Assembly (NCBI RefSeq): GCF_014200495.1
Contig: NZ_JACHBY010000013.1
Location: 1-64,000 of the forward strand
Reading direction: 5' to 3'
DNA: 64,000 bases
Source: Mucilaginibacter geliditolerans
GTDB taxonomy: Bacteria > Bacteroidota > Bacteroidia > Sphingobacteriales > Sphingobacteriaceae
Shown: piece after piece, positions 1 through 64,000 of the stretch
Position numbering within the stretch: the stretch's first letter is position 1
How the letters are laid out: the number at the start of each line of letters is the position of its first letter
Notes under the pieces: model-generated
Told to the model about the DNA's origin: nothing
Databases searched by the model: none
The model's input: the letters and a program-made list of their open reading frames with translations, nothing else
Made by a program: the position numbers and the translations under genes

Positions 1-268
1 GGCATCTTCAATCTTATTTAAACGAGTTTACTTTTAAATATAATCATAGAGCTAACAAATCGAATTTTGACCTCCTTCTCAATAGAAGTTTAATGCCAAC
101 TGTCTTATGATGGGCTATTACTCTCTTGAGAGGGGTTAGGGGTGTGTTATACATTATGCATTTGGGCGTAACCTTCGGCCCGTGCTATTCGCTCATACTG
201 CACAGGCCTGCACTGAGGCTCTCGAAGTGGCCGGTATCCGCTATTATCACTAACGCAGAACTTCGCAG
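1..268. other. No gene seen
   Basis: I see no convincing coding region here. The only long open frame (126-344, plus strand) has low-complexity composition, no recognisable motif, and runs into the palindromic repeat that follows. No RNA gene was recognised. Confidence 0.5.
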
Positions 269-435
269 CGCTCCGGTTGACTCACCCGACTACGCTGCGC
301 TGGTCGCCCTCTCTTCCGCAAGCGGCAAAGAGGGCAAAAATTGAGTATGAAAATAATATTTCACTAGCCCTCTTTGCGGTTTACCGCAGAGAGGGTGGTT
401 GAGTGAAGCAACGACCGGGTGAGTCAAACGGAGCG
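269..435. repeat. Large imperfect palindromic repeat (MITE/REP-like)
   Basis: Two arms of about 67 bases (269-335 and 367-435) are imperfect reverse complements around a loop of about 31 bases. Shared landmarks are GGTGAGTCAA, CGACC and GCCCTCTTTG. A single arm of the same family lies at 12732-12804 behind the ABC transporter genes. This is seen directly. That it is a non-autonomous mobile or REP-like element is inference. No transposase is present nearby. Confidence 0.7.
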
Positions 436-447
436 CGTTTTTACCAA

Positions 448-837
448 CTACCTTGCCTTTTTAACCGTCCTCACATAAAAAAAGAAATGAACCAATATAA
501 AAATTGCACCAGTAATAAGGTCAAACAATTTATTGAGCATGCTTAACGGCATAAGTAATACGGTAACAACAAAAACTATTGACCCTGAAAAATAAAGTAA
601 CAGCCTGACCCATACAATATTCCAGAAGTTAATATTAGCCAGGAAAAGCATTGGCGATGCCATAATGGTTAAAATAATAGTCAGGAAAAACGTGCCGCCG
701 GTAATTAATGGTACCGCGTGCTGATAATCCTGCGTTAAATTACGCTGTATATAAGCATAATAAATGCTGTTTGCAGCAATGGCCAATATGGTTGAAAAAA
801 TAAACGTCTTAAACAGATTTACCGGAAGTCCTTTCAT
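448..837 (-). CDS. Small integral membrane protein, function unknown
   Basis: A 129-residue, very hydrophobic protein. Four membrane-spanning stretches can be seen, beginning FIFSTILAIAANSIYYAY and ending in a segment around LITGAIFILVHFFFYV before a basic tail. I chose the ATG at 837 (MKGLPVNLFK), which puts a short positive N-terminus ahead of the first helix. An upstream in-frame ATG at 861 would add eight residues. The layout (four helices, about 130 residues) resembles small DUF6069-type membrane proteins, but I cannot confirm that family. Its stop codon lies just after the palindromic repeat. Confidence 0.6.
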   Translation of the reverse strand: MKGLPVNLFKTFIFSTILAIAANSIYYAYIQRNLTQDYQHAVPLITGGTFFLTIILTIMASPMLFLANINFWNIVWVRLLLYFSGSIVFVVTVLLMPLSMLNKLFDLITGAIFILVHFFFYVRTVKKAR

Positions 838-970
838 GATGCTGCAAAAATAAATAATCAAAATCTATTCTGAGAATAATAGCTTACCGGTAGTCTGGGG
901 CAATCGTAATTTTTTAATTACGTTATCATCTCAAAACAACAATACCCGGATAGAATTGTTATTTTGCAAT

Positions 971-1588
971 ATGGATGTTTCAGGCGTTGTAGAAATACCT
1001 GCGCTGTTTCAAAAAAAAACAGCTAAAAGGCTTACGTTCACTACAGAGGGCATAATGGTTGAGAAACCGTTAAGCTTCAGTTCGCCTGTTTTTATTCCTG
1101 CCGAAGATATCTGCTCGTTCAGGTATAGGGTCGTGGTTTTGCGTGGTTATGCATTCTCCTTTGGCCGGCAATATATTATTGAAACCAGGGATTTTCAGAA
1201 TAAGGTATTTCTGATAAAACTTACCAGCTTTTACAGTATCAGGCACGAGGCGTACCACAAATTATGGTATGCTATATTTAACCAATTATGGGAAAATTAC
1301 TTCAGTAGTACGCTTAACTATTATATTGAATTATACAGCATACAACAGGTGTTTGAATTGGCCGGCGTAAAGTTCCATACTGATGGCATTAGTTGGGATA
1401 AACGGAATAAACTGCTATGGCATGAGATAGCCCTGAGTAATTACCGCACCTATTTCATGATCCACCATGTTGAGAACCCACATCAAAATAAAAGCTGCAG
1501 TTTTTCAATGGATTGGAACGCACTGATCCTGCAAGTGTTGTTAAAAAATATTGTAAAACAGCACAAGCAAAGCCGCGAAATTTATTGA
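971..1588 (+). CDS. Hypothetical protein, no family recognised
   Basis: A 205-residue protein from the ATG at 971 (MDVSGVVEIP). A TTG 15 bases upstream could extend it. It has no signal peptide and no membrane segment. The N-terminal half is rich in beta-prone stretches (VFIPAEDICSFRYRVVVLRG, YIIETRDFQNKVFLIKL), which would fit a PH-like barrel, but that is only a guess. The C-terminal half is rich in Trp, Tyr and His. It converges with the SGNH hydrolase gene, six bases away. I do not recognise its function. Confidence 0.6.
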   Translation: MDVSGVVEIPALFQKKTAKRLTFTTEGIMVEKPLSFSSPVFIPAEDICSFRYRVVVLRGYAFSFGRQYIIETRDFQNKVFLIKLTSFYSIRHEAYHKLWYAIFNQLWENYFSSTLNYYIELYSIQQVFELAGVKFHTDGISWDKRNKLLWHEIALSNYRTYFMIHHVENPHQNKSCSFSMDWNALILQVLLKNIVKQHKQSREIY

Positions 1589-1593
1589 TCAGG

Positions 1594-2364
1594 CTATCCT
1601 TTTACAGCTTTCAGCCAGGCCTCAGCCATTAAGCTTGCACCGGCAGGGCTAGGGTGCACACCATCAATCGACCAATATTTAGCCGGTGCTACTTTTACGG
1701 CTTCGTCCATAACCTTTTGGTAGGGTACAAACACCGCCTCAAATTCATCGGCCACATCCTGCGCTGCCTGTCTGTAAGTGTCAAACGCCGGGTACCATGA
1801 TGCATCAACCGCTTTTACATCCTTAAGGGCAAAAGGTTCGCCTATAATTAATTTTGCATCGGGCAGGGCCTGTTTGGTACGGTCTAATAGTTTTTTATAA
1901 TCAGTTCTGTAAGTCTCAATAGTGCCTTTATAGTTGCCGCTAAGCGTATGCCAGTAGTCGTTTACGCCAACCATAATGCTTAATACATTTGGTTTTAACG
2001 CTACAGTGTCCGTATCCCACCTGTCGGCCAGTTGATACACTTTGTTGCCGCTTATACCCGTATTATGTATTTGTAGATTTTTAGCCGCATAATCACGTAA
2101 CAGTACAGTTGCAGTAAGTAATACATATCCCGATCCTAATGCACCGAAATCATTAGCTGCACTTTTACTTTTATCACGGCCCCATTCTGTAATTGAATCG
2201 CCCTGGAAAAGTACCACATCATTATCGCCCAGTGTTACTTTTTTAGTTTTTGATGCTGATGCAAAAGCTGATGATATAATACCCGGTACAGCTAAAGCAG
2301 CTATAGTGCCTACGGCGGCGTTCCTGACAAAATTTCTACGGTTGGATGGTATAAGTTTACTCAT
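1594..2364 (-). CDS. SGNH/GDSL hydrolase with Tat-type signal
   Basis: A 256-residue exported esterase/lipase-like enzyme. The N-terminus carries a twin-arginine motif (NRRNFVR, about residues 8-14) followed by a hydrophobic stretch ending near AFA (36), so Tat export is likely. SGNH blocks are visible: GDSI with the nucleophile Ser57, Gly106 in NTGISGNKV, Asn135 in VGVNDYW, and Asp234/His237 in DGVHPSPAG. The family removes acyl or acetyl groups from carbohydrates or lipids. The substrate is not predictable here. It is monocistronic and convergent with the preceding hypothetical gene. Confidence 0.85.
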   Translation of the reverse strand: MSKLIPSNRRNFVRNAAVGTIAALAVPGIISSAFASASKTKKVTLGDNDVVLFQGDSITEWGRDKSKSAANDFGALGSGYVLLTATVLLRDYAAKNLQIHNTGISGNKVYQLADRWDTDTVALKPNVLSIMVGVNDYWHTLSGNYKGTIETYRTDYKKLLDRTKQALPDAKLIIGEPFALKDVKAVDASWYPAFDTYRQAAQDVADEFEAVFVPYQKVMDEAVKVAPAKYWSIDGVHPSPAGASLMAEAWLKAVKG

Positions 2365-2566
2365 GATTTTTTATTGCAGATGTTTACAGATCTATATGTG
2401 CTTTTAAGCGCACTATTTTGGTTGTGCTAATATAGCTATTCTCTCATAACCATATCATGTATGCTAATTTAGTAGTATAAAATGTGAATAATGTATCATA
2501 CAGGCTCTGCATCAACTATGTTACGCAAGGCATTAATAAAAAAATAAAAACTGGTAACTTCGCGGC

Positions 2567-3610
2567 ATGTATTCTTTAATAAAACCTATACTATTTAAGT
2601 TCGATCCTGAAAAGGTACACTATTTTGTAACCCGCAACCTTAGGCGCTTTAACCGTTTCCCGGGTGGAGCCGCAATAAGCAGGGGACTATGGGATTTGAA
2701 AGATGAACGACTTGAAAAGGAAGTATTTGGCCTTAAATTTAAGAACCCGGTTGGTTTGGCTGCCGGTTTTGATAAAAATGCCGATGTGATCAGCGAAATG
2801 GCTAACCTTGGCTTTGGTTTTATTGAAGTAGGCACGGTAACCCCATTGCCACAACCCGGCAATCCAAAGCCGCGCATGTTCAGGCTGCCACAGGATGGCG
2901 CGCTTATAAACCGCATGGGTTTTAATAACTTAGGGGTTGATGTTGTGGCGGAGCATATTGCCGCTTATCGCAAAAACCCATCAGCATCACAAAAAGGATT
3001 GATAATAGGCGGCAACATCGGCAAAAATAAGGTTACGCCTAATGAAGATGCGGTAAGCGATTACATTAAATGCTTCGACCGTTTGTTTGATGTGGTTGAT
3101 TATTTTGTGGTGAATGTAAGCTCACCAAACACGCCGGGCCTGCGCGAACTGCAGGAAAAGGAACCACTATTGCAATTGCTGGATACCTTGCAGAAACGTA
3201 ACTCTAAGCACGGCATCAGCAGGCCTATCCTACTAAAAATAGCGCCGGACTTAAGTAACGAACAACTGGATGATATTGTGGAGATAGTTCAAACCGCAGG
3301 TATTGCGGGTGTTATAGCTACCAATACTACCATCAGCAGGGATGGCCTCGCATCATCCGATAAATTGAAAAGCGAAATGGGTGGACTAAGTGGCAAGCCA
3401 CTAACACAACGATCAACAGAGGTGATCGCTTATCTGGCTAAAAAATCAAATGGCGCATTCCCGATAATTGGTGTGGGAGGGATACATTCAGAGAGTGATG
3501 CTATAGAAAAGTTAAACGCCGGTGCATCGCTTGTGCAACTTTATACAGGCTTTATTTATGAGGGGCCGGGATTGATAAAGCGCATAAATAAAAAGATCTT
3601 AGCTAAATAA
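2567..3610 (+). CDS. pyrD: Dihydroorotate dehydrogenase, quinone-dependent (class 2)
   Basis: A 347-residue flavoprotein that oxidises dihydroorotate to orotate with quinone, the fourth step of de novo pyrimidine synthesis, at the inner face of the membrane. The N-terminal extension (residues 1-45, [15 protein letters not shown]) is the membrane-associating part typical of class 2. FMN and substrate motifs are present: [14 protein letters not shown] (60-73), [20 protein letters not shown] (87-106), INRMGFNN (114-121) and [14 protein letters not shown] (182-195), whose Ser is the class 2 catalytic base. The length is normal. The glycosyltransferase gene follows after 24 bases, so co-transcription is possible. 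Confidence 0.95.
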
Positions 3611-3634
3611 ATCACACTCAAAACCCGAACCCCA

Positions 3635-4897
3635 TTGCATTATTGTTTAGTAACATATGGTTCAAGAGGTGATGTACAGCCTTTTATCGCTTTGGCTTTA
3701 GGGTTAATGGCTAATGGGCACACAGTAACGTTAGCCGCTCCCGGGAATTTTAAACCGCTGGCTGATAGCTACGGCGTTAATATCTACCCCCTTTACGGCG
3801 ACGTGGAAGTATTGGTTAATTCGTCCCAGCTTCGGAAATCTATTAGTACGGGTAGTAACATCACATTTGTGCGCTCAATGTTAAAGGAAACGCATAATAT
3901 GCGGGGCCCGCTGTTTGATGGCATTTGTGAGGCTTGCAAAACAGCCGATGCTATGATTGTGGTAAACACCTGCATATTTTATGTGGCAGCCATTGGAGAA
4001 AAATTTAATAAAAGATGGCTCATTGTGCAGCTAAATCCGCCAATGATACCCACAAAGGCGTTCCCGATGCTGATGTTTAAGTTTCCCGATATCTCATGGC
4101 TGAATCCGTACTCCTATCGAATTATAAATTCAGTATTATGGCAGGTGAGTAAAAAGGACAATGCCGAGTTCAGGCAAAGGGTGGGTTTAGCGCCTTTAAA
4201 AGGATCTCTTTATGATAAGATTCTACACGATAAAGTGCCGATGATCCATGCTTATAGTCCTGAATTAATAGCAAAACCTTTCGACTGGGAAGAATATTTC
4301 ACGATCTCCGGCTTTTTTACATTGCCCAAAATAACTAATGATAAAAGACTGCCGGTTGCCTTACCCGATGGTTTAACAGAATGGTTAAACGCTGGTACTA
4401 AACCCTTATATATTGGATTTGGCAGCATCCCTTTCCCCGATGAAAAGAAACTTGCGGGTATGATAAACGATATATTAGCTACATCAACTACCCGCATTGT
4501 TTATTGCCTGGGCTGGTCGCCATCACCCGAATTGAAGTCGCACCCAAATCTATTAGTTATCCGTCAGGCTGATCATAGCTGGCTGCTGCCGAAATGCTGC
4601 GCTGCAATTATCCACGGGGGCATAGGTACTGTTGCGGCCGTGTTAAAAGCAGGCATACCGGCTATTGTTGCATCTATATTTGTAGATCAGCCGGCATGGG
4701 GTAAAATCATAGAGCAAAAGAAACTGGGTGTTCATATCCCGTGGAGGAAACTTTCGGCAGCTGTCGTTTTAAAAGCATTGACGAAATTGAAGCAGTCGCA
4801 TATTGCGGAAACAATAAAGGAGGCTAGCAGCAGGGTGAACAAGGAGGATGGAGTGGGAGCGGCTGTTAAGATGATAGAGGCGTATTGTAATATTTAA
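3635..4897 (+). CDS. UGT-like glycosyltransferase (GT1 type), TTG start
   Basis: A 420-residue GT-B glycosyltransferase. The N-terminus HYCLVTYGSRGDVQPFIALA is the acceptor-side opening of the sterol glucosyltransferase/GtfB group. The C-terminal donor-binding domain has GFGSIPFPD (about 264-272) and CCAAIIHGGIGTV with the UDP-sugar-binding His. Members transfer sugars from UDP-sugars to lipids or natural products. The acceptor is unknown. The start must be TTG at 3635: the frame is closed by a stop at 3608, has no ATG or GTG in between, and the conserved N-terminus begins right after it. It follows pyrD closely. Confidence 0.85.
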   Translation: MHYCLVTYGSRGDVQPFIALALGLMANGHTVTLAAPGNFKPLADSYGVNIYPLYGDVEVLVNSSQLRKSISTGSNITFVRSMLKETHNMRGPLFDGICEACKTADAMIVVNTCIFYVAAIGEKFNKRWLIVQLNPPMIPTKAFPMLMFKFPDISWLNPYSYRIINSVLWQVSKKDNAEFRQRVGLAPLKGSLYDKILHDKVPMIHAYSPELIAKPFDWEEYFTISGFFTLPKITNDKRLPVALPDGLTEWLNAGTKPLYIGFGSIPFPDEKKLAGMINDILATSTTRIVYCLGWSPSPELKSHPNLLVIRQADHSWLLPKCCAAIIHGGIGTVAAVLKAGIPAIVASIFVDQPAWGKIIEQKKLGVHIPWRKLSAAVVLKALTKLKQSHIAETIKEASSRVNKEDGVGAAVKMIEAYCNI

Positions 4898-4903
4898 ATC
4901 TTG

Positions 4904-4977
4904 TCATTCTGAGCGATAGCGAAGAATCTTTCAGGCGTACGGCAAGCGATAAGATTCTTCGCTAGCGCTCAAGATGA
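4904..4977. repeat. Imperfect inverted repeat, 27-base arms
   Basis: The left arm (4904-4930) reads TCATTCTGAGCGATAGCGAA onward. The right arm (4951-4977) is its reverse complement with about three mismatches, around a 20-base loop. It lies directly behind the glycosyltransferase gene and could serve as its terminator. It resembles the short palindromic repeats scattered through many Sphingobacteriaceae genomes (general knowledge, not searched). Confidence 0.7.
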
Positions 4978-5009
4978 TATTTGTGTGCCTCAAAATCTTA
5001 CACAATAAA

Positions 5010-5040
5010 AAATCCTGCCGGTTAATAACCAGCAGGATTT
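5010..5040 (-). terminator. Hairpin terminator behind the 57-residue gene
   Basis: Stem AAATCCTGC/GCAGGATTT with an inner GGTT/AACC pairing. On the minus strand it is followed by TTTTATTG, so it can end the transcript that carries tRNA-Cys and the small basic protein. Confidence 0.7.
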
Positions 5041-5096
5041 ATAATCTCTTGAAATAATACTAAAACGTAATAAATACGCCTCAATAAATGATAGAA

Positions 5097-5270
5097 TTAT
5101 TTACCGGCAGCTTTTAATAAAGCAGCGTTGTTTTTAGCTATCTGGCTGTTTTTAGGTTCAGCTGAACGGCTTCCTGGCTCCAGGTTGGTAGCATTTTTTA
5201 AAAACTGTACCTCTAATCTTGAAGTGGTTTTGTTTTTTCTATCTTTTCTTTTTAAACGAGTAACGCCCAT
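5097..5270 (-). CDS. Small basic conserved-type protein (57 aa)
   Basis: A 57-residue frame read directly from the minus strand. It begins MGVTRLKRKDRKNKTTSRLE and ends ALLKAAGK. It is strongly basic, with no membrane segment or cysteine. It starts 29 bases downstream of the tRNA-Cys 3' end and stops 57 bases before a good hairpin terminator, so the layout argues for a real gene co-transcribed with the tRNA. The basic N-terminal patch suggests nucleic-acid or ribosome binding, but that is inference. I know of similar short MGVTRLKRK-type proteins in Bacteroidota only as hypothetical proteins. Confidence 0.65.
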   Translation of the reverse strand: MGVTRLKRKDRKNKTTSRLEVQFLKNATNLEPGSRSAEPKNSQIAKNNAALLKAAGK

Positions 5271-5299
5271 GACTTTTATTTTAAATTTTTTAAACCTCG

Positions 5300-5370
5300 A
5301 GGTCGGGAGCGGATTCGAACCGCTGTAAAAGGTTTTGCAGACCTCTGCCTAGCCACTCGGCCACCCGACC
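5300..5370 (-). tRNA. tRNA-Cys (GCA)
   Basis: Minus-strand cloverleaf of 71 nt. The acceptor stem GGTCGGG pairs with CCCGACC. The anticodon loop CTGCAAA gives anticodon GCA, the T loop is GGTTCGAATCC, and the discriminator base is U, as expected for cysteine tRNA. CCA is not encoded. Confidence 0.95.
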
Positions 5371-5418
5371 ATTTTTAAGGATTGCAAAAATAGTTATTTA
5401 TTTAATGGATGCCAACTT

Positions 5419-6168
5419 TTATTTAAAGCTTTTCCTGTTTATTTCTGAACAAAAAATTGCAGTGGCTATTCCCACATTCAAAGATTCGGCTTTACCCATG
5501 CGCGGAATGGTTACTGCCCTGTGTACCAGCTTTATAATTTCGGGTCTTAAACCGTTGCCCTCGTTGCCCATTATTATCAGTCCTTCAGTACTGAAATCGG
5601 TTTGGTAAATGTTGGTACCATCGAGCAAAGCGCCAAATACGGGAAGTTTTATGTTTGATAAGAAGTTTTGCAGATCAATATAATGCACATTTATGCGTGA
5701 TAATGAGCCCATCGTTGCCTGTACAACTTTTGGGTTATACACATCAACCGTATCATCCGAACAGATAATATGTTGTATGCCAAACCAGTCTGCCGTACGT
5801 ATAATGGTTCCCATATTGCCCGGATCCTGTATACCATCAAGCACAATTGAAAATTTTTGCCTTAATAAATTATGATCCAGAATGGGCCATTTGGGCATTT
5901 TTACCAGTGCCAGCACCTCTTGCGGAGTCTTTAAGGTGCTGATTTTTTCAAGATCATTTAACGAAATTTCATTTAAGTTTATATTTCGCGATAATTTCAG
6001 CAAATTTGGGTCGAATGCAAAGGTGTGATAAATAGCTTCGATTTGGTAGGCTGAATCAATGAATTCTTTTACTGATTTGATGCCCTCTACCAAAAAAAAG
6101 CCATGTTCCATCCTAAACTTTTTTTGTTGTAAGGATTTTAATAAACTGATTTGTGATTTTGAAAGCAT
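5419..6168 (-). CDS. TrmH/SpoU-family RNA 2'-O-methyltransferase
   Basis: A 249-residue SPOUT methyltransferase that transfers a methyl group from SAM to a ribose 2'-OH in tRNA or rRNA. The N-terminal substrate-binding domain (QKKFRMEHGFFLVEGIKSVK, about 15-35) is followed by the three SpoU motifs: DGIQDPGNMGTIIRTADWFG, IIMGNEGNGLRPEI and IPRMGKAESLNVGIATAIF, which form the trefoil knot and SAM site. I chose the ATG at 6168 (MLSKSQISLLK). An ATG 30 bases upstream would add a tail poor in typical sequence. Its 5' end overlaps the start of the divergent TamA-like gene by 16 bases. The exact RNA target cannot be told. Confidence 0.9.
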   Translation of the reverse strand: MLSKSQISLLKSLQQKKFRMEHGFFLVEGIKSVKEFIDSAYQIEAIYHTFAFDPNLLKLSRNINLNEISLNDLEKISTLKTPQEVLALVKMPKWPILDHNLLRQKFSIVLDGIQDPGNMGTIIRTADWFGIQHIICSDDTVDVYNPKVVQATMGSLSRINVHYIDLQNFLSNIKLPVFGALLDGTNIYQTDFSTEGLIIMGNEGNGLRPEIIKLVHRAVTIPRMGKAESLNVGIATAIFCSEINRKSFK

Positions 6169-8555
6169 ATAGCAACTGTAATAATTTCCGCCTTGCAATA
6201 TTAAGTATAATCCTGGTTTTTACACTTTCAAACTGTAGTTTAACCCGTCGCCTAAAACCAAATCAGGCCCTGGTACGCAAAATTACCATTAAAGGCATGG
6301 ATAAGGAGTTTGCCCTTAATGCAGTAAATTATGTAGATAAGGAACAGCAGCCTAACAATGTTATCAATCTCGAATTCTATTATTTATTCAGTAAGAACGG
6401 GAAAAAGGATATAGGTGAGGCTCCGGCTATTTTAGATAGCAGCCTGGTTGAATTTTCGCGTACGCAGATAGAAAAATATATCCAGAACAAGGGTTATTTA
6501 AAAGCGAAAGTATCCGACTCTATAGTAGTAAAGAAGAAAAAAGCCGAATTGATATTTACCACAGTTCAGGGGCCGATGTTCAGGGTGCGTGGTTTTAAGG
6601 ATAGTATAGCCGATAAAAGGGTTGAAAGTTTATACCAGGCAAACAAGGCCATTTTTGCAAATGTTAGTAAAGGCAGCCGCTTTGATACCGATAGTCTTTC
6701 GGCTGATCGAGATGGGTTTTACCAGTTAATGAAGCGTAATGGTTATTTTGATTTTTATCGCCAGTACGTCACCTTTATTGTTGATTCTACCTTTGATAAG
6801 GGTGTGGTTGACCTTAAATTCGTAGTAGATAACCCAGATGGAAAATCAGCACACCCAATTTACAAGATCAACAATACATTAATTACTATTTCAAAAAGTA
6901 ATGGCAAAACCACGGGCAAGGCCGATACCATTCAGCTCGATTCGCAGTTCAGGTATGTTGATTTCTCGGGTAAGTTTAAGCCCCATACCGTAACCGATTA
7001 CATTTTTCAGAAAAAGGGCGAGCTATACAATATTGATAAGCAAAACCTCACTACAACGCGGCTATCACAGTTAAATGTGTTCCGCAATGTGCCCAACCCA
7101 ACCTATACAAAGCTGGCTGATAGCACCAACAGGCTTGATTCAAAGATTGATATCATCCCGCTGAAGCAGATGTCGGACAGGATTGAGGGAGAGGTATTGT
7201 TTAATGCCGGTCGGTATGGCTTCAACGTAGGTAACACGTTTACTGATCGTAATATTTTTAAACAGGCCGCCATTTTACAGTTTAAAATTAATGAGAGTAT
7301 TTTACTGGATAATAATAATAATGTTGTTAACCAGGGCAGTATAGAGAACCAGGACCTGAATATTGGGTTAAACCTTATTTATCCGCGTATTATTTCGCCG
7401 TTTAATTTTGCTAAGCCCGGTAAATATGGCGTGCCGCATACAACGTTTGCAACAAATTTCACACTGTTCTTTCAAAAAGGTTTAGTTGAGCGCGAAAGTT
7501 TCCTGAGCTCTATTACTTATGACTTTTTTGAAACTCCCGATAAGCAGCATATAGTAACTCCGATAGCCTTTCAGTATTCAAGAGGTATTATTGATCCGAG
7601 CGCGTACCAGGATTTATTAAAGGCTAACTATTACTCCTATATATACCTTATTGGCCGCACCATTTTTACCTCGGGCAGCCAGTATAGCTATGTTTTAAAT
7701 GCTAATAAGCTTAATACCTATAGTAACTTTGTCTATTTCAGGGGTAATATTGATGTAGGGGGTAACACCCTATACTTGTTAAGCAGGTTATTTAATACGC
7801 CTAAGGATACGCTTGGTGAGCGTACTATTTTTGGTTACACTTTTTCGCAATACAGCAAGGCCGAGATCGATCTCCGGTTTTACAAAAGCCTTGGAGGCGA
7901 GCAGCAATTAATATTCAGGATAAACCCGGGTTTGGGTGTACCCTACGGCAATAGCAACCAGTTGATATTTGAAAAGAACTTTTATGCCGGCGGCTCTGAT
8001 GATATGCGCGCATGGCTGCCACGTACATTGGGCCCGGGTAATTTTAATAGAGCTAGCTATGGAGTTGGCGGTGCTGCCGATACTTTGCGATCGCGCCTGC
8101 AATACCTTGATCAGTTTGGTGAGGTAAAACTGATCACTAACCTTGAATACAGGTACAAGCTTTCTGACGACTTTTTTGGATGTATACTTAGAGGAGCCGT
8201 ATTTATGGATGCCGGTAACGTTTGGCGCTTACATAAGCAGGAGGAAGATCCGCAGAATCCGTTGAATACACAAATAGAAAACCCTAACGGAGAGTTCAGG
8301 TTCAACAATATACTGCAATCATCCGCAATTGGTATTGGTACTGGATTAAGGTTTGATCTTGGTTTCTTTGTATTCAGGTTTGATGCCGCCTTTAAATTTA
8401 AAGACCCTGAATTTAACGGTTCAGATCAATGGGTGCTGATCAATCACTTTAGTGAGTTGTTCCACACCGGTCCATTTAAAACTGCCTATACACAAACCAA
8501 TGGCATAAACTACAATTTTATGCAGCTGAATTTTGGTATAGGGTTACCATTTTGA
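6153..8555 (+). CDS. TamA/BamA-like outer-membrane barrel with lipobox (TamL type)
   Basis: An 800-residue Omp85-superfamily protein. The N-terminus has a hydrophobic signal followed by LSNCS (Cys at about 28), a lipobox that would lipidate the mature protein. POTRA-like repeats follow (about 45-330), then a C-terminal 16-strand-type barrel ending in phenylalanine (GIGLPF). Bacteroidota carry a lipid-anchored TamA homologue (TamL) of this size, commonly beside an RNA methyltransferase gene. It helps insert or maintain outer-membrane proteins. The only start codons ahead of the signal are GTG 6153 and TTG 6159; no ATG occurs before residue 49. It is divergent from and overlaps the methyltransferase gene. 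Confidence 0.85.
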   Translation: MILKAYSNCNNFRLAILSIILVFTLSNCSLTRRLKPNQALVRKITIKGMDKEFALNAVNYVDKEQQPNNVINLEFYYLFSKNGKKDIGEAPAILDSSLVEFSRTQIEKYIQNKGYLKAKVSDSIVVKKKKAELIFTTVQGPMFRVRGFKDSIADKRVESLYQANKAIFANVSKGSRFDTDSLSADRDGFYQLMKRNGYFDFYRQYVTFIVDSTFDKGVVDLKFVVDNPDGKSAHPIYKINNTLITISKSNGKTTGKADTIQLDSQFRYVDFSGKFKPHTVTDYIFQKKGELYNIDKQNLTTTRLSQLNVFRNVPNPTYTKLADSTNRLDSKIDIIPLKQMSDRIEGEVLFNAGRYGFNVGNTFTDRNIFKQAAILQFKINESILLDNNNNVVNQGSIENQDLNIGLNLIYPRIISPFNFAKPGKYGVPHTTFATNFTLFFQKGLVERESFLSSITYDFFETPDKQHIVTPIAFQYSRGIIDPSAYQDLLKANYYSYIYLIGRTIFTSGSQYSYVLNANKLNTYSNFVYFRGNIDVGGNTLYLLSRLFNTPKDTLGERTIFGYTFSQYSKAEIDLRFYKSLGGEQQLIFRINPGLGVPYGNSNQLIFEKNFYAGGSDDMRAWLPRTLGPGNFNRASYGVGGAADTLRSRLQYLDQFGEVKLITNLEYRYKLSDDFFGCILRGAVFMDAGNVWRLHKQEEDPQNPLNTQIENPNGEFRFNNILQSSAIGIGTGLRFDLGFFVFRFDAAFKFKDPEFNGSDQWVLINHFSELFHTGPFKTAYTQTNGINYNFMQLNFGIGLPF

Positions 8556-8566
8556 TTTGATAATTG

Positions 8567-8639
8567 TTTAATTTGAAGATTTGAAAATGACTATAAAAAT
8601 AATCTTCAAATTCTCAAATCACCAAATCTTCAAATTAAA
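8567..8639. terminator. Bidirectional terminator, perfect 17-bp inverted repeat
   Basis: Arms 8567-8583 and 8623-8639 (TTTAATTTGAAGATTTG and its exact complement) lie between the convergent tamL-like gene and the 176-residue gene, and overlap the latter's stop codon. A-rich and T-rich flanks would let it end transcripts from both sides. The long AT-rich stem may also be a dispersed repeat. Confidence 0.65.
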
Positions 8640-9165
8640 ATATACTCTTCAACCCATCAATTATACTCTCAAAAAACGTGGGGACGCTTAAGCCGTTGTG
8701 GTAATTAAAGTATACAAATATGCAGAAGATGATAGCAGCTATAATAATGAACCGCTTAAACATATAGGCCAGTAGTATAAGGCCAAGCGGTATACACAGC
8801 ATAGCTATCCAGCTAATGTGGATACAATTTAGTTTATCGTTTTTATAAATATAATAGAGCATGGCGTGGGTGCCGCTATCATTTATATGTTTGGCATATA
8901 TAAAACTGGAGTGTTGCAGCTTATGGTCATAAAAGGCAACGCCTTTATTAAATTTCAATACCTCTTCAAACCCATTTATGGTAAAGGTGAACTGGCCGTC
9001 AACGTCTGATTGTGTATTGTTTAATGAGTCAGTTGCTACAATAGCCACCTGGTCCTGCGCAAAAGGGTTTTCCTTTACTACAAAATGATTTATAGCGATG
9101 GTATCAGCAAAGGCAAAGCTGACAGATGCGGTTACCAGGCAAAATAATAAGAATAGCTTCTTCAT
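8635..9165 (-). CDS. Exported/membrane protein of unknown function
   Basis: A 176-residue protein from the ATG at 9165 (MKKLFLLFCLVTASVSFAFA). An ATG three codons upstream is also possible. A clear signal peptide ends near AFA. A soluble region of about 90 residues containing a FTINGFEEVLKF-type beta stretch follows, then two adjacent membrane helices (CIHISWIAMLCIPLGLILLA and FIIIAAIIFCIFVYF). I do not recognise a family. A small periplasmic domain anchored by a C-terminal helical hairpin is the simplest topology. It stands alone, convergent with the TamA-like gene. Confidence 0.6.
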   Translation of the reverse strand: MKKLFLLFCLVTASVSFAFADTIAINHFVVKENPFAQDQVAIVATDSLNNTQSDVDGQFTFTINGFEEVLKFNKGVAFYDHKLQHSSFIYAKHINDSGTHAMLYYIYKNDKLNCIHISWIAMLCIPLGLILLAYMFKRFIIIAAIIFCIFVYFNYHNGLSVPTFFESIIDGLKSIF

Positions 9166-9394
9166 TTTAAACAATAGGTAGTGTTATAAAAGTGTATATA
9201 CACGCAACTAAAAGTACATTTTTATCAGCGCCTGAGTAAAAAAAAATAAGATTTAATATACCCGAAAAGCTTAATCACGGTAACAAAACACAAGTATCCA
9301 TGCTGTTACTTTGTTATGTTTGGCTGATAAAATAGTATATGGCTATAAACCAAATAATTAAGTATAAGTTTTATAATGTTAAGAAGAACGTTTT

Positions 9395-10237
9395 TTATGG
9401 ATACGACAGCCCTTGTAATGCTGATCCCTCATAAAAGAAGGGTTCAAAGTTTTCATCAGCCAGCTCACAGGTTACCTGCATGGTGGTGAAAATGATGTCG
9501 CCAAAAATGTTAGCTATGGCCGTATCCGCAGCATCGCGACCGTTGGCTATCTTCACCAGTCCGTTTAGCGGTACTAAGCGTGTAGCATCAAACAAAACCC
9601 ATTCGCCGCCCAGGTAAGCCTCAAAGCAGGCATGAAAATCTGCCGGTTTAAGGTGATAGGCATAACCCGTAAAGTAACGTGCAGGGATGGTTAATGCACG
9701 GCACAGGGCAATACCTAAATGCGCAAAATCGCGGCATACGCCGGCCTGTTGCGTTACCGTATCATAAGCAGAGGTTTGTGAATTGGAGAATCCGCTGATG
9801 TATTGCACGTTAGTATTTATCCAGTTGGTAAGTGCGATCACTTTTTCAAATGGGTCAGCAATTTTGCCAAAAAGGTTATCTGCCAGTCGGTATAGCTTGT
9901 CCGACTGACAATATCGGCTCGGGTAAAGGTAGGGTAGGATAGCACTATCCAAATGAGCAACCGGTGTTTCTTCCCTATGTGTATGATCACTTATGGTAAA
10001 ACTATTATCAACTGTAGCATTATAAGTTACTTTAATATTTCCCGGTTCAGGAATTTCAAAACGAACCAGGCGGTTGCCGCTTGGCTCAACCAATTCCTCA
10101 AATTTTATATATGGAGCAATTGTAAATGTTTCGTTTAAAATAGTTTGATTGGGTGTTCTTAAGGCATGGATATTCAATACCAGTGTCCCGGGGGAGTTAA
10201 CGGCATATTCCATTTCGGTGAACACATCAAATTTCAT
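9395..10237 (-). CDS. Transglutaminase-like cysteine peptidase-fold protein
   Basis: A 280-residue protein with an N-terminal beta-rich domain (residues 1-90, as in bacterial transglutaminase N-terminal domains) and a transglutaminase-like core. The catalytic triad is visible: Cys168 in QQAGVCRDFAH, His202 in ADFHACFEAY and Asp217 in WVLFDATRL. No signal peptide is seen, so it is probably cytoplasmic. The start lies 14 bases behind the stop of the Anbu gene, so the two form an operon. In other bacteria Anbu is commonly co-encoded with a transglutaminase-like protein of this type (COG1305), so a joint role in protein or peptide processing is likely. Substrates are unknown. Confidence 0.85.
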   Translation of the reverse strand: MKFDVFTEMEYAVNSPGTLVLNIHALRTPNQTILNETFTIAPYIKFEELVEPSGNRLVRFEIPEPGNIKVTYNATVDNSFTISDHTHREETPVAHLDSAILPYLYPSRYCQSDKLYRLADNLFGKIADPFEKVIALTNWINTNVQYISGFSNSQTSAYDTVTQQAGVCRDFAHLGIALCRALTIPARYFTGYAYHLKPADFHACFEAYLGGEWVLFDATRLVPLNGLVKIANGRDAADTAIANIFGDIIFTTMQVTCELADENFEPFFYEGSALQGLSYP

Positions 10238-10251
10238 AGCAGGTATATAGT

Positions 10252-10983
10252 TTAAATAGTTTCTTTTTCAAGCTTGGTAAAAGCCTCATCCATCCAATCT
10301 TCTTTTATATTTTCCAGCGCATGTTTCAACTCCTCGGCCCATTGGGTTGAGATATTTTCCAGGTCTTTTTTCTCATAGCGTTGTTCTACCATATGAAAAC
10401 TGTCTTTTTTATAAAGCACTACATCAATGGGGAAATCCACATTATTTGAGCTCACCCTCGTTGAGTCAAATGATAAAAAGCCTGTTTTCAGTGCCAGCTT
10501 TAAGCTCGAATTTTCAGTAAGTGTACGGTTAAGTATAGCTTTACCATGCCCTGAGTTGCCTATGATCACATATGGCGCTCCTTGACCCAGTTCAACCCAG
10601 TTACCTTCCGGATATAGCAGGAACAGCTTATGCTCATCATCATCCTTCAGTTGGCCGCCAATAATGGTGTTCAAGTCGAAATTAAACCCCGCTCTTTCCA
10701 ACGATGCCTTATCCTCAGTTGCCACCCGCTTAACCTGTTCGCCAAAGGCATTCACAGCTTTGTATAATTTGTTGAATTCCTTTGTTTCGAGCAACTCATT
10801 AAAATATACAATAGCCTTGTCCCTGGTTGATCTTAAGCCGCTGGTCATAATGAAAAGAGAAAAGTTATCTTTTTGTTCTATCGAAATCTTCTTTTTTACG
10901 GTAGTATCAGTTCCCGAAGTGATGCGTGTATCGGCAAGGGCCAGCAGGCCTTCTTTAACCTTTATTCCTAAACAATAAGTCAT
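10252..10983 (-). CDS. anbu: Anbu, proteasome-type (Ntn hydrolase) peptidase
   Basis: A 243-residue Ntn hydrolase of the Anbu family, the proposed ancestral beta-type proteasome relative next to HslV. The N-terminus MTYCLGIKVKEGLLALADTR exposes a catalytic threonine after Met removal, places Asp18 (Asp17 in mature numbering) in ADTR, and has a lysine cluster at 30-32 near the expected Lys33. The length matches the family (about 240). It is first in a two-gene operon with the transglutaminase-like gene. The other two usual partners, an alpha-E protein and a circularly permuted ATP-grasp protein, are not next to it here. Confidence 0.88.
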   Translation of the reverse strand: MTYCLGIKVKEGLLALADTRITSGTDTTVKKKISIEQKDNFSLFIMTSGLRSTRDKAIVYFNELLETKEFNKLYKAVNAFGEQVKRVATEDKASLERAGFNFDLNTIIGGQLKDDDEHKLFLLYPEGNWVELGQGAPYVIIGNSGHGKAILNRTLTENSSLKLALKTGFLSFDSTRVSSNNVDFPIDVVLYKKDSFHMVEQRYEKKDLENISTQWAEELKHALENIKEDWMDEAFTKLEKETI

Positions 10984-11126
10984 ATGCTATAAAACAGGTA
11001 TGTTAAAAAAAAATAGAGTGCCAAAATAGCTAAATAATGAAGTAATTGCAGAACAACATAAAATATTAATGAACTAAGTGTAATATTATGAAAATCCCTG
11101 TATCTAACCCTCAAAATAAATAATAC

Positions 11127-11906
11127 ATGAATAATCAACAGGATAGTATTTTAAAGGTTACAGGCCTGAATGTACAATACGGTTCATTTACCGCTGTAAA
11201 GGATGTTTCTTTTGATGTACGCAAAGGCGAAATATTTGGGCTGCTTGGGCCCAACGGTGCAGGCAAAACAAGCACGTTAAGCTCAATTGAGGGCCTCGTA
11301 AAATTCAACGCAGGCTCGGTTGTGGTTGATGGTTTTGATGCCCGTGAGAAGCCGCTATATGCCCGTGCGGCGATGGGAGTGCAGTTGCAGTCGACCAGCT
11401 TTCAGCCTGAATTAAAGGTATCTGAGATATTGCAGCTATACGCAGGTATATATGGTGTACCGCTTACTAAAGATAAGTTAGAGGAGATTCTTAAAGAAAT
11501 AAAATTGGAAGATGCTGCATCCAAAAAATTTGGTGAGCTTTCAGGCGGGCAACAGCAAAGGGTGTCATTAGTGATATCAACAATACACAACCCGCGACTG
11601 GTTTTGCTGGATGAACCAACTACCGGCCTCGATCCGCAATCGCGCCGCCAGCTTTGGGAGCGCATTGAAGCCATCCGCGAACGCGGGCATGCTGTGTTAT
11701 TAACCACGCACTCTATGGAAGAAGCGGAATCCGTTTGCGACCGTATAGGTATCATCGACCATGGTAAAGTGATCATTATTGATACGCCGCAGGCACTGAT
11801 AGAAAAATATAAGAACGACCCCGAAGTAATAGCGGTATCGCGCAGGGGCAAAGTAACACTTGAAGATGTATTCATAGCGCTAACCGGCAGAGCTGTTAGA
11901 GCATAA
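11127..11906 (+). CDS. ABC transporter ATP-binding protein (ABC-2 export type)
   Basis: A 259-residue nucleotide-binding subunit. Walker A GPNGAGKTS (about 39-47), signature LSGGQQQRV (about 138-146), Walker B LVLLDEPTTGLD and the switch His in LLTTHSMEEAE are all intact. It resembles CcmA/DrrA-type exporters. The permease gene follows 12 bases later, so the two would form a complete ABC-2 exporter as a dimer of each. The cargo is unknown: drug, lipid or polysaccharide are all possible. The upstream spacer from Anbu is AT-rich and contains the promoter. Confidence 0.92.
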   Translation: MNNQQDSILKVTGLNVQYGSFTAVKDVSFDVRKGEIFGLLGPNGAGKTSTLSSIEGLVKFNAGSVVVDGFDAREKPLYARAAMGVQLQSTSFQPELKVSEILQLYAGIYGVPLTKDKLEEILKEIKLEDAASKKFGELSGGQQQRVSLVISTIHNPRLVLLDEPTTGLDPQSRRQLWERIEAIRERGHAVLLTTHSMEEAESVCDRIGIIDHGKVIIIDTPQALIEKYKNDPEVIAVSRRGKVTLEDVFIALTGRAVRA

Positions 11907-11918
11907 TTAAATTAAAGA

Positions 11919-12668
11919 ATGGAAACAATTATACCAAAAACATCCACTGTATTTTCGGCATTATTAAGGGCCGACCTTACCACACAATGGCGCAATCGCC
12001 GTGGCGCAATACTGTCACTAATGGTGCCTGTAATAATTTTAATTTCATGGAAAGGCTATATAGCCAAAATTGGCGGGCCCGCTACATTGGCCAATAGCTT
12101 GTGCTACGGTTTAATATCCCTTGGACTGATGGGCTATTCAAACTCCATTGCCCGCGACAGGGATAAAGGTATATTCCAGCGATTGAGGGTTGCGCCTTTG
12201 CCATCCTGGGCTATAATGATGAGCAGGCTTGCTGTGCAATTGATAATGATATTGATTATTACTACAGCCATTTTTATTGTTGGTTTTAATGTTGATAAGA
12301 TCACTTTATCGCCAGCGGGTTATTTGGTTACCTATTTTACTGCCGCCGTAGGTGGTGCTGTATATTTAGCACTTGGACAAGCAATAGTGGGCCTAACGAA
12401 AAATGCAGAAACGGTTAACTCTGCTTCGCGATTGGTGTTTTTGGCCTTTATACTGATAGGCACGTTCGGCGGATTAGGCGCGCTGGGCCCGCAAATACAA
12501 GAAATTACCCATTGGACACCCTATGGCACTGTAGAAACCATAATGGCAGCCGGCATGGCACCTGCAAAGTGGGATATGGATGCGACCAATGCACTACTGG
12601 TAACTTTAGGTTATATAATAGTATTTGCCACCGTTGGTATTAAGCAATTTAAGTGGGAGAGTAAGTGA
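11919..12668 (+). CDS. ABC-2 type transporter permease
   Basis: A 249-residue permease with six membrane segments (for example GAILSLMVPVIILISW, LIMILIITTAIFIVGF, AAVGGAVYLALGQAIVGL and LLVTLGYIIVFATVGI). The stretch SIARDRDKGIFQRLRVAPLP is the typical ABC-2 cytosolic coupling loop. It pairs with the ATP-binding subunit directly upstream to form an efflux complex in the inner membrane. The length is at the short end of the normal range. Palindromic repeats begin about 60 bases downstream and may end the transcript. Confidence 0.88.
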   Translation: METIIPKTSTVFSALLRADLTTQWRNRRGAILSLMVPVIILISWKGYIAKIGGPATLANSLCYGLISLGLMGYSNSIARDRDKGIFQRLRVAPLPSWAIMMSRLAVQLIMILIITTAIFIVGFNVDKITLSPAGYLVTYFTAAVGGAVYLALGQAIVGLTKNAETVNSASRLVFLAFILIGTFGGLGALGPQIQEITHWTPYGTVETIMAAGMAPAKWDMDATNALLVTLGYIIVFATVGIKQFKWESK

Positions 12669-12731
12669 ACCAGGATTCTGAACCAGGATTTATTGGATTT
12701 TGAATATTGACAGGATGATATAATCTTCCTG

Positions 12732-12804
12732 GACCCCTCTTTCCGCCGCAGGCGAAGAGAGGGGCGACCAGCGTAGCGTAGTCGGGGTGAGTCAACGAAG
12801 CGCG
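12732..12804. repeat. Solo arm of the 269-435 repeat family
   Basis: About 73 bases starting CCCCTCTTTCC and ending GAGTCAACGAAGCGCG match the arms of the palindrome at 269-435 (common blocks GACCAGCG, GTAGTCGGG and TGAGTCAA). Only one arm is present. An open frame on the minus strand across it (12611-12874) is considered spurious. Confidence 0.6.
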
Positions 12805-12820
12805 TCGAAGCTCTATCGCG

Positions 12821-12891
12821 TTTTATCCCCACCCAGCTGGGGTGACCAAAAAGGTAAAAAACTATTTTGGTCACCCCAGCTGGGGATAAAA
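12821..12891. repeat. Palindromic repeat with CAGCTGGGG arms
   Basis: The arms read TTTTATCCCC with CCAGCTGGGGTGACC on the left, and GGTCACCCCAGCTGGGG with ATAAAA on the right. They are complementary except for two extra bases in the left arm. The loop is about 14 bases. It lies between the ABC operon and the PadR promoter and may act as the exporter's terminator. A weaker GGGCTGACC/GGTCAGTCCC hairpin at 14806-14829 looks related. Confidence 0.65.
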
Positions 12892-13014
12892 ATGTTTAAA
12901 TCGCATTACAACAATAATAATGCACTTTTTTCCTACTCTGGTTAATCAACATCTTAGCATAGATTGCTTTTTAACAACCAATGTTGAATTTAATTGAAAT
13001 CATTCCCTGATTAC

Positions 13015-13057
13015 TTACATACATAATTTTGTTATGTATGTAAATTGTTTACATTTG
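13015..13057 (+). promoter_or_regulatory. padR promoter overlapped by two palindromic operators
   Basis: A perfect 12-bp inverted repeat, TTACATACATAA/TTATGTATGTAA with a 5-base spacer (13015-13043), is overlapped by a second palindrome, ATGTAAA-TTG-TTTACAT (13038-13054). The ATGT..ACAT pattern fits known PadR operators. A Bacteroidota promoter is embedded in it: TTTG at 13028-13031, 18 bases, then TACATTTG at 13050-13057. The predicted transcript start falls at or next to the ATG at 13063, so the mRNA may be nearly leaderless. Autorepression by PadR is the natural inference. Confidence 0.75.
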
Positions 13058-13062
13058 TTGTT

Positions 13063-13401
13063 ATGAATACTAATCCATTATTAAAAGGCACACTGCAAAC
13101 TATTATTTTAAAGTTGCTGGAAAGTAAAGACCGGATGTATGGTTATGAGATTACGCAAAAGGTTAAAGAAGTATCGGAAGGCGGGATTATACTTACAGAA
13201 GGGGCACTATATCCTGCATTACATAAATTAGAAGCCGATGGCTTTTTGGAAACGACGGTTGAAGTAGTGGATGGCCGGGCCCGGAAATATTACCGGCTCA
13301 CTGAGCATGGCGGGAAAGAAGTAACCAGCAAATCAAAAGAAGCACAGGCTTTTATTGATCAGCTGCAGAATTTGTTGAACCTTAAACCGGCTATAAGATG
13401 A
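13063..13401 (+). CDS. PadR-family transcriptional regulator
   Basis: A 112-residue winged-helix repressor. It opens MNTNPLLKGTLQTIILKLLE, followed by the PadR core MYGYEITQKVKEVS (about 28-41) and the wing EGALYPALHKLEADGFLETT, then YYRLTEHGGKE. I chose the ATG at 13063. The TTG at 13045 lies inside the operator and would code for part of the promoter. Its stop overlaps the ATG of the next gene by four bases, so it is translationally coupled to the membrane protein behind it. PadR proteins usually repress genes for membrane-stress or drug response and themselves. The ligand is unknown. Confidence 0.92.
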   Translation: MNTNPLLKGTLQTIILKLLESKDRMYGYEITQKVKEVSEGGIILTEGALYPALHKLEADGFLETTVEVVDGRARKYYRLTEHGGKEVTSKSKEAQAFIDQLQNLLNLKPAIR

Positions 13402-14111
13402 GACTAACGGAGCAAGAAGATCAGCTTTTGAAGCAATACTTAAGTAAAATACTAAAGTACCGCGAAACCTACGATGAGCTTTATGATCATATTATTACTG
13501 CTTTAAGCCATAAAACCACGATCACATCCTTTGAGCAAACTATTTATGATATTATAACGGATGATTTTGGAGGCCATGATAATTTAATGAAACTGGAAAA
13601 GGCTTCTAAAAGGGCGGCCTTTAAGGATACTATCAGGCTTTTTTTAATTTCTTTTATCGGCTATTTCAAATTTCCCAAACTGTTGTATACGGTTGTGGGC
13701 GCTGGAATGACGTATTATTTTACCCTGCATGTTCAATTAAGCCTGTGGAATTTACGGACAATTGGTTTGACCATGATGGTTTTACCAGCGATATACACTT
13801 TTGCAAGGAGCGTAAAAATGTACGCTTTTGTACAAAAAGAAGATATAAAAGCAGGGCGTGATTTTAACCGGCATAAATTTAACCGGCCTAAAATTAAACC
13901 TTCATTAACCGGGAGTGCCACTATTGTAATATTGACAATAGCTGCCTTGCCACTTATGTTTCCCCATCTGTGGCTGCCGATGATATACTATCCCGTATTT
14001 GTAACATTATTTTTACTGTTCTGCGCGTTGTATAATTTATCATTAGCGAGGTTCTACAGAAATGATTTAGCAAGAACCAGGGCCATAATATTAGCTGCTG
14101 ATAAACTTTAA
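13398..14111 (+). CDS. PadR-linked membrane protein A
   Basis: A 237-residue protein with a soluble N-terminal region of about 75 residues containing ETYDELYDHIITAL, followed by membrane helices (about 85-140 and 165-225). The N-terminal signature is repeated in the next gene product (EPYDEIKDHIITAI), and both begin with RLTEQE- or KLTAID-type residues, so the two are paralogues. PadR genes are often followed by membrane proteins that have such a short helical N-terminal (HAAS-like) domain. Placement in that group is inference. ATG overlaps the padR stop (ATGA). Possible role: a membrane sensor or effector controlled by PadR. Confidence 0.7.
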   Translation: MRLTEQEDQLLKQYLSKILKYRETYDELYDHIITALSHKTTITSFEQTIYDIITDDFGGHDNLMKLEKASKRAAFKDTIRLFLISFIGYFKFPKLLYTVVGAGMTYYFTLHVQLSLWNLRTIGLTMMVLPAIYTFARSVKMYAFVQKEDIKAGRDFNRHKFNRPKIKPSLTGSATIVILTIAALPLMFPHLWLPMIYYPVFVTLFLLFCALYNLSLARFYRNDLARTRAIILAADKL

Positions 14112-14122
14112 CACCATGTAAA

Positions 14123-14794
14123 ATGAAATTAACCGCTATTGATTTAGATTATATTAATAATCGTTTAAAAAACGACATTAAAAGTATATACCAGGAACCT
14201 TATGATGAGATCAAAGATCACATTATTACAGCTATTGAAGTGGCCCGCGAAAACGGTGATCAGCGTAATATTGCTTTTGTTTTTGATGAGCTAATGGAAA
14301 CACATTTTAAGGATTACCGGACTTTTGAAAAAATAATAAAGGAGTACCCATTGACCTATTACAAAAAGATAACCAAGCTCCATTGGGCCAATATAAAATA
14401 TTATTTAAACTGGCAGGCCGCACTGCTAATCACGCTATTTGTTATAACCGGATTTTATCTGCCTCAAAATAAAATAACATTTTTTTCACTAATAATTGGA
14501 TTAATAGCCACAGCGTTTATGCCCGCTATTTATTTTTTTTATCAATCCAAAATACTAATTATTAAAACTGATAAGGGAAAGAGTTCAATTGTAAAGCTCT
14601 CAATGCAAAGCATGTCTACACTTTTAATATTCATAGGCATTATACTTAATGGCATTTGCCAGATAGCAAGGATTTTCCATTTTTTTAACCCCGTTTTTCA
14701 TCCTGTGGTTTATATCCTGCTGTTATCCTGCTTCGTAATTTATGGGTTAAGTAGTATGCGTTTATGCCGGCAGGAGTTTAAAATTGCAAGATAA
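14123..14794 (+). CDS. PadR-linked membrane protein B
   Basis: A 223-residue paralogue of the preceding protein. An N-terminal region of about 85 residues with EPYDEIKDHIITAIEVA is followed by four membrane stretches (around WQAALLITLFVITGFYL, FFSLIIGLIATAFMPAIYFF, MSTLLIFIGIILNGICQIA and PVVYILLLSCFVIYGL). It lies 11 bases behind protein A and completes a three-gene PadR operon. Function unknown. Two copies side by side could form a heteromer. The GC-rich hairpin that starts about 11 bases downstream may end transcription. Confidence 0.68.
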   Translation: MKLTAIDLDYINNRLKNDIKSIYQEPYDEIKDHIITAIEVARENGDQRNIAFVFDELMETHFKDYRTFEKIIKEYPLTYYKKITKLHWANIKYYLNWQAALLITLFVITGFYLPQNKITFFSLIIGLIATAFMPAIYFFYQSKILIIKTDKGKSSIVKLSMQSMSTLLIFIGIILNGICQIARIFHFFNPVFHPVVYILLLSCFVIYGLSSMRLCRQEFKIAR

Positions 14795-14868
14795 GTTCCC
14801 CCCTGGGGCTGACCTTTTTGGTCAGTCCCGTGTCGACGGAGGGGGTAAAACGGAGCGCAGCAGCATTT

Positions 14869-14936
14869 TGTAGAGACGCAATACTTTGCGTCTCCCACCT
14901 ATATGTTTAAAAGACGCAAAGTATTGCGTCTCTACA
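14869..14936. repeat. Perfect 25-bp inverted repeat
   Basis: Arms 14869-14893 and 14912-14936 are exact complements (TGTAGAGACGCAATACTTTG onward) around an 18-base loop. It sits in the 505-base spacer between the PadR operon and proS. This GTAGAGACGCAATA-type palindrome is a dispersed repeat that I recall from several Bacteroidota and cyanobacteria. Not searched. Confidence 0.8.
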
Positions 14937-15227
14937 TTTAGAAAAGATTCCGCGTTAGGGACAGTAGTGGGTACCGGCCTCGCGCCTAAAGCCTGCAGGC
15001 GTATGAACGGATGGCCCGGCCCGCTGAATAGCGGGAACGCCCCAACAATCTGAACCCGAATTTGGGGAATTTAAGAATTTATAGAATTCTGCAAATTCCT
15101 TAATTCAAAAAAATCTGATCCAGACAATGACCCGATGACAGCGCAGCGAAATGACTAATGACCAACCGACTGGCGCATCCTCACCAATACTATTTACTAT
15201 AAACGCAGCTAATACTAAAAGATCAGC
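14937..15227. other. Spacer without a gene
   Basis: No coding region seen. It holds a CCCGCT/AGCGGG mini-hairpin near 15018-15033 and a degenerate GATGACAGCGCAGCGAAATG motif (15135-15154) that recurs as GTGACAGCGAAGCGAATGAC just before mnmE (21355-21374), so it is likely another repeat relic. Confidence 0.45.
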
Positions 15228-15255
15228 TTTGAATACGTTTAAATTTATAAATTTG
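15228..15255 (+). promoter_or_regulatory. Putative proS promoter
   Basis: TTTG at 15228-15231 and TAAATTTG at 15248-15255 (matching TAnnTTTG) are separated by 16 bases, slightly short of the usual Bacteroidota spacing. The start codon lies 45 bases downstream. Confidence 0.5.
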
Positions 15256-15299
15256 GCGACTACAATTTTTTCAATTACGAACTATTCGATTATAATATA

Positions 15300-16772
15300 A
15301 TGAGCAAAGGGGTTATAAGCAAGGAAGAAGATTACTCGCAGTGGTACAATGATTTAGTGATAAAAGCTGATATGGCGGAGTATTCGCCGGTTAGGGGTTG
15401 CATGATCATTAAGCCGTATGGCTATTCCATCTGGGAAAAAATGCAGGCTGTGCTTGACAAAATGTTTAAGGAAACCGGGCATAGCAATGCTTATTTTCCG
15501 CTGCTTATACCTAAGTCGTTCTTCTCGAAGGAGGCCAGCCACGTTGAGGGCTTCGCTAAGGAATGTGCCGTGGTAACCCATTATCGTCTTAAAAATGATG
15601 GTAACGGCAATATTATTGTTGATGAAGATGCCAAGCTGGAGGAAGAACTGATCATCCGCCCAACATCTGAAACTATCATCTGGAACACTTACCGTGGCTG
15701 GATACAATCTTACCGTGACCTGCCTATTTTGGTTAACCAATGGGCTAACGTAATGCGCTGGGAAATGCGTACACGCCTGTTTTTGCGTACCAGTGAGTTT
15801 TTATGGCAGGAGGGCCACACTGCTCATGCAACATCCGACGAAGCTATTGCTGAAACCGAGCAAATGCTAGGAGTTTATGCTGATTTTGCCGAAAACTGGA
15901 TGGCATTGCCTGTTGTTAAAGGCCGTAAAACGCCAAATGAGCGCTTTGCAGGTGCTTTAGATACTTATTGTATTGAAGCCTTAATGCAGGATGGAAAAGC
16001 CCTACAGGCCGGTACCTCACACTTTTTAGGGCAGAACTTTGCCAAGGCGTTCGATGTTAAATTCACCAATCGTGAGAATGTTCAGGATTACGTATGGGCT
16101 ACCTCATGGGGCGTTTCAACCCGCTTAATAGGCGCGCTGATCATGGCGCACTCTGATGACGCAGGTTTGGTTTTACCGCCAAAACTGGCACCTATACAAG
16201 TAGTTATTGTGCCGATATACAAGCACGATGAAGAGCTGGAAAACATAACGGCCTTCGTTACCGCATTAACTAAAGAACTTAAAGCGAAAGACATATCAGT
16301 TAAGTTTGATAAACGCGATACCCACCGCCCAGGTGCTAAGTTCGCAGAATACGAACTAAAAGGCGTGCCTTTGCGCGTTGCCATCGGCAGCCGAGATATG
16401 CAGAATGGGACGGTTGAGCTGGCCCGCAGGGATACCAAAACTAAAGAAACGGTTAGTCAGGATGGCTTGGCTTTGCATATCGAGGCTTTACTGGATACGA
16501 TTCAGGAAAATATCTACAAAAAAGCATCCGACTTTAGAGCAGAAAACACTACCGAGGTGGATACCTACGAGGAATTTAAACGCATGCTGGATGAAGAGCC
16601 GGGGTTCCTATCTGCCCATTGGGATGGCACAGCTGAAACTGAGCAAAAGATAAAAGATGAGACTAAAGCAACAATCCGTTGCATACCTTTGGATAATAAA
16701 CTGGAAGAAGGCAAGTGTATTTTAACGGGCAAGCCGTCGAAACAAAGAGTATTGTTCGCAAGAGCATATTAG
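15300..16772 (+). CDS. proS: Prolyl-tRNA synthetase (short, archaeal/eukaryotic-type)
   Basis: A 490-residue class II aminoacyl-tRNA synthetase that charges tRNA-Pro. It lacks the bacterial editing insertion, so it belongs to the shorter ProS type 3 common in Bacteroidota. Landmarks: [19 protein letters not shown] (28-46), motif 2 around [20 protein letters not shown] with HTAHAT, motif 3 around [16 protein letters not shown] and [13 protein letters not shown]. An anticodon-binding domain ([11 protein letters not shown] onward) follows, then a C-terminal zinc-ribbon-like tail ending in tyrosine ([10 protein letters not shown]). Length is normal for the group. Its own promoter lies in the repeat-rich spacer. 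Confidence 0.95.
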
Positions 16773-16776
16773 CCGA

Positions 16777-16911
16777 GCCCCCCAGCCCCCTGAAGGGGGC
16801 GCTTTGAAAAGCATGGTGGGGTTACCGGGGATAAATAAAATTATTAACAAGATGTCGGACTTTAAAGTCAGCATCGCAAATCAAAAATCCCCCTTTAGGG
16901 GGCTAGGGGGC
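16777..16911. repeat. G/C-tract palindromic repeat pair ending one base before the next ATG
   Basis: Arm 16777-16800 (GCCCCCCAGCCCCCTGAAGG onward) and arm 16888-16911 (TCCCCCTTTAGGGGGCTAGG onward) are inverted copies separated by 87 bases. They match the arms of the element inside the DUF2400 gene (18624-18692). The right arm ends at 16911 and the trans-sulfuration gene starts at 16913, so the arm supplies a G-rich stretch where a ribosome-binding site would lie. Confidence 0.75.
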
Positions 16912-16912
16912 T

Positions 16913-18052
16913 ATGAAATTCGCAACTAAAGCTATACATGCAGGGCAGGAGCCCGATCCGTCAACCGGCGCGGTGATGACGCCGATATATCAAACATCAA
17001 CCTACTGGCAAAAATCCCCAGGCGATAACCAGGGATTCGAGTACTCTCGTGGAACAAACCCAACCCGCAAGGCTTTGGAAAATTGCCTGGCTGCTTTAGA
17101 AAACGCCAAATTCGGACTGGCATTCTCCAGTGGAATGGGCGCTACCGACGCGGTGATGAAACTGTTATTGCCGGGTGATGAAGTAATTACCGGCAATGAC
17201 CTTTATGGTGGCTCATACCGCATGTTTACCAAAATATTTACGCCTTACGGTATCAAGTTTCATTTTATTGATCTTTCAGACCCTGAACTGATCAACCAAT
17301 ATGTAAACGAAAATACAAAACTGATCTGGATAGAGACGCCAACCAACCCAACCATGCGTATTGTGGATATAGCGGCGGTGTCAAAAATCGCTAAAGCTAA
17401 AAATGTGAAGTTGGTGGTTGATAATACTTTCGCCTCACCGTACCTGCAAAATCCTATCGACCTGGGTGCTGATATTGTGATGCACTCGGTCACTAAATAC
17501 ATTGGCGGTCACTCTGACGTGGTAATGGGCGCCTTAATGCTGAACGACGAAGAAACCTACAAAAAGCTATGGTTCATCTATAACGCCTGCGGTGCTACAC
17601 CGGGCCCTATGGACAGCTTTTTAGTACTGCGTGGTATAAAAACCCTGCACCTGCGCATGAAAGCACATTGTGAAAACGGTAGGGTAATAGCAGAATTTTT
17701 AAAGACACACCCTAAAGTTGAAAAGATCTACTGGCCGGGCTTTACCGATCATCCAAACCACGACATTGCCAAAAAGCAAATGAAGGATTTCGGCGGTATG
17801 ATCTCCATTGTATTAAAAGACGCAGACCTGCAGGAAACTTTCCGCGTGGCGTCATCATTTAAAGTATTTACCCTTGCCGAGTCATTGGGTGGCGTAGAAT
17901 CATTGATCAACCACCCCGTAAGCATGACCCACGGCTCCATACCAAAAGCCGAGCGTGAGAAAGCCGGTGTGGTAGACAACCTGTTGCGCCTAAGCGTAGG
18001 GGTAGAGGATATTGATGATTTGCTCGAGGATTTAAAGCAAGCGCTTAGTTAG
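16913..18052 (+). CDS. Cystathionine gamma-synthase/lyase family PLP enzyme
   Basis: A 379-residue fold-type I PLP enzyme of the Cys/Met metabolism family, acting in trans-sulfuration between cysteine and homocysteine. Visible features: TPIYQTSTYWQ (23-33), YSRGTNPTRKALE, substrate/phosphate loop FSSGMGATDAV, Asp170 in VVDNTFASPY, and Lys195, which binds PLP, in HSVTKYIGGHSDV. The C-terminal SLGGVESLINHP is typical. Synthase and lyase cannot be told apart by eye. The start is set by the conserved MKFATKAIHAGQEPD opening, directly against a palindromic repeat arm. Confidence 0.9.
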   Translation: MKFATKAIHAGQEPDPSTGAVMTPIYQTSTYWQKSPGDNQGFEYSRGTNPTRKALENCLAALENAKFGLAFSSGMGATDAVMKLLLPGDEVITGNDLYGGSYRMFTKIFTPYGIKFHFIDLSDPELINQYVNENTKLIWIETPTNPTMRIVDIAAVSKIAKAKNVKLVVDNTFASPYLQNPIDLGADIVMHSVTKYIGGHSDVVMGALMLNDEETYKKLWFIYNACGATPGPMDSFLVLRGIKTLHLRMKAHCENGRVIAEFLKTHPKVEKIYWPGFTDHPNHDIAKKQMKDFGGMISIVLKDADLQETFRVASSFKVFTLAESLGGVESLINHPVSMTHGSIPKAEREKAGVVDNLLRLSVGVEDIDDLLEDLKQALS

Positions 18053-18130
18053 GTTAGTATCAAGTAGCTAGTACCAGGTATCAAGTAAATGATTTTAAGT
18101 CTATTTACTTAATACTAAACAAATAACAGA

Positions 18131-18243
18131 GCGTCATTGCGAGGAACGAAGCAATCTCTATGCTATACAGAGCGAATAAACAGTTTTAAACTTGCATAAC
18201 CGCCCTGCCTAAGTAGAGATTGCTTCGTCCCTCGCAATGACGC
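18131..18243. repeat. 113-bp palindromic element, copy 1
   Basis: The 30-base terminal arms GCGTCATTGCGAGG... and their complement (ending TCGCAATGACGC) enclose an internal core with TGCTATACAGAGCGAATAAA and TTGCATAA. Copy 2 lies at 20012-20128 in the same orientation and shares the whole structure, core included. It ends 15 bases before the DUF2400 ATG. MITE-like or REP-like; no transposase seen. Confidence 0.8.
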
Positions 18244-18258
18244 TTGGAGATATTCATA

Positions 18259-19068
18259 ATGATAGAGAATCTCAAGGAGTTTTTAGATTTTAAAGTTGCC
18301 CAATACAACCAACCGGGCTTCATCACGAACGATCCCATCTCTATCCCGCATCTGTTCACTAAAAAGCAGGATATCGAGATCATGGGTTTTTGGGCAGCAA
18401 CCTTAGCCTGGGGGCAGCGCGTTACCATCATCAACAAATGCAAGGAGCTGATCCAGCTGATGGATGGCGCGCCTTATGATTTCATCATTAATCACGAAGA
18501 ATCCGACCTTAAAAAGCTGCTGAATTTTAAGCACCGTACTTTTAATGATATTGATACGCTGTATTTTATTGCATTCTTCAGGTATCATTATGAAAGAAAT
18601 GAATCGCTGGAATCAGCGTTTCAGCCCCCCAGCCCCCTAAAGGGGGAGCATGATGTAAATCATGAAACTCCCCCTTTAGGGGGCTGGGGGGCCGAAGCTG
18701 CCCTCAATCACTTCCGTTCCTATTTCTTTTCCCTGCCCGATTACCCGCATCGTACAAAAAAACATGTATCCTCACCATCGCAAAAATCAACCTGCAAAAG
18801 GCTGAACATGTTCCTGCGCTGGATGGTACGTAAGGATAATTGCGGTGTTGATTTCGGTATCTGGAATCAGTTAAAACCAGCTGATCTCATCATGCCCTGC
18901 GATCTGCATGTCGACCGTGTATCGCGCAAGCTCAACCTCATCACCCGCAAACAAACCGATTGGCAAACCGCCCTCGAACTCACCGAACGCCTCCGCGAAT
19001 TTGACCCAGTTGACCCTGTGAAATATGATTTCGCGCTGTTTGGGTTGGGGATAGAGGAGAAGTTTTGA
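18259..19068 (+). CDS. DUF2400 (TIGR02757) family protein with in-frame repeat insertion
   Basis: A 269-residue protein. The opening LKEFLDFKVAQYNQPGFITN, the block DPISIPHLFTKKQDIEIMGF and the end DPVKYDFALFGLGIEEKF mark the TIGR02757/DUF2400 family, a widespread Bacteroidota protein of unknown function. A loose DNA-glycosylase-like helical fold has been suggested for comparable proteins, but I cannot support that here. Residues about 122-145 (QPPSPLKGEHDVNHETPPLG) are encoded by a perfect 25-bp-armed palindrome of 69 bases, that is 23 codons. Without it the protein would be 246 residues. I chose the ATG at 18259. The TTG at 18244 abuts repeat copy 1. Confidence 0.85.
   Translation: MIENLKEFLDFKVAQYNQPGFITNDPISIPHLFTKKQDIEIMGFWAATLAWGQRVTIINKCKELIQLMDGAPYDFIINHEESDLKKLLNFKHRTFNDIDTLYFIAFFRYHYERNESLESAFQPPSPLKGEHDVNHETPPLGGWGAEAALNHFRSYFFSLPDYPHRTKKHVSSPSQKSTCKRLNMFLRWMVRKDNCGVDFGIWNQLKPADLIMPCDLHVDRVSRKLNLITRKQTDWQTALELTERLREFDPVDPVKYDFALFGLGIEEKF
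18624..18692. repeat. Palindromic repeat inside the DUF2400 coding sequence
   Basis: Perfect 25-base arms at 18624-18648 and 18668-18692 with a 19-base loop, total 69 bases (multiple of three). The arms match the intergenic pair at 16777-16911. The reading frame stays open through it and resumes with ALNHFRSYFFSLP, which belongs to the family. This is a direct observation of a protein-coding repeat insertion. Confidence 0.9.
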
Positions 19069-19142
19069 TGATAACAATGAGTATCAATTACTTAAATATT
19101 TGAGTGATTGATACTCATTGTTATAGCATTTTTAATATTAAT

Positions 19143-19463
19143 TTATGCAAATGCCACACATTTGTATGAGGAAATACAGTCGTTTGGTATTCCGTAATTT
19201 TCAACCCAAGAATAATATCCAGGCCCTAATACACCACCAACCGGAGTTATAAAATTTGCATCCTTATAAAATTGCCACATACCGGAAACAATAATAAAAG
19301 AAGATACTTGATCGTTCCAGGCATCTCCAATGTAATTTACATTCAAGTTGGTTCTGAAATCGGCTCCTCCAAAATTGACATCCCAATAAACAACTACTTC
19401 CGGTATTTGAGAACCGGCAGCATCAAATTTGCCTTCTAAGGCTTCAAGTTTTAACTTTGCCAT
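19143..19463 (-). CDS. Small beta/gamma-crystallin-like protein
   Basis: A 106-residue protein without signal peptide. Two Greek-key-like halves are visible. VVVYWDVNFGGADF (23-36) leads to NDQVSS (50-55), and MWQFYKDANF with GPGYYSW leads to NDCISS (94-99). Both hexapeptides fit the [ND][ND]xx[ST]S calcium-binding motif of microbial beta/gamma-crystallins, so a two-motif, calcium-binding single domain is likely. Such proteins are stabilised by calcium. Their cellular roles are poorly known. It is alone between two plus-strand genes inside a repeat-bounded segment (18131-20128). Two Cys near the C-terminus (95 and 102) could pair. Confidence 0.8.
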   Translation of the reverse strand: MAKLKLEALEGKFDAAGSQIPEVVVYWDVNFGGADFRTNLNVNYIGDAWNDQVSSFIIVSGMWQFYKDANFITPVGGVLGPGYYSWVENYGIPNDCISSYKCVAFA

Positions 19464-19620
19464 AATAATAAAGATTAATTTTTCTCCTACTCTTTTTGGT
19501 TTTCGGAATCCCCATATAATTCCTCCTAAATTAGAGTAGTTGTAGTTTAGTTAAATCCGTGTTATCCTCATATTTATTGTAGTGTTTTCACCTATACTTG
19601 TATTAAATTCAATGATTTTT

Positions 19621-19998
19621 ATGAGTAATATATTTGATGATACCATGCCAGATTTATCAGCATTCCTCTTCGGCAAATCAGAGCAAACGTTAATACTCTT
19701 TAAGCACTTTGTAAACGAATATCAAAAGATAGCACCCGTAACCCTTCATCCCGCCAAAACTATGATCGGTATAGCAAACGATCATCGACGGATTGCCTGG
19801 GTAACGCAACTGGGTAGGAATTTTGTGCATATAGTGTTTCCGTTCAAACAAGAATACCCCGATAATTTATGCTTCCAGAAAATAGCGCAGGTACCCGGCG
19901 ATGCGCACCAGTTTAACCATCATTTCAGGATGTATAATGCGGAGGATGTGAATGAAGAGGTGCTGAGGTTTATGCAGATGGCGTATGAGGATGAATAG
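19621..19998 (+). CDS. DUF5655-like protein
   Basis: A 125-residue soluble protein from the ATG at 19621 (MSNIFDDTMPDLSAFLFGKS). In-frame GTG 19582 and ATG 19612 would extend it. The middle, TLHPAKTMIGIANDHRRIAWVTQLGRNFVHIVFPF, has the shape of the DUF5655 domain: an Ala/Lys-rich turn, an aromatic strand, then GRNFVHIVFP. The C-terminus, HHFRMYNAEDVNEEVLRFMQMAYE, fits the closing helix. The family is of unknown function, sometimes found beside restriction or DNA-binding domains. Here it is a stand-alone domain, followed within 14 bases by repeat copy 2. Confidence 0.6.
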   Translation: MSNIFDDTMPDLSAFLFGKSEQTLILFKHFVNEYQKIAPVTLHPAKTMIGIANDHRRIAWVTQLGRNFVHIVFPFKQEYPDNLCFQKIAQVPGDAHQFNHHFRMYNAEDVNEEVLRFMQMAYEDE

Positions 19999-20011
19999 TT
20001 AATTGTCCCCA

Positions 20012-20128
20012 CGCGTCATTGCGAGGTACGAAGCAATCTCTATGCTATACAGAGCGAATAAATAGGTTGAACTTGCATAATCGTCCTGTCTAAGTAGAGA
20101 TTGCTTCGTACCTTACAGCAATGACGCG
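20012..20128. repeat. Palindromic element, copy 2 (117 bp)
   Basis: Same orientation and layout as copy 1 at 18131-18243. The arms begin CGCGTCATTGCGAGGTACGA, and the core contains TGCTATACAGAGCGAATAAA, TTGCATAA and AAGTAGAGATTGCTTCG. Differences are scattered substitutions plus a few indels, one in the right arm (CTTACAGCAATG). It lies between the DUF5655-like gene and the stop of the nucleoid-protein gene and could end both transcripts. Confidence 0.8.
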
Positions 20129-20143
20129 GTTTTATAGAAGTGC

Positions 20144-21202
20144 CTACGCTTCCTCCTTAAAAAATACCTTATAATAATTCATGCGCTTATCATCGTCAAA
20201 ACCTTTCTCAATCAACTCCTTATCGCCATGAATATAAATATGGAAGTTCTTATCCAGCTTTAACACGCTCTTATAATCGCGCGCCTGCTTTTTAACGGCG
20301 TTGCCCGATATCTCGAAGGTATTGGCGATCGGCGAATCAAACTCCTGCTCGTACTGGCTTTTAAATGTTTTGAACGATTCAATGGCTTTTTCATTACCGA
20401 TCACCTCATTGCTAAACTCATCCATATCAAAAGTTTCTTTCTCCTTAAAATACTTCATGGAGCGGTTCAGCAGGTCTATCTTATCAGCCTTGCTCATTTC
20501 AAATTCATCGTCGAGTTTTTGGGTTACGAAATTTTTGTAGACACCCAATGTATTACTGGTTTGGTTAAAACTGTCGTTACGGATCTTTAATTGCAAAAAC
20601 TCATCTTTCCAGTAAACGGCTGCATCTTGCCCGCTGTTATTTTTATCAATAACAACTACTTTGTAGCCGTTTTCTTTTTCAATATTAAAGATGAGCACAC
20701 CTTTATCAAGTTTGTTGATATTGATGGCGTTATCCTCGTAATCAACACCAAATCCGCCATCTTCAGGATAAACCTTTAAATAAGTTTCCTTATTCTCCGA
20801 TTTAAAAATGCCGATAGTATCTAAAGGATTGCCCTCAATCTGCACTTTATTGAAGTAAACTACATACAATTCACCCGGTTTAATATTGGGGTGATTAGAT
20901 ACTTTATAAAGGTGCTTGGCTATTTGCTCCGATGCCTCATGAAACTTGCTTTTATCCTCAAACACCTGTGTGGCAAAGTGGTGGAGCTCGTTCAGGTTCA
21001 GCTCGCCACTGGTGTGCATCAGGTGGTAAACCTCGTTTGCTTTTTCAAAAGGCTTTAAAAAATACTGCATCAGCAGGTTGGGGATCATCTCATCCTTTAG
21101 CTCAAGCGGCTTGGCCGACAACGAGTAAAATTCATTTTGCGCCTGGTTGCCAATGTGATGGACCGAGATAGTATCGAGCGAAGCTTCAAAAAAAGTTACC
21201 AT
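20144..21202 (-). CDS. Nucleoid-associated protein (YejK/NdpA family)
   Basis: A 352-residue cytoplasmic protein. The pattern near the start, TISVHHIGNQAQNEFYSLSAKPLEL, the middle block HPNIKPGELYVVYF and the long C-terminal helical and strand region match the 37-kDa nucleoid-associated protein family (YejK/NdpA, PF04245) as it occurs in Bacteroidota. Family members associate with the bacterial nucleoid; the precise role is unclear. No DNA-binding motif can be named by eye. The gene is divergent from mnmE, with 175 bases between the two starts. Confidence 0.75.
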   Translation of the reverse strand: MVTFFEASLDTISVHHIGNQAQNEFYSLSAKPLELKDEMIPNLLMQYFLKPFEKANEVYHLMHTSGELNLNELHHFATQVFEDKSKFHEASEQIAKHLYKVSNHPNIKPGELYVVYFNKVQIEGNPLDTIGIFKSENKETYLKVYPEDGGFGVDYEDNAININKLDKGVLIFNIEKENGYKVVVIDKNNSGQDAAVYWKDEFLQLKIRNDSFNQTSNTLGVYKNFVTQKLDDEFEMSKADKIDLLNRSMKYFKEKETFDMDEFSNEVIGNEKAIESFKTFKSQYEQEFDSPIANTFEISGNAVKKQARDYKSVLKLDKNFHIYIHGDKELIEKGFDDDKRMNYYKVFFKEEA

Positions 21203-21377
21203 AATTACCGGCGAATTTAGAGTTTTTTGGCAGATGACAGGCGATATTATACTTACAAAAAAATGGCAGGAAGATTGGCCTTAAATAACGACTTTTGCAG
21301 CACGGTTCATAGTTCATGGTTGATAGTTCATAGCAATTATGCAAACCAATGACCAGTGACAGCGAAGCGAATGACAA

Positions 21378-22745
21378 ATGACTAACAAAGAAGAGACAAT
21401 AGTTGCCCTTGCCACACCATCCGGAATAGGTGCCATTGGTGTTATACGCCTTTCGGGGCCAGATGCCATTAGCATTGCCCAAAGTATTTTTAAGGGGAAG
21501 GATCTAACCAAACAGGAATCACATACCATCCACTTCGGCAATATAGTTGATGGCGATATGATTTTGGATGAGGTATTGGCTTCCCTATTTGTAGCACCGC
21601 GCTCTTATACCCGTGAAAATGTGGTGGAGATCTCCTGCCATGGTTCGGCCTATATTATTGAGTCGATCATTAAACTGCTGATAAAAAAGGGAGCGAGGGG
21701 GGCTAAACCGGGTGAATTTACTCTGCGCGCTTTCCTTAATGGCCAAATGGACCTGTCGCAAGCCGAGGCCGTTGCTGATTTGATCGCTTCCAATTCCAAA
21801 GCATCACAACAGGTAGCATTACAACAATTGCGAGGAGGTTTTAGCAACCAACTACAAAACCTGCGCGAGCAACTGGTTCAATTTGCATCACTGATAGAGC
21901 TGGAACTTGATTTCTCGGAAGAGGATGTAGAGTTTGCCAACCGCGATCAGCTTAAAAAGTTAACGCATGATATTACCCGTATTATCGGGTCGCTCATACA
22001 GTCTTTTGAGTTGGGTAATGCTATTAAACTTGGCGTAAACACGGTAATAGCAGGCCGCCCAAATGCAGGTAAATCTACCCTGTTGAATGCCCTGCTAAAT
22101 GAAGAACGTGCCATAGTAAGCCATTTACCCGGCACTACGCGCGATACTATTGAAGAAGTGCTGAATATCCGCGGCATTAATTTCAGGCTGATAGATACAG
22201 CCGGTATCCGCGAAGCGACAGATGCTATTGAGCAGATAGGGGTACAGCGTACGATGGAAAAGATCAGCCAATCGGCCTTGCTAATTTATGTTTATGATGC
22301 GGAGCAGATCACCATTGAAGAACTAAACCAGGATATTGCAAGCCTGCAAAAACCGGGTATCTCTATGCTCATAGTGGCTAACAAAATAGATCTTTTATCA
22401 AATGCACAGTTGAGCGCATTGCCGCATAGTGAAAACTCGGTGATGATCTCAGCCAAAGACAAAGTAAATATAGATGACCTTAAAAACGCGATATACCACG
22501 CTGCTATAAAATATGAGCTAACGGGCAACGAAACGCTGGTAACCAATATCCGTCATCTGGAAGCACTCCAAAAAACCGAAGAATCACTCATCAAAGTACT
22601 TAGTGGAATTGATAGCGACATCACATCCGATTTTTTAGCCACTGACATTAAACAAGCCCTCCACTACCTCGGTGAGATTACAGGAGCCGTTACTACAGAT
22701 GATCTGTTAGAGAATATATTTAGTAAGTTCTGTATCGGCAAATAG
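21378..22745 (+). CDS. mnmE: tRNA modification GTPase MnmE
   Basis: A 455-residue GTPase that works with MnmG to build the 5-carboxymethylaminomethyl group on wobble uridine. The N-terminal tetrahydrofolate-binding domain (DTIVA-like opening, residues 1-118) is followed by a helical domain, then an inserted G domain with P-loop GRPNAGKS (226-233), DTAG (about 273-276), NKID (about 336-339) and SAKD. The C-terminal CIGK (452-455) carries the essential cysteine. The start is placed by MTNKEETIVALATPSGIGAI. The preceding 20 bases (GTGACAGCGAAGCGAATGAC) are a small repeat also seen before proS. Confidence 0.95.
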   Translation: MTNKEETIVALATPSGIGAIGVIRLSGPDAISIAQSIFKGKDLTKQESHTIHFGNIVDGDMILDEVLASLFVAPRSYTRENVVEISCHGSAYIIESIIKLLIKKGARGAKPGEFTLRAFLNGQMDLSQAEAVADLIASNSKASQQVALQQLRGGFSNQLQNLREQLVQFASLIELELDFSEEDVEFANRDQLKKLTHDITRIIGSLIQSFELGNAIKLGVNTVIAGRPNAGKSTLLNALLNEERAIVSHLPGTTRDTIEEVLNIRGINFRLIDTAGIREATDAIEQIGVQRTMEKISQSALLIYVYDAEQITIEELNQDIASLQKPGISMLIVANKIDLLSNAQLSALPHSENSVMISAKDKVNIDDLKNAIYHAAIKYELTGNETLVTNIRHLEALQKTEESLIKVLSGIDSDITSDFLATDIKQALHYLGEITGAVTTDDLLENIFSKFCIGK

Positions 22746-22830
22746 CCAATTTAAATCATTGATTTTCAATAACTTGCGATAAAGTTTCAGAAAGTCAAAA
22801 TCCAACTCTTTATATAAATGCCACATTTTC

Positions 22831-22874
22831 AGGTAATTGAATATAAAATCAATTGGCAGATTTTCATGTTTTGT
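22831..22874 (+). other. Conserved 44-base intergenic element, copy A
   Basis: Begins AGGTAATTG and ends TTCATGTTTTGT. It matches 40956-40999 at 37 of 44 positions without gaps, and the ATTGGTA...CAT.TTTTGT core also occurs at 31841-31873. The site lies about 115 bases upstream of the ROK regulator gene. It could be a regulatory site or a repeat relic. Confidence 0.55.
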
Positions 22875-22926
22875 CCTAAATTACTCGCCTCGGAACTTAA
22901 TAAAAATTTTAAAAAGTTTATAATAT

Positions 22927-22956
22927 TTTGAAAAAGTTAAATAAATATTATATTTG
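22927..22956 (+). promoter_or_regulatory. ROK gene promoter
   Basis: TTTG (22927-22930), 18 bases, TATATTTG (22949-22956): a full match to the Bacteroidota TTTG/TAnnTTTG promoter. The ATG lies 32 bases after the -7 element. Confidence 0.7.
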
Positions 22957-22987
22957 ATGATAGTATTTATTTTTAATAAATTATTTA

Positions 22988-24196
22988 ATGCCGGATTTTA
23001 CGCTCTTATCGGCAAGTTCAATTGCCATTATTAAAGCAATTTATTTTAACCCTGATTCAACCTGTTTGGAAATTAGTAAGCAGGTTGAAAACAGCATACC
23101 TAATGTTACCAAAAACATAAACGACCTGATTAAAAACGGGATAGTTTATGAAAATGGCTATGGCGACTCGCGCGGGGGCCGGAAGCCGCTGTTGTACTCG
23201 CTGGTAGCGGATAGCTTGTACATTATAAGTGTAGCCATGAACCAGTTTAATGTGCAAACGGCTATAATGGATATTACGGGTAATATTATTTCGGATATTA
23301 TTGAGTTCGATATTGATATTTACAAGGATGCCAACACGCTTGAGCTTGTAATTGAAAAGGTTTTGCACCTGATTGATGTTTCGCCTGTTGACAGGCATAA
23401 GATTATGGCAGCAGGGATATCAATGCCAGGGGTTATTGATGTAGAGAAGGGTGTAAATAAGAGTTATTTTAAAAATAATGCAAAAAGCATCAGGGATATG
23501 CTATCTGAAGGGATAGGTGTTCCCGTTTTTATAGATAATGATTCGGCAGCCATAGCTTTAGCCGAATTGAAATTGGGTTTGGGCCGTGCCATAAAAGAAA
23601 TTATGGTGGTAAACATGGGCTGGGGAATTGGGCTGGGCATGATTGTTAACGGCAAGATCTTTCGGGGCTCTACAGGTTATGCCGGTGAATTTAGTCATAT
23701 CCCATTGTTTAAAAATGGTAAAGTATGCCGCTGCGGTAAGGTAGGTTGTTTAGAAACCGAAACCTCGCTTATTATTATTGCCAATAAAGCAAAGGCCGAA
23801 ATTGCAGAGCTTCAGGCATTAAACAGCAGCAATATGCTGGAAATTATTAACGCGGTTTTTGCGCTTGCACGGGAGGGTAACCCGGCAGCAATCAGGTTAA
23901 TTACTGAAGCCGGGTATCATTTGGGGCAGGCTATCGCTATCCTTATCCATATCATGAACCCGCAGGTGGTGGTTTTAAGCGGAAAAGGTCGCGAGGCCGG
24001 AAGGGTGTGGCTGGCCCCAATTGAACAGGCAATAAATGAGTTATGTATCCCCACCTTACTTAATGAAAGCGGTGTAGCACTATCACCAATTGAAAAATTC
24101 GCCCAATTAAAGGGTACTGCCGGTATGATTGTAGAAAACCTTGACGATGTCTTGTTAAAAAAAGAACAGAATAAAAAGCAATTAATCCATCATTAA
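22988..24196 (+). CDS. ROK-family transcriptional regulator
   Basis: A 402-residue NagC/Mlc-like protein. The N-terminal winged helix (residues 1-75: TCLEISKQVENSIPNVTKNI followed by NDLIKNGIVYENGYGDSRGG) precedes a ROK kinase-fold domain with GISMPGVID, DNDSAAIALAEL and the zinc motif CRCGKVGCLE (Cys247, Cys249, Cys254). ROK regulators release DNA when they bind a sugar or sugar phosphate. Its position directly ahead of the ECF sigma/FecR/SusCD block suggests it senses a product of that pathway. Whether it also phosphorylates sugar is unclear; fusion to the HTH argues for regulation. Confidence 0.88.
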   Translation: MPDFTLLSASSIAIIKAIYFNPDSTCLEISKQVENSIPNVTKNINDLIKNGIVYENGYGDSRGGRKPLLYSLVADSLYIISVAMNQFNVQTAIMDITGNIISDIIEFDIDIYKDANTLELVIEKVLHLIDVSPVDRHKIMAAGISMPGVIDVEKGVNKSYFKNNAKSIRDMLSEGIGVPVFIDNDSAAIALAELKLGLGRAIKEIMVVNMGWGIGLGMIVNGKIFRGSTGYAGEFSHIPLFKNGKVCRCGKVGCLETETSLIIIANKAKAEIAELQALNSSNMLEIINAVFALAREGNPAAIRLITEAGYHLGQAIAILIHIMNPQVVVLSGKGREAGRVWLAPIEQAINELCIPTLLNESGVALSPIEKFAQLKGTAGMIVENLDDVLLKKEQNKKQLIHH

Positions 24197-24334
24197 ATCA
24201 CGCAGTATGGTAAAGTTTTAAAATATCTTAATCTCAGCAGCAATATGCCGTATTCGGTAGTATTGTTACGAGCTATTTGCTTATAAATGAATGCACTGAT
24301 CCTTAGTAATTGATTGAACATAATCCGGATTGAT

Positions 24335-24916
24335 ATGGAACTTAATGAAAATGAACTAATACAAAAAATATCGCAGGACGATAGTATTGCTTTTGAGGCA
24401 TTATATAATCATTACAGGAGCGATATATACAGGTTCATCTATAAATTTATCAAGTCGCCTGAATTGTCGGACGATCTTTGCCAGGAGATATTTATACGGA
24501 TATGGGAGAGCCGCAATGGCCTTGTGGTGATAAAAAGTTTTAAGCCCTATTTGTATACCATAACCAAAAATCACACATTAAATTTCTTAAAAAGAGCATC
24601 TGTCGACTCAAAAGCGATGGGGGTTATCTATTCTACATTCAGTGAAAAGCGGAATGAGATGGAGGATAACTTAATAACAAATGAATACCTGAACCATTTA
24701 CGCAATATTTTAAATACACTCCCGCCACAAAGCCGCGAAGTATTTAAACTATGCAGGCAGCAGGGGCACAGCTATGATGAAGTTGCCCAAATGCTTGGCA
24801 TATCACGTAGTTGCGTTAAAAAACATATGGTGCGTTCCATGCGCACATTAAAGCTTTCGGTAGTAAAAGAGTTTGGTATCTCGTTAAGTTTATTCTTGAT
24901 TTTAACAAAATTTTAA
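24335..24916 (+). CDS. ECF RNA polymerase sigma factor (PUL 1)
   Basis: A 193-residue sigma-70 factor of the Bacteroidota ECF type. Region 2 spans about 20-85 (FEALYNHYRSDIYRFIYKFI, SDDLCQEIFIRIWESR). Region 4 spans about 130-185 (LPPQSREVFKLCRQQGHSYD, EVAQMLGISRSCVKKHMVRS). I chose the ATG at 24335. The TTG at 24314 would add an implausible tail. The FecR gene follows after 68 bases. In such loci the sigma factor is held by FecR and released when the SusC STN domain signals substrate import, then switches on susCD. Confidence 0.92.
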   Translation: MELNENELIQKISQDDSIAFEALYNHYRSDIYRFIYKFIKSPELSDDLCQEIFIRIWESRNGLVVIKSFKPYLYTITKNHTLNFLKRASVDSKAMGVIYSTFSEKRNEMEDNLITNEYLNHLRNILNTLPPQSREVFKLCRQQGHSYDEVAQMLGISRSCVKKHMVRSMRTLKLSVVKEFGISLSLFLILTKF

Positions 24917-24984
24917 AATATTTCGTTACAGGGGTACCCTCCGGCCATATTTAATTGTCTTAGTTCATAAACAGCCCATATTTT

Positions 24985-25965
24985 ATGGATGAGAAGGAAT
25001 TTCAACAAAAATTAATACAACGCTATTTAAATAATCAATGCACCGATGAGGAGCTTGAGGCTTTTTTCCATTTAATTGAAAAAGGCCTGATAACAGATAC
25101 ATTGATACAGGAGATGGATGTAGTGTTAAATACTGATGAGGACTCAAACCATGAAGATGAGCAGCCAGATCCGGAACTTAAAAGAAGAAAGCTAAACCTG
25201 ATGCGGCTTTTAGGGTATGCCGCAATGCTGTTGGTATGTTTTTCAGCATGTTTTTATTTCTTCCAACACCGCATTCACACAATTAATACCGCAGCGCTTG
25301 TAAAGTATGATACTGTAGAAACCCAAAGGGGTGAAATTAAAAGAATAGAGCTTGCCGATAAGTCGGTATTGTTTTTAAATGCGCACAGCCGCTTACGTTA
25401 TCCCGAAAAGTTCAACGGCAACATCCGCCAGGTTGACCTTTTAGAAGGGGAGGCATATTGTGCTATTTATCATGATAAGAATAAGCCATTTATTGTACGG
25501 TCGGGCAACATCAACACACAGGTTTTAGGAACAGCTTTTAATATCAGTTTCTATAAATACCTTAAATCTGTTAGCATTTCAGTTACCCAGGGCAAAGTTT
25601 CTGTGATCAACTTCGGTCAAAACAGGCAGCCTGCCAAGTCGATTTTAGTTGCAGGCGATAAAATTTCAATCAACAAATTATCAGGCAAAACAACCTATTC
25701 TAAAATTGATGTGGCCGATGATGCAATGGGCTGGACTACCGGTAAACTGATATTCGATAACAAGAGCCTTAGTGAAGTTGCCCATGTTTTGAGCGATAGG
25801 TTTAACACCGAGATAGGGTTTGCTGATAATAGCATAATGCGTTACCATGTAACGGCAACATTTAATAGTACAGATCGCCTTTCGGATATCATTAAAATGC
25901 TGTGCATTTCAAATAAGCTAAAGTACCGTACAACTGACCAAAAAATAGTTTTAATGTTTAATTAA
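24985..25965 (+). CDS. FecR-type anti-sigma factor (PUL 1)
   Basis: A 326-residue inner-membrane anti-sigma factor. The N-terminal cytoplasmic region (1-70) would bind the sigma factor. One membrane helix (about 75-95, YAAMLLVCFSACFYFF) follows, then a periplasmic FecR domain (YDTVETQRGEIKRIELADKS onward, with VRSGNINTQVLGTAFNISFY) and a C-terminal DUF4974-type domain (LIFDNKSLSEVAHVLSDRFN). The latter contacts the STN domain of the SusC partner. The order sigma-FecR-SusC is standard for trans-envelope signalling. Confidence 0.92.
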   Translation: MDEKEFQQKLIQRYLNNQCTDEELEAFFHLIEKGLITDTLIQEMDVVLNTDEDSNHEDEQPDPELKRRKLNLMRLLGYAAMLLVCFSACFYFFQHRIHTINTAALVKYDTVETQRGEIKRIELADKSVLFLNAHSRLRYPEKFNGNIRQVDLLEGEAYCAIYHDKNKPFIVRSGNINTQVLGTAFNISFYKYLKSVSISVTQGKVSVINFGQNRQPAKSILVAGDKISINKLSGKTTYSKIDVADDAMGWTTGKLIFDNKSLSEVAHVLSDRFNTEIGFADNSIMRYHVTATFNSTDRLSDIIKMLCISNKLKYRTTDQKIVLMFN

Positions 25966-26027
25966 TTTATAACCCCTTAAAAATAAAGCGTATGAATATA
26001 AAATTTTATTAACCCACTTAAAAAAGA

Positions 26028-26103
26028 AGTACCGGATAGCTTTAAAACTTTCCGGTACTAAATTTAATAATACCGGTGTTGTAACGCCAATCACGTACCG
26101 GTA
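26028..26103 (+). promoter_or_regulatory. Leader hairpins between fecR and susC (PUL 1)
   Basis: AGTACCGGA (26028-26036) pairs with TCCGGTACT (26051-26059). Further on, TACCGGT (26071-26077) can pair with ACCGGTA (26097-26103). All sit in the 191-base untranslated space before susC. They may form an attenuator or a processing site that sets the susCD level. The second locus has hairpins at the same place (43714-43776). Confidence 0.5.
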
Positions 26104-26156
26104 ATTATTATGTTTTCAATTAACTCATTATTCATTAATAAAAACTAAATAAAGGT

Positions 26157-29100
26157 ATGAAAAATTATGCCCGGGGCATACTATCAGATATTTTCCGTAT
26201 TATGAAGTATACGTCTTATATTTTCTTAATCGTTGTATTATCGTCTCAATTACTTTGGGCGAGTTCATCTAATGGCCAAACTGTTAAAGATGTCAGGATA
26301 GATATCACGCTACAGAACAAGTCGTTAAAAGAAGCCTTTTCACAAATAAGTAAAAAGGGTGGATTTGAATTTATTTACAATGAAGGTATGGTTAAGCCTT
26401 ACCAGGAGGTCAATATATCAGCAAAAAACAAAACGATAGCTGATATATTAGGCATGCTACTGCTTAACACAAGGCTCGACTATAAGGAGCAGCAGGATAA
26501 AATAATTGTTATTGAAAAGCCCGTTGTTGAACGGCCAATTACTATCCCGGTTACGGGTAAAGTAGTAGATGAAAAAGGTAGCCCATTGTTTGGTGCTACG
26601 GTATCTATAAAGGGAACTGCAATAGGTACCCGTACTGATGAAAACGGCGTTTTTAAATTAGATGTAGCTGATAAAAAAGCCATTATAGTAGTTTCTTATA
26701 TTGGTTATCAAAAAAAGGAAATTGCTGTAAATGATCAAACAACGTTTAATATAGCGTTGGCTCCCTTGGACAATAAGCTTAATGATGTAGTTGTAACTTC
26801 TTTTGGTATAAAGCAACAGCAAAAAGCGCTGGGTTATGCCACAAGTACCATAAGCGCAAAAGACATTACCGAGGCCGGAAGTACCAATTTCGCATCAGCA
26901 TTATATGGAAAAGCAGCGGGTGTAATTGTAAGGACACAACCTGGTGGTGCCAGCAGCGGGGTTAGTATACAAATCCGTGGTATCAACTCTATTAATTACA
27001 ATCAACCTCCATTATATGTGGTTGATGGTGTGATTATCCGTAACCAGCAGCAATACGGTCAGGCCGGATTTAACAACAACGGCTTTTATACCGACCAAAG
27101 AATTGAAGGCAATGGTATATTAGACATTAATCCCGATGATATTGAAACAATAAATATACTTAAAGGTGGTAGTGCTACAGCATTATATGGTTCTGATGGT
27201 GAAAGCGGTGTAATTGTTATTACTACCAAAAAAGGGGTAAAAGGCAAAGGCCCAACGGTTGATTTTAATTATTATGGTACCGAAGAGCAAGCTGCTTTTT
27301 TACCAAATTACCAGAATGTTTATGGACAAGGTTACCCGGTTGATGTAAATTTAGAAGTTGGTGCCAGTGCTGACGGTACTTTTCCTGATGCTAATTCTCC
27401 ATCGGGATGGCGGCCGAATTTTAGGGCTTATGCCGATTTTGGACCTAAAATGCTTGGGCAAAAGGTACAATGGTGGGATGGTTCAATACAATCGTACTCT
27501 CCTCAGCCAAACAATTACAAGGATATCTTCCGTACCGGTTTCAGCTCAAGCGCGAATGTGTCTTTATCAAATAAAACCGAAAACTCTGATTACCGCATAT
27601 CATATACCAGGCTTGATTATGATGGGATACAAAGAGAATCGGGTGTACATAAAAATACTTTTGGCTTAAACAGCAGTTTGCTTTTAAGCAAAGGAGTAAG
27701 TGTTGACCTGGTTGCCAATTATGTAAATACCATAACAGATAACCGCCCATATCAAACCAACAGGTTAGCCGATTCATTCGATGGTTTCTTTGGCCGTGAA
27801 GAACATATGGGTTTAGTAGAGCAGAAGTACCTTACCAGTGATGGCTTTGAGTATGTGCCTTACAACCAAACTCAGCGTAACCCTGCGGAGGCTTTCGTAT
27901 TTAACGTTAGGCCTAATTTATATGATTATTTCTTCAGTACGCTAAAAGACCAATATACAGAGACTGAAAACAGGCTATATTCAAGCGCTACCTTAAACTG
28001 GGAAATTATAAAGGACCTGAAATTAAGGTTAAGAATGGGTAATGATTATACTGCTCGTAATACAGATGCTGAAAATTATAACAATTATCCGGTAGCATTT
28101 AATACCGGTGGCACCAGTACTGGTGCCTATAACGTAACATCAGGCATTTATTCAATATTATATGGTGATGCATTATTAAGTTACAGTAAAAAGATCAATA
28201 AAGATTTTAGCGCTACATTAACAGGTGGTTTCACGGCCAGGCACGAGAGCTATCTTGACCAGGCATCAGGCACAACAGAGGGTTTAGTTGCAGAAAACTT
28301 TTTCTCGCTTAGCAATTCAACAGGAATTCTTAGTACTTCATACCAAAGGCAATACCTGATAAAAAAGGGAACATTTGGCTTGCTGGATCTCTCTTTTAAA
28401 GATTACCTGTTTTTAGAAGCAGCATACCGTCAGGAGGTTTCATCAACATTGCCTCCGCAAAATAATACCTATTACTACCCTGCTATTAACGGAAGTTTTG
28501 TTTTTAGTGATCTGTTAAGAAAAAGCCTGCCAGCGTTTTTAAGCTATGGTAAACTAAGGCTTTCTTATACGCAAAATGGTAATCCTGCACCAATATATGC
28601 ATCAAACATTGCTTATTCACAAACTTCGTTGCAAACCATTAATGGCTCGGTACCGCAGCTTAGCATACCATCGGCTTATGGTAACAACACCCTGCAGCCT
28701 GAAAGGAAACATGAATATGAAATTGGTACTGAATTGCGTTTCTTAAATGACAGGTTAGGCGCTGATGTAAGTTTTTATACAAACAAGATCACTAACCAGA
28801 TCTTAGGGCTAACAACAGCTCCCAGCAATGGGGCCGCAAGCCAGATCGTTAACGTAGGTACAATAGGCACTAAAGGCCTTGATGTTGCCTTAAACGCTAC
28901 TCCTATCCTTACAGGTAACTTTAAATGGGACCTTAGGCTTAATTATTCATTCTTTAACACAAAGGTATATGCCCTTGCTCCCGATGTGAAAGAATTAATT
29001 ATGCCGGGTTCAAGTTTTGAAGGTGGTGCTATTAAGATTGTTGCAAGGCCAGGCGAAGAATTAGGTAACATATATGCTTATCCTATTCAAACATTAAATG

Positions 29101-29813
29101 GCAAACCTTTGGTTGATGCTAACGGATATTATGATAATGACCAAACCCGCTATGTAAAATCAGGAAATATTAACCCTAAAGCTGCGGGAGGAGTATCCAA
29201 TACTTTTACCTATAAAAGCTTTTCGTTAACCACCCTGGTTGATTACAGGTTTGGTGGTCAATTGATCTCAACCCCTTTAAAATACGGTATAAACGCTGGT
29301 ATGTATACAAGCACGCTTAAATACAGGGATACCCAGGATGGTGGTTTAACCTATTATACTAATGCTAATGGTGTAAATGTACAACTGCCATCAAGCGCAA
29401 CATCCGGGCCGACTGGTCAAACTGTATACCATGATGGTTTAATACAATCAGGAGTTTTAGCAGATGGAAAAGCTAATAACATTATCATTTCAGCCGCTGA
29501 TTATTATTTTAACCAATTTGATGCGGGCGATCCTAATTCAGTAAACCAGGGAACAGCTATTTATAACAACAGTTATGTTAAGCTTCGCGAAGTTGCCTTA
29601 GGTTATAATTTGCCAAAAGGTCTGGTTAAAAATCTGGGCTTGTCAAAAGTACGATTCTCATTAATTGGACGCAACCTGCTATACATATACCGTACGCTTA
29701 AAAACCTTGATCCTGAAACCACTTTAGGAAATCAATGGTACAACCAGGGTATCGATAATGGTTCAATACCATCAACAAGAAGCTATGGATTTTCATTGAA
29801 TGCCACTTTTTAA
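26157..29813 (+). CDS. SusC/RagA-type TonB-dependent transporter with STN domain (PUL 1)
   Basis: A 1218-residue outer-membrane transporter. Signal region (about 15-40), then the STN signalling domain (about 45-120: ITLQNKSLKEAFSQISKKGG, FEFIYNEG), a carboxypeptidase-regulatory-like domain (about 130-215: GKVVDEKGSPLFGATVSIKG), the plug (about 225-350: IQIRGINSINYNQPPLYVVD, and GGSATALYGSDGESGVIVIT), and a 22-stranded barrel ending in phenylalanine (GFSLNATF). It imports oligosaccharides with the SusD partner and signals to FecR. The glycan is unknown. It is followed at 21 bases by susD. Confidence 0.95.
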   Translation: MKNYARGILSDIFRIMKYTSYIFLIVVLSSQLLWASSSNGQTVKDVRIDITLQNKSLKEAFSQISKKGGFEFIYNEGMVKPYQEVNISAKNKTIADILGMLLLNTRLDYKEQQDKIIVIEKPVVERPITIPVTGKVVDEKGSPLFGATVSIKGTAIGTRTDENGVFKLDVADKKAIIVVSYIGYQKKEIAVNDQTTFNIALAPLDNKLNDVVVTSFGIKQQQKALGYATSTISAKDITEAGSTNFASALYGKAAGVIVRTQPGGASSGVSIQIRGINSINYNQPPLYVVDGVIIRNQQQYGQAGFNNNGFYTDQRIEGNGILDINPDDIETINILKGGSATALYGSDGESGVIVITTKKGVKGKGPTVDFNYYGTEEQAAFLPNYQNVYGQGYPVDVNLEVGASADGTFPDANSPSGWRPNFRAYADFGPKMLGQKVQWWDGSIQSYSPQPNNYKDIFRTGFSSSANVSLSNKTENSDYRISYTRLDYDGIQRESGVHKNTFGLNSSLLLSKGVSVDLVANYVNTITDNRPYQTNRLADSFDGFFGREEHMGLVEQKYLTSDGFEYVPYNQTQRNPAEAFVFNVRPNLYDYFFSTLKDQYTETENRLYSSATLNWEIIKDLKLRLRMGNDYTARNTDAENYNNYPVAFNTGGTSTGAYNVTSGIYSILYGDALLSYSKKINKDFSATLTGGFTARHESYLDQASGTTEGLVAENFFSLSNSTGILSTSYQRQYLIKKGTFGLLDLSFKDYLFLEAAYRQEVSSTLPPQNNTYYYPAINGSFVFSDLLRKSLPAFLSYGKLRLSYTQNGNPAPIYASNIAYSQTSLQTINGSVPQLSIPSAYGNNTLQPERKHEYEIGTELRFLNDRLGADVSFYTNKITNQILGLTTAPSNGAASQIVNVGTIGTKGLDVALNATPILTGNFKWDLRLNYSFFNTKVYALAPDVKELIMPGSSFEGGAIKIVARPGEELGNIYAYPIQTLNGKPLVDANGYYDNDQTRYVKSGNINPKAAGGVSNTFTYKSFSLTTLVDYRFGGQLISTPLKYGINAGMYTSTLKYRDTQDGGLTYYTNANGVNVQLPSSATSGPTGQTVYHDGLIQSGVLADGKANNIIISAADYYFNQFDAGDPNSVNQGTAIYNNSYVKLREVALGYNLPKGLVKNLGLSKVRFSLIGRNLLYIYRTLKNLDPETTLGNQWYNQGIDNGSIPSTRSYGFSLNATF

Positions 29814-29834
29814 TTTTTTAAGATTAGTAAAAAC

Positions 29835-31436
29835 ATGAAAAAGATATTTATATATACATCTGTTTTGCTTACGCTGGCTGTATCGTTTAGCGCATGCAAA
29901 AAAACGATTGATCAGGACTATCTTAATCCTGAGCTGTCAACAAAACCTATTATCAGCGGGTTCTTTACCGAAATGTTAAATAGTGACCGAGTTAGGCCTG
30001 CTTATTGGAACCTGCGTACCTATTTCTTTCCCCAGCTTTCGGTTTACGCGCAAACCACAACATTTGATAATGGCCCGGGGCTGTACCAGCAAAGTGATTC
30101 ATATGTTGGCAATTATTGGTCTGATTATTACTATCCTGCAGGTAATGGCAGCGGCCCTATGGCGGTATACCGTTCAATGCAGGTTGCTTATGCCGGCCTT
30201 TCAACAGCAAATCAGGCAGATCAGGAAGTGTATTTAGAAGCAGCAAAAATAGTGCTTGATGACAGGACCGCTAAAATGGTAGATGCATTTGGCGATATCC
30301 CTTTTTCTCAGGCAGGTAACCTGGAGACTGCAAGTACTATAAAGAACCCTGTATTTGACGACCAAAAAGCCCTTTACACATCGTTGATCAGTGACTTGAA
30401 TGATGCGGCCACCTATTTTGGATCTGTAAAATTAAGTGATAATGTACAGTCGGCTTTTAGTAAAGCTGATATATTAAATCAGGGTACTTTACTTAAATGG
30501 CAGGAATATGCGAATTCGGTACGCTTACGCTTGTTAATGCGCATATCGTATTACGATGAAGCAACAGCAAAGGCAGCCGTAACAGCCATGTTAAGTGCCC
30601 CGGCATCTTATCCGCTGATTGATGGTGCAGGAGTGGCAGATTACAGCCCTGCAACTACCGATGTGCTTTTGCAGCCTTTAACAACTACAACCAGTAGTAC
30701 ATTATATTCGGCATTAACAGAAATTGATAGCTACTGGGCACCTGATTATAAGCTAAATACTGTAATGCTACCTGCAAACGACCCACGCATACCGGTTATG
30801 TTTGATAAATACGGATCAACTGTTAATGGTGTATTTGTTCCAAACGCTACCTACAAGGCAATGCCTGTAACTTATGGATCGGGCCAGCAGGATACTGCTT
30901 ATTCGCACTATTCAATTGTTGATTCGGCTACATTTTTAAATAACATAAAAATGCCTGGTATAGTTATAACAGCATCAGAGGTTAACTTCCTTAAAGCTGA
31001 AGCTTATGAACGCTGGGGATTGGGTGTTGCAGCAACTGCTTATAATTTAGCCTTAAACCAATCTGTTTACTTTTATCAGTATTTGAATAGTATAGGAGGA
31101 GGCACTGTAGCAACTCCAACTGATGCCGCCATAGCTACGTGGGAAGCAAGCCCGACCGTAAGCTATACAGCAGCAACCGATCAAACGCATAGATTAGCTT
31201 TAATATGGGTCCAAAAATGGGTGCATTTTGGCTTCTTGCAATCAGACGAAGCATGGGCGGAATTCCGCAGGACAAAGTACCCGGTTTTAACTTTCCCTAT
31301 ATCCAGCCCGTCGGATTATGCGAACGCCCCAACAAGGCTTTTATATCCAACAGTTGAAACTACTTATAACACGAATTATAACAGCATAAAAGCTAAAGAT
31401 ACCAGAACAACCAAAATATTTTGGGATGTTAAATAG
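29835..31436 (+). CDS. SusD/RagB-family glycan-binding lipoprotein (PUL 1)
   Basis: A 533-residue surface lipoprotein. The signal ends in SFSACKK, with Cys21 lipidated. TPR-like helices and the block AKMVDAFGDIPFSQA, together with WQEYANSVRLRLLMRISYYD, place it in the SusD-like group 2 (SusD/RagB nutrient-binding lipoproteins with short N-terminal repeats). The C-terminal WVHFGFLQSDEAWAEFRRTK also fits. It caps the SusC pore and selects the glycan. It is the last gene before a strong terminator. Confidence 0.9.
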   Translation: MKKIFIYTSVLLTLAVSFSACKKTIDQDYLNPELSTKPIISGFFTEMLNSDRVRPAYWNLRTYFFPQLSVYAQTTTFDNGPGLYQQSDSYVGNYWSDYYYPAGNGSGPMAVYRSMQVAYAGLSTANQADQEVYLEAAKIVLDDRTAKMVDAFGDIPFSQAGNLETASTIKNPVFDDQKALYTSLISDLNDAATYFGSVKLSDNVQSAFSKADILNQGTLLKWQEYANSVRLRLLMRISYYDEATAKAAVTAMLSAPASYPLIDGAGVADYSPATTDVLLQPLTTTTSSTLYSALTEIDSYWAPDYKLNTVMLPANDPRIPVMFDKYGSTVNGVFVPNATYKAMPVTYGSGQQDTAYSHYSIVDSATFLNNIKMPGIVITASEVNFLKAEAYERWGLGVAATAYNLALNQSVYFYQYLNSIGGGTVATPTDAAIATWEASPTVSYTAATDQTHRLALIWVQKWVHFGFLQSDEAWAEFRRTKYPVLTFPISSPSDYANAPTRLLYPTVETTYNTNYNSIKAKDTRTTKIFWDVK

Positions 31437-31589
31437 CAGGTTAATAGTTGTAAAATAGCGTACAAGCGGTTGGCTACCGATGTGCCGCACCAACCAGTTG
31501 AAATAATGAATCCGGTCATTGTATTTTGATCAAGGATAATTATAAAAATACTGACAATTATAATAGTTGATTAGTTTAGTTTGTGTTGA

Positions 31590-31622
31590 CATAACCGGAG
31601 CCTGCTCCGGTTATGTTTTTTT
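31590..31622 (+). terminator. Rho-independent terminator behind susD (PUL 1)
   Basis: Perfect 12-bp stem CATAACCGGAGC/GCTCCGGTTATG with a two-base loop, followed by seven T. It ends the sigma-to-susD transcript and separates it from the GH2 gene. Confidence 0.9.
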
Positions 31623-31840
31623 ATTCTTTGGACATGAATGCAATAGCGTTAAAAAGCCTTTATTTCCTGCGCTCAAGATTTTTTCATTGTTGTTGGGGAT
31701 ATCCCAGCGTAGAAGATCATTTAATTATTGAAAAAGCAAGTAGTCAATATAAATAATTGATAATCAATTATTTATTAACTTTTAGCAGAAAGTAAAAGCC
31801 CTATTTTATTTTCCTTAAGTATCATGTATTCAATTAGTTA

Positions 31841-31905
31841 CAAATAAAACCAATTGGTATTTTTGCATATTTTGTTATTAAAAGTCGTTTTTTGGTGCTT
31901 ATTTG
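31841..31905. other. Conserved intergenic element, copy B
   Basis: From CAAATAA to GCTTATTTG this 65-base stretch aligns with 40965-41032 at roughly three of four positions, allowing a short T-run gap. Its right end contains the stop codon of the AraC fragment on the minus strand. The same core is in copy A (22831-22874). Confidence 0.5.
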
Positions 31906-32144
31906 ATATAGTCACTTGGCCGCAACCCTGCAAAATGCAGAAAGATATTGCTGAGCGTCGTAACACTTTCATAACCGGCGCTTACAGCCACCATATTAAT
32001 GTTCATGTTGTTTTCGGACAGTAATTCAGTGCACTTTAATATCCTTAAATATTGCAGGTATTCAATAAAGCTGGCACCTTTTGCATAAAACAACCTACTG
32101 AGCGAGCGATCATTAAAGCTAAATTTTGAGCTATAAAGCGGCAT
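31899..32144 (-). pseudogene. AraC-type HTH domain, isolated C-terminal fragment
   Basis: An 81-residue frame covering little more than an AraC/XylS DNA-binding domain: DRSLSRLFYAKGASFIEYLQ, the second helix-turn-helix MVAVSAGYESVTTLSNIFLH, and FAGLRPSDYIK at the end. A full regulator would need 200 or more residues ahead of it. Upstream in the same direction is another HTH scrap, not a ligand-binding domain. It is most likely the 3' remnant of a degraded regulator, though a stand-alone HTH protein is possible. Confidence 0.55.
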
Positions 32145-32149
32145 TAAGC

Positions 32150-32281
32150 TTATATTCTAAATTCTTTTGCATTTAGTTTATAACGGTCGTTCATTTTTTG
32201 GCGGTATAAATCCCAGTAAACTGTTGAGGCAGAAAAGCCCAGCGCCCTTGCGATATCTTTTATAGAGCCAGCTTTAAACAT
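32150..32281 (-). pseudogene. Short HTH remnant (LuxR/LacI-like helix pair)
   Basis: A 43-residue frame read on the minus strand contains IKDIARALGFSASTVYWDLY followed by RQKMNDRYKLNAKEFRI, a clear helix-turn-helix. The open frame continues upstream without a start (ISLISLFVSNMFKAGS), so it looks like the C-terminal end of a LuxR-type regulator. It stops five bases before the AraC fragment starts. Probably a relic. Confidence 0.45.
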
Positions 32282-32456
32282 ATTGGATACAAATAAACTA
32301 ATAAGAGAAATATCGGATTGTATAATTGCTATTATGGTTTATTTGGCAGCATTTGCGTTGATTTTTGTCCATTAATTTTAAATTATGCTTTTATCTAATT
32401 AACATCGCTTAACATTAACCAGCGGCGCTTAAACTAACATTACTAAGAGCATTTTC

Positions 32457-35240
32457 ATGAAATTATTTTATATCACTTTAGTAATTGTTTACGGTTTTTT
32501 ATTGCCGGGATTGCAGTTAAAAGCCAATGCGCAGGCTACGCAAATCATGTACCTTTCCGGTACTGATAAAGATCATACGGTGACGTGGGATTTTTTGTGT
32601 ACCACGGGCAGAAATAGTGGGCACTGGGATAAAATACAAGTGCCCTCTAATTGGGAGCTACAGGGCTTTGGCACTTATAATTACTTTCAGGATACGAAAA
32701 ACCCGGATGAACAGGGATTGTACAAACATCATTTTAACATTGGCGCAGCATGGAATAAGAAAAAAATATTCATCGTTTTTGAAGGCGCAATGACGGATAC
32801 TAAGGTAATGATCAATGGCCGATTAGCAGGGCCCATACACCAGGGCGATTATTATCGGTTTAAATATGACATTACTAATCTGGTAAAATCGGGCGATAAC
32901 CTGCTTGAAGTTACGGTAAGCAAGAAGTCGGGAAATGCATCTATTAATCTTGCGGAGCGGCGAGCCGACTTCTGGCAGTTCGGGGGTATATTTCGTCCGG
33001 TATATTTAGAGATTGTTCCTCAGAATTATATTGATCATATAGCGCTGGACGCTAAAGCAGATGGTAGTTTAACTGTTAATGTCTTTACACCTGAATCTAA
33101 AAGTGAAAATAAGATAACTGCCGAAGTACAGACAATAACCGGTCAAAAAGTAGGAGAAACAATTTCTGCGAAAGCAATAACAGGCCAAATCCCGACTATA
33201 TTAAAAGGCAATTTTAAAAATATTGTAGCGTGGAACCCTGAATTTCCCCGGTTATACAATTTGGTTGTCTCCCTAAATGATGTCAATGGAATCACCATTC
33301 ACCAAATTAAACAACGTTTCGGGTTTCGTACTATAGAGCTGCGCCTTCATGACGGGATATATGTAAACGGTAAAAAAGTAATTCTCAAAGGTGTTTGCCG
33401 CCATAGCGAATGGCCGGAATCAGGGCGGACATTGAGTAAAGCACTCAGCATAATGGATGTGAACCTGATGAAGGATATGAATATGAATGCAGTAAGAATG
33501 TCACATTATCCACCTGATCAACATTTCTTGGATGTTTGTGATTCGCTTGGTATGTTCGTACTTGATGAGTTAACGGGCTGGCAAAATAAATACGATACAG
33601 TTGTTGGGAAAAAGCTGGTTAAAGAAATGGTGGTACGCGATGTTAATCACCCATCTATCATATTCTGGGATAATGGTAACGAAGGCGGATGGAACACTGC
33701 ACTTGACGATCAGTTTAAAATTTATGACCCCCAAAATAGAGTGGTACTTCATCCCTGGGAGAAATTTAATGGCACCGATACACGGCATTACCCAGATTAC
33801 AATTACGTAGTAAATTCGGCACTATATGGGAATGAAGTGTTTTTCCCTACGGAATTTATGCACGGCAATTATGATGGTGGAGCAGGCGCCGGTTTAGAAG
33901 ATTTTTGGAACGCGATACTCCAGCACCCCTACGGAGCGGGTGGGTTTATATGGGTATTTGCTGATGGTGGTATAAGGCGGGTAGACCAGGACAGCACAAT
34001 GGATACTGCAAATGACAGCGCTCCGGATGGCATTCTTGGGCCGCACCGGGAAAAAGAAGGTAGCTTTTACACTATTAAGGAATTATGGTCGCCGATCGTC
34101 ATCGATAGAAAAACCATTCCTCCTGGTTTTGACGGCAATTTAAGCGTGGAGAACCGTTATATCTACACTAACCTAAACCAGTGCAAATTCTTTTGGAAGC
34201 TGGTTAAATTTCCTTCGCCTACCGAAAATTCTGTTAAATACGAGGCAATAGCACAAGGACAAACACTATCTCCTTCATTGTCTCCCGGAGAAAAGGGATA
34301 TCTGCACATTGATTTACCACATGACCGGCAAACATCCGATGCCTTATATTTAACAGCCATCGATCCACATGGCAGGGAGTTATTTACCTGGACCTGGCCG
34401 ATCAAATTGCCGGATCAGGTTAAAAAGCCCGGTAATTATTTGTTAGCCTCAAAAATTACTGTGGAAGACTCTGTAACCAGCTTGATAGTCACTGCATCAG
34501 GGATAAAATATTTTTTCAATAAAACTAACGGGCAGCTTCAAAAGGTCATAAATGTTAAAGGCGAAATTTCATTAACAGGCCCTGTTGAGGCAGGATTTGA
34601 CCACAAGCTTGTGCAACTTAAAAGCTATACCGACGGCGCAAACTATATTGTAGAACCTGTTTATCAGGGGGATACTTATTTTAATGTCAAATGGACTTTC
34701 GCTCCCGGTAAAGCAGTAGAACTGCAGTATCAATATACGTTAGAAAAACACTGGTCGCAGCAAACAGGTGTTGATTTTGCCGGGATAACGTTTAATTATC
34801 CCGAAGAAAAGATAACCGGCATGAAATGGTTGGGCCGCGGCCCTTACCGGGTATGGAAAAACAGATTAAAGGGACAGCAATTTGGTGTGTGGCACAAGAA
34901 TTATAATAATTCGATCACGGGGGCAAGTTGGAATTATCCCGAATTTAAAGGTTATCACGCCGATCTGTATTGGGTCGTAATTGAAAATAAAGAATCACCA
35001 TTTACGGTTTACACTGATGATGAATCCATATTTCTTCAAATGTTGAAACCGGATCATTCAAAGTATGAACATGAAAGTATTAAAGCGGCATTTCCAAAAG
35101 GTGATATCGGATTCTTAAACAGCATTGCCCCCATAGGTACCCGTTTTCAAGATCCGTTGCTGTTAGGGCCGCAAAGCCAAAAAAACATTCAGCTTAACTA
35201 TAATATAGTTAAAGGAACGTTATGGTTTGACTTTAGATGA
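32457..35240 (+). CDS. Glycoside hydrolase family 2, beta-galactosidase-like
   Basis: A 927-residue secreted enzyme. The signal peptide ends near KANAQA (about 25). A sugar-binding jelly-roll domain (WDKIQVPSNWELQGFGTYNY, about 60-185) is followed by an immunoglobulin-like domain and a TIM barrel. In the barrel, Glu409 in DNGNEGGWN is the acid/base and Glu466 in FPTEFMHG is the likely nucleophile. The C-terminal part with WLGRGPYRVWKNR resembles the LacZ small-chain domain. It acts on terminal beta-linked sugars, most likely galactose. It has its own promoter region, lying a kilobase behind the susD terminator, yet plausibly serves the same locus. Confidence 0.88.
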   Translation: MKLFYITLVIVYGFLLPGLQLKANAQATQIMYLSGTDKDHTVTWDFLCTTGRNSGHWDKIQVPSNWELQGFGTYNYFQDTKNPDEQGLYKHHFNIGAAWNKKKIFIVFEGAMTDTKVMINGRLAGPIHQGDYYRFKYDITNLVKSGDNLLEVTVSKKSGNASINLAERRADFWQFGGIFRPVYLEIVPQNYIDHIALDAKADGSLTVNVFTPESKSENKITAEVQTITGQKVGETISAKAITGQIPTILKGNFKNIVAWNPEFPRLYNLVVSLNDVNGITIHQIKQRFGFRTIELRLHDGIYVNGKKVILKGVCRHSEWPESGRTLSKALSIMDVNLMKDMNMNAVRMSHYPPDQHFLDVCDSLGMFVLDELTGWQNKYDTVVGKKLVKEMVVRDVNHPSIIFWDNGNEGGWNTALDDQFKIYDPQNRVVLHPWEKFNGTDTRHYPDYNYVVNSALYGNEVFFPTEFMHGNYDGGAGAGLEDFWNAILQHPYGAGGFIWVFADGGIRRVDQDSTMDTANDSAPDGILGPHREKEGSFYTIKELWSPIVIDRKTIPPGFDGNLSVENRYIYTNLNQCKFFWKLVKFPSPTENSVKYEAIAQGQTLSPSLSPGEKGYLHIDLPHDRQTSDALYLTAIDPHGRELFTWTWPIKLPDQVKKPGNYLLASKITVEDSVTSLIVTASGIKYFFNKTNGQLQKVINVKGEISLTGPVEAGFDHKLVQLKSYTDGANYIVEPVYQGDTYFNVKWTFAPGKAVELQYQYTLEKHWSQQTGVDFAGITFNYPEEKITGMKWLGRGPYRVWKNRLKGQQFGVWHKNYNNSITGASWNYPEFKGYHADLYWVVIENKESPFTVYTDDESIFLQMLKPDHSKYEHESIKAAFPKGDIGFLNSIAPIGTRFQDPLLLGPQSQKNIQLNYNIVKGTLWFDFR

Positions 35241-35354
35241 ACAATTTAACGCCAACTTTTATAAGTATCACTTCGACTGAACTTGGAGCACGGAATCACA
35301 TGGTCATGCCTCCCGGAATATCTAATTCGGATAAAAATGCCAGGATACTAAGCA

Positions 35355-36704
35355 TCAGTGGAAAAGCATGTCCCACAGCAAGTATAAATTTAGCGTTAGA
35401 ATAATAAAGGCGACAACCCAGGCCACTACTTTCGTAAAACTGCGGTTAACAAATATTCCCATCTTCAAAGGATCATTGGTAAATATGATGAGGGGTATTA
35501 CTGCAAAGCTCAGCTGCATGGAAAGGATCACCTGGCTCAATACCAATAAAGAAGCCACTCCTTTTTCACCCGAAATCATGGTAACAATAAACGCCGGAAT
35601 AATGGCGATCAGCCTGGTAATAAGTCGCCGTAGCCACGGTTTTAGCCGGATATGCAGGAAACCCTCCATGACTATCTGTCCGGCAAGTGTTCCGGTAAGC
35701 GTAGAATTCTGACCGGAGGCCAGCAGGGCGACTGCAAACAGGATGCTGGCCATGCCTGCACCCAGCAAAGGTGACAATAGCTTGTAGGCCACAGTAATAT
35801 CCGCCACATCCTTATGCCCGCTGGTATGGAAACTGGCAGCCGCTACGATCAGAATGGCCGCATTGATAAAAAAAGCAAACAGTAAGGCAAGGGTGCTGTC
35901 AATACCGGCGAATTTGATCGCCATCCTTTTCCCGCTATCTGTTCTCGGGTAATCCCTGGTCTGTACAATACTGGAATGTAAATATAAGTTATGCGGCATG
36001 ACAGTTGCCCCCAAAATACCGATGGCAATATACAGCATGGACGGATTGGTGACTACTTGCAGTTGAGGAAGCAATCCTTTGATCATGGGGAAAATATCCG
36101 GCCGCGAGGCAATGATCTCATAACCAAAGCAGCATAGAATAACCGTTATTAAAGCAGCCACAATGCTTTCGATCAGGCGAAAACCTTTGCGCTGAAAGAA
36201 TAAAATAAGCAATACGTCCAGCGCGGTTATCAGTACCCCAATGGTTAAGGGAATGCCAAATAACAGGTTAAATGCCAACGCCGAACCGATCACTTCAGCG
36301 AGGTCGCAAGCGGCAATAGCAATTTCGCACAATACCCACAATCCGAAACTTACTGCGGGGTGATAATGGTCGCGACAGGCTTGGGCGAGGTCACGTTCGG
36401 TAGCTACGCCAAGTTTTAAGGCAAGGTACTGGAGTATGATCGCAAAAAAGTTGGATATCAGGATCACCGATAACAGCGTATAGCCAAACTGCGCGCCGCC
36501 TGCAATATCTGTCGCCCAGTTGCCGGGGTCCATATAACCAACAGCGACCATTAAGCCGGGGCCGGAAAAGGCCAGAAGTTTCCGCCAGAAGCTTCCGTTC
36601 ATTGGAACCTTAATAGATGAGAATACTTCGGGCAGGGAATGGGTATCTTTTTCCTTTCTCCATGCCTGTTTGCGTTTAGCTGTTTTATTCGTTGATAGTA
36701 ACAT
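35355..36704 (-). CDS. mntH: Nramp-family Mn2+/Fe2+ transporter
   Basis: A 449-residue inner-membrane metal importer with about 11 helices. The metal-binding motifs DPGN (residues 59-62, in [13 protein letters not shown]) and MPHNLYLHS are intact. Nramp proteins import Mn2+ or Fe2+ with protons. I chose the ATG at 36704 ([10 protein letters not shown]). The longer form to 36767 would read through most of the regulator's end. It overlaps the dtxR-like gene by 20 bases, so the two are translationally linked. It is the last gene of the TonB receptor-regulator-transporter operon. Confidence 0.92.
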
Positions 36705-37344
36705 ATATTTTTTGTGCTGTTTCTTTGGTGATGATAAATGAAGAACCTCCATTAGGCTTAATTTCAACAGAATGGTTATAATCTATTAATGATTTGACCT
36801 TAAACTTTTGCCCAATGAGTAGCCCTAATTTTTCGATATAGGCCAAAAAAGGTTTGCCGCTGTCCCGGAAACCGGAAACTTTTGCCCCCTGGTTAACCTT
36901 CAGATCATAGATCTCCATACGTTCCGTTTGTGGTATTTGCCCTTTGGCATCCGGAATAACCTCGCCATGCGGATCATATACCGGATAGCCGAGGTACGCT
37001 TCCAGGCTGTTAATTAACAAATCGCTGTTTATGCACTGTAATTCATTCGCCATAGCATGTACCTCTTTCCAGTCAATTTTCAGATTTTCTGTAAGGAACA
37101 GTTCCCATAAGCGGTGCCTGCGGATAACCTGCAATGCCATTTGTTCGCCACTCTCTGTAAGACTAAAGCCGTGGCTTTTCCGGTAGTTCACCAATCCTTT
37201 TAAGGTTAGCTTTTTTACCATATCGGTAGCAGAAGAAGGCCTGGCCCCGACCAGCTCAGCCAAAACATGGGTGTGCATAGGTGAATGGCCATTGCTGATG
37301 CCTAAATAGATTTGCTTGGTGTATTCCTGCTCTGCCGCCGTCAT
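36685..37344 (-). CDS. DtxR/MntR-family regulator with altered metal site
   Basis: A 219-residue metal-dependent-repressor homologue. An N-terminal winged helix ([20 protein letters not shown], about 23-42) is followed by a dimerisation/metal domain and a C-terminal FeoA/SH3-like domain (about 145-219). His77 and Glu81 in RRHRLWELF and His96 in KEVHAM are kept. The usual E..EH cluster, however, reads N100, Q103, C104 in ANELQC, where its paralogue has AEELEH. It may therefore sense metal differently or not at all. It lies between the receptor gene (18 bases upstream) and mntH (overlapping). Confidence 0.88.
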
Positions 37345-37362
37345 GATTGATCTATTGTTTGA

Positions 37363-39888
37363 TTAATGGGTACCGCTGGTAATTCCAATAGGGATAATGA
37401 GCTTAAAGCCTATATTCCTGCCCATGTTATAAATACCTTCGCTTTGCTGAGTAACTATAGCAGGGACGCGTCCAAAGTTGGTCGGTTCATTCGCGCCGTT
37501 ATATGCCCAGAAATATTGCGTTCGGGCGGTATGGTCCACATAGGCAATGTTCATCAGGTTGGTACAGTTAATAAACAGCGAGCACAGCGTGCGTTTGGTT
37601 TTTTTGCCGACAAAATTCGTCCCTATGCCTGCATTAAATAAAGTATAAGCAAAAGAAGGCAGTTCAGTATATTGCGCACTGTAAATGTCATTCTGGGCCC
37701 AGTCGTGCTCTGCCCCAAACTCAAAGTAAGCTCCTTTAAAAACTGAGGTGTTCTTGTCAGCTAACTTAAACCTAACGTTCGATGTTAAACGGGGAGTGGG
37801 TGTCCATGGCAGATGCCGGGTTGAATCGGTTTTACCGGGCAGAAAAGTATAGATATAAGTAAACCCGTTATCTATTTCAAGCCACTTTGCATCGGCAGGA
37901 TGTATATTAAGATACGCCGAAACCCCAGTGATAATGGCCGTATTGGCAGTGTATTTGTAAACAGGTTTTCCCAGAAGAATGGAATCTGCCCCATTTTTGC
38001 CGGCAAGCCGGTTTGAAAATATAAAGTTGTTGATGTAATTGTAAAACCCATCTACTTCAAAATTAACGTCTTTGCCATTATTGCCATAAGCGGCATCTAC
38101 TTCGTATCCCTGTTCGGCTTTAAGGTTAATATTTCCTAATTCATAAGCAAAAGCTCCTGGATTCAATTCATTACTGGTTAATTCATTTATTGCAGGGGCC
38201 CGGTAACTTTTTGCCAGGTTTAACTTTACATAGTTATGATCAGGCAGTTGATAAGTTGCGCCTATACTTCCTGAAAATCCGGTATAGGTTTTGCTAACCG
38301 ATGGGAATTGCGTATAAGCTCCGGGTGTTCCTGCCGGGACTTCTTCCTGTTCCGGCGTAAAATAATTAGCCAGGTACATGGCTTGTCCGGTTATACTTCT
38401 TAAATCATAACGCAGTCCGCCGCTGATGCTTAAGTTTTTAAAATCCTTTTCCAGAATGCCATATCCACCCATATCAAAAATATGGTAATTGGGTATTTCA
38501 AAATCACCGATATAGGGAGAGGGTGGCTCGGGGCCATTGTTCATAAATTCGTACATCCCGTTAATACCCGTGGTTAGCTTCAGTCCTGAATTGTTTTCTA
38601 CCTGGTACTTCAGTGAGTAAGGGATGTCATGAACAAACATGTTTTCTTCGGCAACATTTCCCGTGTCTATTTCATGGCGCACACTTGCGGTGTAACCAAT
38701 ATCCGCCCCAATGCTCCCAGCACCAACATTAACACTATTTTGCCACCATACTTCATCATGGTTTAAGATCTGGTAACTTGATACGTCGGGATTGTACGAC
38801 AAAAAGTTGGCCCTGTTAGGAAATACTTGCCCGCTACCGGGAACATACTTTCCGTTTACAAACTGTGCCCCCAATGGCACGTCAAACTCAAACCGGCCGG
38901 TGGTACTGTCGCGGTTCCCATCTGGTATCTCTATTTGGCGGTGAAGGGTACTCACCATCAACCGGGAATAACCCCAATCCCTGTTTATGCCGATGGTTGC
39001 CTTGATATTATCCTGGCGGAAAGCGGTTCCCCAAACATATCCGTCATGAGGGTCTGAATAACTATGGGCTTCTTCATAGCTCCCCCTGATGTCCCATATC
39101 AAACCATTGTTGTTCCCTCCAATGTCTACCGAATTTCCGATCAGCCCGTTATTGGTTTGGTATTCCGACGTTATACTGCCGCTTACAGCACCACTTTCAC
39201 GGGAGGGCTGTGATTTGAAGCTGACCACGCCGGCCATAGCATTGGCGCCGTATTGCAGGGATGCCGCGCCCCTGATAATTTCAGCATTGTAAACCGCGTT
39301 GGGGTCGATCAGTACGCCGTGCTCATCGCCCCACTGGAAATCTTCCTGCCTTTCTCCGTCCATTAGGGTCAATACCCGGTTATAGCCCAATCCGTTAATT
39401 TCAGGTTTGGAAACACCCGGGCCGGTAGTAATTGCGGTAATGCCCGGCAATTTGGCTATAGCGTCGATCACATTGGTTGAAGCTTGCTGGACAAACGCCT
39501 CGTGGGAAACAACGGTAACGGGTACCGGCGCACGCCGGATAGTAGTTGCAATGCCAAGTGACGTGATGACCACTTCTTTGAGTGAAGCGGAATCAATCTT
39601 CATTTCAATGTTCAACAGAGTTATATCTTCTTTTTTAATGGCCACTTTTATCTTTTTAGTTTGGTAACCGACACAGGTAACTATTGCCTGATAAGTGCCT
39701 GGAGTAATGTTCTTGATCTCATAATATCCTTTGTCATTTGTCGCAGCACCCGTTGTTGTGCCGGAAAGGACAACCGTGCTAAATGCCAGCGGGTCGCCAC
39801 CGGCAATTACTCGACCCTTTAATGTCCCGTTTTGAGCCGAAGCCTTAAATATGCTGAACGCCATTATTAAAAAGTAAATTCGTTTCAT
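37363..39888 (-). CDS. TonB-dependent receptor in the metal operon
   Basis: An 841-residue outer-membrane receptor. The signal peptide ends near KASAQ. A carboxypeptidase-regulatory-like domain (about 20-100) precedes the plug (about 120-230, KLPGITAITTGPGVSKPEIN, MDGERQEDFQWGDEHG, IIRGAASLQYGANAMAGVVS) and a 22-strand barrel. It has no STN domain and no SusD partner, so it is a siderophore- or metal-type importer, not a glycan transporter. I chose the ATG at 39888 because the -7 element at 39908-39915 leaves no room for the upstream ATG. It is first in an operon with a DtxR-type regulator and mntH, which points to uptake of Mn, Fe or a chelate. Confidence 0.88.
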   Translation of the reverse strand: MKRIYFLIMAFSIFKASAQNGTLKGRVIAGGDPLAFSTVVLSGTTTGAATNDKGYYEIKNITPGTYQAIVTCVGYQTKKIKVAIKKEDITLLNIEMKIDSASLKEVVITSLGIATTIRRAPVPVTVVSHEAFVQQASTNVIDAIAKLPGITAITTGPGVSKPEINGLGYNRVLTLMDGERQEDFQWGDEHGVLIDPNAVYNAEIIRGAASLQYGANAMAGVVSFKSQPSRESGAVSGSITSEYQTNNGLIGNSVDIGGNNNGLIWDIRGSYEEAHSYSDPHDGYVWGTAFRQDNIKATIGINRDWGYSRLMVSTLHRQIEIPDGNRDSTTGRFEFDVPLGAQFVNGKYVPGSGQVFPNRANFLSYNPDVSSYQILNHDEVWWQNSVNVGAGSIGADIGYTASVRHEIDTGNVAEENMFVHDIPYSLKYQVENNSGLKLTTGINGMYEFMNNGPEPPSPYIGDFEIPNYHIFDMGGYGILEKDFKNLSISGGLRYDLRSITGQAMYLANYFTPEQEEVPAGTPGAYTQFPSVSKTYTGFSGSIGATYQLPDHNYVKLNLAKSYRAPAINELTSNELNPGAFAYELGNINLKAEQGYEVDAAYGNNGKDVNFEVDGFYNYINNFIFSNRLAGKNGADSILLGKPVYKYTANTAIITGVSAYLNIHPADAKWLEIDNGFTYIYTFLPGKTDSTRHLPWTPTPRLTSNVRFKLADKNTSVFKGAYFEFGAEHDWAQNDIYSAQYTELPSFAYTLFNAGIGTNFVGKKTKRTLCSLFINCTNLMNIAYVDHTARTQYFWAYNGANEPTNFGRVPAIVTQQSEGIYNMGRNIGFKLIIPIGITSGTH

Positions 39889-39907
39889 AGTACTATAATA
39901 CATTGTG

Positions 39908-39993
39908 CAAACATATTATAATAATTTTACTTATTAAATTTATATAATTAGATAAGACTAATTATATAAATACATAAATATTAATTAAGTTTG
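39908..39993. promoter_or_regulatory. Divergent metal-regulon promoter with DtxR-type operator
   Basis: A perfect 14-bp inverted repeat, ATTTATATAATTAG and its complement (39938-39951/39958-39971, 6-base spacer), with core TTAG-ATAAGA-CTAA, resembles DtxR/MntR operators. Outward-facing -7 elements flank it: TATGTTTG on the minus strand (39908-39915) for the receptor operon, and TAAGTTTG on the plus strand (39986-39993) for the second regulator. One bound repressor dimer pair could thus silence both directions. Confidence 0.72.
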
Positions 39994-40013
39994 TTATCAG
40001 CTAATTAAATTTC

Positions 40014-40673
40014 ATGTACACGCTATCAGAAGAAAATTATCTCAAGGCTATTTATCGGCTATCACAGGAGAAGGGGCAGAAGATTACGCCAAAAGGCATC
40101 TCGGATGTTCTCGGTAATAATCCGGCATCGGTAGTTGATATGATCCGTAAGCTGGCCGAAAAGCAACTGATTGATTATGATAAGAAAAAGGGAGTTCGTT
40201 TAACCATACAGGGAGAAAAGAATGCTGTATTAATTGTCCGCAAACATCGCCTTTGGGAAGTGTTCCTGCTGGAGAAGCTCGGTTATCAATGGGATGAGAT
40301 CCATAATATAGCCGAAGAACTGGAGCATATCAAGGACGATACCCTTGCCGACAGGCTGGATAAGTTTCTCGAATTTCCGGAATATGACCCGCATGGCGAC
40401 CCTATCCCAAAAGCAAATGGGAAAGTGCCCAAATCCTATTCAGTGACCTTGGCCAATCTAAAAGAGGGTACACGCTGCCGGGTGGCGGCTGTTCGTGATA
40501 CGAGCAGTACATTTTTACAATATTTGCTGAAACTCGATATTGGTATCAATACGACTATCCAGCTAATCGAAAAAATACCTTTTGATAGCTCCCTGGTAAT
40601 AAGTATCGGTGGAAAAGATAAAACCACAGTTTCTCAGAAGTTCGGGGAAAATATCCTGGTGGATGGGATATGA
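40014..40673 (+). CDS. DtxR/MntR-family metal-dependent repressor
   Basis: A 219-residue regulator, same length and domain order as the copy at 36685-37344. The N-terminal winged helix (LSEENYLKAIYRLSQEKGQK, ISDVLGNNPASVVDMIRKLA) is followed by the metal domain with His78 and Glu82 (RKHRLWE), His97 (DEIHNI), and Glu101, Glu104, His105 (AEELEH), then the shared YDPHGDPIP linker and an SH3-like C-terminus. A Glu at 101, where DtxR has Cys102, is as in Mn2+-sensing MntR. Residue 8 is Asn, not the Asp of MntR. It is transcribed away from the receptor operon across the palindromic operator and probably controls both. Confidence 0.9.
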   Translation: MYTLSEENYLKAIYRLSQEKGQKITPKGISDVLGNNPASVVDMIRKLAEKQLIDYDKKKGVRLTIQGEKNAVLIVRKHRLWEVFLLEKLGYQWDEIHNIAEELEHIKDDTLADRLDKFLEFPEYDPHGDPIPKANGKVPKSYSVTLANLKEGTRCRVAAVRDTSSTFLQYLLKLDIGINTTIQLIEKIPFDSSLVISIGGKDKTTVSQKFGENILVDGI

Positions 40674-40955
40674 TAGTTAATGAAAACCTCATAATCTTTT
40701 GTCAATAAATTGGGGCTGAAAATAATTAATTATATCTTGATTTTAAGGGAATTATCCACAATTTTATCTTCAAACTTTGCCTTAAAAATTGTGTAACTGA
40801 ATTGTAACTCAAAACGTGTAACTTGCTGATATTCATAGTGTAATTGCTTTTTGTATCGGGCAAGCAGCTATGGTAACTAATTGATTTACATGCAGTTGCA
40901 GTATGTTTGTAAAAGGTCAAACCCCCATTTAACATTTTATAAATAACAGGTTTTT

Positions 40956-41032
40956 AGGTAATTGCAAATAAGATCGATTGGTATATTTACATGTTTTGTA
41001 ACTGAAAACTGTTTTTTTTTGTTGCTTATTTG
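40956..41032. other. Conserved intergenic element, copy C
   Basis: The first 44 bases match copy A (37/44), and the whole 77-base stretch aligns with copy B, through a T-run to GCTTATTTG. As in copy B, the right end on the minus strand would contain an AAC AAA TAA stop context, so B and C may share the tail of a lost gene. It lies in the 1.16-kb spacer before PUL 2. Confidence 0.55.
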
Positions 41033-41207
41033 TTACTCAAAACAGCGATTGTTTCTCGGGTTTTAATCCCGGCTAAATCATTGTGACTAACAGCACTAAA
41101 GAGTACAAAACACCACAAAAGGTAGGAGAAATAACAAGGGATTTCCAACTCTTAATTTTTATACGTTAAATGTTCAATTCTGATTAGATTTTGAAAATTT
41201 AACATAT

Positions 41208-41390
41208 ATGAGTTCAAACTTTACGATCCAAAGAAAATATGTGCAGGCAGCATTGCTGCTTGGTGTGTCACGTAATCTCATCTATCAATTAATAAACGCA
41301 GGTAAATTGAACACCTGCAACCTCTCAATTCGAAGGACAATTATTCTTAAAAAAGGCATGGTTTACTATTTCAGACAAGGGCGCTTATAG
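41208..41390 (+). CDS. Small HTH protein (excisionase/HTH_17-like)
   Basis: A 60-residue frame. YVQAALLLGVSRNLIYQLIN (12-31) followed by AGKLNTCNLSIRRTIILKKG is the pattern of MerR/excisionase-type HTH_17 domains (helix, turn, recognition helix, then a basic wing). It has a plausible ATG but no clear promoter. It could be a small regulator of the locus behind it, or the N-terminal remnant of a longer DNA-binding protein. Located between the conserved element and the LacI-type palindromes. Confidence 0.5.
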   Translation: MSSNFTIQRKYVQAALLLGVSRNLIYQLINAGKLNTCNLSIRRTIILKKGMVYYFRQGRL

Positions 41391-41534
41391 TCATTCCTAA
41401 AAGAATTCACCCAAAACAGACGATTGTTATAATATGAGCGAGCTTCATGAAAAAATCAAAATTTCAGAAATGTATTCTTCAGATACGAATGATTTAATCA
41501 TTTACATGTAAACGATATAATTTAATAAAAACTG
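41391..41534. other. AT-rich spacer without a gene
   Basis: No gene seen in this part or in the rest of the spacer up to 41831. The only recognisable signals are the two AAACGTTT palindromes listed separately, so this is probably the upstream control region of the sigma factor. Confidence 0.45.
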
Positions 41535-41548
41535 TGCAAACGTTTGCA
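41535..41548. promoter_or_regulatory. LacI-family-type operator, TGCAAACGTTTGCA
   Basis: A perfect 14-bp palindrome with the central CG typical of LacI/GalR-family sites (cre-like). Located 284 bases upstream of the ECF sigma gene of PUL 2. The regulator is not in this window. Confidence 0.6.
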
Positions 41549-41729
41549 TTACATTCATTGCAATACTTATAGTTTTAGCAAGCTTGAAAGCTGATTTTTA
41601 TAAGCACAATGAAAATATTCGTATTAATTAAAAAATTCCTGATCTTATAAAATATGCTCTCAGTAAAAACCATATGACCCTCCCACAAAATTCAAAATAC
41701 CGGTTAAAAACCTGCCTTATTATATAAAA

Positions 41730-41739
41730 CAAACGTTTG
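41730..41739. promoter_or_regulatory. Second LacI-type palindrome, CAAACGTTTG
   Basis: A 10-bp perfect palindrome, half-extended to CAAACGTTTGCG, 92 bases upstream of the sigma gene. It shares its core with the site at 41535-41548. The pair, about 195 bases apart centre to centre, could support looping. Confidence 0.5.
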
Positions 41740-41831
41740 CGCTGTTTCTTTTTGAAATAAATATTCATTCGCATCATATTTTTACTGATAAATTCCTGAG
41801 AACTATTTCATTATCAGTTTAGTTTAAACCA

Positions 41832-42416
41832 ATGCCAGCGCATCAGCCATACGAAGATCATGAATTACTTTTGATGCTAAAAGCTAATGACGAGCTTGGC
41901 CTTAAGTATATTTATGACAAATACTGGAAACGGCTATACCTTTCCGCTTTTAGCATAATCAGGGATGCGGGCCCGTGTGAGGATATTGTGCAGGATGTTT
42001 TATTACAGTTATGGCTCAAAAGGGGCGAAGTAATTATTCATTCGCTTAAATCATATTTATTTACCGCGGTACGTTACAAGGTTCTGTCATTTATCAAATC
42101 GGCTGGACAGCGTAAAGTTTTTATTGATACCGGTGAATTAGAACAACTGGGAGGAATTGATGAATTAAAGGACCGTTTACATGAACGTGATATTAACGAG
42201 ATGCTTGATAATGGCATAGCCTCACTTCCGCAACGTTGTAAGGAAGTATTTATGCTTAGCCGCAAAGAATATCTGAGTAACAGGGAAATTGCCGAACGGA
42301 TGGGTATTAGTATAAAAACAGTTGAAGCACAAATGACCATTGCCCTCAGGCAGCTAAAAATAAACATGAGTGAGCTATTATCCGGGCTGATTTTAATCCT
42401 TTACCTGATCAAATAA
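41832..42416 (+). CDS. ECF RNA polymerase sigma factor (PUL 2)
   Basis: A 194-residue ECF sigma factor. Region 2 (LKYIYDKYWKRLYLSAFSII, CEDIVQDVLLQLWLKR) spans about 20-75. Region 4 (LPQRCKEVFMLSRKEYLSNR, EIAERMGISIKTVEAQMTIA) spans about 130-180. The hydrophobic C-terminus LLSGLILILYLIK is common in Bacteroidota ECF factors of this kind. It heads the PUL 2 cluster, with fecR 51 bases downstream, and is expected to be released by the SusC2-FecR2 relay. Confidence 0.92.
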   Translation: MPAHQPYEDHELLLMLKANDELGLKYIYDKYWKRLYLSAFSIIRDAGPCEDIVQDVLLQLWLKRGEVIIHSLKSYLFTAVRYKVLSFIKSAGQRKVFIDTGELEQLGGIDELKDRLHERDINEMLDNGIASLPQRCKEVFMLSRKEYLSNREIAERMGISIKTVEAQMTIALRQLKINMSELLSGLILILYLIK

Positions 42417-42467
42417 AATATTTTAAATTGTTTTAGGGGTTAGCCTTGGCTATACAGACGTATAGGT

Positions 42468-43625
42468 ATGGACCAACCCATGACTAATGAAGAATTTAAA
42501 AAACTGGCAGCCAAATGCCAGGATGGAACAGCTACTGCAGCTGAAAGGGAGGCTTTTAGTAAAGCTTATCAATTATTAGCTACCCGGTATGCCGAGTGGG
42601 ATAGCGAATTAATGGGTGACGAAGAAACCATAAAGTTCGAAATATATTCATCCCTTATTACCAAAGTAACCGATAGAAAAAAAAATAGCAACATTCGCCG
42701 GCTTTACAGATACATGGCGGCAGCATCCATTTTAATATTTCTTTCTGCCGGGGTTTACCTTTTATTACATAAATCAACACCCACACAACAATTTACTCAA
42801 AACTTAAACGATCTGAAGCCTGGCGAAAACAGAGCTACTTTAACATTAGCTAACGGGCAAAAGATCGTTTTAACCAAAAGCCTTACCGGCAAGCTTTCGC
42901 AACAGGGCAACGTAACCATAAAAATGAGTGCCGGCGGAACGGTTACTTATATTCCTGTTTCCAATGGGCGTACAGCAAACGGTACAATAGCTTATAATAC
43001 ACTAACTACTAAAAAAGGCGAACAATTTCCATTGATTTTGGCTGACGGTACACAAGTAACACTTGATGCTGCGTCATCTATTACTTACCCTGTATCATTC
43101 ATCGGTAAGGAAAGAACGGTTACTGTAACAGGTCAGGCATACTTTAAGGTGGCACATAACGAACATCAACCTTTCCAGGTACTGGTCAACGGCCAAACCA
43201 TCAGGGATATTGGTACTGAATTTAATATCAATGCCTACGAAGATGAGGGGATGATAAAAACTACATTGCTGGAAGGTAGTGTAAAAGTTTCAAAAGCAGC
43301 AGAATCGGTGATATTGATGCCGGGTCAGCAATCACAGGTAACAACCAGCAGCAATACTATCACCGTTGTGAAAAATATAGATACGCAAAGTGCTGTAGCT
43401 TGGAAAAACGGTTTATTTCAGTATAATAACGCCAACATACAAGAGGTAATGCGACAGTTTGCCCGGTGGTATGATGTAGATATACAATATGAAGGAACCA
43501 TTTCTCAGCGTGAATTTTCGGGTAAGATGCAAAGGGACCTGAATGCTTCACAGGTATTAGACCTGCTTAGCTTCACCAAAATACATTTCAGGATTGAAGG
43601 GAAGAAAATTATTGTAACACCTTAA
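42468..43625 (+). CDS. FecR-type anti-sigma factor (PUL 2)
   Basis: A 385-residue single-pass inner-membrane protein. The cytoplasmic part (1-80) is followed by a helix (about 84-103, YMAAASILIFLSAGVYLLLH), a periplasmic FecR domain (about 175-285: YNTLTTKKGEQFPLILADGT and FNINAYEDEG), and a C-terminal domain (NNANIQEVMRQFARWYDVDI) like DUF4974. It should keep the upstream sigma factor inactive until the STN domain of SusC2 signals. It is larger than FecR1, mainly in the region between helix and FecR domain (NDLKPGENRATLTLANGQKI). Confidence 0.92.
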   Translation: MDQPMTNEEFKKLAAKCQDGTATAAEREAFSKAYQLLATRYAEWDSELMGDEETIKFEIYSSLITKVTDRKKNSNIRRLYRYMAAASILIFLSAGVYLLLHKSTPTQQFTQNLNDLKPGENRATLTLANGQKIVLTKSLTGKLSQQGNVTIKMSAGGTVTYIPVSNGRTANGTIAYNTLTTKKGEQFPLILADGTQVTLDAASSITYPVSFIGKERTVTVTGQAYFKVAHNEHQPFQVLVNGQTIRDIGTEFNINAYEDEGMIKTTLLEGSVKVSKAAESVILMPGQQSQVTTSSNTITVVKNIDTQSAVAWKNGLFQYNNANIQEVMRQFARWYDVDIQYEGTISQREFSGKMQRDLNASQVLDLLSFTKIHFRIEGKKIIVTP

Positions 43626-43713
43626 TTATAACGAGCAATTAACCCAATTATTTAAACTAAACTAAAAAAATATGGCTGGCAGAAACTAACAATCAAAGGT
43701 CACCAAACAAAAA

Positions 43714-43776
43714 ACCGGGCAGTGAGTCGAAGCACATCCCGGTATTAGTTTGAGCAAACCTTCCCGGATAACCGGG
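43714..43776 (+). promoter_or_regulatory. Leader hairpins between fecR and susC (PUL 2)
   Basis: ACCGGG (43714-43719) pairs with CCCGGT (43738-43743), and CCCGG-ATAA-CCGGG forms a tight hairpin at 43763-43776. Both lie in the 201-base untranslated space before susC. The C/G-rich CCGG stems resemble those in PUL 1 at 26028-26103, suggesting a shared leader architecture. Confidence 0.45.
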
Positions 43777-43826
43777 TAAACAATTTGGACAATTGACAGA
43801 ATCTTAACTCAAACCATACAAATGTA

Positions 43827-46800
43827 ATGAATTTTACTGCTTTTTTTAAAGCGATGCAATACGTATTGCTTAATCCCCAACAGGCACCGATTTCTATAAC
43901 GGAAGCTATCCGCAGACATCCGGTACTGTTTAAAAAAATACTTATGCGGGTAAACGTAACAGCACTTCGGGTAAACGTAACAGCACTTATTATTGTGATT
44001 GGCCTGGTACAAGCCAGTGCAGCAACATTTGCGCAAAAGATCTCATTGAATGAAAAAAATGCCCCTTTAGCAAAGGTCATTTCTTCCATTGAACAGCAGA
44101 GCGGCTATGTGTTCTTTTATGATAACAAAGATCTGACGCAGGAAACCGTCACCATTCAATTAAAGGATGCCAGCATTGTTGAGATACTGGACCAGTGTTT
44201 TAAAACATTACCGCTAAGCTACAAGATAGCCAATAAAACCATCGTGCTATCTAAAATAGAGCCAACGTTGCTGGATAAGCTCAAGTCTGCGTTATCCATT
44301 GCCACTACTGTTACAGGGACAGTTTTAGATGAACAAAATAAACCGTTGCCGGGTGTAACGGTGATCATTAAAGGTACGCCGACGGGTACAGTAACAGATG
44401 ACAAAGGTAATTTCAGCATCGCTGTAGCTAATAAAGACGCCGTTCTTACTTTTTCATTCATCGGTTATGAAAACCAGGATGTTAGTGTTGATAATAGGCG
44501 TGTTGTTAACGTAACAATGAAACCCTCTGCAAAGGCTTTAAGTGAGCTGGTAGTGGTGGGCTACGGTACACAAAAGAAGATAGACCTTACAGGTTCAGTT
44601 TCAACTGTTAGCGCCGCGCAGTTAGAGAACCGTCCTGTTACAGGAGTTGCCAACGCGCTTGAGGGGACTATGGCCGGTGTTACCGTTCAGCCGGTATCAG
44701 GTCAACCCGGCGGCGATCAGGGTTCAATAACCATACGAGGTACCGGCACGTTAAATGGAGGGGCTTCGCCATTGGTTGTTATTGATGGTATAAATGCTAC
44801 TACAGGAGATCTGGGCTCTATAAATCCTGAGGATATCGATAATATCTCGGTGTTAAAGGACGCCGCTTCAGCCTCAATCTATGGTAATCGCGCAGCTAAT
44901 GGTGTGATTATTGTAACCACTAAAAAAGGTAAAAAAGGAACATCCCAGGTTACTTACAGCGACTATTTCGGTAAGCAAAAGGCAACGGCCTTGCCCGACT
45001 TTCTTCCATCATGGCAGGCAGCAACGCTATTCAACCAGGCGCAGGTTAACGAGGGCGAAGCACCTACTTACACTGCTGAGGATATAGAGAAATTCAAGAA
45101 CGGGTCTGACCCAATCAACTACCCTAATACCGACTGGCTTGGCCTGCTTTACCAGGGGAGCGGATTCCAGCAAAATCATTACCTGGGTGTTAATGGCGGT
45201 ACCGATAAAACACAGTACGCGTTTTCGCTCGGTTATTTCGATCAGGATGGTATCATTCAAAAAACCAATACCCAGCGCTATACTACACGTTTAAACATTA
45301 CTACTAAAATAAACGACAAATTAAGCGCGAATGCTGATTTGTCGTATACTTATCAACCGGTTACAGAACCACAGAATCCTTATGGCAGCTTTGGGCAGAT
45401 GATATCTGAGATCAACAGGATCTCACCGATATTACCACTTAAAAATGCCCAGGGAGAATATGTTAAAGATCTGGATGGCAGTCCTATAGCCTGGCTGAAT
45501 TCGCCCTCATATGAAAATGATGACTATTACACCCTGAGCGGCATTGCCGGGCTCGACTGGGAAATAGTAAAAGGATTACACCTAAGCCCCTCACTGGCTT
45601 ATAAACTAAATATGTATCAGGGTAATGTATTTCAGTCGTCACTTACTTATTATAACCTGGATGGATCAGTAAGCGGCTCACCTACTACAAGCAGTGCGAG
45701 TGATTATTACACCAACACTACTGATGTAACCCCGCAAGTGCTGTTAAACTATGGCATAAAAATAGGCGATCATAACATTCATGCGCTGGTAGGCTATTCG
45801 CAGGAATATATAGGCTACTATGCTTTGGATGGTTATGGACAAAATTTTATTAATAATGATCTGAGCGCGCTTGACCTGTTGCCGCAATCACAAACGCATG
45901 CCAGTTCAAATGCTAATCAATTGGCGTTTCGCTCTATTTTTGGCAGGGTAAACTATGATTACAAGGGGAAATATTTATTTGAGGGCGATATCCGCGATGA
46001 TGGCTCCTCACGTTTTGCGTCTGCACATCAATGGGGAGTTTTCCCGGGTGCATCTGCGGGCTGGCGGGTTTCAGAGGAGGATTTTTTCGCGCCGCTAAAA
46101 TCTGTTGTTTCCAATTTAAAGCTGAGAGGGTCATGGGGAAGGTTAGGTAATCAAAGTATAGGTTCAAATTATCCGGCTATTTCCACGCTATCAACAGGTG
46201 GCCAATCTTATGCTTTTGGGGGAACACCGGTACCTGGACAAGCGGCAGTGTATCCCGCCAATCCTGAACTGGTATGGGAAACTACTACTACTACCGATAT
46301 TGGTTTGGATGCCAACCTTTTAAAAGATAAATTAAGTTTTACAGCTGATTATTTTGTTAAACAAACTACAGGTCTTATTACACAGGTTCCGGTTGCAGCA
46401 ACATATGGCAACGAAGCTAATGAGCCTTATGTAAATAACGCCGGCGTACAAAATAAAGGATGGGAATTTGCATTAACTTATCATGGCAATGCAGGTAGTT
46501 TTGTTTATAATATTGCTGCAAATACTTCTTTTGTTCAAAATAAAGTAACTAGCCTAGGTGGTGGAGCCCCTGAGATTGGATCGGGTACCATAACTGAAGT
46601 AGGCTTACCTATCAACTCATTTTATGGTTATCAAACATTAGGTATTTTCCAAACCCAGGCACAGGTGAACAGCTCGCCATCACAGAGTGGTATATCGCCG
46701 CACACAGCGCCAGGCGATCTTATTTATAAAGATGTAAATGGTGATGGTAAAATTGATGCAAATGACCGGGTATACCTGGGTAACAATTTTCCGAAGGTGA

Positions 46801-47276
46801 CGTTTGGCTTAAACCTAAATGCAGCATATAAGAATTTTGATCTGACCGCATTCTTCCAGGGCGCGGCAGGTGTGAAAAATACACTCGGGGACAATATTTT
46901 AGGACAGATAAGCACCAGCAATGGCAAGCCTACAGCTGCATTGCTGGATAGCTGGACACCAACTAATACCTCAGCAGCTTATCCAAGAGTTTTGATCGAT
47001 TATTCAGAAAACAATCCGGCATCAAACCCTTCATCATTTTGGATAAGAAATGCCAGTTACGTTAGGTTGAAAAATCTGCAGGTAGGTTACACTTTACCTC
47101 AGCAATGGGCCAACACTATTCATATTAAAAAACTGAGAGTTTATTACAGCGGTCAAAATCTGCTCACCTTCACTCAGTTTTATAAATGGGTAGATCCCGA
47201 AATACCGATGGGTGAAAATGGTTCCACTTACCCGCAGGTAAAGGTGAACTCGATAGGTTTAAATGCAACATTTTAA
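43827..47276 (+). CDS. SusC/RagA-type TonB-dependent transporter with STN domain (PUL 2)
   Basis: A 1149-residue outer-membrane transporter. The N-terminus is long (signal helix about 49-70) and contains an exact repeat of RVNVTAL (41-47 and 48-54). The STN domain (about 72-150: NAPLAKVISSIEQQSGYVFF), the regulatory-like beta domain (GTVLDEQNKPLPGVTVIIKG), the plug with VVGYGTQKKIDLTGSVSTV, SITIRGTGTLNGGASPLVVI and SIYGNRAANGVIIVTTKKGK, and a barrel ending GLNATF follow in order. It imports an unknown oligosaccharide and reports to FecR2. susD starts 22 bases later. Confidence 0.95.
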   Translation: MNFTAFFKAMQYVLLNPQQAPISITEAIRRHPVLFKKILMRVNVTALRVNVTALIIVIGLVQASAATFAQKISLNEKNAPLAKVISSIEQQSGYVFFYDNKDLTQETVTIQLKDASIVEILDQCFKTLPLSYKIANKTIVLSKIEPTLLDKLKSALSIATTVTGTVLDEQNKPLPGVTVIIKGTPTGTVTDDKGNFSIAVANKDAVLTFSFIGYENQDVSVDNRRVVNVTMKPSAKALSELVVVGYGTQKKIDLTGSVSTVSAAQLENRPVTGVANALEGTMAGVTVQPVSGQPGGDQGSITIRGTGTLNGGASPLVVIDGINATTGDLGSINPEDIDNISVLKDAASASIYGNRAANGVIIVTTKKGKKGTSQVTYSDYFGKQKATALPDFLPSWQAATLFNQAQVNEGEAPTYTAEDIEKFKNGSDPINYPNTDWLGLLYQGSGFQQNHYLGVNGGTDKTQYAFSLGYFDQDGIIQKTNTQRYTTRLNITTKINDKLSANADLSYTYQPVTEPQNPYGSFGQMISEINRISPILPLKNAQGEYVKDLDGSPIAWLNSPSYENDDYYTLSGIAGLDWEIVKGLHLSPSLAYKLNMYQGNVFQSSLTYYNLDGSVSGSPTTSSASDYYTNTTDVTPQVLLNYGIKIGDHNIHALVGYSQEYIGYYALDGYGQNFINNDLSALDLLPQSQTHASSNANQLAFRSIFGRVNYDYKGKYLFEGDIRDDGSSRFASAHQWGVFPGASAGWRVSEEDFFAPLKSVVSNLKLRGSWGRLGNQSIGSNYPAISTLSTGGQSYAFGGTPVPGQAAVYPANPELVWETTTTTDIGLDANLLKDKLSFTADYFVKQTTGLITQVPVAATYGNEANEPYVNNAGVQNKGWEFALTYHGNAGSFVYNIAANTSFVQNKVTSLGGGAPEIGSGTITEVGLPINSFYGYQTLGIFQTQAQVNSSPSQSGISPHTAPGDLIYKDVNGDGKIDANDRVYLGNNFPKVTFGLNLNAAYKNFDLTAFFQGAAGVKNTLGDNILGQISTSNGKPTAALLDSWTPTNTSAAYPRVLIDYSENNPASNPSSFWIRNASYVRLKNLQVGYTLPQQWANTIHIKKLRVYYSGQNLLTFTQFYKWVDPEIPMGENGSTYPQVKVNSIGLNATF
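43947..43988 (+). repeat. Exact 21-bp tandem duplication in susC
   Basis: Two adjacent identical copies of a 21-base unit (CGGGTAAACGTAACAGCACT plus T) at 43947-43967 and 43968-43988. The unit is in frame and doubles RVNVTAL at the start of the signal region. Being perfect, it is likely recent and could vary by slippage. Confidence 0.9.
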
Positions 47277-47298
47277 TAGCTACAATTATTAAAAAATC

Positions 47299-48939
47299 AT
47301 GAAAAAAATTTTAATCATATATATAGTTTGCGCTCTCTGCACGCTTACTGCCTGCAAAAAGGCATTTTTAGACAGGCAGCCATTGGATTCCTATAGTGCT
47401 TCCAGCGGCGATCCGAACGCGCTACTTGCCGGCGTTTATGCAGGCCAGTCTGACCCCAATTTCGAGTGGTGCGCTCCTGCATGGTCCAGCGGATCGGCAG
47501 TAGTGTATTGGGATTGTATGAGCGATAACGCTTACAGTGCGTATTATTGGGAAAGAATACAGGGCTACGGTAATGGTACCATCACCCCATCATCCAATTA
47601 TTTCATAAATAACTGGAACTACACCACCATTAATAAGTGCAATTTCTTTTTGACTAATATTGGTAACCTGGAAAAAGATACGGCCACATTACATAATATG
47701 GTAGCGCAGGTAAAATTTATCAGGGCGTATCAATACTTTATAATGACCCAGTTATATGGTGATGTACCGCTGGTAACCACACAGCTCACACCCGAACAAG
47801 CCGATGAAAGCGTAAGAACGCCCAAAGCCGAGGTGATCCAATTTATTTTGAATGAACTTAAAGCTGCGATACCGGATCTTTCACCAGAATCAAAATACAA
47901 AGGCACTCCCGATGAAGGACACATAACCATTGGAGCAGCCACAGCGCTTAAAATGCGTGTGGAACTGTACAATCAGGATTACAAAGATTGTATCGCAGAT
48001 TGCCAGAGTTTGATGAGTATGGGATATTCTCTTGACCCGGATTACACTGATCTGTTCAAAACTACTAACCAGTACAACAACCCGGAAATCATTTCTGCCA
48101 TACAGTACAGCGCAAGTTCGTCATCAAATACAAACGGTGTTCTCGCGGTGATGCCGTCAAATTCAATGGGCGGGCAGGCCTCTATTTGCCCGTTACAGAG
48201 TCTGGTTGATGCGTATGAAATGACTAATGGTAAAGTAATTACTGATCCGGCTTCCGGTTATGACCCATTGCATCCGTATACTAACCGTGATCCGCGTTTA
48301 GCAATGACCATACTATACCCGGGCGAAGCCTTTACCTATGCCGATGGAACAAAGAGTTTTTATGACCCATTGGATCAAACCTCACAGGATTATTATCTGC
48401 CGCCGCTAAGTAACAGATCGGCAAGTGGATATATCGTAAAAAAATTCACCTCAAACTTGGCGGATTACAATACTTATGGTTTATACCAAACTGGTTTAAA
48501 TATGATCATTTTCCGGTATGCCGAGGTGCTGCTTTCTTATGCTGAAGCAAAGGTTGAAAGCAACCAGATAGATGGTACAGTTTATACAGCTCTTAACTTA
48601 ATACGTAACCGGGTGGGCATGCCTAATGTTGATCAAAGCATTTACAGCAGTCAGACTTCGCTCCGCAGTTTGGTAAGGCGCGAGCGCAGGGTTGAGTTAG
48701 CCATGGAAGGATTACGCTATTACGACATACAGCGCTGGAAAATAGGCCCGCAAACATTGAACGGGCAAACCTATGGCGCACGCATGGGTACAGTTAACCC
48801 TAATACAGGCGCTTATACCATAACCGGCGATAGCCTGAAGGTGGAAAACAGGATCTTCGCCGATAAAAACTACCTGTGGCCAGTACCACAAAATGAAATA
48901 AACCTGGATAAAAATTTAAAACAAAACCCAGGTTTCTAA
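47299..48939 (+). CDS. SusD/RagB-family glycan-binding lipoprotein (PUL 2)
   Basis: A 546-residue surface lipoprotein. The signal ends in CTLTACKK (Cys19 lipidated). Features of canonical SusD: FLDRQPLDSYSASSGD near the start, QVKFIRAYQYFIMTQLYGDV (TPR helix), ATALKMRVELYNQDYKDCIA, FRYAEVLLSYAEAKVESNQI and the C-terminal RRERRVELAMEGLRYYDIQR with WPVPQNEINLDKNL. It differs from SusD1, which is of the group-2 type. It works as the lid of the SusC2 transporter. Confidence 0.95.
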   Translation: MKKILIIYIVCALCTLTACKKAFLDRQPLDSYSASSGDPNALLAGVYAGQSDPNFEWCAPAWSSGSAVVYWDCMSDNAYSAYYWERIQGYGNGTITPSSNYFINNWNYTTINKCNFFLTNIGNLEKDTATLHNMVAQVKFIRAYQYFIMTQLYGDVPLVTTQLTPEQADESVRTPKAEVIQFILNELKAAIPDLSPESKYKGTPDEGHITIGAATALKMRVELYNQDYKDCIADCQSLMSMGYSLDPDYTDLFKTTNQYNNPEIISAIQYSASSSSNTNGVLAVMPSNSMGGQASICPLQSLVDAYEMTNGKVITDPASGYDPLHPYTNRDPRLAMTILYPGEAFTYADGTKSFYDPLDQTSQDYYLPPLSNRSASGYIVKKFTSNLADYNTYGLYQTGLNMIIFRYAEVLLSYAEAKVESNQIDGTVYTALNLIRNRVGMPNVDQSIYSSQTSLRSLVRRERRVELAMEGLRYYDIQRWKIGPQTLNGQTYGARMGTVNPNTGAYTITGDSLKVENRIFADKNYLWPVPQNEINLDKNLKQNPGF

Positions 48940-48948
48940 TATAATAAA

Positions 48949-48976
48949 CTGCCTTTATTGTAGGTAATAAAGGCAG
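48949..48976 (+). terminator. Hairpin between susD and GH2 (PUL 2)
   Basis: CTGCCTTTATT pairs with AATAAAGGCAG (11 bp, loop of 6). No T-run follows, so it is more likely an attenuator or RNA-processing site that lowers expression of the enzymes behind susCD than a full stop. Confidence 0.5.
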
Positions 48977-49004
48977 CTATTTACATCGTTATAACTTACA
49001 AATT

Positions 49005-51557
49005 ATGAGAATAAAGGCCACAAAGGCACTAGTAGTATTAATGCTTTTTGCAATCACTGTTGCTGCACAGCAACACATTAGCCTTAATGGTACGTGGCAA
49101 ATAGCACAGGGCTCCGCTTTAACGGCGCCCGATAATTTCGGTGCCACCATTCCTGTGCCGGGTTTGGTTGATCTTGCTACACCAGCTTTTACCGAGGTTG
49201 GCATCCGCAGCAAACAACGCGAAGCATTTTGGTATAAACGTACTTTTAAAATGCCGGCAGGCAAACTTCCGCAAATAGTACGCTTAAAAATAAACAAGGC
49301 CATGTACGGTGCAAGGGTATTGATCAACGGAATGGTTGTAGCCGACAGGATGGAGAACTTTGTACCGTTGGAAGTTAATATCCGCGAAGCACTGAAAACT
49401 GATGGATCAGACAATGAGATCATGATCCGTGTTTTAGCTAACCGCAGTGATGTACCGTTACAGGTCATCAGTGGCCGCGACCTGGAACGTGTAAAATACC
49501 AACCCGGTATTTTTGATGATGTGAGCCTGCTTTGTTCAGGTACACCGGTTATTCAAAGTGTGCAGGTGGTACCAAACATAAACGATGGTTCTGCCGGTTT
49601 CCAGGTTTTACTGGTGAATGATAATGGCAAGCAAACATCATCGCCGGTTAAATTCATCATCAAAGAAAAAGCATCAGGCAAAATTGTTACAGAGCAAACC
49701 ATAGCGCCAGTTTTTTTTGAAGGCTACGAAGAAAAAACGATCAACCCCAAAATAACTATACCTAATGTAAAGCTATGGAGTGATAAATCTCCTTTTTTAT
49801 ATGAGGCGGAGATTACCACCCAAAGCGACAAATTTACCACCACGTTCGGTATGCGTGAGTTTCATTTCGATACTTTAAGTCATTTAGCAAAACTCAATAA
49901 CAGCACATTGCCTATGCTGGGTACCAATGTTTGTTTCTACCGCTTTCTGGAAGATTCATTGCACGGGAACCTGGCCTGGGATACAGTTTGGGTACGCACC
50001 ATGTTTAAAAAATTTAAAGCGTTAAACTGGAACTGCCTGCGTTTCACTATTGGGCCTCCGCCGCAATTCTGGTTTGATATTGCTGATGAGGAAGGTATCC
50101 TGATACAAAACGAATATGCGGTTTGGTTGCAGCCCCACAGTGTATTTGGCCCCGAAGCTGATTTTGTTGACAGAAAACAATTAGCCAAAGAGTATGCCGC
50201 ATGGATGCAGGAAGATTGGAATCACCCTTCTGTGGTGATCTGGGACGCGCAGAATGAAACCTTTAACGATCAAACTACGCCAGCTATGGAAGCAGTGCGG
50301 CATCTGGACCTCTCGAACCGCCCTTGGGAAAATGGCTGGGAGCATAGCAGACGCATCACTGATGCGCAGGAATCGCACCCTTATCTGTTTTTTTCACCGG
50401 ATTGCGACCTGGCTTATCTGCAAACCGTTACCCGTGATAAATTTTTGATCGGCTGGGAAGAAAATGATAATCATCCATACCGTAACGCGCAGATCATTAA
50501 TGAATTTGAATGGCTTTGGTTGGACCGGAATGGGCAACCTACCGAGGGTTCTAAAGACCAATACGCCCAATTTCTTCCCGGTTCAACCGAAGCACAACGC
50601 AGGGGGTTCTATGCAAAAATAATGGCGATAGATTATGAGTTCTGGCGTACGGCCAAAAGGCGAGCAGCGGCCATTATGGAATTTTCATCGCTATGCTATT
50701 CCCGCCCGCAGGGACCACACAACACCACCAGCGATCATTGGTTGGACCTAAAAAAACTGACCTGGGACCCATACTTCGCGGCAGCAGTTAAGGAAGCTTG
50801 TTCGCCGGTTATAGCAGTTGTAGATTTTTACCGGAAAGATCTGGTAGCAGGTAAATCGCAAGCTGTCCCAATTGTAGTTTTAAATGATTCAGAGAAAAAC
50901 TGGCAGGGCAAGATAAGCGTGGCCCTATTGAAAGGGGATAAAAAAGTATGGAACGCAGAAAGGCAGATCAGTGTAGATAGTTTTGACCGCAAGGATATTT
51001 CGTTTGATGTACCAATGCCTGTAACTGAAGGTAATTACAGGTTAGTAGCTACTTGTTTCGATAAAACAAAAGTTACCAGCAGTCGTGATGTGATACTACG
51101 CAAAGCTGATAGCTATGGCTCAGCGCTTTGGCAAACGGCAACAGCATCATCCAGTAATCGTGATGCAGAAATTCGCTACCTGTCACAATTTGCTGTAGAT
51201 GGTAATGAACATAGCAAATGGACCTCAAAACCGGGTAAAAATGAAGCGCAATGGTTGGAAATAAACTATGCTGCCCCGGTAGCCATCAGCCGGGCCGAAA
51301 TACATTGGGGGAGCGGTTTTCCGCAGCAATACGAATTGCAGTATGCTGATCAAAACGGGAATTATATAAGACTGCACAATGAGCAAAACGGTAAAGGCGG
51401 AACTGAAACGATCAGATTTCCGAAAATAACAGTTAACAAATTACGCTTATACATCCCGCCTCAAAAATTGCCTGATGCACAGGAGAAAATGACAAACATC
51501 GGTATTAAAAGAGCGATGGATGGAGGCTTCTCAGTACAGGAATTGAAAACGTTTTAA
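49005..51557 (+). CDS. Glycoside hydrolase family 2 with C-terminal discoidin-like (CBM32-type) domain
   Basis: An 850-residue exported enzyme. Short signal (ending near AAQ), a sugar-binding jelly-roll domain (ISLNGTWQIAQG..., about 25-165), an immunoglobulin-like domain, a TIM barrel with acid/base Glu418 in WDAQNETFND and probable nucleophile Glu500 in IINEFEWLW (82 residues apart, right for GH2). The C-terminus (about 705-815) holds an F5/8 type C-like domain (ATASSSNRDAEIRYLSQFAV, SKWTSKPG, EAQWLEINYAAP). The substrate sugar is not clear: galactose, mannose or uronic acid are possible. It is 65 bases behind susD2. Confidence 0.85.
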   Translation: MRIKATKALVVLMLFAITVAAQQHISLNGTWQIAQGSALTAPDNFGATIPVPGLVDLATPAFTEVGIRSKQREAFWYKRTFKMPAGKLPQIVRLKINKAMYGARVLINGMVVADRMENFVPLEVNIREALKTDGSDNEIMIRVLANRSDVPLQVISGRDLERVKYQPGIFDDVSLLCSGTPVIQSVQVVPNINDGSAGFQVLLVNDNGKQTSSPVKFIIKEKASGKIVTEQTIAPVFFEGYEEKTINPKITIPNVKLWSDKSPFLYEAEITTQSDKFTTTFGMREFHFDTLSHLAKLNNSTLPMLGTNVCFYRFLEDSLHGNLAWDTVWVRTMFKKFKALNWNCLRFTIGPPPQFWFDIADEEGILIQNEYAVWLQPHSVFGPEADFVDRKQLAKEYAAWMQEDWNHPSVVIWDAQNETFNDQTTPAMEAVRHLDLSNRPWENGWEHSRRITDAQESHPYLFFSPDCDLAYLQTVTRDKFLIGWEENDNHPYRNAQIINEFEWLWLDRNGQPTEGSKDQYAQFLPGSTEAQRRGFYAKIMAIDYEFWRTAKRRAAAIMEFSSLCYSRPQGPHNTTSDHWLDLKKLTWDPYFAAAVKEACSPVIAVVDFYRKDLVAGKSQAVPIVVLNDSEKNWQGKISVALLKGDKKVWNAERQISVDSFDRKDISFDVPMPVTEGNYRLVATCFDKTKVTSSRDVILRKADSYGSALWQTATASSSNRDAEIRYLSQFAVDGNEHSKWTSKPGKNEAQWLEINYAAPVAISRAEIHWGSGFPQQYELQYADQNGNYIRLHNEQNGKGGTETIRFPKITVNKLRLYIPPQKLPDAQEKMTNIGIKRAMDGGFSVQELKTF

Positions 51558-51575
51558 AAGAATATAACAAAACAG

Positions 51576-52373
51576 ATGAGATACTTTTCAAATACCTTTT
51601 TTATGATAGCGTTCCTGCTTTATTGTAGCGGATGTAATCAACCGGCAGTGAATAAAAGCAGCCTTGACTTGCAGCCAAACGGTCAGGCATGGGGCGCTTT
51701 ATACCAGCAACGTGCCGCCGAATATAAGGCACTTGCCTTTCAGGCTTATAATTTAGCACAGCTTAGGCTGGATCAGCAATTAAAACTAAAATCTAATAAA
51801 CCATTGGCTATCATTACTGATATTGATGAAACAGTGTTGGACAACAGCCCCTATTTTGTTGCATTGGCAAAACAAGGGGAAGTATACAGTGATTCATCAT
51901 GGGTAAAATGGACGGCTTTGGTGAAATGTGATACGGTACCCGGCTCTGTACGGTTTTTGAAATACGCGGCAAGTAAAGGGATAACTATTTTTTATATCAC
52001 CAATCGCTTTGAACAGGAGCGGTCACCAACATTAAAAAACCTGAACAAATGGGCCTTACCCCAGGCTGACAGCGCGCATCTGTTTTTAATGGGTATGGAC
52101 GATAGCAAAGAGCAGCGCCGCATGCTGGTAGAAAATAAATATCAAATAGCACTGCTGCTTGGCGATAGCCTGGGCGATTTTGATAAGTTTTTTGATCATT
52201 TAACCGATAGCGTACGAACTGTACATACACAGCAAACGGCCAATTTATTTGGTGACAGATTTATTGTGCTGCCAAATACCATGTACGGTGCCTGGGAGGA
52301 TGTTTTGTACAAAGACAAAAACGCGAACTCTATTGATGATAAGAATAAGGTACTGGAAAACGATTTGAAATAG
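51576..52373 (+). CDS. Lipoprotein e(P4)-family acid phosphatase (HAD, class C-like)
   Basis: A 265-residue HAD phosphatase. The N-terminus has a lipobox-like CSGC (Cys20). The catalytic motif is DIDET (Asp82 nucleophile, Asp84 acid) within IITDIDETVLDN. FYITNRFE is motif 2, Lys in LKNLNKW is motif 3, and GDSLGDFDKF is motif 4. Members of this family (e(P4), class C acid phosphatase) hydrolyse 5'-nucleotides and other phosphomonoesters at the outer membrane or periplasm. It is 18 bases behind the GH2 gene and therefore in the PUL 2 operon, where it could remove phosphate from the imported glycan. Confidence 0.9.
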   Translation: MRYFSNTFFMIAFLLYCSGCNQPAVNKSSLDLQPNGQAWGALYQQRAAEYKALAFQAYNLAQLRLDQQLKLKSNKPLAIITDIDETVLDNSPYFVALAKQGEVYSDSSWVKWTALVKCDTVPGSVRFLKYAASKGITIFYITNRFEQERSPTLKNLNKWALPQADSAHLFLMGMDDSKEQRRMLVENKYQIALLLGDSLGDFDKFFDHLTDSVRTVHTQQTANLFGDRFIVLPNTMYGAWEDVLYKDKNANSIDDKNKVLENDLK

Positions 52374-52429
52374 GAAAACAACAGCAGGTATATACTGCAG
52401 TAATGAATGTTTTATAAAATTATTAAATA

Positions 52430-53386
52430 ATGAATAACAGACGCTCTTTTATTAAAAATGCTTCAGTTTTAACCCTCGGCGGCATATTGGCTACAAAGGA
52501 ATTAGATGCTTTTGCCAAAGAAAAGGCAAGTAAAAATATCAAAAGGTCAATAAGGGTAGCTCATATAACCGATATTCACTTGCTAGACACTGCGATGCCT
52601 AAAGAGGCATTCAGGCGGGTGCTGCATGCTATTAATACCATGCCCGATAAGCCCGAATTGATCATAAACTCAGGCGACTCGGTGATGAATATGAATGACG
52701 AAACCAAAGATCATGTGGTATCATTATGGAATGCCTGGAACGAAGTTGCAGCCATAAACCATGTGCCCATGAAAGCCTGTATCGGCAATCATGATGTTTG
52801 GAACGTTCCGCAACCAGAATCGGCTGCGGATAAAAGTGACCCCTTATATGGCAAAAAAATGGTGATAAAAGAATTAAATATGCCTTCGGCTTACTATTCT
52901 TTTAAACAAAACGGATGGAAGTTTATCGCTTTAGACAGTATAAACGATAATAAGGATGGCCTTGGATACGAACTGGGCGAAGAGCAATTGGCCTGGCTGG
53001 GGAATGAACTTGACAAAACAGATCCATCCATGCCGGTGTTGATATTTTCACATATTCCCATTGTTGGTGTAGCGCCAATTATGTATTACGTTAACCGTGA
53101 TCCGATAAATAAGGTACGTTACCCGGGTTACGACCAACATGCCGACCTAAAAAAGATCAAGGACCTGTTTTATAAACATAAAAATGTTAAAGTAGCGCTG
53201 AGCGGCCACATACATTACCTGGATATGGTTGATTACCTGGGTGTAAAATACCATTGCGGCGGCGCGGTATGCGGTAACTGGTGGAAAGGATCATTGGATG
53301 AGTTTGCACCCGCATACTCCATACTCGATCTGTATGAAGATGGCAGCAGCCATTATGAAACTACTTTTTATAACTGGAATAGCTAA
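52430..53386 (+). CDS. Calcineurin-like metallophosphoesterase with Tat-type signal
   Basis: A 318-residue exported phosphoesterase. The opening MNNRRSFIKNASVLTLGG is a twin-arginine signal, so the folded enzyme with its metals is exported. The metal-ligand motifs are all seen: DIHLLD (Asp and His), NSGDSVMN, GNHDVWN, FSHIPIVG and SGHIHYLD. The family hydrolyses phosphomono- and diesters (including purple acid phosphatase-like substrates). Its place between the acid phosphatase and the GH3 gene (12 bases to the latter) makes it part of the PUL 2 operon. Confidence 0.9.
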   Translation: MNNRRSFIKNASVLTLGGILATKELDAFAKEKASKNIKRSIRVAHITDIHLLDTAMPKEAFRRVLHAINTMPDKPELIINSGDSVMNMNDETKDHVVSLWNAWNEVAAINHVPMKACIGNHDVWNVPQPESAADKSDPLYGKKMVIKELNMPSAYYSFKQNGWKFIALDSINDNKDGLGYELGEEQLAWLGNELDKTDPSMPVLIFSHIPIVGVAPIMYYVNRDPINKVRYPGYDQHADLKKIKDLFYKHKNVKVALSGHIHYLDMVDYLGVKYHCGGAVCGNWWKGSLDEFAPAYSILDLYEDGSSHYETTFYNWNS

Positions 53387-53398
53387 ACAATTCGATAA

Positions 53399-55966
53399 AT
53401 GATTAGCAGAAAAAAGTTCATAGGCCAGATTGGTGTAGTTACCGCGGGTTTGGCACTAAGGCCAATCATATCAAATGCCGCTTGGAAAATAAATGTTAAC
53501 AGCATAACGGAAGAGCGTTTGAATAGCCTTGTTGCATCAATGACGCTGGAAGAGAAAATTGATATGCTATCGGGCTATAATGATTTTTACATACGCCCTT
53601 TGCCGAGGCTCAACATCCCGGAGCTAACCATGTCCGACGGGCCACTTGGTATTGCCTCATGGGGCATTAATGGGCGAGCCACTGCTTTCCCGGCAACTAT
53701 TGCTTCAAGTGCCAGTTGGAACAAGGATCTGATAGCTAAAGCTGGCAAGGCCTACGGACAGGAGTGGCGTTCGCGCGGCATTCATTTTATGTTGGCCCCG
53801 GGTGTAAATATTTACCGGGCATCAAAAAGCGGCCGTAATTTCGAATACTTTGGTGAGGATCCTTTCTTGTCATCAGAAATGGTTGTCCCATTTATAAAAG
53901 CTGTGCAGGGGGAAGGTGTAATCGCTACCGTAAAACACTATGCCGCTAACAACCAGGAGTTCGACCGGTATACTGTAAGCTCCGAAGTTGATGAACGAAC
54001 ATTGATGGAAATATACCTGCCCGCATTTAAAGCTGCCGTAAAAAAGGGTGGTGTGTGGGCGTGTATGGCCGCCTATAACCCAGTAAACGGTGTGTGGAAC
54101 ACCCAAAATAAATGGTTGATCAATGATGTATTAAAAAAACAGTGGGGGTTCAAAGGCCTGGTAATGTCAGACTGGGGATGTACCTATTCCACAATTGAAG
54201 CAGCCAATGCCGGGTTAGACCTGGAGATGGGTAGTAATGATTATTTTATTAAGGAAAAAATGCTGCCGGCTATTAAAGCAGGTTCAATTTCCATCGATAC
54301 CATTAATGATAAAGTAAAACGTATTTACAGGCCATGCATTGAGCTTGGTTTTTTCGACCGGCCACAGCAATTAACTAATATACCCCTCTATAATACGTTT
54401 GCTAATGAAACTGCAAAAGATATAGCACGTGAAGGCTGTATATTGTTAAAAAATGATAATGAACTTCTTCCATTTAACCGGTCTACTATCAAATCAATCG
54501 CCATTATTGGACCCAACGCGCAGCCAATATTAGCAAGCGACAGGTTTTTCCATTCCGGGGCATTTGCTTTTGGCGGTGGTGGAAGTTCAAAGGTTAATCC
54601 TTGGGTAATAGAGTCGGTTTTGCAGGGCATCTCTGCTGTTGCGGGCAAGGATGTTAAGATATTTTATGATGAGGGAATCTCAAACCGTTATGAAAGCAAG
54701 GTGTACCAAACTTCAGTTTTTGAAACCCCGGACGGACAAAAAGGACTTAAAGGGGAATATTTTAATAACAATGGCTTTAAAGGTGAACCTGTTTTAACAA
54801 GAAATGATGAGCATATCAATTTTAGTTTTTGGGATGATAGTCACCATATAAAAGGCCTGGGCAATAAAGATTATTCCATTGCCTGGAGCGGTTACATAGT
54901 ACCTGAAAAATCGGCAGAAGCTAATGTGTTTGTAAACAGCCAGGGCGCATACAGGTTGTTTTTAAATGATCAATTGGTAATAGACCGTTCCAAATCGCAA
55001 TCCTTAGCTAATGATTATAAAACGATAAATTTTGAGAAAGGTAAAAAGATCGGGATACGGCTGGAATTCATCCAAAAATGCAACCCTTCTGAGATCAGGT
55101 TTGGCTACGCTTACACACCCAACTGGAATGAATCAGAAGCCATAAAAATCGCAAAAATGGCTGATGCGGTTGTTTTTTGCGGTGGGCTCGATTCTGAAAT
55201 AGAACTGGAAGGAACAGACCGCGGATTTAACCTCCCTTACGGGCAGGACCAGTTAATAAATGCTATTACACAGGTTAATAAAAATGTTGTAGTTACCATG
55301 CTTGCCGGTGGCGGTGTAAACATGAGCAATTGGGTTAATAAGGTGCCTTCCATTTTGCATACCTGGTATCCGGGTATGGAAGGAGGGACGGTAATAGGTG
55401 AAATATTATTCGGTGATGTGAATCCATCTGGAAAGTTGCCTATTTCTATTGAAAAGCGCTGGGAGGATTCATCGGCATACGGCAACTATGACGAAGACAG
55501 GGCATCGGGCAAAGTATATTATCGCGAGGGAATTTTAGTTGGTTACCGCCACTTTGATAAAAACAAATTAGAGCCTTTATTTCCATTCGGGCATGGATTA
55601 AGCTATACACAATTTAAGTACGATGACATTACTTTAAATGTAGGCAGGGTAACAAAAGGCCAATCTTTACAAGTAAATTTTACCCTTACAAATACAGGTA
55701 AACGAGATGGCTTTGAAACGGCACAACTTTACATCAGCGACTTGAAGTCATCTGTATTACGGCCCCTAAAAGAATTAAAAGGATTTGAAAAAGTCTGGAT
55801 CAAGGCCGGAGAAACAAAACAGGTCACTTTTAATATTGATGAATCTGCCCTGGCATTTTATGATATAAAAACAAAAAGCTGGATTGTTGAGCCAGGAGAA
55901 TTTGAGGTACATATTGGCAAATCATCTCGTGATATTCCATTAAAAGCAACATTCCGGTTTAGTTAA
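53399..55966 (+). CDS. Glycoside hydrolase family 3 with PA14 insertion
   Basis: An 855-residue secreted exo-enzyme (beta-glucosidase/xylosidase type). The N-terminal TIM-barrel domain carries the nucleophile Asp258 in VMSDWGCTYS. GRNFEYFGEDPFLSS and VKHYAANNQEFDRY are further GH3 landmarks. A PA14 domain is inserted (about 440-575, GLKGEYFNNNGFKGEP to RFGYAYTPNW) in the second alpha/beta domain, which continues with LDSEIELEGTDRGFNLPYGQ. A C-terminal fibronectin III-like domain (QVNFTLTNTGKRDGFETAQL) ends the protein. PA14 in GH3 usually shields the active site and selects short substrates. Last clear gene of PUL 2. Confidence 0.9.
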   Translation: MISRKKFIGQIGVVTAGLALRPIISNAAWKINVNSITEERLNSLVASMTLEEKIDMLSGYNDFYIRPLPRLNIPELTMSDGPLGIASWGINGRATAFPATIASSASWNKDLIAKAGKAYGQEWRSRGIHFMLAPGVNIYRASKSGRNFEYFGEDPFLSSEMVVPFIKAVQGEGVIATVKHYAANNQEFDRYTVSSEVDERTLMEIYLPAFKAAVKKGGVWACMAAYNPVNGVWNTQNKWLINDVLKKQWGFKGLVMSDWGCTYSTIEAANAGLDLEMGSNDYFIKEKMLPAIKAGSISIDTINDKVKRIYRPCIELGFFDRPQQLTNIPLYNTFANETAKDIAREGCILLKNDNELLPFNRSTIKSIAIIGPNAQPILASDRFFHSGAFAFGGGGSSKVNPWVIESVLQGISAVAGKDVKIFYDEGISNRYESKVYQTSVFETPDGQKGLKGEYFNNNGFKGEPVLTRNDEHINFSFWDDSHHIKGLGNKDYSIAWSGYIVPEKSAEANVFVNSQGAYRLFLNDQLVIDRSKSQSLANDYKTINFEKGKKIGIRLEFIQKCNPSEIRFGYAYTPNWNESEAIKIAKMADAVVFCGGLDSEIELEGTDRGFNLPYGQDQLINAITQVNKNVVVTMLAGGGVNMSNWVNKVPSILHTWYPGMEGGTVIGEILFGDVNPSGKLPISIEKRWEDSSAYGNYDEDRASGKVYYREGILVGYRHFDKNKLEPLFPFGHGLSYTQFKYDDITLNVGRVTKGQSLQVNFTLTNTGKRDGFETAQLYISDLKSSVLRPLKELKGFEKVWIKAGETKQVTFNIDESALAFYDIKTKSWIVEPGEFEVHIGKSSRDIPLKATFRFS

Positions 55967-56025
55967 AAATGCGATTAACAATTCAGAATACTCAAACGTT
56001 CTTTATAAAGTTAGATTAGTTAGTA

Positions 56026-56322
56026 ATGATGAGAAACGGAACGGTCCAGGAGTGGAAGTTCCGTTTTAAAAGATGCGGGATTTTCATGGTAAGGTGGCTT
56101 GCAAAGGCTGGTATTAATAAAAATATTACATTCCATTGTTTCAGGCATACTTACGCAACTTTACAACTTGAATTTGGAACAGACGTTTACGCCGTTTCTA
56201 AGATGCTTGGTCACAAACATATTAAAACTACCCAAGTTTATGCGAAGGTAGTGGACAGGAAAAAAAATCAAACGCGTAATAAAATTAAGGTTAATATAGG
56301 CAGGCTAAATATGGTTGAATAA
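56026..56322 (+). pseudogene. Tyrosine recombinase, C-terminal fragment
   Basis: A 98-residue frame holding only the end of a phage/transposon integrase: ITFHCFRHTYATLQLEFGTD (HxxR), KMLGHKHIKTTQVYAKV (His/His region and the nucleophile Tyr) and a basic tail. A functional enzyme would need about 250 residues ahead; the upstream sequence belongs to the GH3 gene and a short spacer. It is probably a remnant left when an integrative element was lost or rearranged, and the terminator behind it marks the end of PUL 2. Confidence 0.75.
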
Positions 56323-56337
56323 ATCTCAGTGGCATCA

Positions 56338-56368
56338 ATAAAGGGCCGGATTGATGCCGGCCCTTTAT
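56338..56368 (+). terminator. Terminator behind the recombinase fragment
   Basis: 12-bp perfect stem ATAAAGGGCCGG/CCGGCCCTTTAT with a 7-base loop. It can also end transcripts from the convergent acyltransferase operon. Confidence 0.75.
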
Positions 56369-56468
56369 TATAATTCGGTAGTTAACACATTTAAATTAAC
56401 GGCGGCCTGGTAGTGCAAGTACGCGATAGGGACGCAATGCCCGTAGCTTTAGCAACTCAATCCTACTT

Positions 56469-57584
56469 CTACTTCCATTTTTTCTTTAGCCACGCCCTGA
56501 CAGGTTCATCATAATATTTTAAGCTTAGGTAGGCGAATATGATCGATATCACGAAAGTTAAAGTGCCATAGATCAGCTTTAGTTCCAGCGGCGCTTGTTT
56601 ATTGTCACTTACCCAACCGGTATAGATATAAATAAATGCATAATGAGTGATATAAATTGGGTAGGATATATCCCCAAGGAACCTGCAAATTTTGTTTTCC
56701 TTAACACCCTTAATGATGCCGCTGGCGCCGAGATAGACAATGAATGGAAACACAAAAATGATGCTTAGCGATTCAAATAGACCGTTTAGCCAGGCGTGCT
56801 GTGGATCACCAATCCTCGGGACACAAAAGACAACCAAAAGCAATATGCTGCATAGCAGAAAAGCATTGTTAATGTGGCCCGGCTTTACAATTCTTGAAAG
56901 CAGCAGTCCGGCGAAAAAGGGGTAAACCAATCGGGTAAACCCGATTCGCAGCTGTTCCTCATTCAGAGACCAGCCGCCGGTCAGGTCGCCTGCCTTACAG
57001 GTAACGGAGTATTGGATTAGTACTGCGGCTGCAATCAGTACGAACACTGTTAACGCTGTTTTGGAAAGCTTACGCAAACCGATGGCGTACAGGATATTGG
57101 CCACATATTCAAAAAATAACGACCAGCCAGGTCCGTTGAGCGGATGCATTTCCTGCCAGCCGCGGATATCCCAGGAAACGGGTATGGGAATTAACGTAAA
57201 CCCAATCAGCATAATCAGCAGCATCTTCCAAACCGGCACAGTATGGATCAGCGGCCACATATGGGAGTCGCCAAAATAAAAGCAAGCTGCGCCGATAAGC
57301 ATTCCCATTACAACCATTGGCTGCAACCGCTCCAGGCGGCGTTTAAAAAATCCTCCTATGGTAAGCTTGCCCCATCGGTCATCGTAAGCGTAACCTATCA
57401 CAAACCCCGACAGAACAAAGAAGAAATCGACTGCCAGATAACCGTGATTAATCAGCTGGTCATATGGGCCGGTGGAATTTGCTTCACAAAGATGGAATAG
57501 TACAACGATCATAGCGGCAACCCCGCGGAGCCCATCCAATATCGGGTAATGCGGTTTGGATTTTATAGAATTTGCGTCCAGCAT
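56469..57584 (-). CDS. Acyltransferase 3 family membrane protein
   Basis: A 371-residue integral membrane acyltransferase. The opening PILDGLRGVAAMIVVLFHLC carries the motif R...H of the OafA/YrhL family (catalytic His in the first helix), followed by FFFVLSGFVIGYAYD and about nine more helices. These enzymes move acetyl or other acyl groups onto extracytoplasmic sugars. Coming 18 bases after the GH3 gene, it is the third gene of the GH3-GH3 operon, an unusual partner for glycan breakdown. It might modify the cell's own polysaccharide or a product of the pathway. Confidence 0.85.
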   Translation of the reverse strand: MLDANSIKSKPHYPILDGLRGVAAMIVVLFHLCEANSTGPYDQLINHGYLAVDFFFVLSGFVIGYAYDDRWGKLTIGGFFKRRLERLQPMVVMGMLIGAACFYFGDSHMWPLIHTVPVWKMLLIMLIGFTLIPIPVSWDIRGWQEMHPLNGPGWSLFFEYVANILYAIGLRKLSKTALTVFVLIAAAVLIQYSVTCKAGDLTGGWSLNEEQLRIGFTRLVYPFFAGLLLSRIVKPGHINNAFLLCSILLLVVFCVPRIGDPQHAWLNGLFESLSIIFVFPFIVYLGASGIIKGVKENKICRFLGDISYPIYITHYAFIYIYTGWVSDNKQAPLELKLIYGTLTFVISIIFAYLSLKYYDEPVRAWLKKKWK

Positions 57585-57602
57585 TTTATTTTTATTAAAA
57601 AT

Positions 57603-59819
57603 TTAATTTAGGGTGAATAAGATTTTTGTCCTGATATCATCCGATGCGGCTCCGATAAGCGCTGTGAAGTCGCCCGGTTCGGCAACCCAATCATGTTTAG
57701 CAGCATCGAAATAGCTTAATGCTGATTTGTCAATTGTGAAAGTAACTGTCTTTTCCTCGTTTGGCTGAAGCGCGATTTTTTCAAATCCCTTTAATTCTTT
57801 AACAGGCCTTGGAACGGAACTTTTGAGGTCGCTGATATACAGCTGAACGACTTCTTCCCCGGCCCGTGTTCCTGTATTTTTTACTTTGACTGAAAAGGTG
57901 ATTTGGTCCGACGGTGACATGCTTTTTTTGTTACTTGTCACTTTTCCATATTCAAAGGTAGTATAGCTAAGCCCATGACCAAAGGCGAACAGCGGCTTGA
58001 TATGTTTTTCTTCCGCCCAGCGATAGCCTACAAAAATGCCTTCTTTATAAGTGACCTGATCTGTCCCCGGAAAGGCGTCTAAAGCCTGCGCACCATTATC
58101 GTTAAGTTTTACCGGAAAAGTAAAAGGGAGCTTTCCTGAAGGATTAACGTCACCCATCAGGATTGCTGCAAGCGCATTGCCCGACTCTGATCCCAGGAAC
58201 CATCCCTGAACGATAGCGGGTACCTGATTAACCCATGGCATGGCAACGGCGTTACCGGAAATATTTACAACGACCACGTTTTTGTTAACCCTGGCAATCG
58301 CCGCAATTACATCGTCCTGTCCATAAGGAAGGTTTAAACCGAGTCTGTCGAAGCCCTCATCGTCCTGATGAGGACTCTTGTTCAGGCCGCCTACAAAGAT
58401 CACCACGTCCGCACTTTTGGCTACACGCACCGCTTCATCGATGAGCTGGGCCGGCGTCCTGTTATCAGCGAGGTGCTGCCCCGTAACCACTCCGTTATAG
58501 TTTCCGGTTGTATCGCCAACATAGCCGCGTGCGTAAATAATTTCAGCCTGATTGCCGATTCTTTTTTTGAGCCCTTCAATCGGCGAGATCTCGTACTTTG
58601 CTTTCAGGGACGAGCTGCCGCCGCCAACCGTCATCCATTTGATCGCATTTTCACCGATAACCGCGATCCGTTTTACCTTATGCATGTCGATCGGCAGTAA
58701 ATGCTTATCGTTCTTTAACAGTACGATCCCTTCTTCGGCAATCTTACGTGCTGCCAGTGAATGCTCCTCCGACCCCAGTGAACCTATGGGTCGGTTCTTA
58801 TTCATGGTTGTCAGGAAACACAAACGGAGGATGTGGCGGACCTTATCATCCAGTTCTTTGGTGCCTACCTCACCCGATTGAATCATTTTCAGGTAAGGCG
58901 CAGCCAGATAATAGTTGTCGTAGGCATTGCTTTTCCCAAAGTTCAAGCCATTTGTCCAGCTGCCAAATTCCATATCCAGCCCGTTAAATATGGCCTGCCT
59001 GGTATCATGGGTACCGCCCCAGTCGGATACGACGACACCTTGAAATCCCCATTCTTTGCGTAAAATATCATTAAGAAGATATTCATTCTGACAGCAATAT
59101 TCTCCTTTGTACCTATTATAAGAGCCCATTATTGCCCATACTCCTCCTTCCTGGACTGCTGCCTTGAATGCAGGTAAGTAAATTTCGTAAAGAGTTCGGT
59201 CATCAACATTTACATTAACCGTATTGCGGTTACTTTCCGAATTGTTCAGCGCAAAATGTTTCACACATGCTGCGACACCATTTTCCTGAACTCCCTTGAT
59301 GTAAGGGACAACCATTTTGGAAGTAAGAAACGGGTCTTCGCCAAAATATTCGAAGTTTCGGCCGTTCAATGGGGAGCGGTAAATATTGACACCCGGCCCG
59401 AGCAGTATATTTTTATTGCGGTAGCGGGCTTCTTCGCCCAGGGATTTGCCATATAGGTGGGACATGTCCCTGTTCCAGGTCGCGGCCAGGCAGGTAAGCG
59501 CCGGAAAGGCCATACAGGAATCATTGGTTTGCCCTGCTTGTGTCCACTCATCCCACAATACGTCCGGCCGAATGCCGTGAGGTCCGTCATCGGCCCAGTT
59601 TTCAGGAATGCCAAGGCGTGGAACACCTGGCGAGCTGAATTTGGATTGTGCGTGGATCATATTGATTTTTTCCTGTAAAGTCATCCGTGATAAGGCATCG
59701 TCGACCCTCACATTGATTGGCTGGCTGTCATCCAGGTAAACCGGGACATGATTTTGCGCCTTGCTGATTGTACTAGCAGCTGAAGCAATAAAGAGTAAAG
59801 CAATTATTTTTTTGAACAT
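57603..59819 (-). CDS. Glycoside hydrolase family 3 (beta-glucosidase type)
   Basis: A 738-residue secreted enzyme with signal peptide ending near SKAQ. Nucleophile Asp266 is in VVVSDWGGTHD. GRNFEYFGEDPFLTS and KHFALNNSESNRN fit the barrel domain, followed by the alpha/beta domain (GGLNKSPHQDDEGFDRLGLN) and a fibronectin III-like C-terminus (GEEVVQLYISDLKSSVPRPV). It has no PA14 insertion, unlike the GH3 of PUL 2, with which it shares several blocks (GRNFEYFGEDPFL, KHYA-type, and the C-terminal QLYISDLKSSV). The upstream GH3 gene ends 8 bases before it. Confidence 0.92.
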   Translation of the reverse strand: MFKKIIALLFIASAASTISKAQNHVPVYLDDSQPINVRVDDALSRMTLQEKINMIHAQSKFSSPGVPRLGIPENWADDGPHGIRPDVLWDEWTQAGQTNDSCMAFPALTCLAATWNRDMSHLYGKSLGEEARYRNKNILLGPGVNIYRSPLNGRNFEYFGEDPFLTSKMVVPYIKGVQENGVAACVKHFALNNSESNRNTVNVNVDDRTLYEIYLPAFKAAVQEGGVWAIMGSYNRYKGEYCCQNEYLLNDILRKEWGFQGVVVSDWGGTHDTRQAIFNGLDMEFGSWTNGLNFGKSNAYDNYYLAAPYLKMIQSGEVGTKELDDKVRHILRLCFLTTMNKNRPIGSLGSEEHSLAARKIAEEGIVLLKNDKHLLPIDMHKVKRIAVIGENAIKWMTVGGGSSSLKAKYEISPIEGLKKRIGNQAEIIYARGYVGDTTGNYNGVVTGQHLADNRTPAQLIDEAVRVAKSADVVIFVGGLNKSPHQDDEGFDRLGLNLPYGQDDVIAAIARVNKNVVVVNISGNAVAMPWVNQVPAIVQGWFLGSESGNALAAILMGDVNPSGKLPFTFPVKLNDNGAQALDAFPGTDQVTYKEGIFVGYRWAEEKHIKPLFAFGHGLSYTTFEYGKVTSNKKSMSPSDQITFSVKVKNTGTRAGEEVVQLYISDLKSSVPRPVKELKGFEKIALQPNEEKTVTFTIDKSALSYFDAAKHDWVAEPGDFTALIGAASDDIRTKILFTLN

Positions 59820-59827
59820 AGCATGAA

Positions 59828-62110
59828 TTATTTAAGCGTCAATTTTGCAGATTTTACATCGCGGCTATTGGTGCCGATCATGATATCAAAATCTCCAGGT
59901 TCGGCCTTATAGGCCAGTTCAGCATTGTAATACTTAAGCATGTCGTTATCGATGGTAAAGCGTACGGTTTTGACTTCGCCTGCTTTTAGGTGGATCCTCT
60001 GGAATCCTTTAAGCTCCTTAACTGGGCGTACTGCGGAACCTACACGCTGATGGATATATAGCTGGACAATTTCATCACCGTCATCCTCGCCGTCATTTTT
60101 TACTTCGATAGCCGCGGTGACATTGCTTTTAGCACTGAACTCCGATGCGCTTAACTTTACATCGCCGTAGGCAAAATGGGTATAGCTTAAACCATAGCCA
60201 AAGGGATAAAGCGGCGCGTTTTTTTCGTCCATGTAATTGCTCCTGAACTTTTCAAATCCGTGATCGGAGGCAGGGCGGCCTGTGCTGAAGTTATTGTAAT
60301 ACAGCGGTATCTGGCCAACGCTCCGTGGGAAGGTCGACACTAATTTTCCGCTGGGACTAACTTTACCATATACAACATCGCCGATAGCATTTGCGGCCTC
60401 GCTGCCGCCAAACCAAACGTTCAATATCGCCGGGACATTTTTATCTTCCCATACCAGTGTTAACGGTCGGCCGGTAAATAGTACCAATACCACAGGCTTA
60501 CCGGTTTTTACCAGTTCTTTAAGCAAATCTTCTTGCACATCGGGTATAGAAATATCCGTGCGGCTGCTGGATTCACCGCTCATTTCCGAAGCTTCGCCCA
60601 TCACAGCCACGATCACATCCGCTTTATCAGCGGCCTGGATAGCTTCGGCTCTCAGGTTAGCGTCGCTGCGGTTGTCACGATTCAGCTTTCGTCCGAACAT
60701 GGTCCCATTGGCTTCCAAGGTTGAATCAGCAAATAGATTAGAGCCTTTAGCGTAAATAATTTTGGTGTCCGGTCCGGCAGCGGCCTGCAAGCCTTCCACT
60801 ACGGTCGCCGGTTTGGTCAGGTCAGCTGCAACGCTCCAGGTGCCAACCATGTTTGAGCGCGTGTTTGCAAGAGGGCCGATTACAGCAATCGTTTTTCCAG
60901 GCTTCAGGGGTAGCAGGTTCTGTGCATTTTTAAGCAGTACAAAACTTTCTGCCGCAGTTTTACGGGCAATAGCTAAGTGTTCCGGTGTGTAAACAGATTT
61001 ACTTGCGCGGCTTTCGTGACAATACTTATAAGGATTAGCGAAAAGGCCCAGCTTGTACTTTGCTTCCAACATTCTGCGGCAGGCAGCATCAATTTCCGCA
61101 AGGGTAACTTTTCCTTCCTGGTAAGATTTCTTCAAGGTTGACAAATATCCCTCTGAAACCATATCCACATCGAGACCAGCTTTCAGGGCGCGTGCGGAAA
61201 CTTGTTGAATATTTCCCATTCCATGACTAACCAATTCGCCTACACCATCGTAGTCGGCGACCGTAAACCCCTTGAAGTCCCATTGCTTTCTAAGTACGTC
61301 TGTCAGCAGCCAGCGGTTAGCATGGGCGGGAGTGCCGTTTACCGAATTGAAGGAAGCCATTACGCTGCCTGCACCGGCATCTATTGCAGCCTGGTAAGGG
61401 TACAGGTAATCATTGAACATGCGGAAAGTGCTCATGTCCGCCGGATTATAATCACGGCCTGCTTCTACAGCCCCATATAATGCAAAATGCTTTACACATG
61501 ACATGATATCTGTATTGGAGGAAAAGTTATCTCTCCCTTGGTAACCGGTAACCATCGCCTTGGCAATTTGCCCTCCAAGATATGGATCTTCGCCCCCAGC
61601 TTCCGCTACGCGGCCCCAGCGTGGGTCACGGGTAATATCAACCATCGGGCTGAAGGTCCAGCAAATGCCGTCTGCGCTTGCTTCAATTGCCGCAATACGC
61701 GCGGATTGCTCAATTGCTGGCATATCCCAGGTGCATGCCAGACCAAGGGGAATGGGAAAGACAGTCTCGTAACCGTGAATCACATCCATGCCGAATAGCA
61801 CCGGTATCTTTAGGCGGCTCTGCTCAACTGCAATCTTCTGTATAGCCCTGATTTTTGCAGCACCTTTAATGTTAAACATCCCGCCAACCAAGCCCTTTTT
61901 TATCCTTTCTGTACTTAGGCTATTGCCACCCGAACCGGTGACGATGTCGCCTTCCGTCTGGAGGTTTAGTTGACCGATCTTTTCATCGATGGTCATCTTT
62001 TTCATCAGTTGCGTAATGAACACATCCATTTTGGCATCTTTGGGTTGCTGGGCATGCAACGCCACAGCAATGGCGCACGCCAGGAGCGTGGCTAATAATT
62101 TTTTCGGCAT
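59828..62110 (-). CDS. bglX: Glycoside hydrolase family 3, BglX-like
   Basis: A 760-residue periplasmic beta-glucosidase-like enzyme. The signal ends near LHAQ. Landmarks of the BglX type: IPVLFGMDVIHGYETVFPIP (about 98-117), WTFSPMVDITRDPRWGRVAE, the nucleophile Asp286 in FTVADYDGVGEL, FVLLKNAQNLLPL, and the fibronectin III-like C-terminus. It hydrolyses terminal beta-glucosides or related sugars. It is the first gene of the three-gene operon with the other GH3 and the acyltransferase. 181 bases separate it from the DUF6377 regulator gene. Substrate preference cannot be judged by eye. Confidence 0.9.
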   Translation of the reverse strand: MPKKLLATLLACAIAVALHAQQPKDAKMDVFITQLMKKMTIDEKIGQLNLQTEGDIVTGSGGNSLSTERIKKGLVGGMFNIKGAAKIRAIQKIAVEQSRLKIPVLFGMDVIHGYETVFPIPLGLACTWDMPAIEQSARIAAIEASADGICWTFSPMVDITRDPRWGRVAEAGGEDPYLGGQIAKAMVTGYQGRDNFSSNTDIMSCVKHFALYGAVEAGRDYNPADMSTFRMFNDYLYPYQAAIDAGAGSVMASFNSVNGTPAHANRWLLTDVLRKQWDFKGFTVADYDGVGELVSHGMGNIQQVSARALKAGLDVDMVSEGYLSTLKKSYQEGKVTLAEIDAACRRMLEAKYKLGLFANPYKYCHESRASKSVYTPEHLAIARKTAAESFVLLKNAQNLLPLKPGKTIAVIGPLANTRSNMVGTWSVAADLTKPATVVEGLQAAAGPDTKIIYAKGSNLFADSTLEANGTMFGRKLNRDNRSDANLRAEAIQAADKADVIVAVMGEASEMSGESSSRTDISIPDVQEDLLKELVKTGKPVVLVLFTGRPLTLVWEDKNVPAILNVWFGGSEAANAIGDVVYGKVSPSGKLVSTFPRSVGQIPLYYNNFSTGRPASDHGFEKFRSNYMDEKNAPLYPFGYGLSYTHFAYGDVKLSASEFSAKSNVTAAIEVKNDGEDDGDEIVQLYIHQRVGSAVRPVKELKGFQRIHLKAGEVKTVRFTIDNDMLKYYNAELAYKAEPGDFDIMIGTNSRDVKSAKLTLK

Positions 62111-62291
62111 GGTATAGTTTTGGGTTTATATAGTTTAGTTGCAGTCAGACAACCGAGTGTAAAATTAGCGGGATAGGATGGAAGGTTAAATAGCTCTATA
62201 AAAATAGTAGTAAATATTAGTAGCTATACGACTGATAATTAATCATTTAATAACGAATTAGATGCAAAAAAAGTAGTGCGGGGGAGTATTT

Positions 62292-63941
62292 TTACGGCTG
62301 AAAATCGATGCTGCCTATTTTCATCACTTGCGACTCAAACGTATCACGAGATACCGCCGCTTTATTACGTGCTGCTGTGCGATAGTTATATATTGTACTT
62401 AGAGAATAACGCAAAAAAGATGCGATTTTAACGCTATCAGTGATGCCCAACCGGATTAAAGCGTAGATCCGTAATTCAGTGTTTAAATATTCGCCGGCTT
62501 TTACTATTATTTTCTCCTCGGGAATCAGCAGAGAATTGAATTCATAAACAAAATTAGGATATAGGCTTAAAAAAATATTGTCAAATATTTTATAGAGTTC
62601 ATCAGCCTCATTGTGGACCATTTGGGTAGAACGCAGCATCCGGAACAGGTCTTCCAACTGTTTATCCTGCGCCTTTTTATTTAAGAGCTTACGGTAGTCT
62701 TCCAACTTGTTGATGTACGTGGAGCAGAGGTCGAAAAATTGCGCAATATATGTTTCCTTTACCTTGTTAGCTTCCGACAATTCGCCGTTAATATTATTGA
62801 GATGTGCATTTTTCTCACTTATTTCTTTATTTAGCGCGCTTAACTGCTTTCCGGTTTCATCCAGTTCCTCCTTTATCCTGGATATGTTTTTCATTTGCTT
62901 ATATAAGTAAATTACGGCTATAACAAGAAAGCCAGACAGAATGCTAATCAGCGCTAAATAAAATTTCAATTCTGATTTTCCTTTTTCTTCTTTCTTCTGA
63001 TAAGCGGAGTTAATTATGGTATAGAGTTCGGACATATACGCCGTGCGAAATTTTACATTGCTAAAGATCGCATCCTGAATTGCCGACTGGGTAAATATAT
63101 AAGCATGATTGATGTCACCGGTTTGATAGCAAACCAATGCCAATGCCTGCATGGAGGCGTTATCCTTAATAGCATTTTGCACGTCCGCAATTGCTGATAA
63201 CGCGTAATACTTTATGGCGGAATCTGGCTTATTCTGCAATTGATAACTGGATCCTAAAAGGTAGGTAGCCATCGCATAGTCGGCAAAACTTTTCCCTTTG
63301 GTAATAAGCATAGGCTTCAATAGATCATCGGCAGCCTGGAACCTGTCGGAGTTGATATATTGTTGTGAAAGATTAATATCATACGCCGTTGAAGAACGTG
63401 GCAATATTTCTAATAAGGAATCGCGGTAAGATTTTATGCGGTTCCGGTTGGCCAGGGTATAGGTACCGGAATTATAATGTTCATAAAGCTGTATCTGAGC
63501 CTGGTAAAAGTCAATTAAATTCTGTCCGGATAAAGTAACCCGGCTTATGGAATTCAGTAGGTCTTTGGCTTCAAGGTATCGGTCTGAAGACGAATAAAGA
63601 TTGGTTAACTGCAGCTTGGATTCAATCAGCAGATCGCCTTTATTGAGCTGTTGTGCTATATTTATGTTCCGGGTTGCATAAATTACAGCGGAATCGATCC
63701 GGAATTTTTGATACTCCTCGTATAGCAATTTATTAGCCTGATACTGATTGGTAGGGGACCAGGCCCGCGATACCATTTTTTTAATGGCTTCAATGCGCGC
63801 CTCTTTTTGTGCTATAAATTCAGATTTTTGACCAATGGCCAAATTAAGTGAGTTTACAGCAACGGTCTGCGCATAGATATTTTGGAAAAGTAAAATGGTA
63901 ACAGCAATAAGTATGATTGAAAAATTTCGTGCGCGCATCAA
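62292..63941 (-). CDS. DUF6377-type sensor/regulator (TPR, membrane helix, coiled coil, HTH)
   Basis: A 549-residue protein with a signal helix (FSIILIAVTILLFQNIYAQ), a periplasmic region of helical repeats (about 60-320, TPR-like: YLLGSSYQLQNKPDSAIKYY), one transmembrane helix (about 327-347, FYLALISILSGFLVIAVIYL), a coiled coil (about 350-395, DETGKQLSALNKEISEKN) and a C-terminal LuxR-like segment (LIRLGITDSVKIASFLRYSL, STIYNYRT). That order is the DUF6377 protein of Bacteroidota, which resembles an HTCS-like direct membrane regulator. It probably senses oligosaccharides and activates the GH3 operon in front of it. Confidence 0.85.
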   Translation of the reverse strand: MMRARNFSIILIAVTILLFQNIYAQTVAVNSLNLAIGQKSEFIAQKEARIEAIKKMVSRAWSPTNQYQANKLLYEEYQKFRIDSAVIYATRNINIAQQLNKGDLLIESKLQLTNLYSSSDRYLEAKDLLNSISRVTLSGQNLIDFYQAQIQLYEHYNSGTYTLANRNRIKSYRDSLLEILPRSSTAYDINLSQQYINSDRFQAADDLLKPMLITKGKSFADYAMATYLLGSSYQLQNKPDSAIKYYALSAIADVQNAIKDNASMQALALVCYQTGDINHAYIFTQSAIQDAIFSNVKFRTAYMSELYTIINSAYQKKEEKGKSELKFYLALISILSGFLVIAVIYLYKQMKNISRIKEELDETGKQLSALNKEISEKNAHLNNINGELSEANKVKETYIAQFFDLCSTYINKLEDYRKLLNKKAQDKQLEDLFRMLRSTQMVHNEADELYKIFDNIFLSLYPNFVYEFNSLLIPEEKIIVKAGEYLNTELRIYALIRLGITDSVKIASFLRYSLSTIYNYRTAARNKAAVSRDTFESQVMKIGSIDFQP

Positions 63942-64000
63942 TCTTGTAGTTGTATATTTCGTGACACTCTTATCCTCATATAATGCGACATTTTTTAACT

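Follow-up and report, generated by a model that had tools for sequence, protein, structure and literature searches.

Palindromic repeats of several families recur in frame at one loop of a DUF2400 gene in Mucilaginibacter

A DUF2400 gene of Mucilaginibacter geliditolerans contains a 69-base palindrome that is, in all likelihood, an inverted pair of REP-like units (designated family A), now situated in a permissive surface loop and read as protein. In homologues from other species, the same loop is occupied by a unit of family A, B, C or D, and the family present changes between close relatives. Several palindromic families apparently settled repeatedly at this one loop while the gene stayed unbroken, and selfish DNA seems to rewrite the protein there.

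Results

The palindrome and its host gene

The window (the whole stretch analysed, 64,000 nucleotides) contains a plus-strand ORF at 18259–19068, whose 269-amino-acid product matches Pfam DUF2400 (1.1e-85) and TIGR02757 (3.2e-60); among named proteins, the closest, at 91%, comes from M. mallensis. The palindrome at 18624–18692 has 69 bases, with 25-base arms that are perfectly complementary and a 19-base loop, as the original prediction had described it. Its location inside the DUF2400 coding sequence, with frame and stop undisturbed, was likewise borne out by the open frame and the two profile matches. The arms of the inverted repeat around it reach 36 bases once mismatches are allowed. The left arm (18624–18648, plus strand) corresponds to a family A unit on the minus strand (18623–18646) and the right arm (18668–18692, plus strand) to one on the plus strand (18670–18693). 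The spacer between them (18649–18667) encodes a peptide unlike that of P0121, a metagenome protein 96% identical to the query, which carries family A with a different spacer. In the protein, the variable loop comprises residues 122–147 (QPPSPLKGEHDVNHETPPLGGWGAEA; 18622–18699, plus strand) and is flanked by helices at residues 117–121 and 145–156. The palindrome had been expected to add about 23 residues, which is too high. The query spans 30 residues from AF to FR (26 plus ALNH), against 14–16 in the shortest loops of the genus, which puts the net gain at about 15 residues.

The RNA of 18604–18712 folds with −79.5 kcal/mol, compared with a mean of −38.9 kcal/mol for shuffled sequences (z = −10; none of 200 shuffles was as low). 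An Rfam search gave microRNA-shaped and similar matches, all below the gathering scores, and no RNA family. Directly 3′ of the DUF2400 stop codon, a loop-less 27-base inverted repeat (19071–19124) is possibly a terminator.

The DUF2400 product is predicted to adopt the endonuclease III/MutY/OGG fold and to belong to the HhH-GPD DNA glycosylase superfamily. The loop is the sole low-confidence part of the structural model, with pLDDT values below 50 at residues 134–142; the insert sits in this loop and is probably disordered, and the low values may alternatively reflect the few aligned residues there. A sequence search of the PDB returned nothing useful; the lowest E-value (2e-5) was for a designed CTPR protein across 29 residues, with no stretch passing alone. 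Outside the loop, the query and the homologue L109 differ at 60 synonymous and 5 non-synonymous codons, and the gene is evidently under purifying selection. We infer that the loop is translated, because its frame is open and conserved.

Family A as a dispersed repeat

The family A unit consists of CCCCCTNNAGGGGG followed by approximately NNNGGGGGCT. The half-unit core CCCCCTNNAGGGGG has 49 exact copies in the 6.5 Mb genome, whereas its reversed control has none. When the longer unit was searched with up to three mismatches, 63 matches were listed (two places twice, with a one-base shift) and none for the control. These cores are distributed over 38 places, 11 of which hold inverted core pairs with starts 37–103 bases apart. 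At 33 of the 38 places, a core overlaps or lies within 30 bases of the boundary of an ORF of at least 150 codons, as called mechanically and not from annotation. The original prediction had staked its reading in advance on further copies of the arms; they are dispersed through the genome, and a genome search also found them within other coding regions. The idea that the palindrome arose by chance or as an assembly artefact is practically inconceivable and is already refuted by a large number of separate records, both genomic and metagenomic, that contain the palindrome loop; the 49 core copies against none for the reversed control are likewise far beyond chance.

One inverted pair lies near the DUF2400 gene in the window. 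Its minus-strand unit (16776–16799) starts three bases past the stop codon of the ORF at 15300–16772, and its plus-strand partner (16889–16912) abuts the ATG of the ORF at 16913–18052, so that the pair occupies the gap between the two ORFs. The palindrome arms had been said to match this pair; they are related to it but are not exact copies, the left core there having CTGAAG in place of CTAAAG.

Across the genus, the core occurs in 63 of 71 Mucilaginibacter genomes with a maximum of 105 copies, and the reversed control matched one place in one genome. The longer unit was found in 18 of 19 Mucilaginibacter genomes versus 16 of 132 genomes of other genera in the same taxonomic family, where it has at most seven copies. 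Family A is therefore a dispersed, often paired repeat that is common in Mucilaginibacter.

Other inverted repeats are also present in the window. Two inverted family B units (TCATTCTGAGCGATAGCGAAGAATCTT) form a pair at 4904–4977, and two further inverted repeats with other sequences lie at 14869–14936 and 307–395 (TGTAGAGACGCAATACTTTGCGTCT and CCCTCTCTTCCGCAAGCGGCAAAGAGGGC). Family C-like inverted pairs flank the DUF2400 gene on both sides (18130–18244 and 20024–20113), the first with GCGTCATTGCGAGG...GAAGCAATCTC and the second with AGGTACGAAGCAATCTCTA only; the same family is found inside the DUF2400 gene of L065.

Loop states among homologues

Of 41 genomes, 40 yielded the DUF2400 gene, as did 290 of 301 genomes of the taxonomic family, and further DUF2400 sequences were taken from 80 loci and 40 stretches fetched by place. 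In the alignment, there is a single hypervariable loop, from SLE[SD]AF to LNHFR, and the remainder is conserved. Some loops, such as those of L105 and L176, carry no repeat; therefore, an insertion-free site exists, and the alignment check that accompanied the original prediction turned out as expected in that the loop is shorter in homologues that lack the repeat.

The repeat-bearing loops read as PPSPLKGE...TPPLGGWGA for family A, VILSDSEGS for family B (unit GTCATCCTGAGCGATAGCGAAGGATCT), SASLRGTKQP for family C (unit GCGTCATTGCGAGGAACGAAGCAATCTC) and VMLRHSKH for family D (unit GTCATGCTGAGGCACTCGAAGCATGA), which resembles B. A unit was assigned at a score of at least 10; the maximum among 261 shuffled loops was 10 (99th percentile, 5.4–7 depending on the family), and the labels of L060, L072 and L157, which score exactly 10, may be due to chance. 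By this threshold, 87 of 111 distinct Mucilaginibacter DUF2400 genes match a unit in the loop (A, 58; B, 26; D, 2; C, 1) and 24 have no recognisable repeat. Because the sample consists mostly of the best-scoring matches to the query plus 20 chosen stretches, these frequencies may lean toward the relatives of the query. Six of the 58 family A loops, designated A2, have the right half in another frame; L126 was counted as A because its SPFRGLGG is N-terminal. L165 and L218 were assigned by hand to B instead of D, L211 was parsed by a hand-made rule, and L193 and L200 were excluded because of faulty parsing.

Among the 194 of 198 database proteins parsed by regular expression, 72 were A, 65 B, 1 C and 1 D, with 55 unassigned. 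The B pattern is present in 43 of 71 genus genomes. Two families in series, A then B, could be read by eye in P0191 and P0184, and a B- or D-like piece lies inside or after A in P0197 and P0198, also read by eye.

The other genera of the taxonomic family were sampled with 20 loci, picked mainly for long matches; 18 were parsed, and none of these scored 10 with units A–D. Their loops (L189–L208) have 34–46 residues in 17 cases and 26 in one; thus, a long loop does not require these repeats. L083, from another family of the class, carries a palindrome-like insert at this position, but it was not counted as evidence, its unit being unique in its genome at up to two mismatches. In L125, L126 and L149, family A-like sequence also occurs near the DUF2400 N-terminus (NYSSPFRGLGGFLDAKV, QLPLQGAGGLRGSLDAKV), which is perhaps a second permissive place in the gene.

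Turnover and reading frames

Gene trees were built without the loop, and their bootstrap support is not fully settled. When all loop states were placed on the careful tree, 43 changes were required, compared with 52 for shuffled labels, indicating that the labels are somewhat clustered by kinship. The well-supported branches alone force at least 16 changes for A, at least 16 for B and at least 5 for A2, each of which may be a gain or a loss. The query carries A, and its two nearest relatives, the sisters L086 and L109 (support 100/98), carry B.

In each of the 33 cases that could be read, the left A unit yields PLKGE, even though a second frame is open to it; the right unit uses all three frames. 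One frame of the TTTA core contains a stop, and none of 10 TTTA cores is read in that frame, compared with 6 of 14 for the TTCA core, which is free of stops. The constant left frame could stem from a single early insertion or from a joint that is fixed at the conserved proline codon. If family A had entered the genus only once, long ago, and had since decayed or been lost, the diverse loops would be the erosion of one element; the identical left frame is in line with this, as is the resemblance of some repeat-free loops (L077, L127 and L184) to worn repeats. Nevertheless, the sequences of B and C do not resemble that of A, the spacers vary, the right unit occupies every frame, the arms of the query are perfect, and A and B are swapped among the closest relatives, all of which make such a history highly improbable.

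An exchange of loop alleles between species by short-tract homologous recombination, with few true insertions, is unlikely but deserves more weight. It would account for the six A2 loops, which are scattered on the tree (six changes) and share their length and the flanks DGxY or GGDY. On the other hand, the spacer and length of most A and B loops differ by species, two families in series are easier to explain by insertion, and the five genomes without A cores also have no A in DUF2400. The last point comes from a comparison of 41 genomes, in which 5 lack an A core and none of these 5 has A in DUF2400 (Fisher p = 0.016). The link of copy number to loop state is modest: genomes with A in DUF2400 have a median of 28.5 A copies versus 20 (p = 0.039), and the corresponding difference for B, 6 versus 1, is not significant (p = 0.08). 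As exceptions, G303 has A in the loop with only 2 cores, and no loop repeat can be recognised in six genomes that contain 7–52 cores.

Loop lengths and other coding copies

Repeat-free loops have a median AF-to-FR length of 19 residues (shortest, 14–16), compared with 15 for A2 (6/6), 22 for a single A unit, 35 for an A pair and 36 for B. These lengths indicate that native codons were lost when the repeat arrived or later. All six A2 loops have the length of 15 that is found among the shortest repeat-free loops, yet 7–8 of their codons are rewritten. Among the loops compared, we saw no target site duplication of the kind that marks MITEs, and no strain pair with an empty site close enough to read one.

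Elsewhere in the genome, family A is internal in the ATPase domain (HATPase_c) of a histidine kinase and in an ABC ATPase past its ABC domain; it is near the N-terminus in ArgC and a TrpG/PabA-type protein and at the C-terminus in ArgG, AroA and uracil-DNA glycosylase. The unit stands in place of a hairpin in the histidine kinase and of a native stretch in the ABC ATPase, with length changes of about +1 and −3 residues, respectively. The element is absent from 12 other histidine kinase sequences (11 relatives and 1 paralogue from the same genome), in a comparison of 13 rows read by pattern among the loci fetched, and from 12 relatives of the ABC ATPase. Recurrence at every coding site was therefore rejected, and compared with these two controls, DUF2400 is unusual in its repeated hits. 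In L019 (2979–3520), a family A cluster at the end of argG, the start of a cupin gene and the start of argC yields in-frame tails and leaders, and the C-terminal tail of the uracil-DNA glycosylase frame in L045 (2195–3031) is a family A pair.

It is possible, though doubtful, that the DUF2400 loop is a true landing pad and that units enter there and at other loops mainly by templated overwriting of native codons, for example by template switching at C-rich microhomology. Such overwriting would leave the length nearly constant and allow unrelated families to replace one another at one address. The signs that suggest it are the A2 lengths and the replacements in the histidine kinase and the ABC ATPase.

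Search for a mobiliser

Searches matched 7 Y1-transposases in the M. geliditolerans genome and 45 across ten genomes. We covered 33 of the 45 loci (all 7 from this genome and 26 from nine other genomes) and found no exact unit of any of the four families (A–D) within 1.5 kb. A looser scan found no units flanking a Y1 gene; it detected one A unit with two mismatches in L241 (571–594), at a distance of approximately 0.9 kb from the Y1 gene, as well as C-like sequence in L250 (one unit) and L052 (an inverted pair), about as many matches as chance would allow. Because a density of about ten A cores per Mb implies about one per 0.1 Mb by chance, no link to a transposase is seen at the loci covered. 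The Y1-transposase gene of L050 has an identical palindrome with 15-base arms (AACTTACGAAGTTTT) on both sides (1338–1368 and 1932–1962), an arrangement resembling a TIR-flanked transposase.

Discussion

We favour the reading that inverted REP-like pairs entered a permissive loop of the DUF2400 protein. The units may have been moved by a trans-acting enzyme or by template switching, and copies would persist in this loop because any open frame is tolerated there. Where the loop begins and ends, conserved codons for proline (CCN) and glutamate (GAA) are possible microhomologies to the element ends, which would fix the place and phase of the element. The repeat is probably mostly neutral in the protein. 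That it is retained for its use, either as a loop of the protein or as a hairpin in the mRNA that sets the pace of translation, could be argued from the loop repeats in 87 of the 111 sampled genes and from the very stable hairpin, but families, frames, lengths and peptides vary freely and 24 of the genes have no recognisable repeat, so that such a benefit is very unlikely.

The likeness to the palindromic elements (RPEs) of Rickettsia in the original prediction is apt with respect to behaviour. In the available parts of the literature, these elements, studied by Ogata and colleagues, are described as dispersed palindromes located in frame in unrelated protein genes (PMC10969869, PMC3733652). 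Family A palindromes are similarly dispersed, in frame in genes and absent from homologues. They differ from RPE-4 and RPE-6, for which a CGTC tag is described there, in having no such tag, and from the Rickettsia elements as presented there in belonging to a different phylum and in the use of a single site by several families across a genus.

REP sequences offer a second comparison. According to the sections available, REP singles and dimers occur in coding regions of several species, many of them in DNA repair genes, and no transposase flanked by CGTC REPs is reported (Di Nocera 2013, PMC3733652). The same sections describe different REPs at about the same site in recB of two Xanthomonas species, which is a same-site precedent for the DUF2400 loop (PMC3733652). 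Family A units, as listed in the M. geliditolerans genome, lack both a terminal GTAG and a terminal CGTC (or TGTC, CCTC) tetranucleotide. Of the other families, the C unit starts with GCGTC, and B starts with TGTC in many loops. Beyond the intragenic GTAG and CGTC REPs described there, the DUF2400 loop shows recurrence in 87 of the 111 genes sampled, along with families in series and several frames. As in REPINs, to judge from the portion available (PMC3116915), two units are inverted with a variable spacer at 11 of the 38 places in the genome; unlike the REPINs and RAYTs of that portion, no RAYT flanked by the units was found among the 33 Y1 loci. Perfect inverted repeats of up to 284 bp are reported in coding sequences of Nematomorpha mitochondria (PMC6649704), but those are mitochondrial and, in the part of that paper available, are not presented as a REP family.

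We found no prior report of recurrent repeats in the DUF2400 loop in open-licence full texts, the nearest being PMC3733652. Within that literature, as far as its text was available, DUF2400 appeared only in a Bifidobacterium paper, and TIGR02757 gave nothing. What is new is that, across a genus, multiple families have recurrently used one site. The host protein has a repair-type fold, and there are hints that units overwrite codons instead of being inserted. The DUF2400 loop is a natural replicate experiment, in which one protein site in one genus has received at least three distinct families and has changed state tens of times along the gene tree. It makes testable both the spread of REPs without a known transposase and the conversion of selfish DNA to protein sequence.
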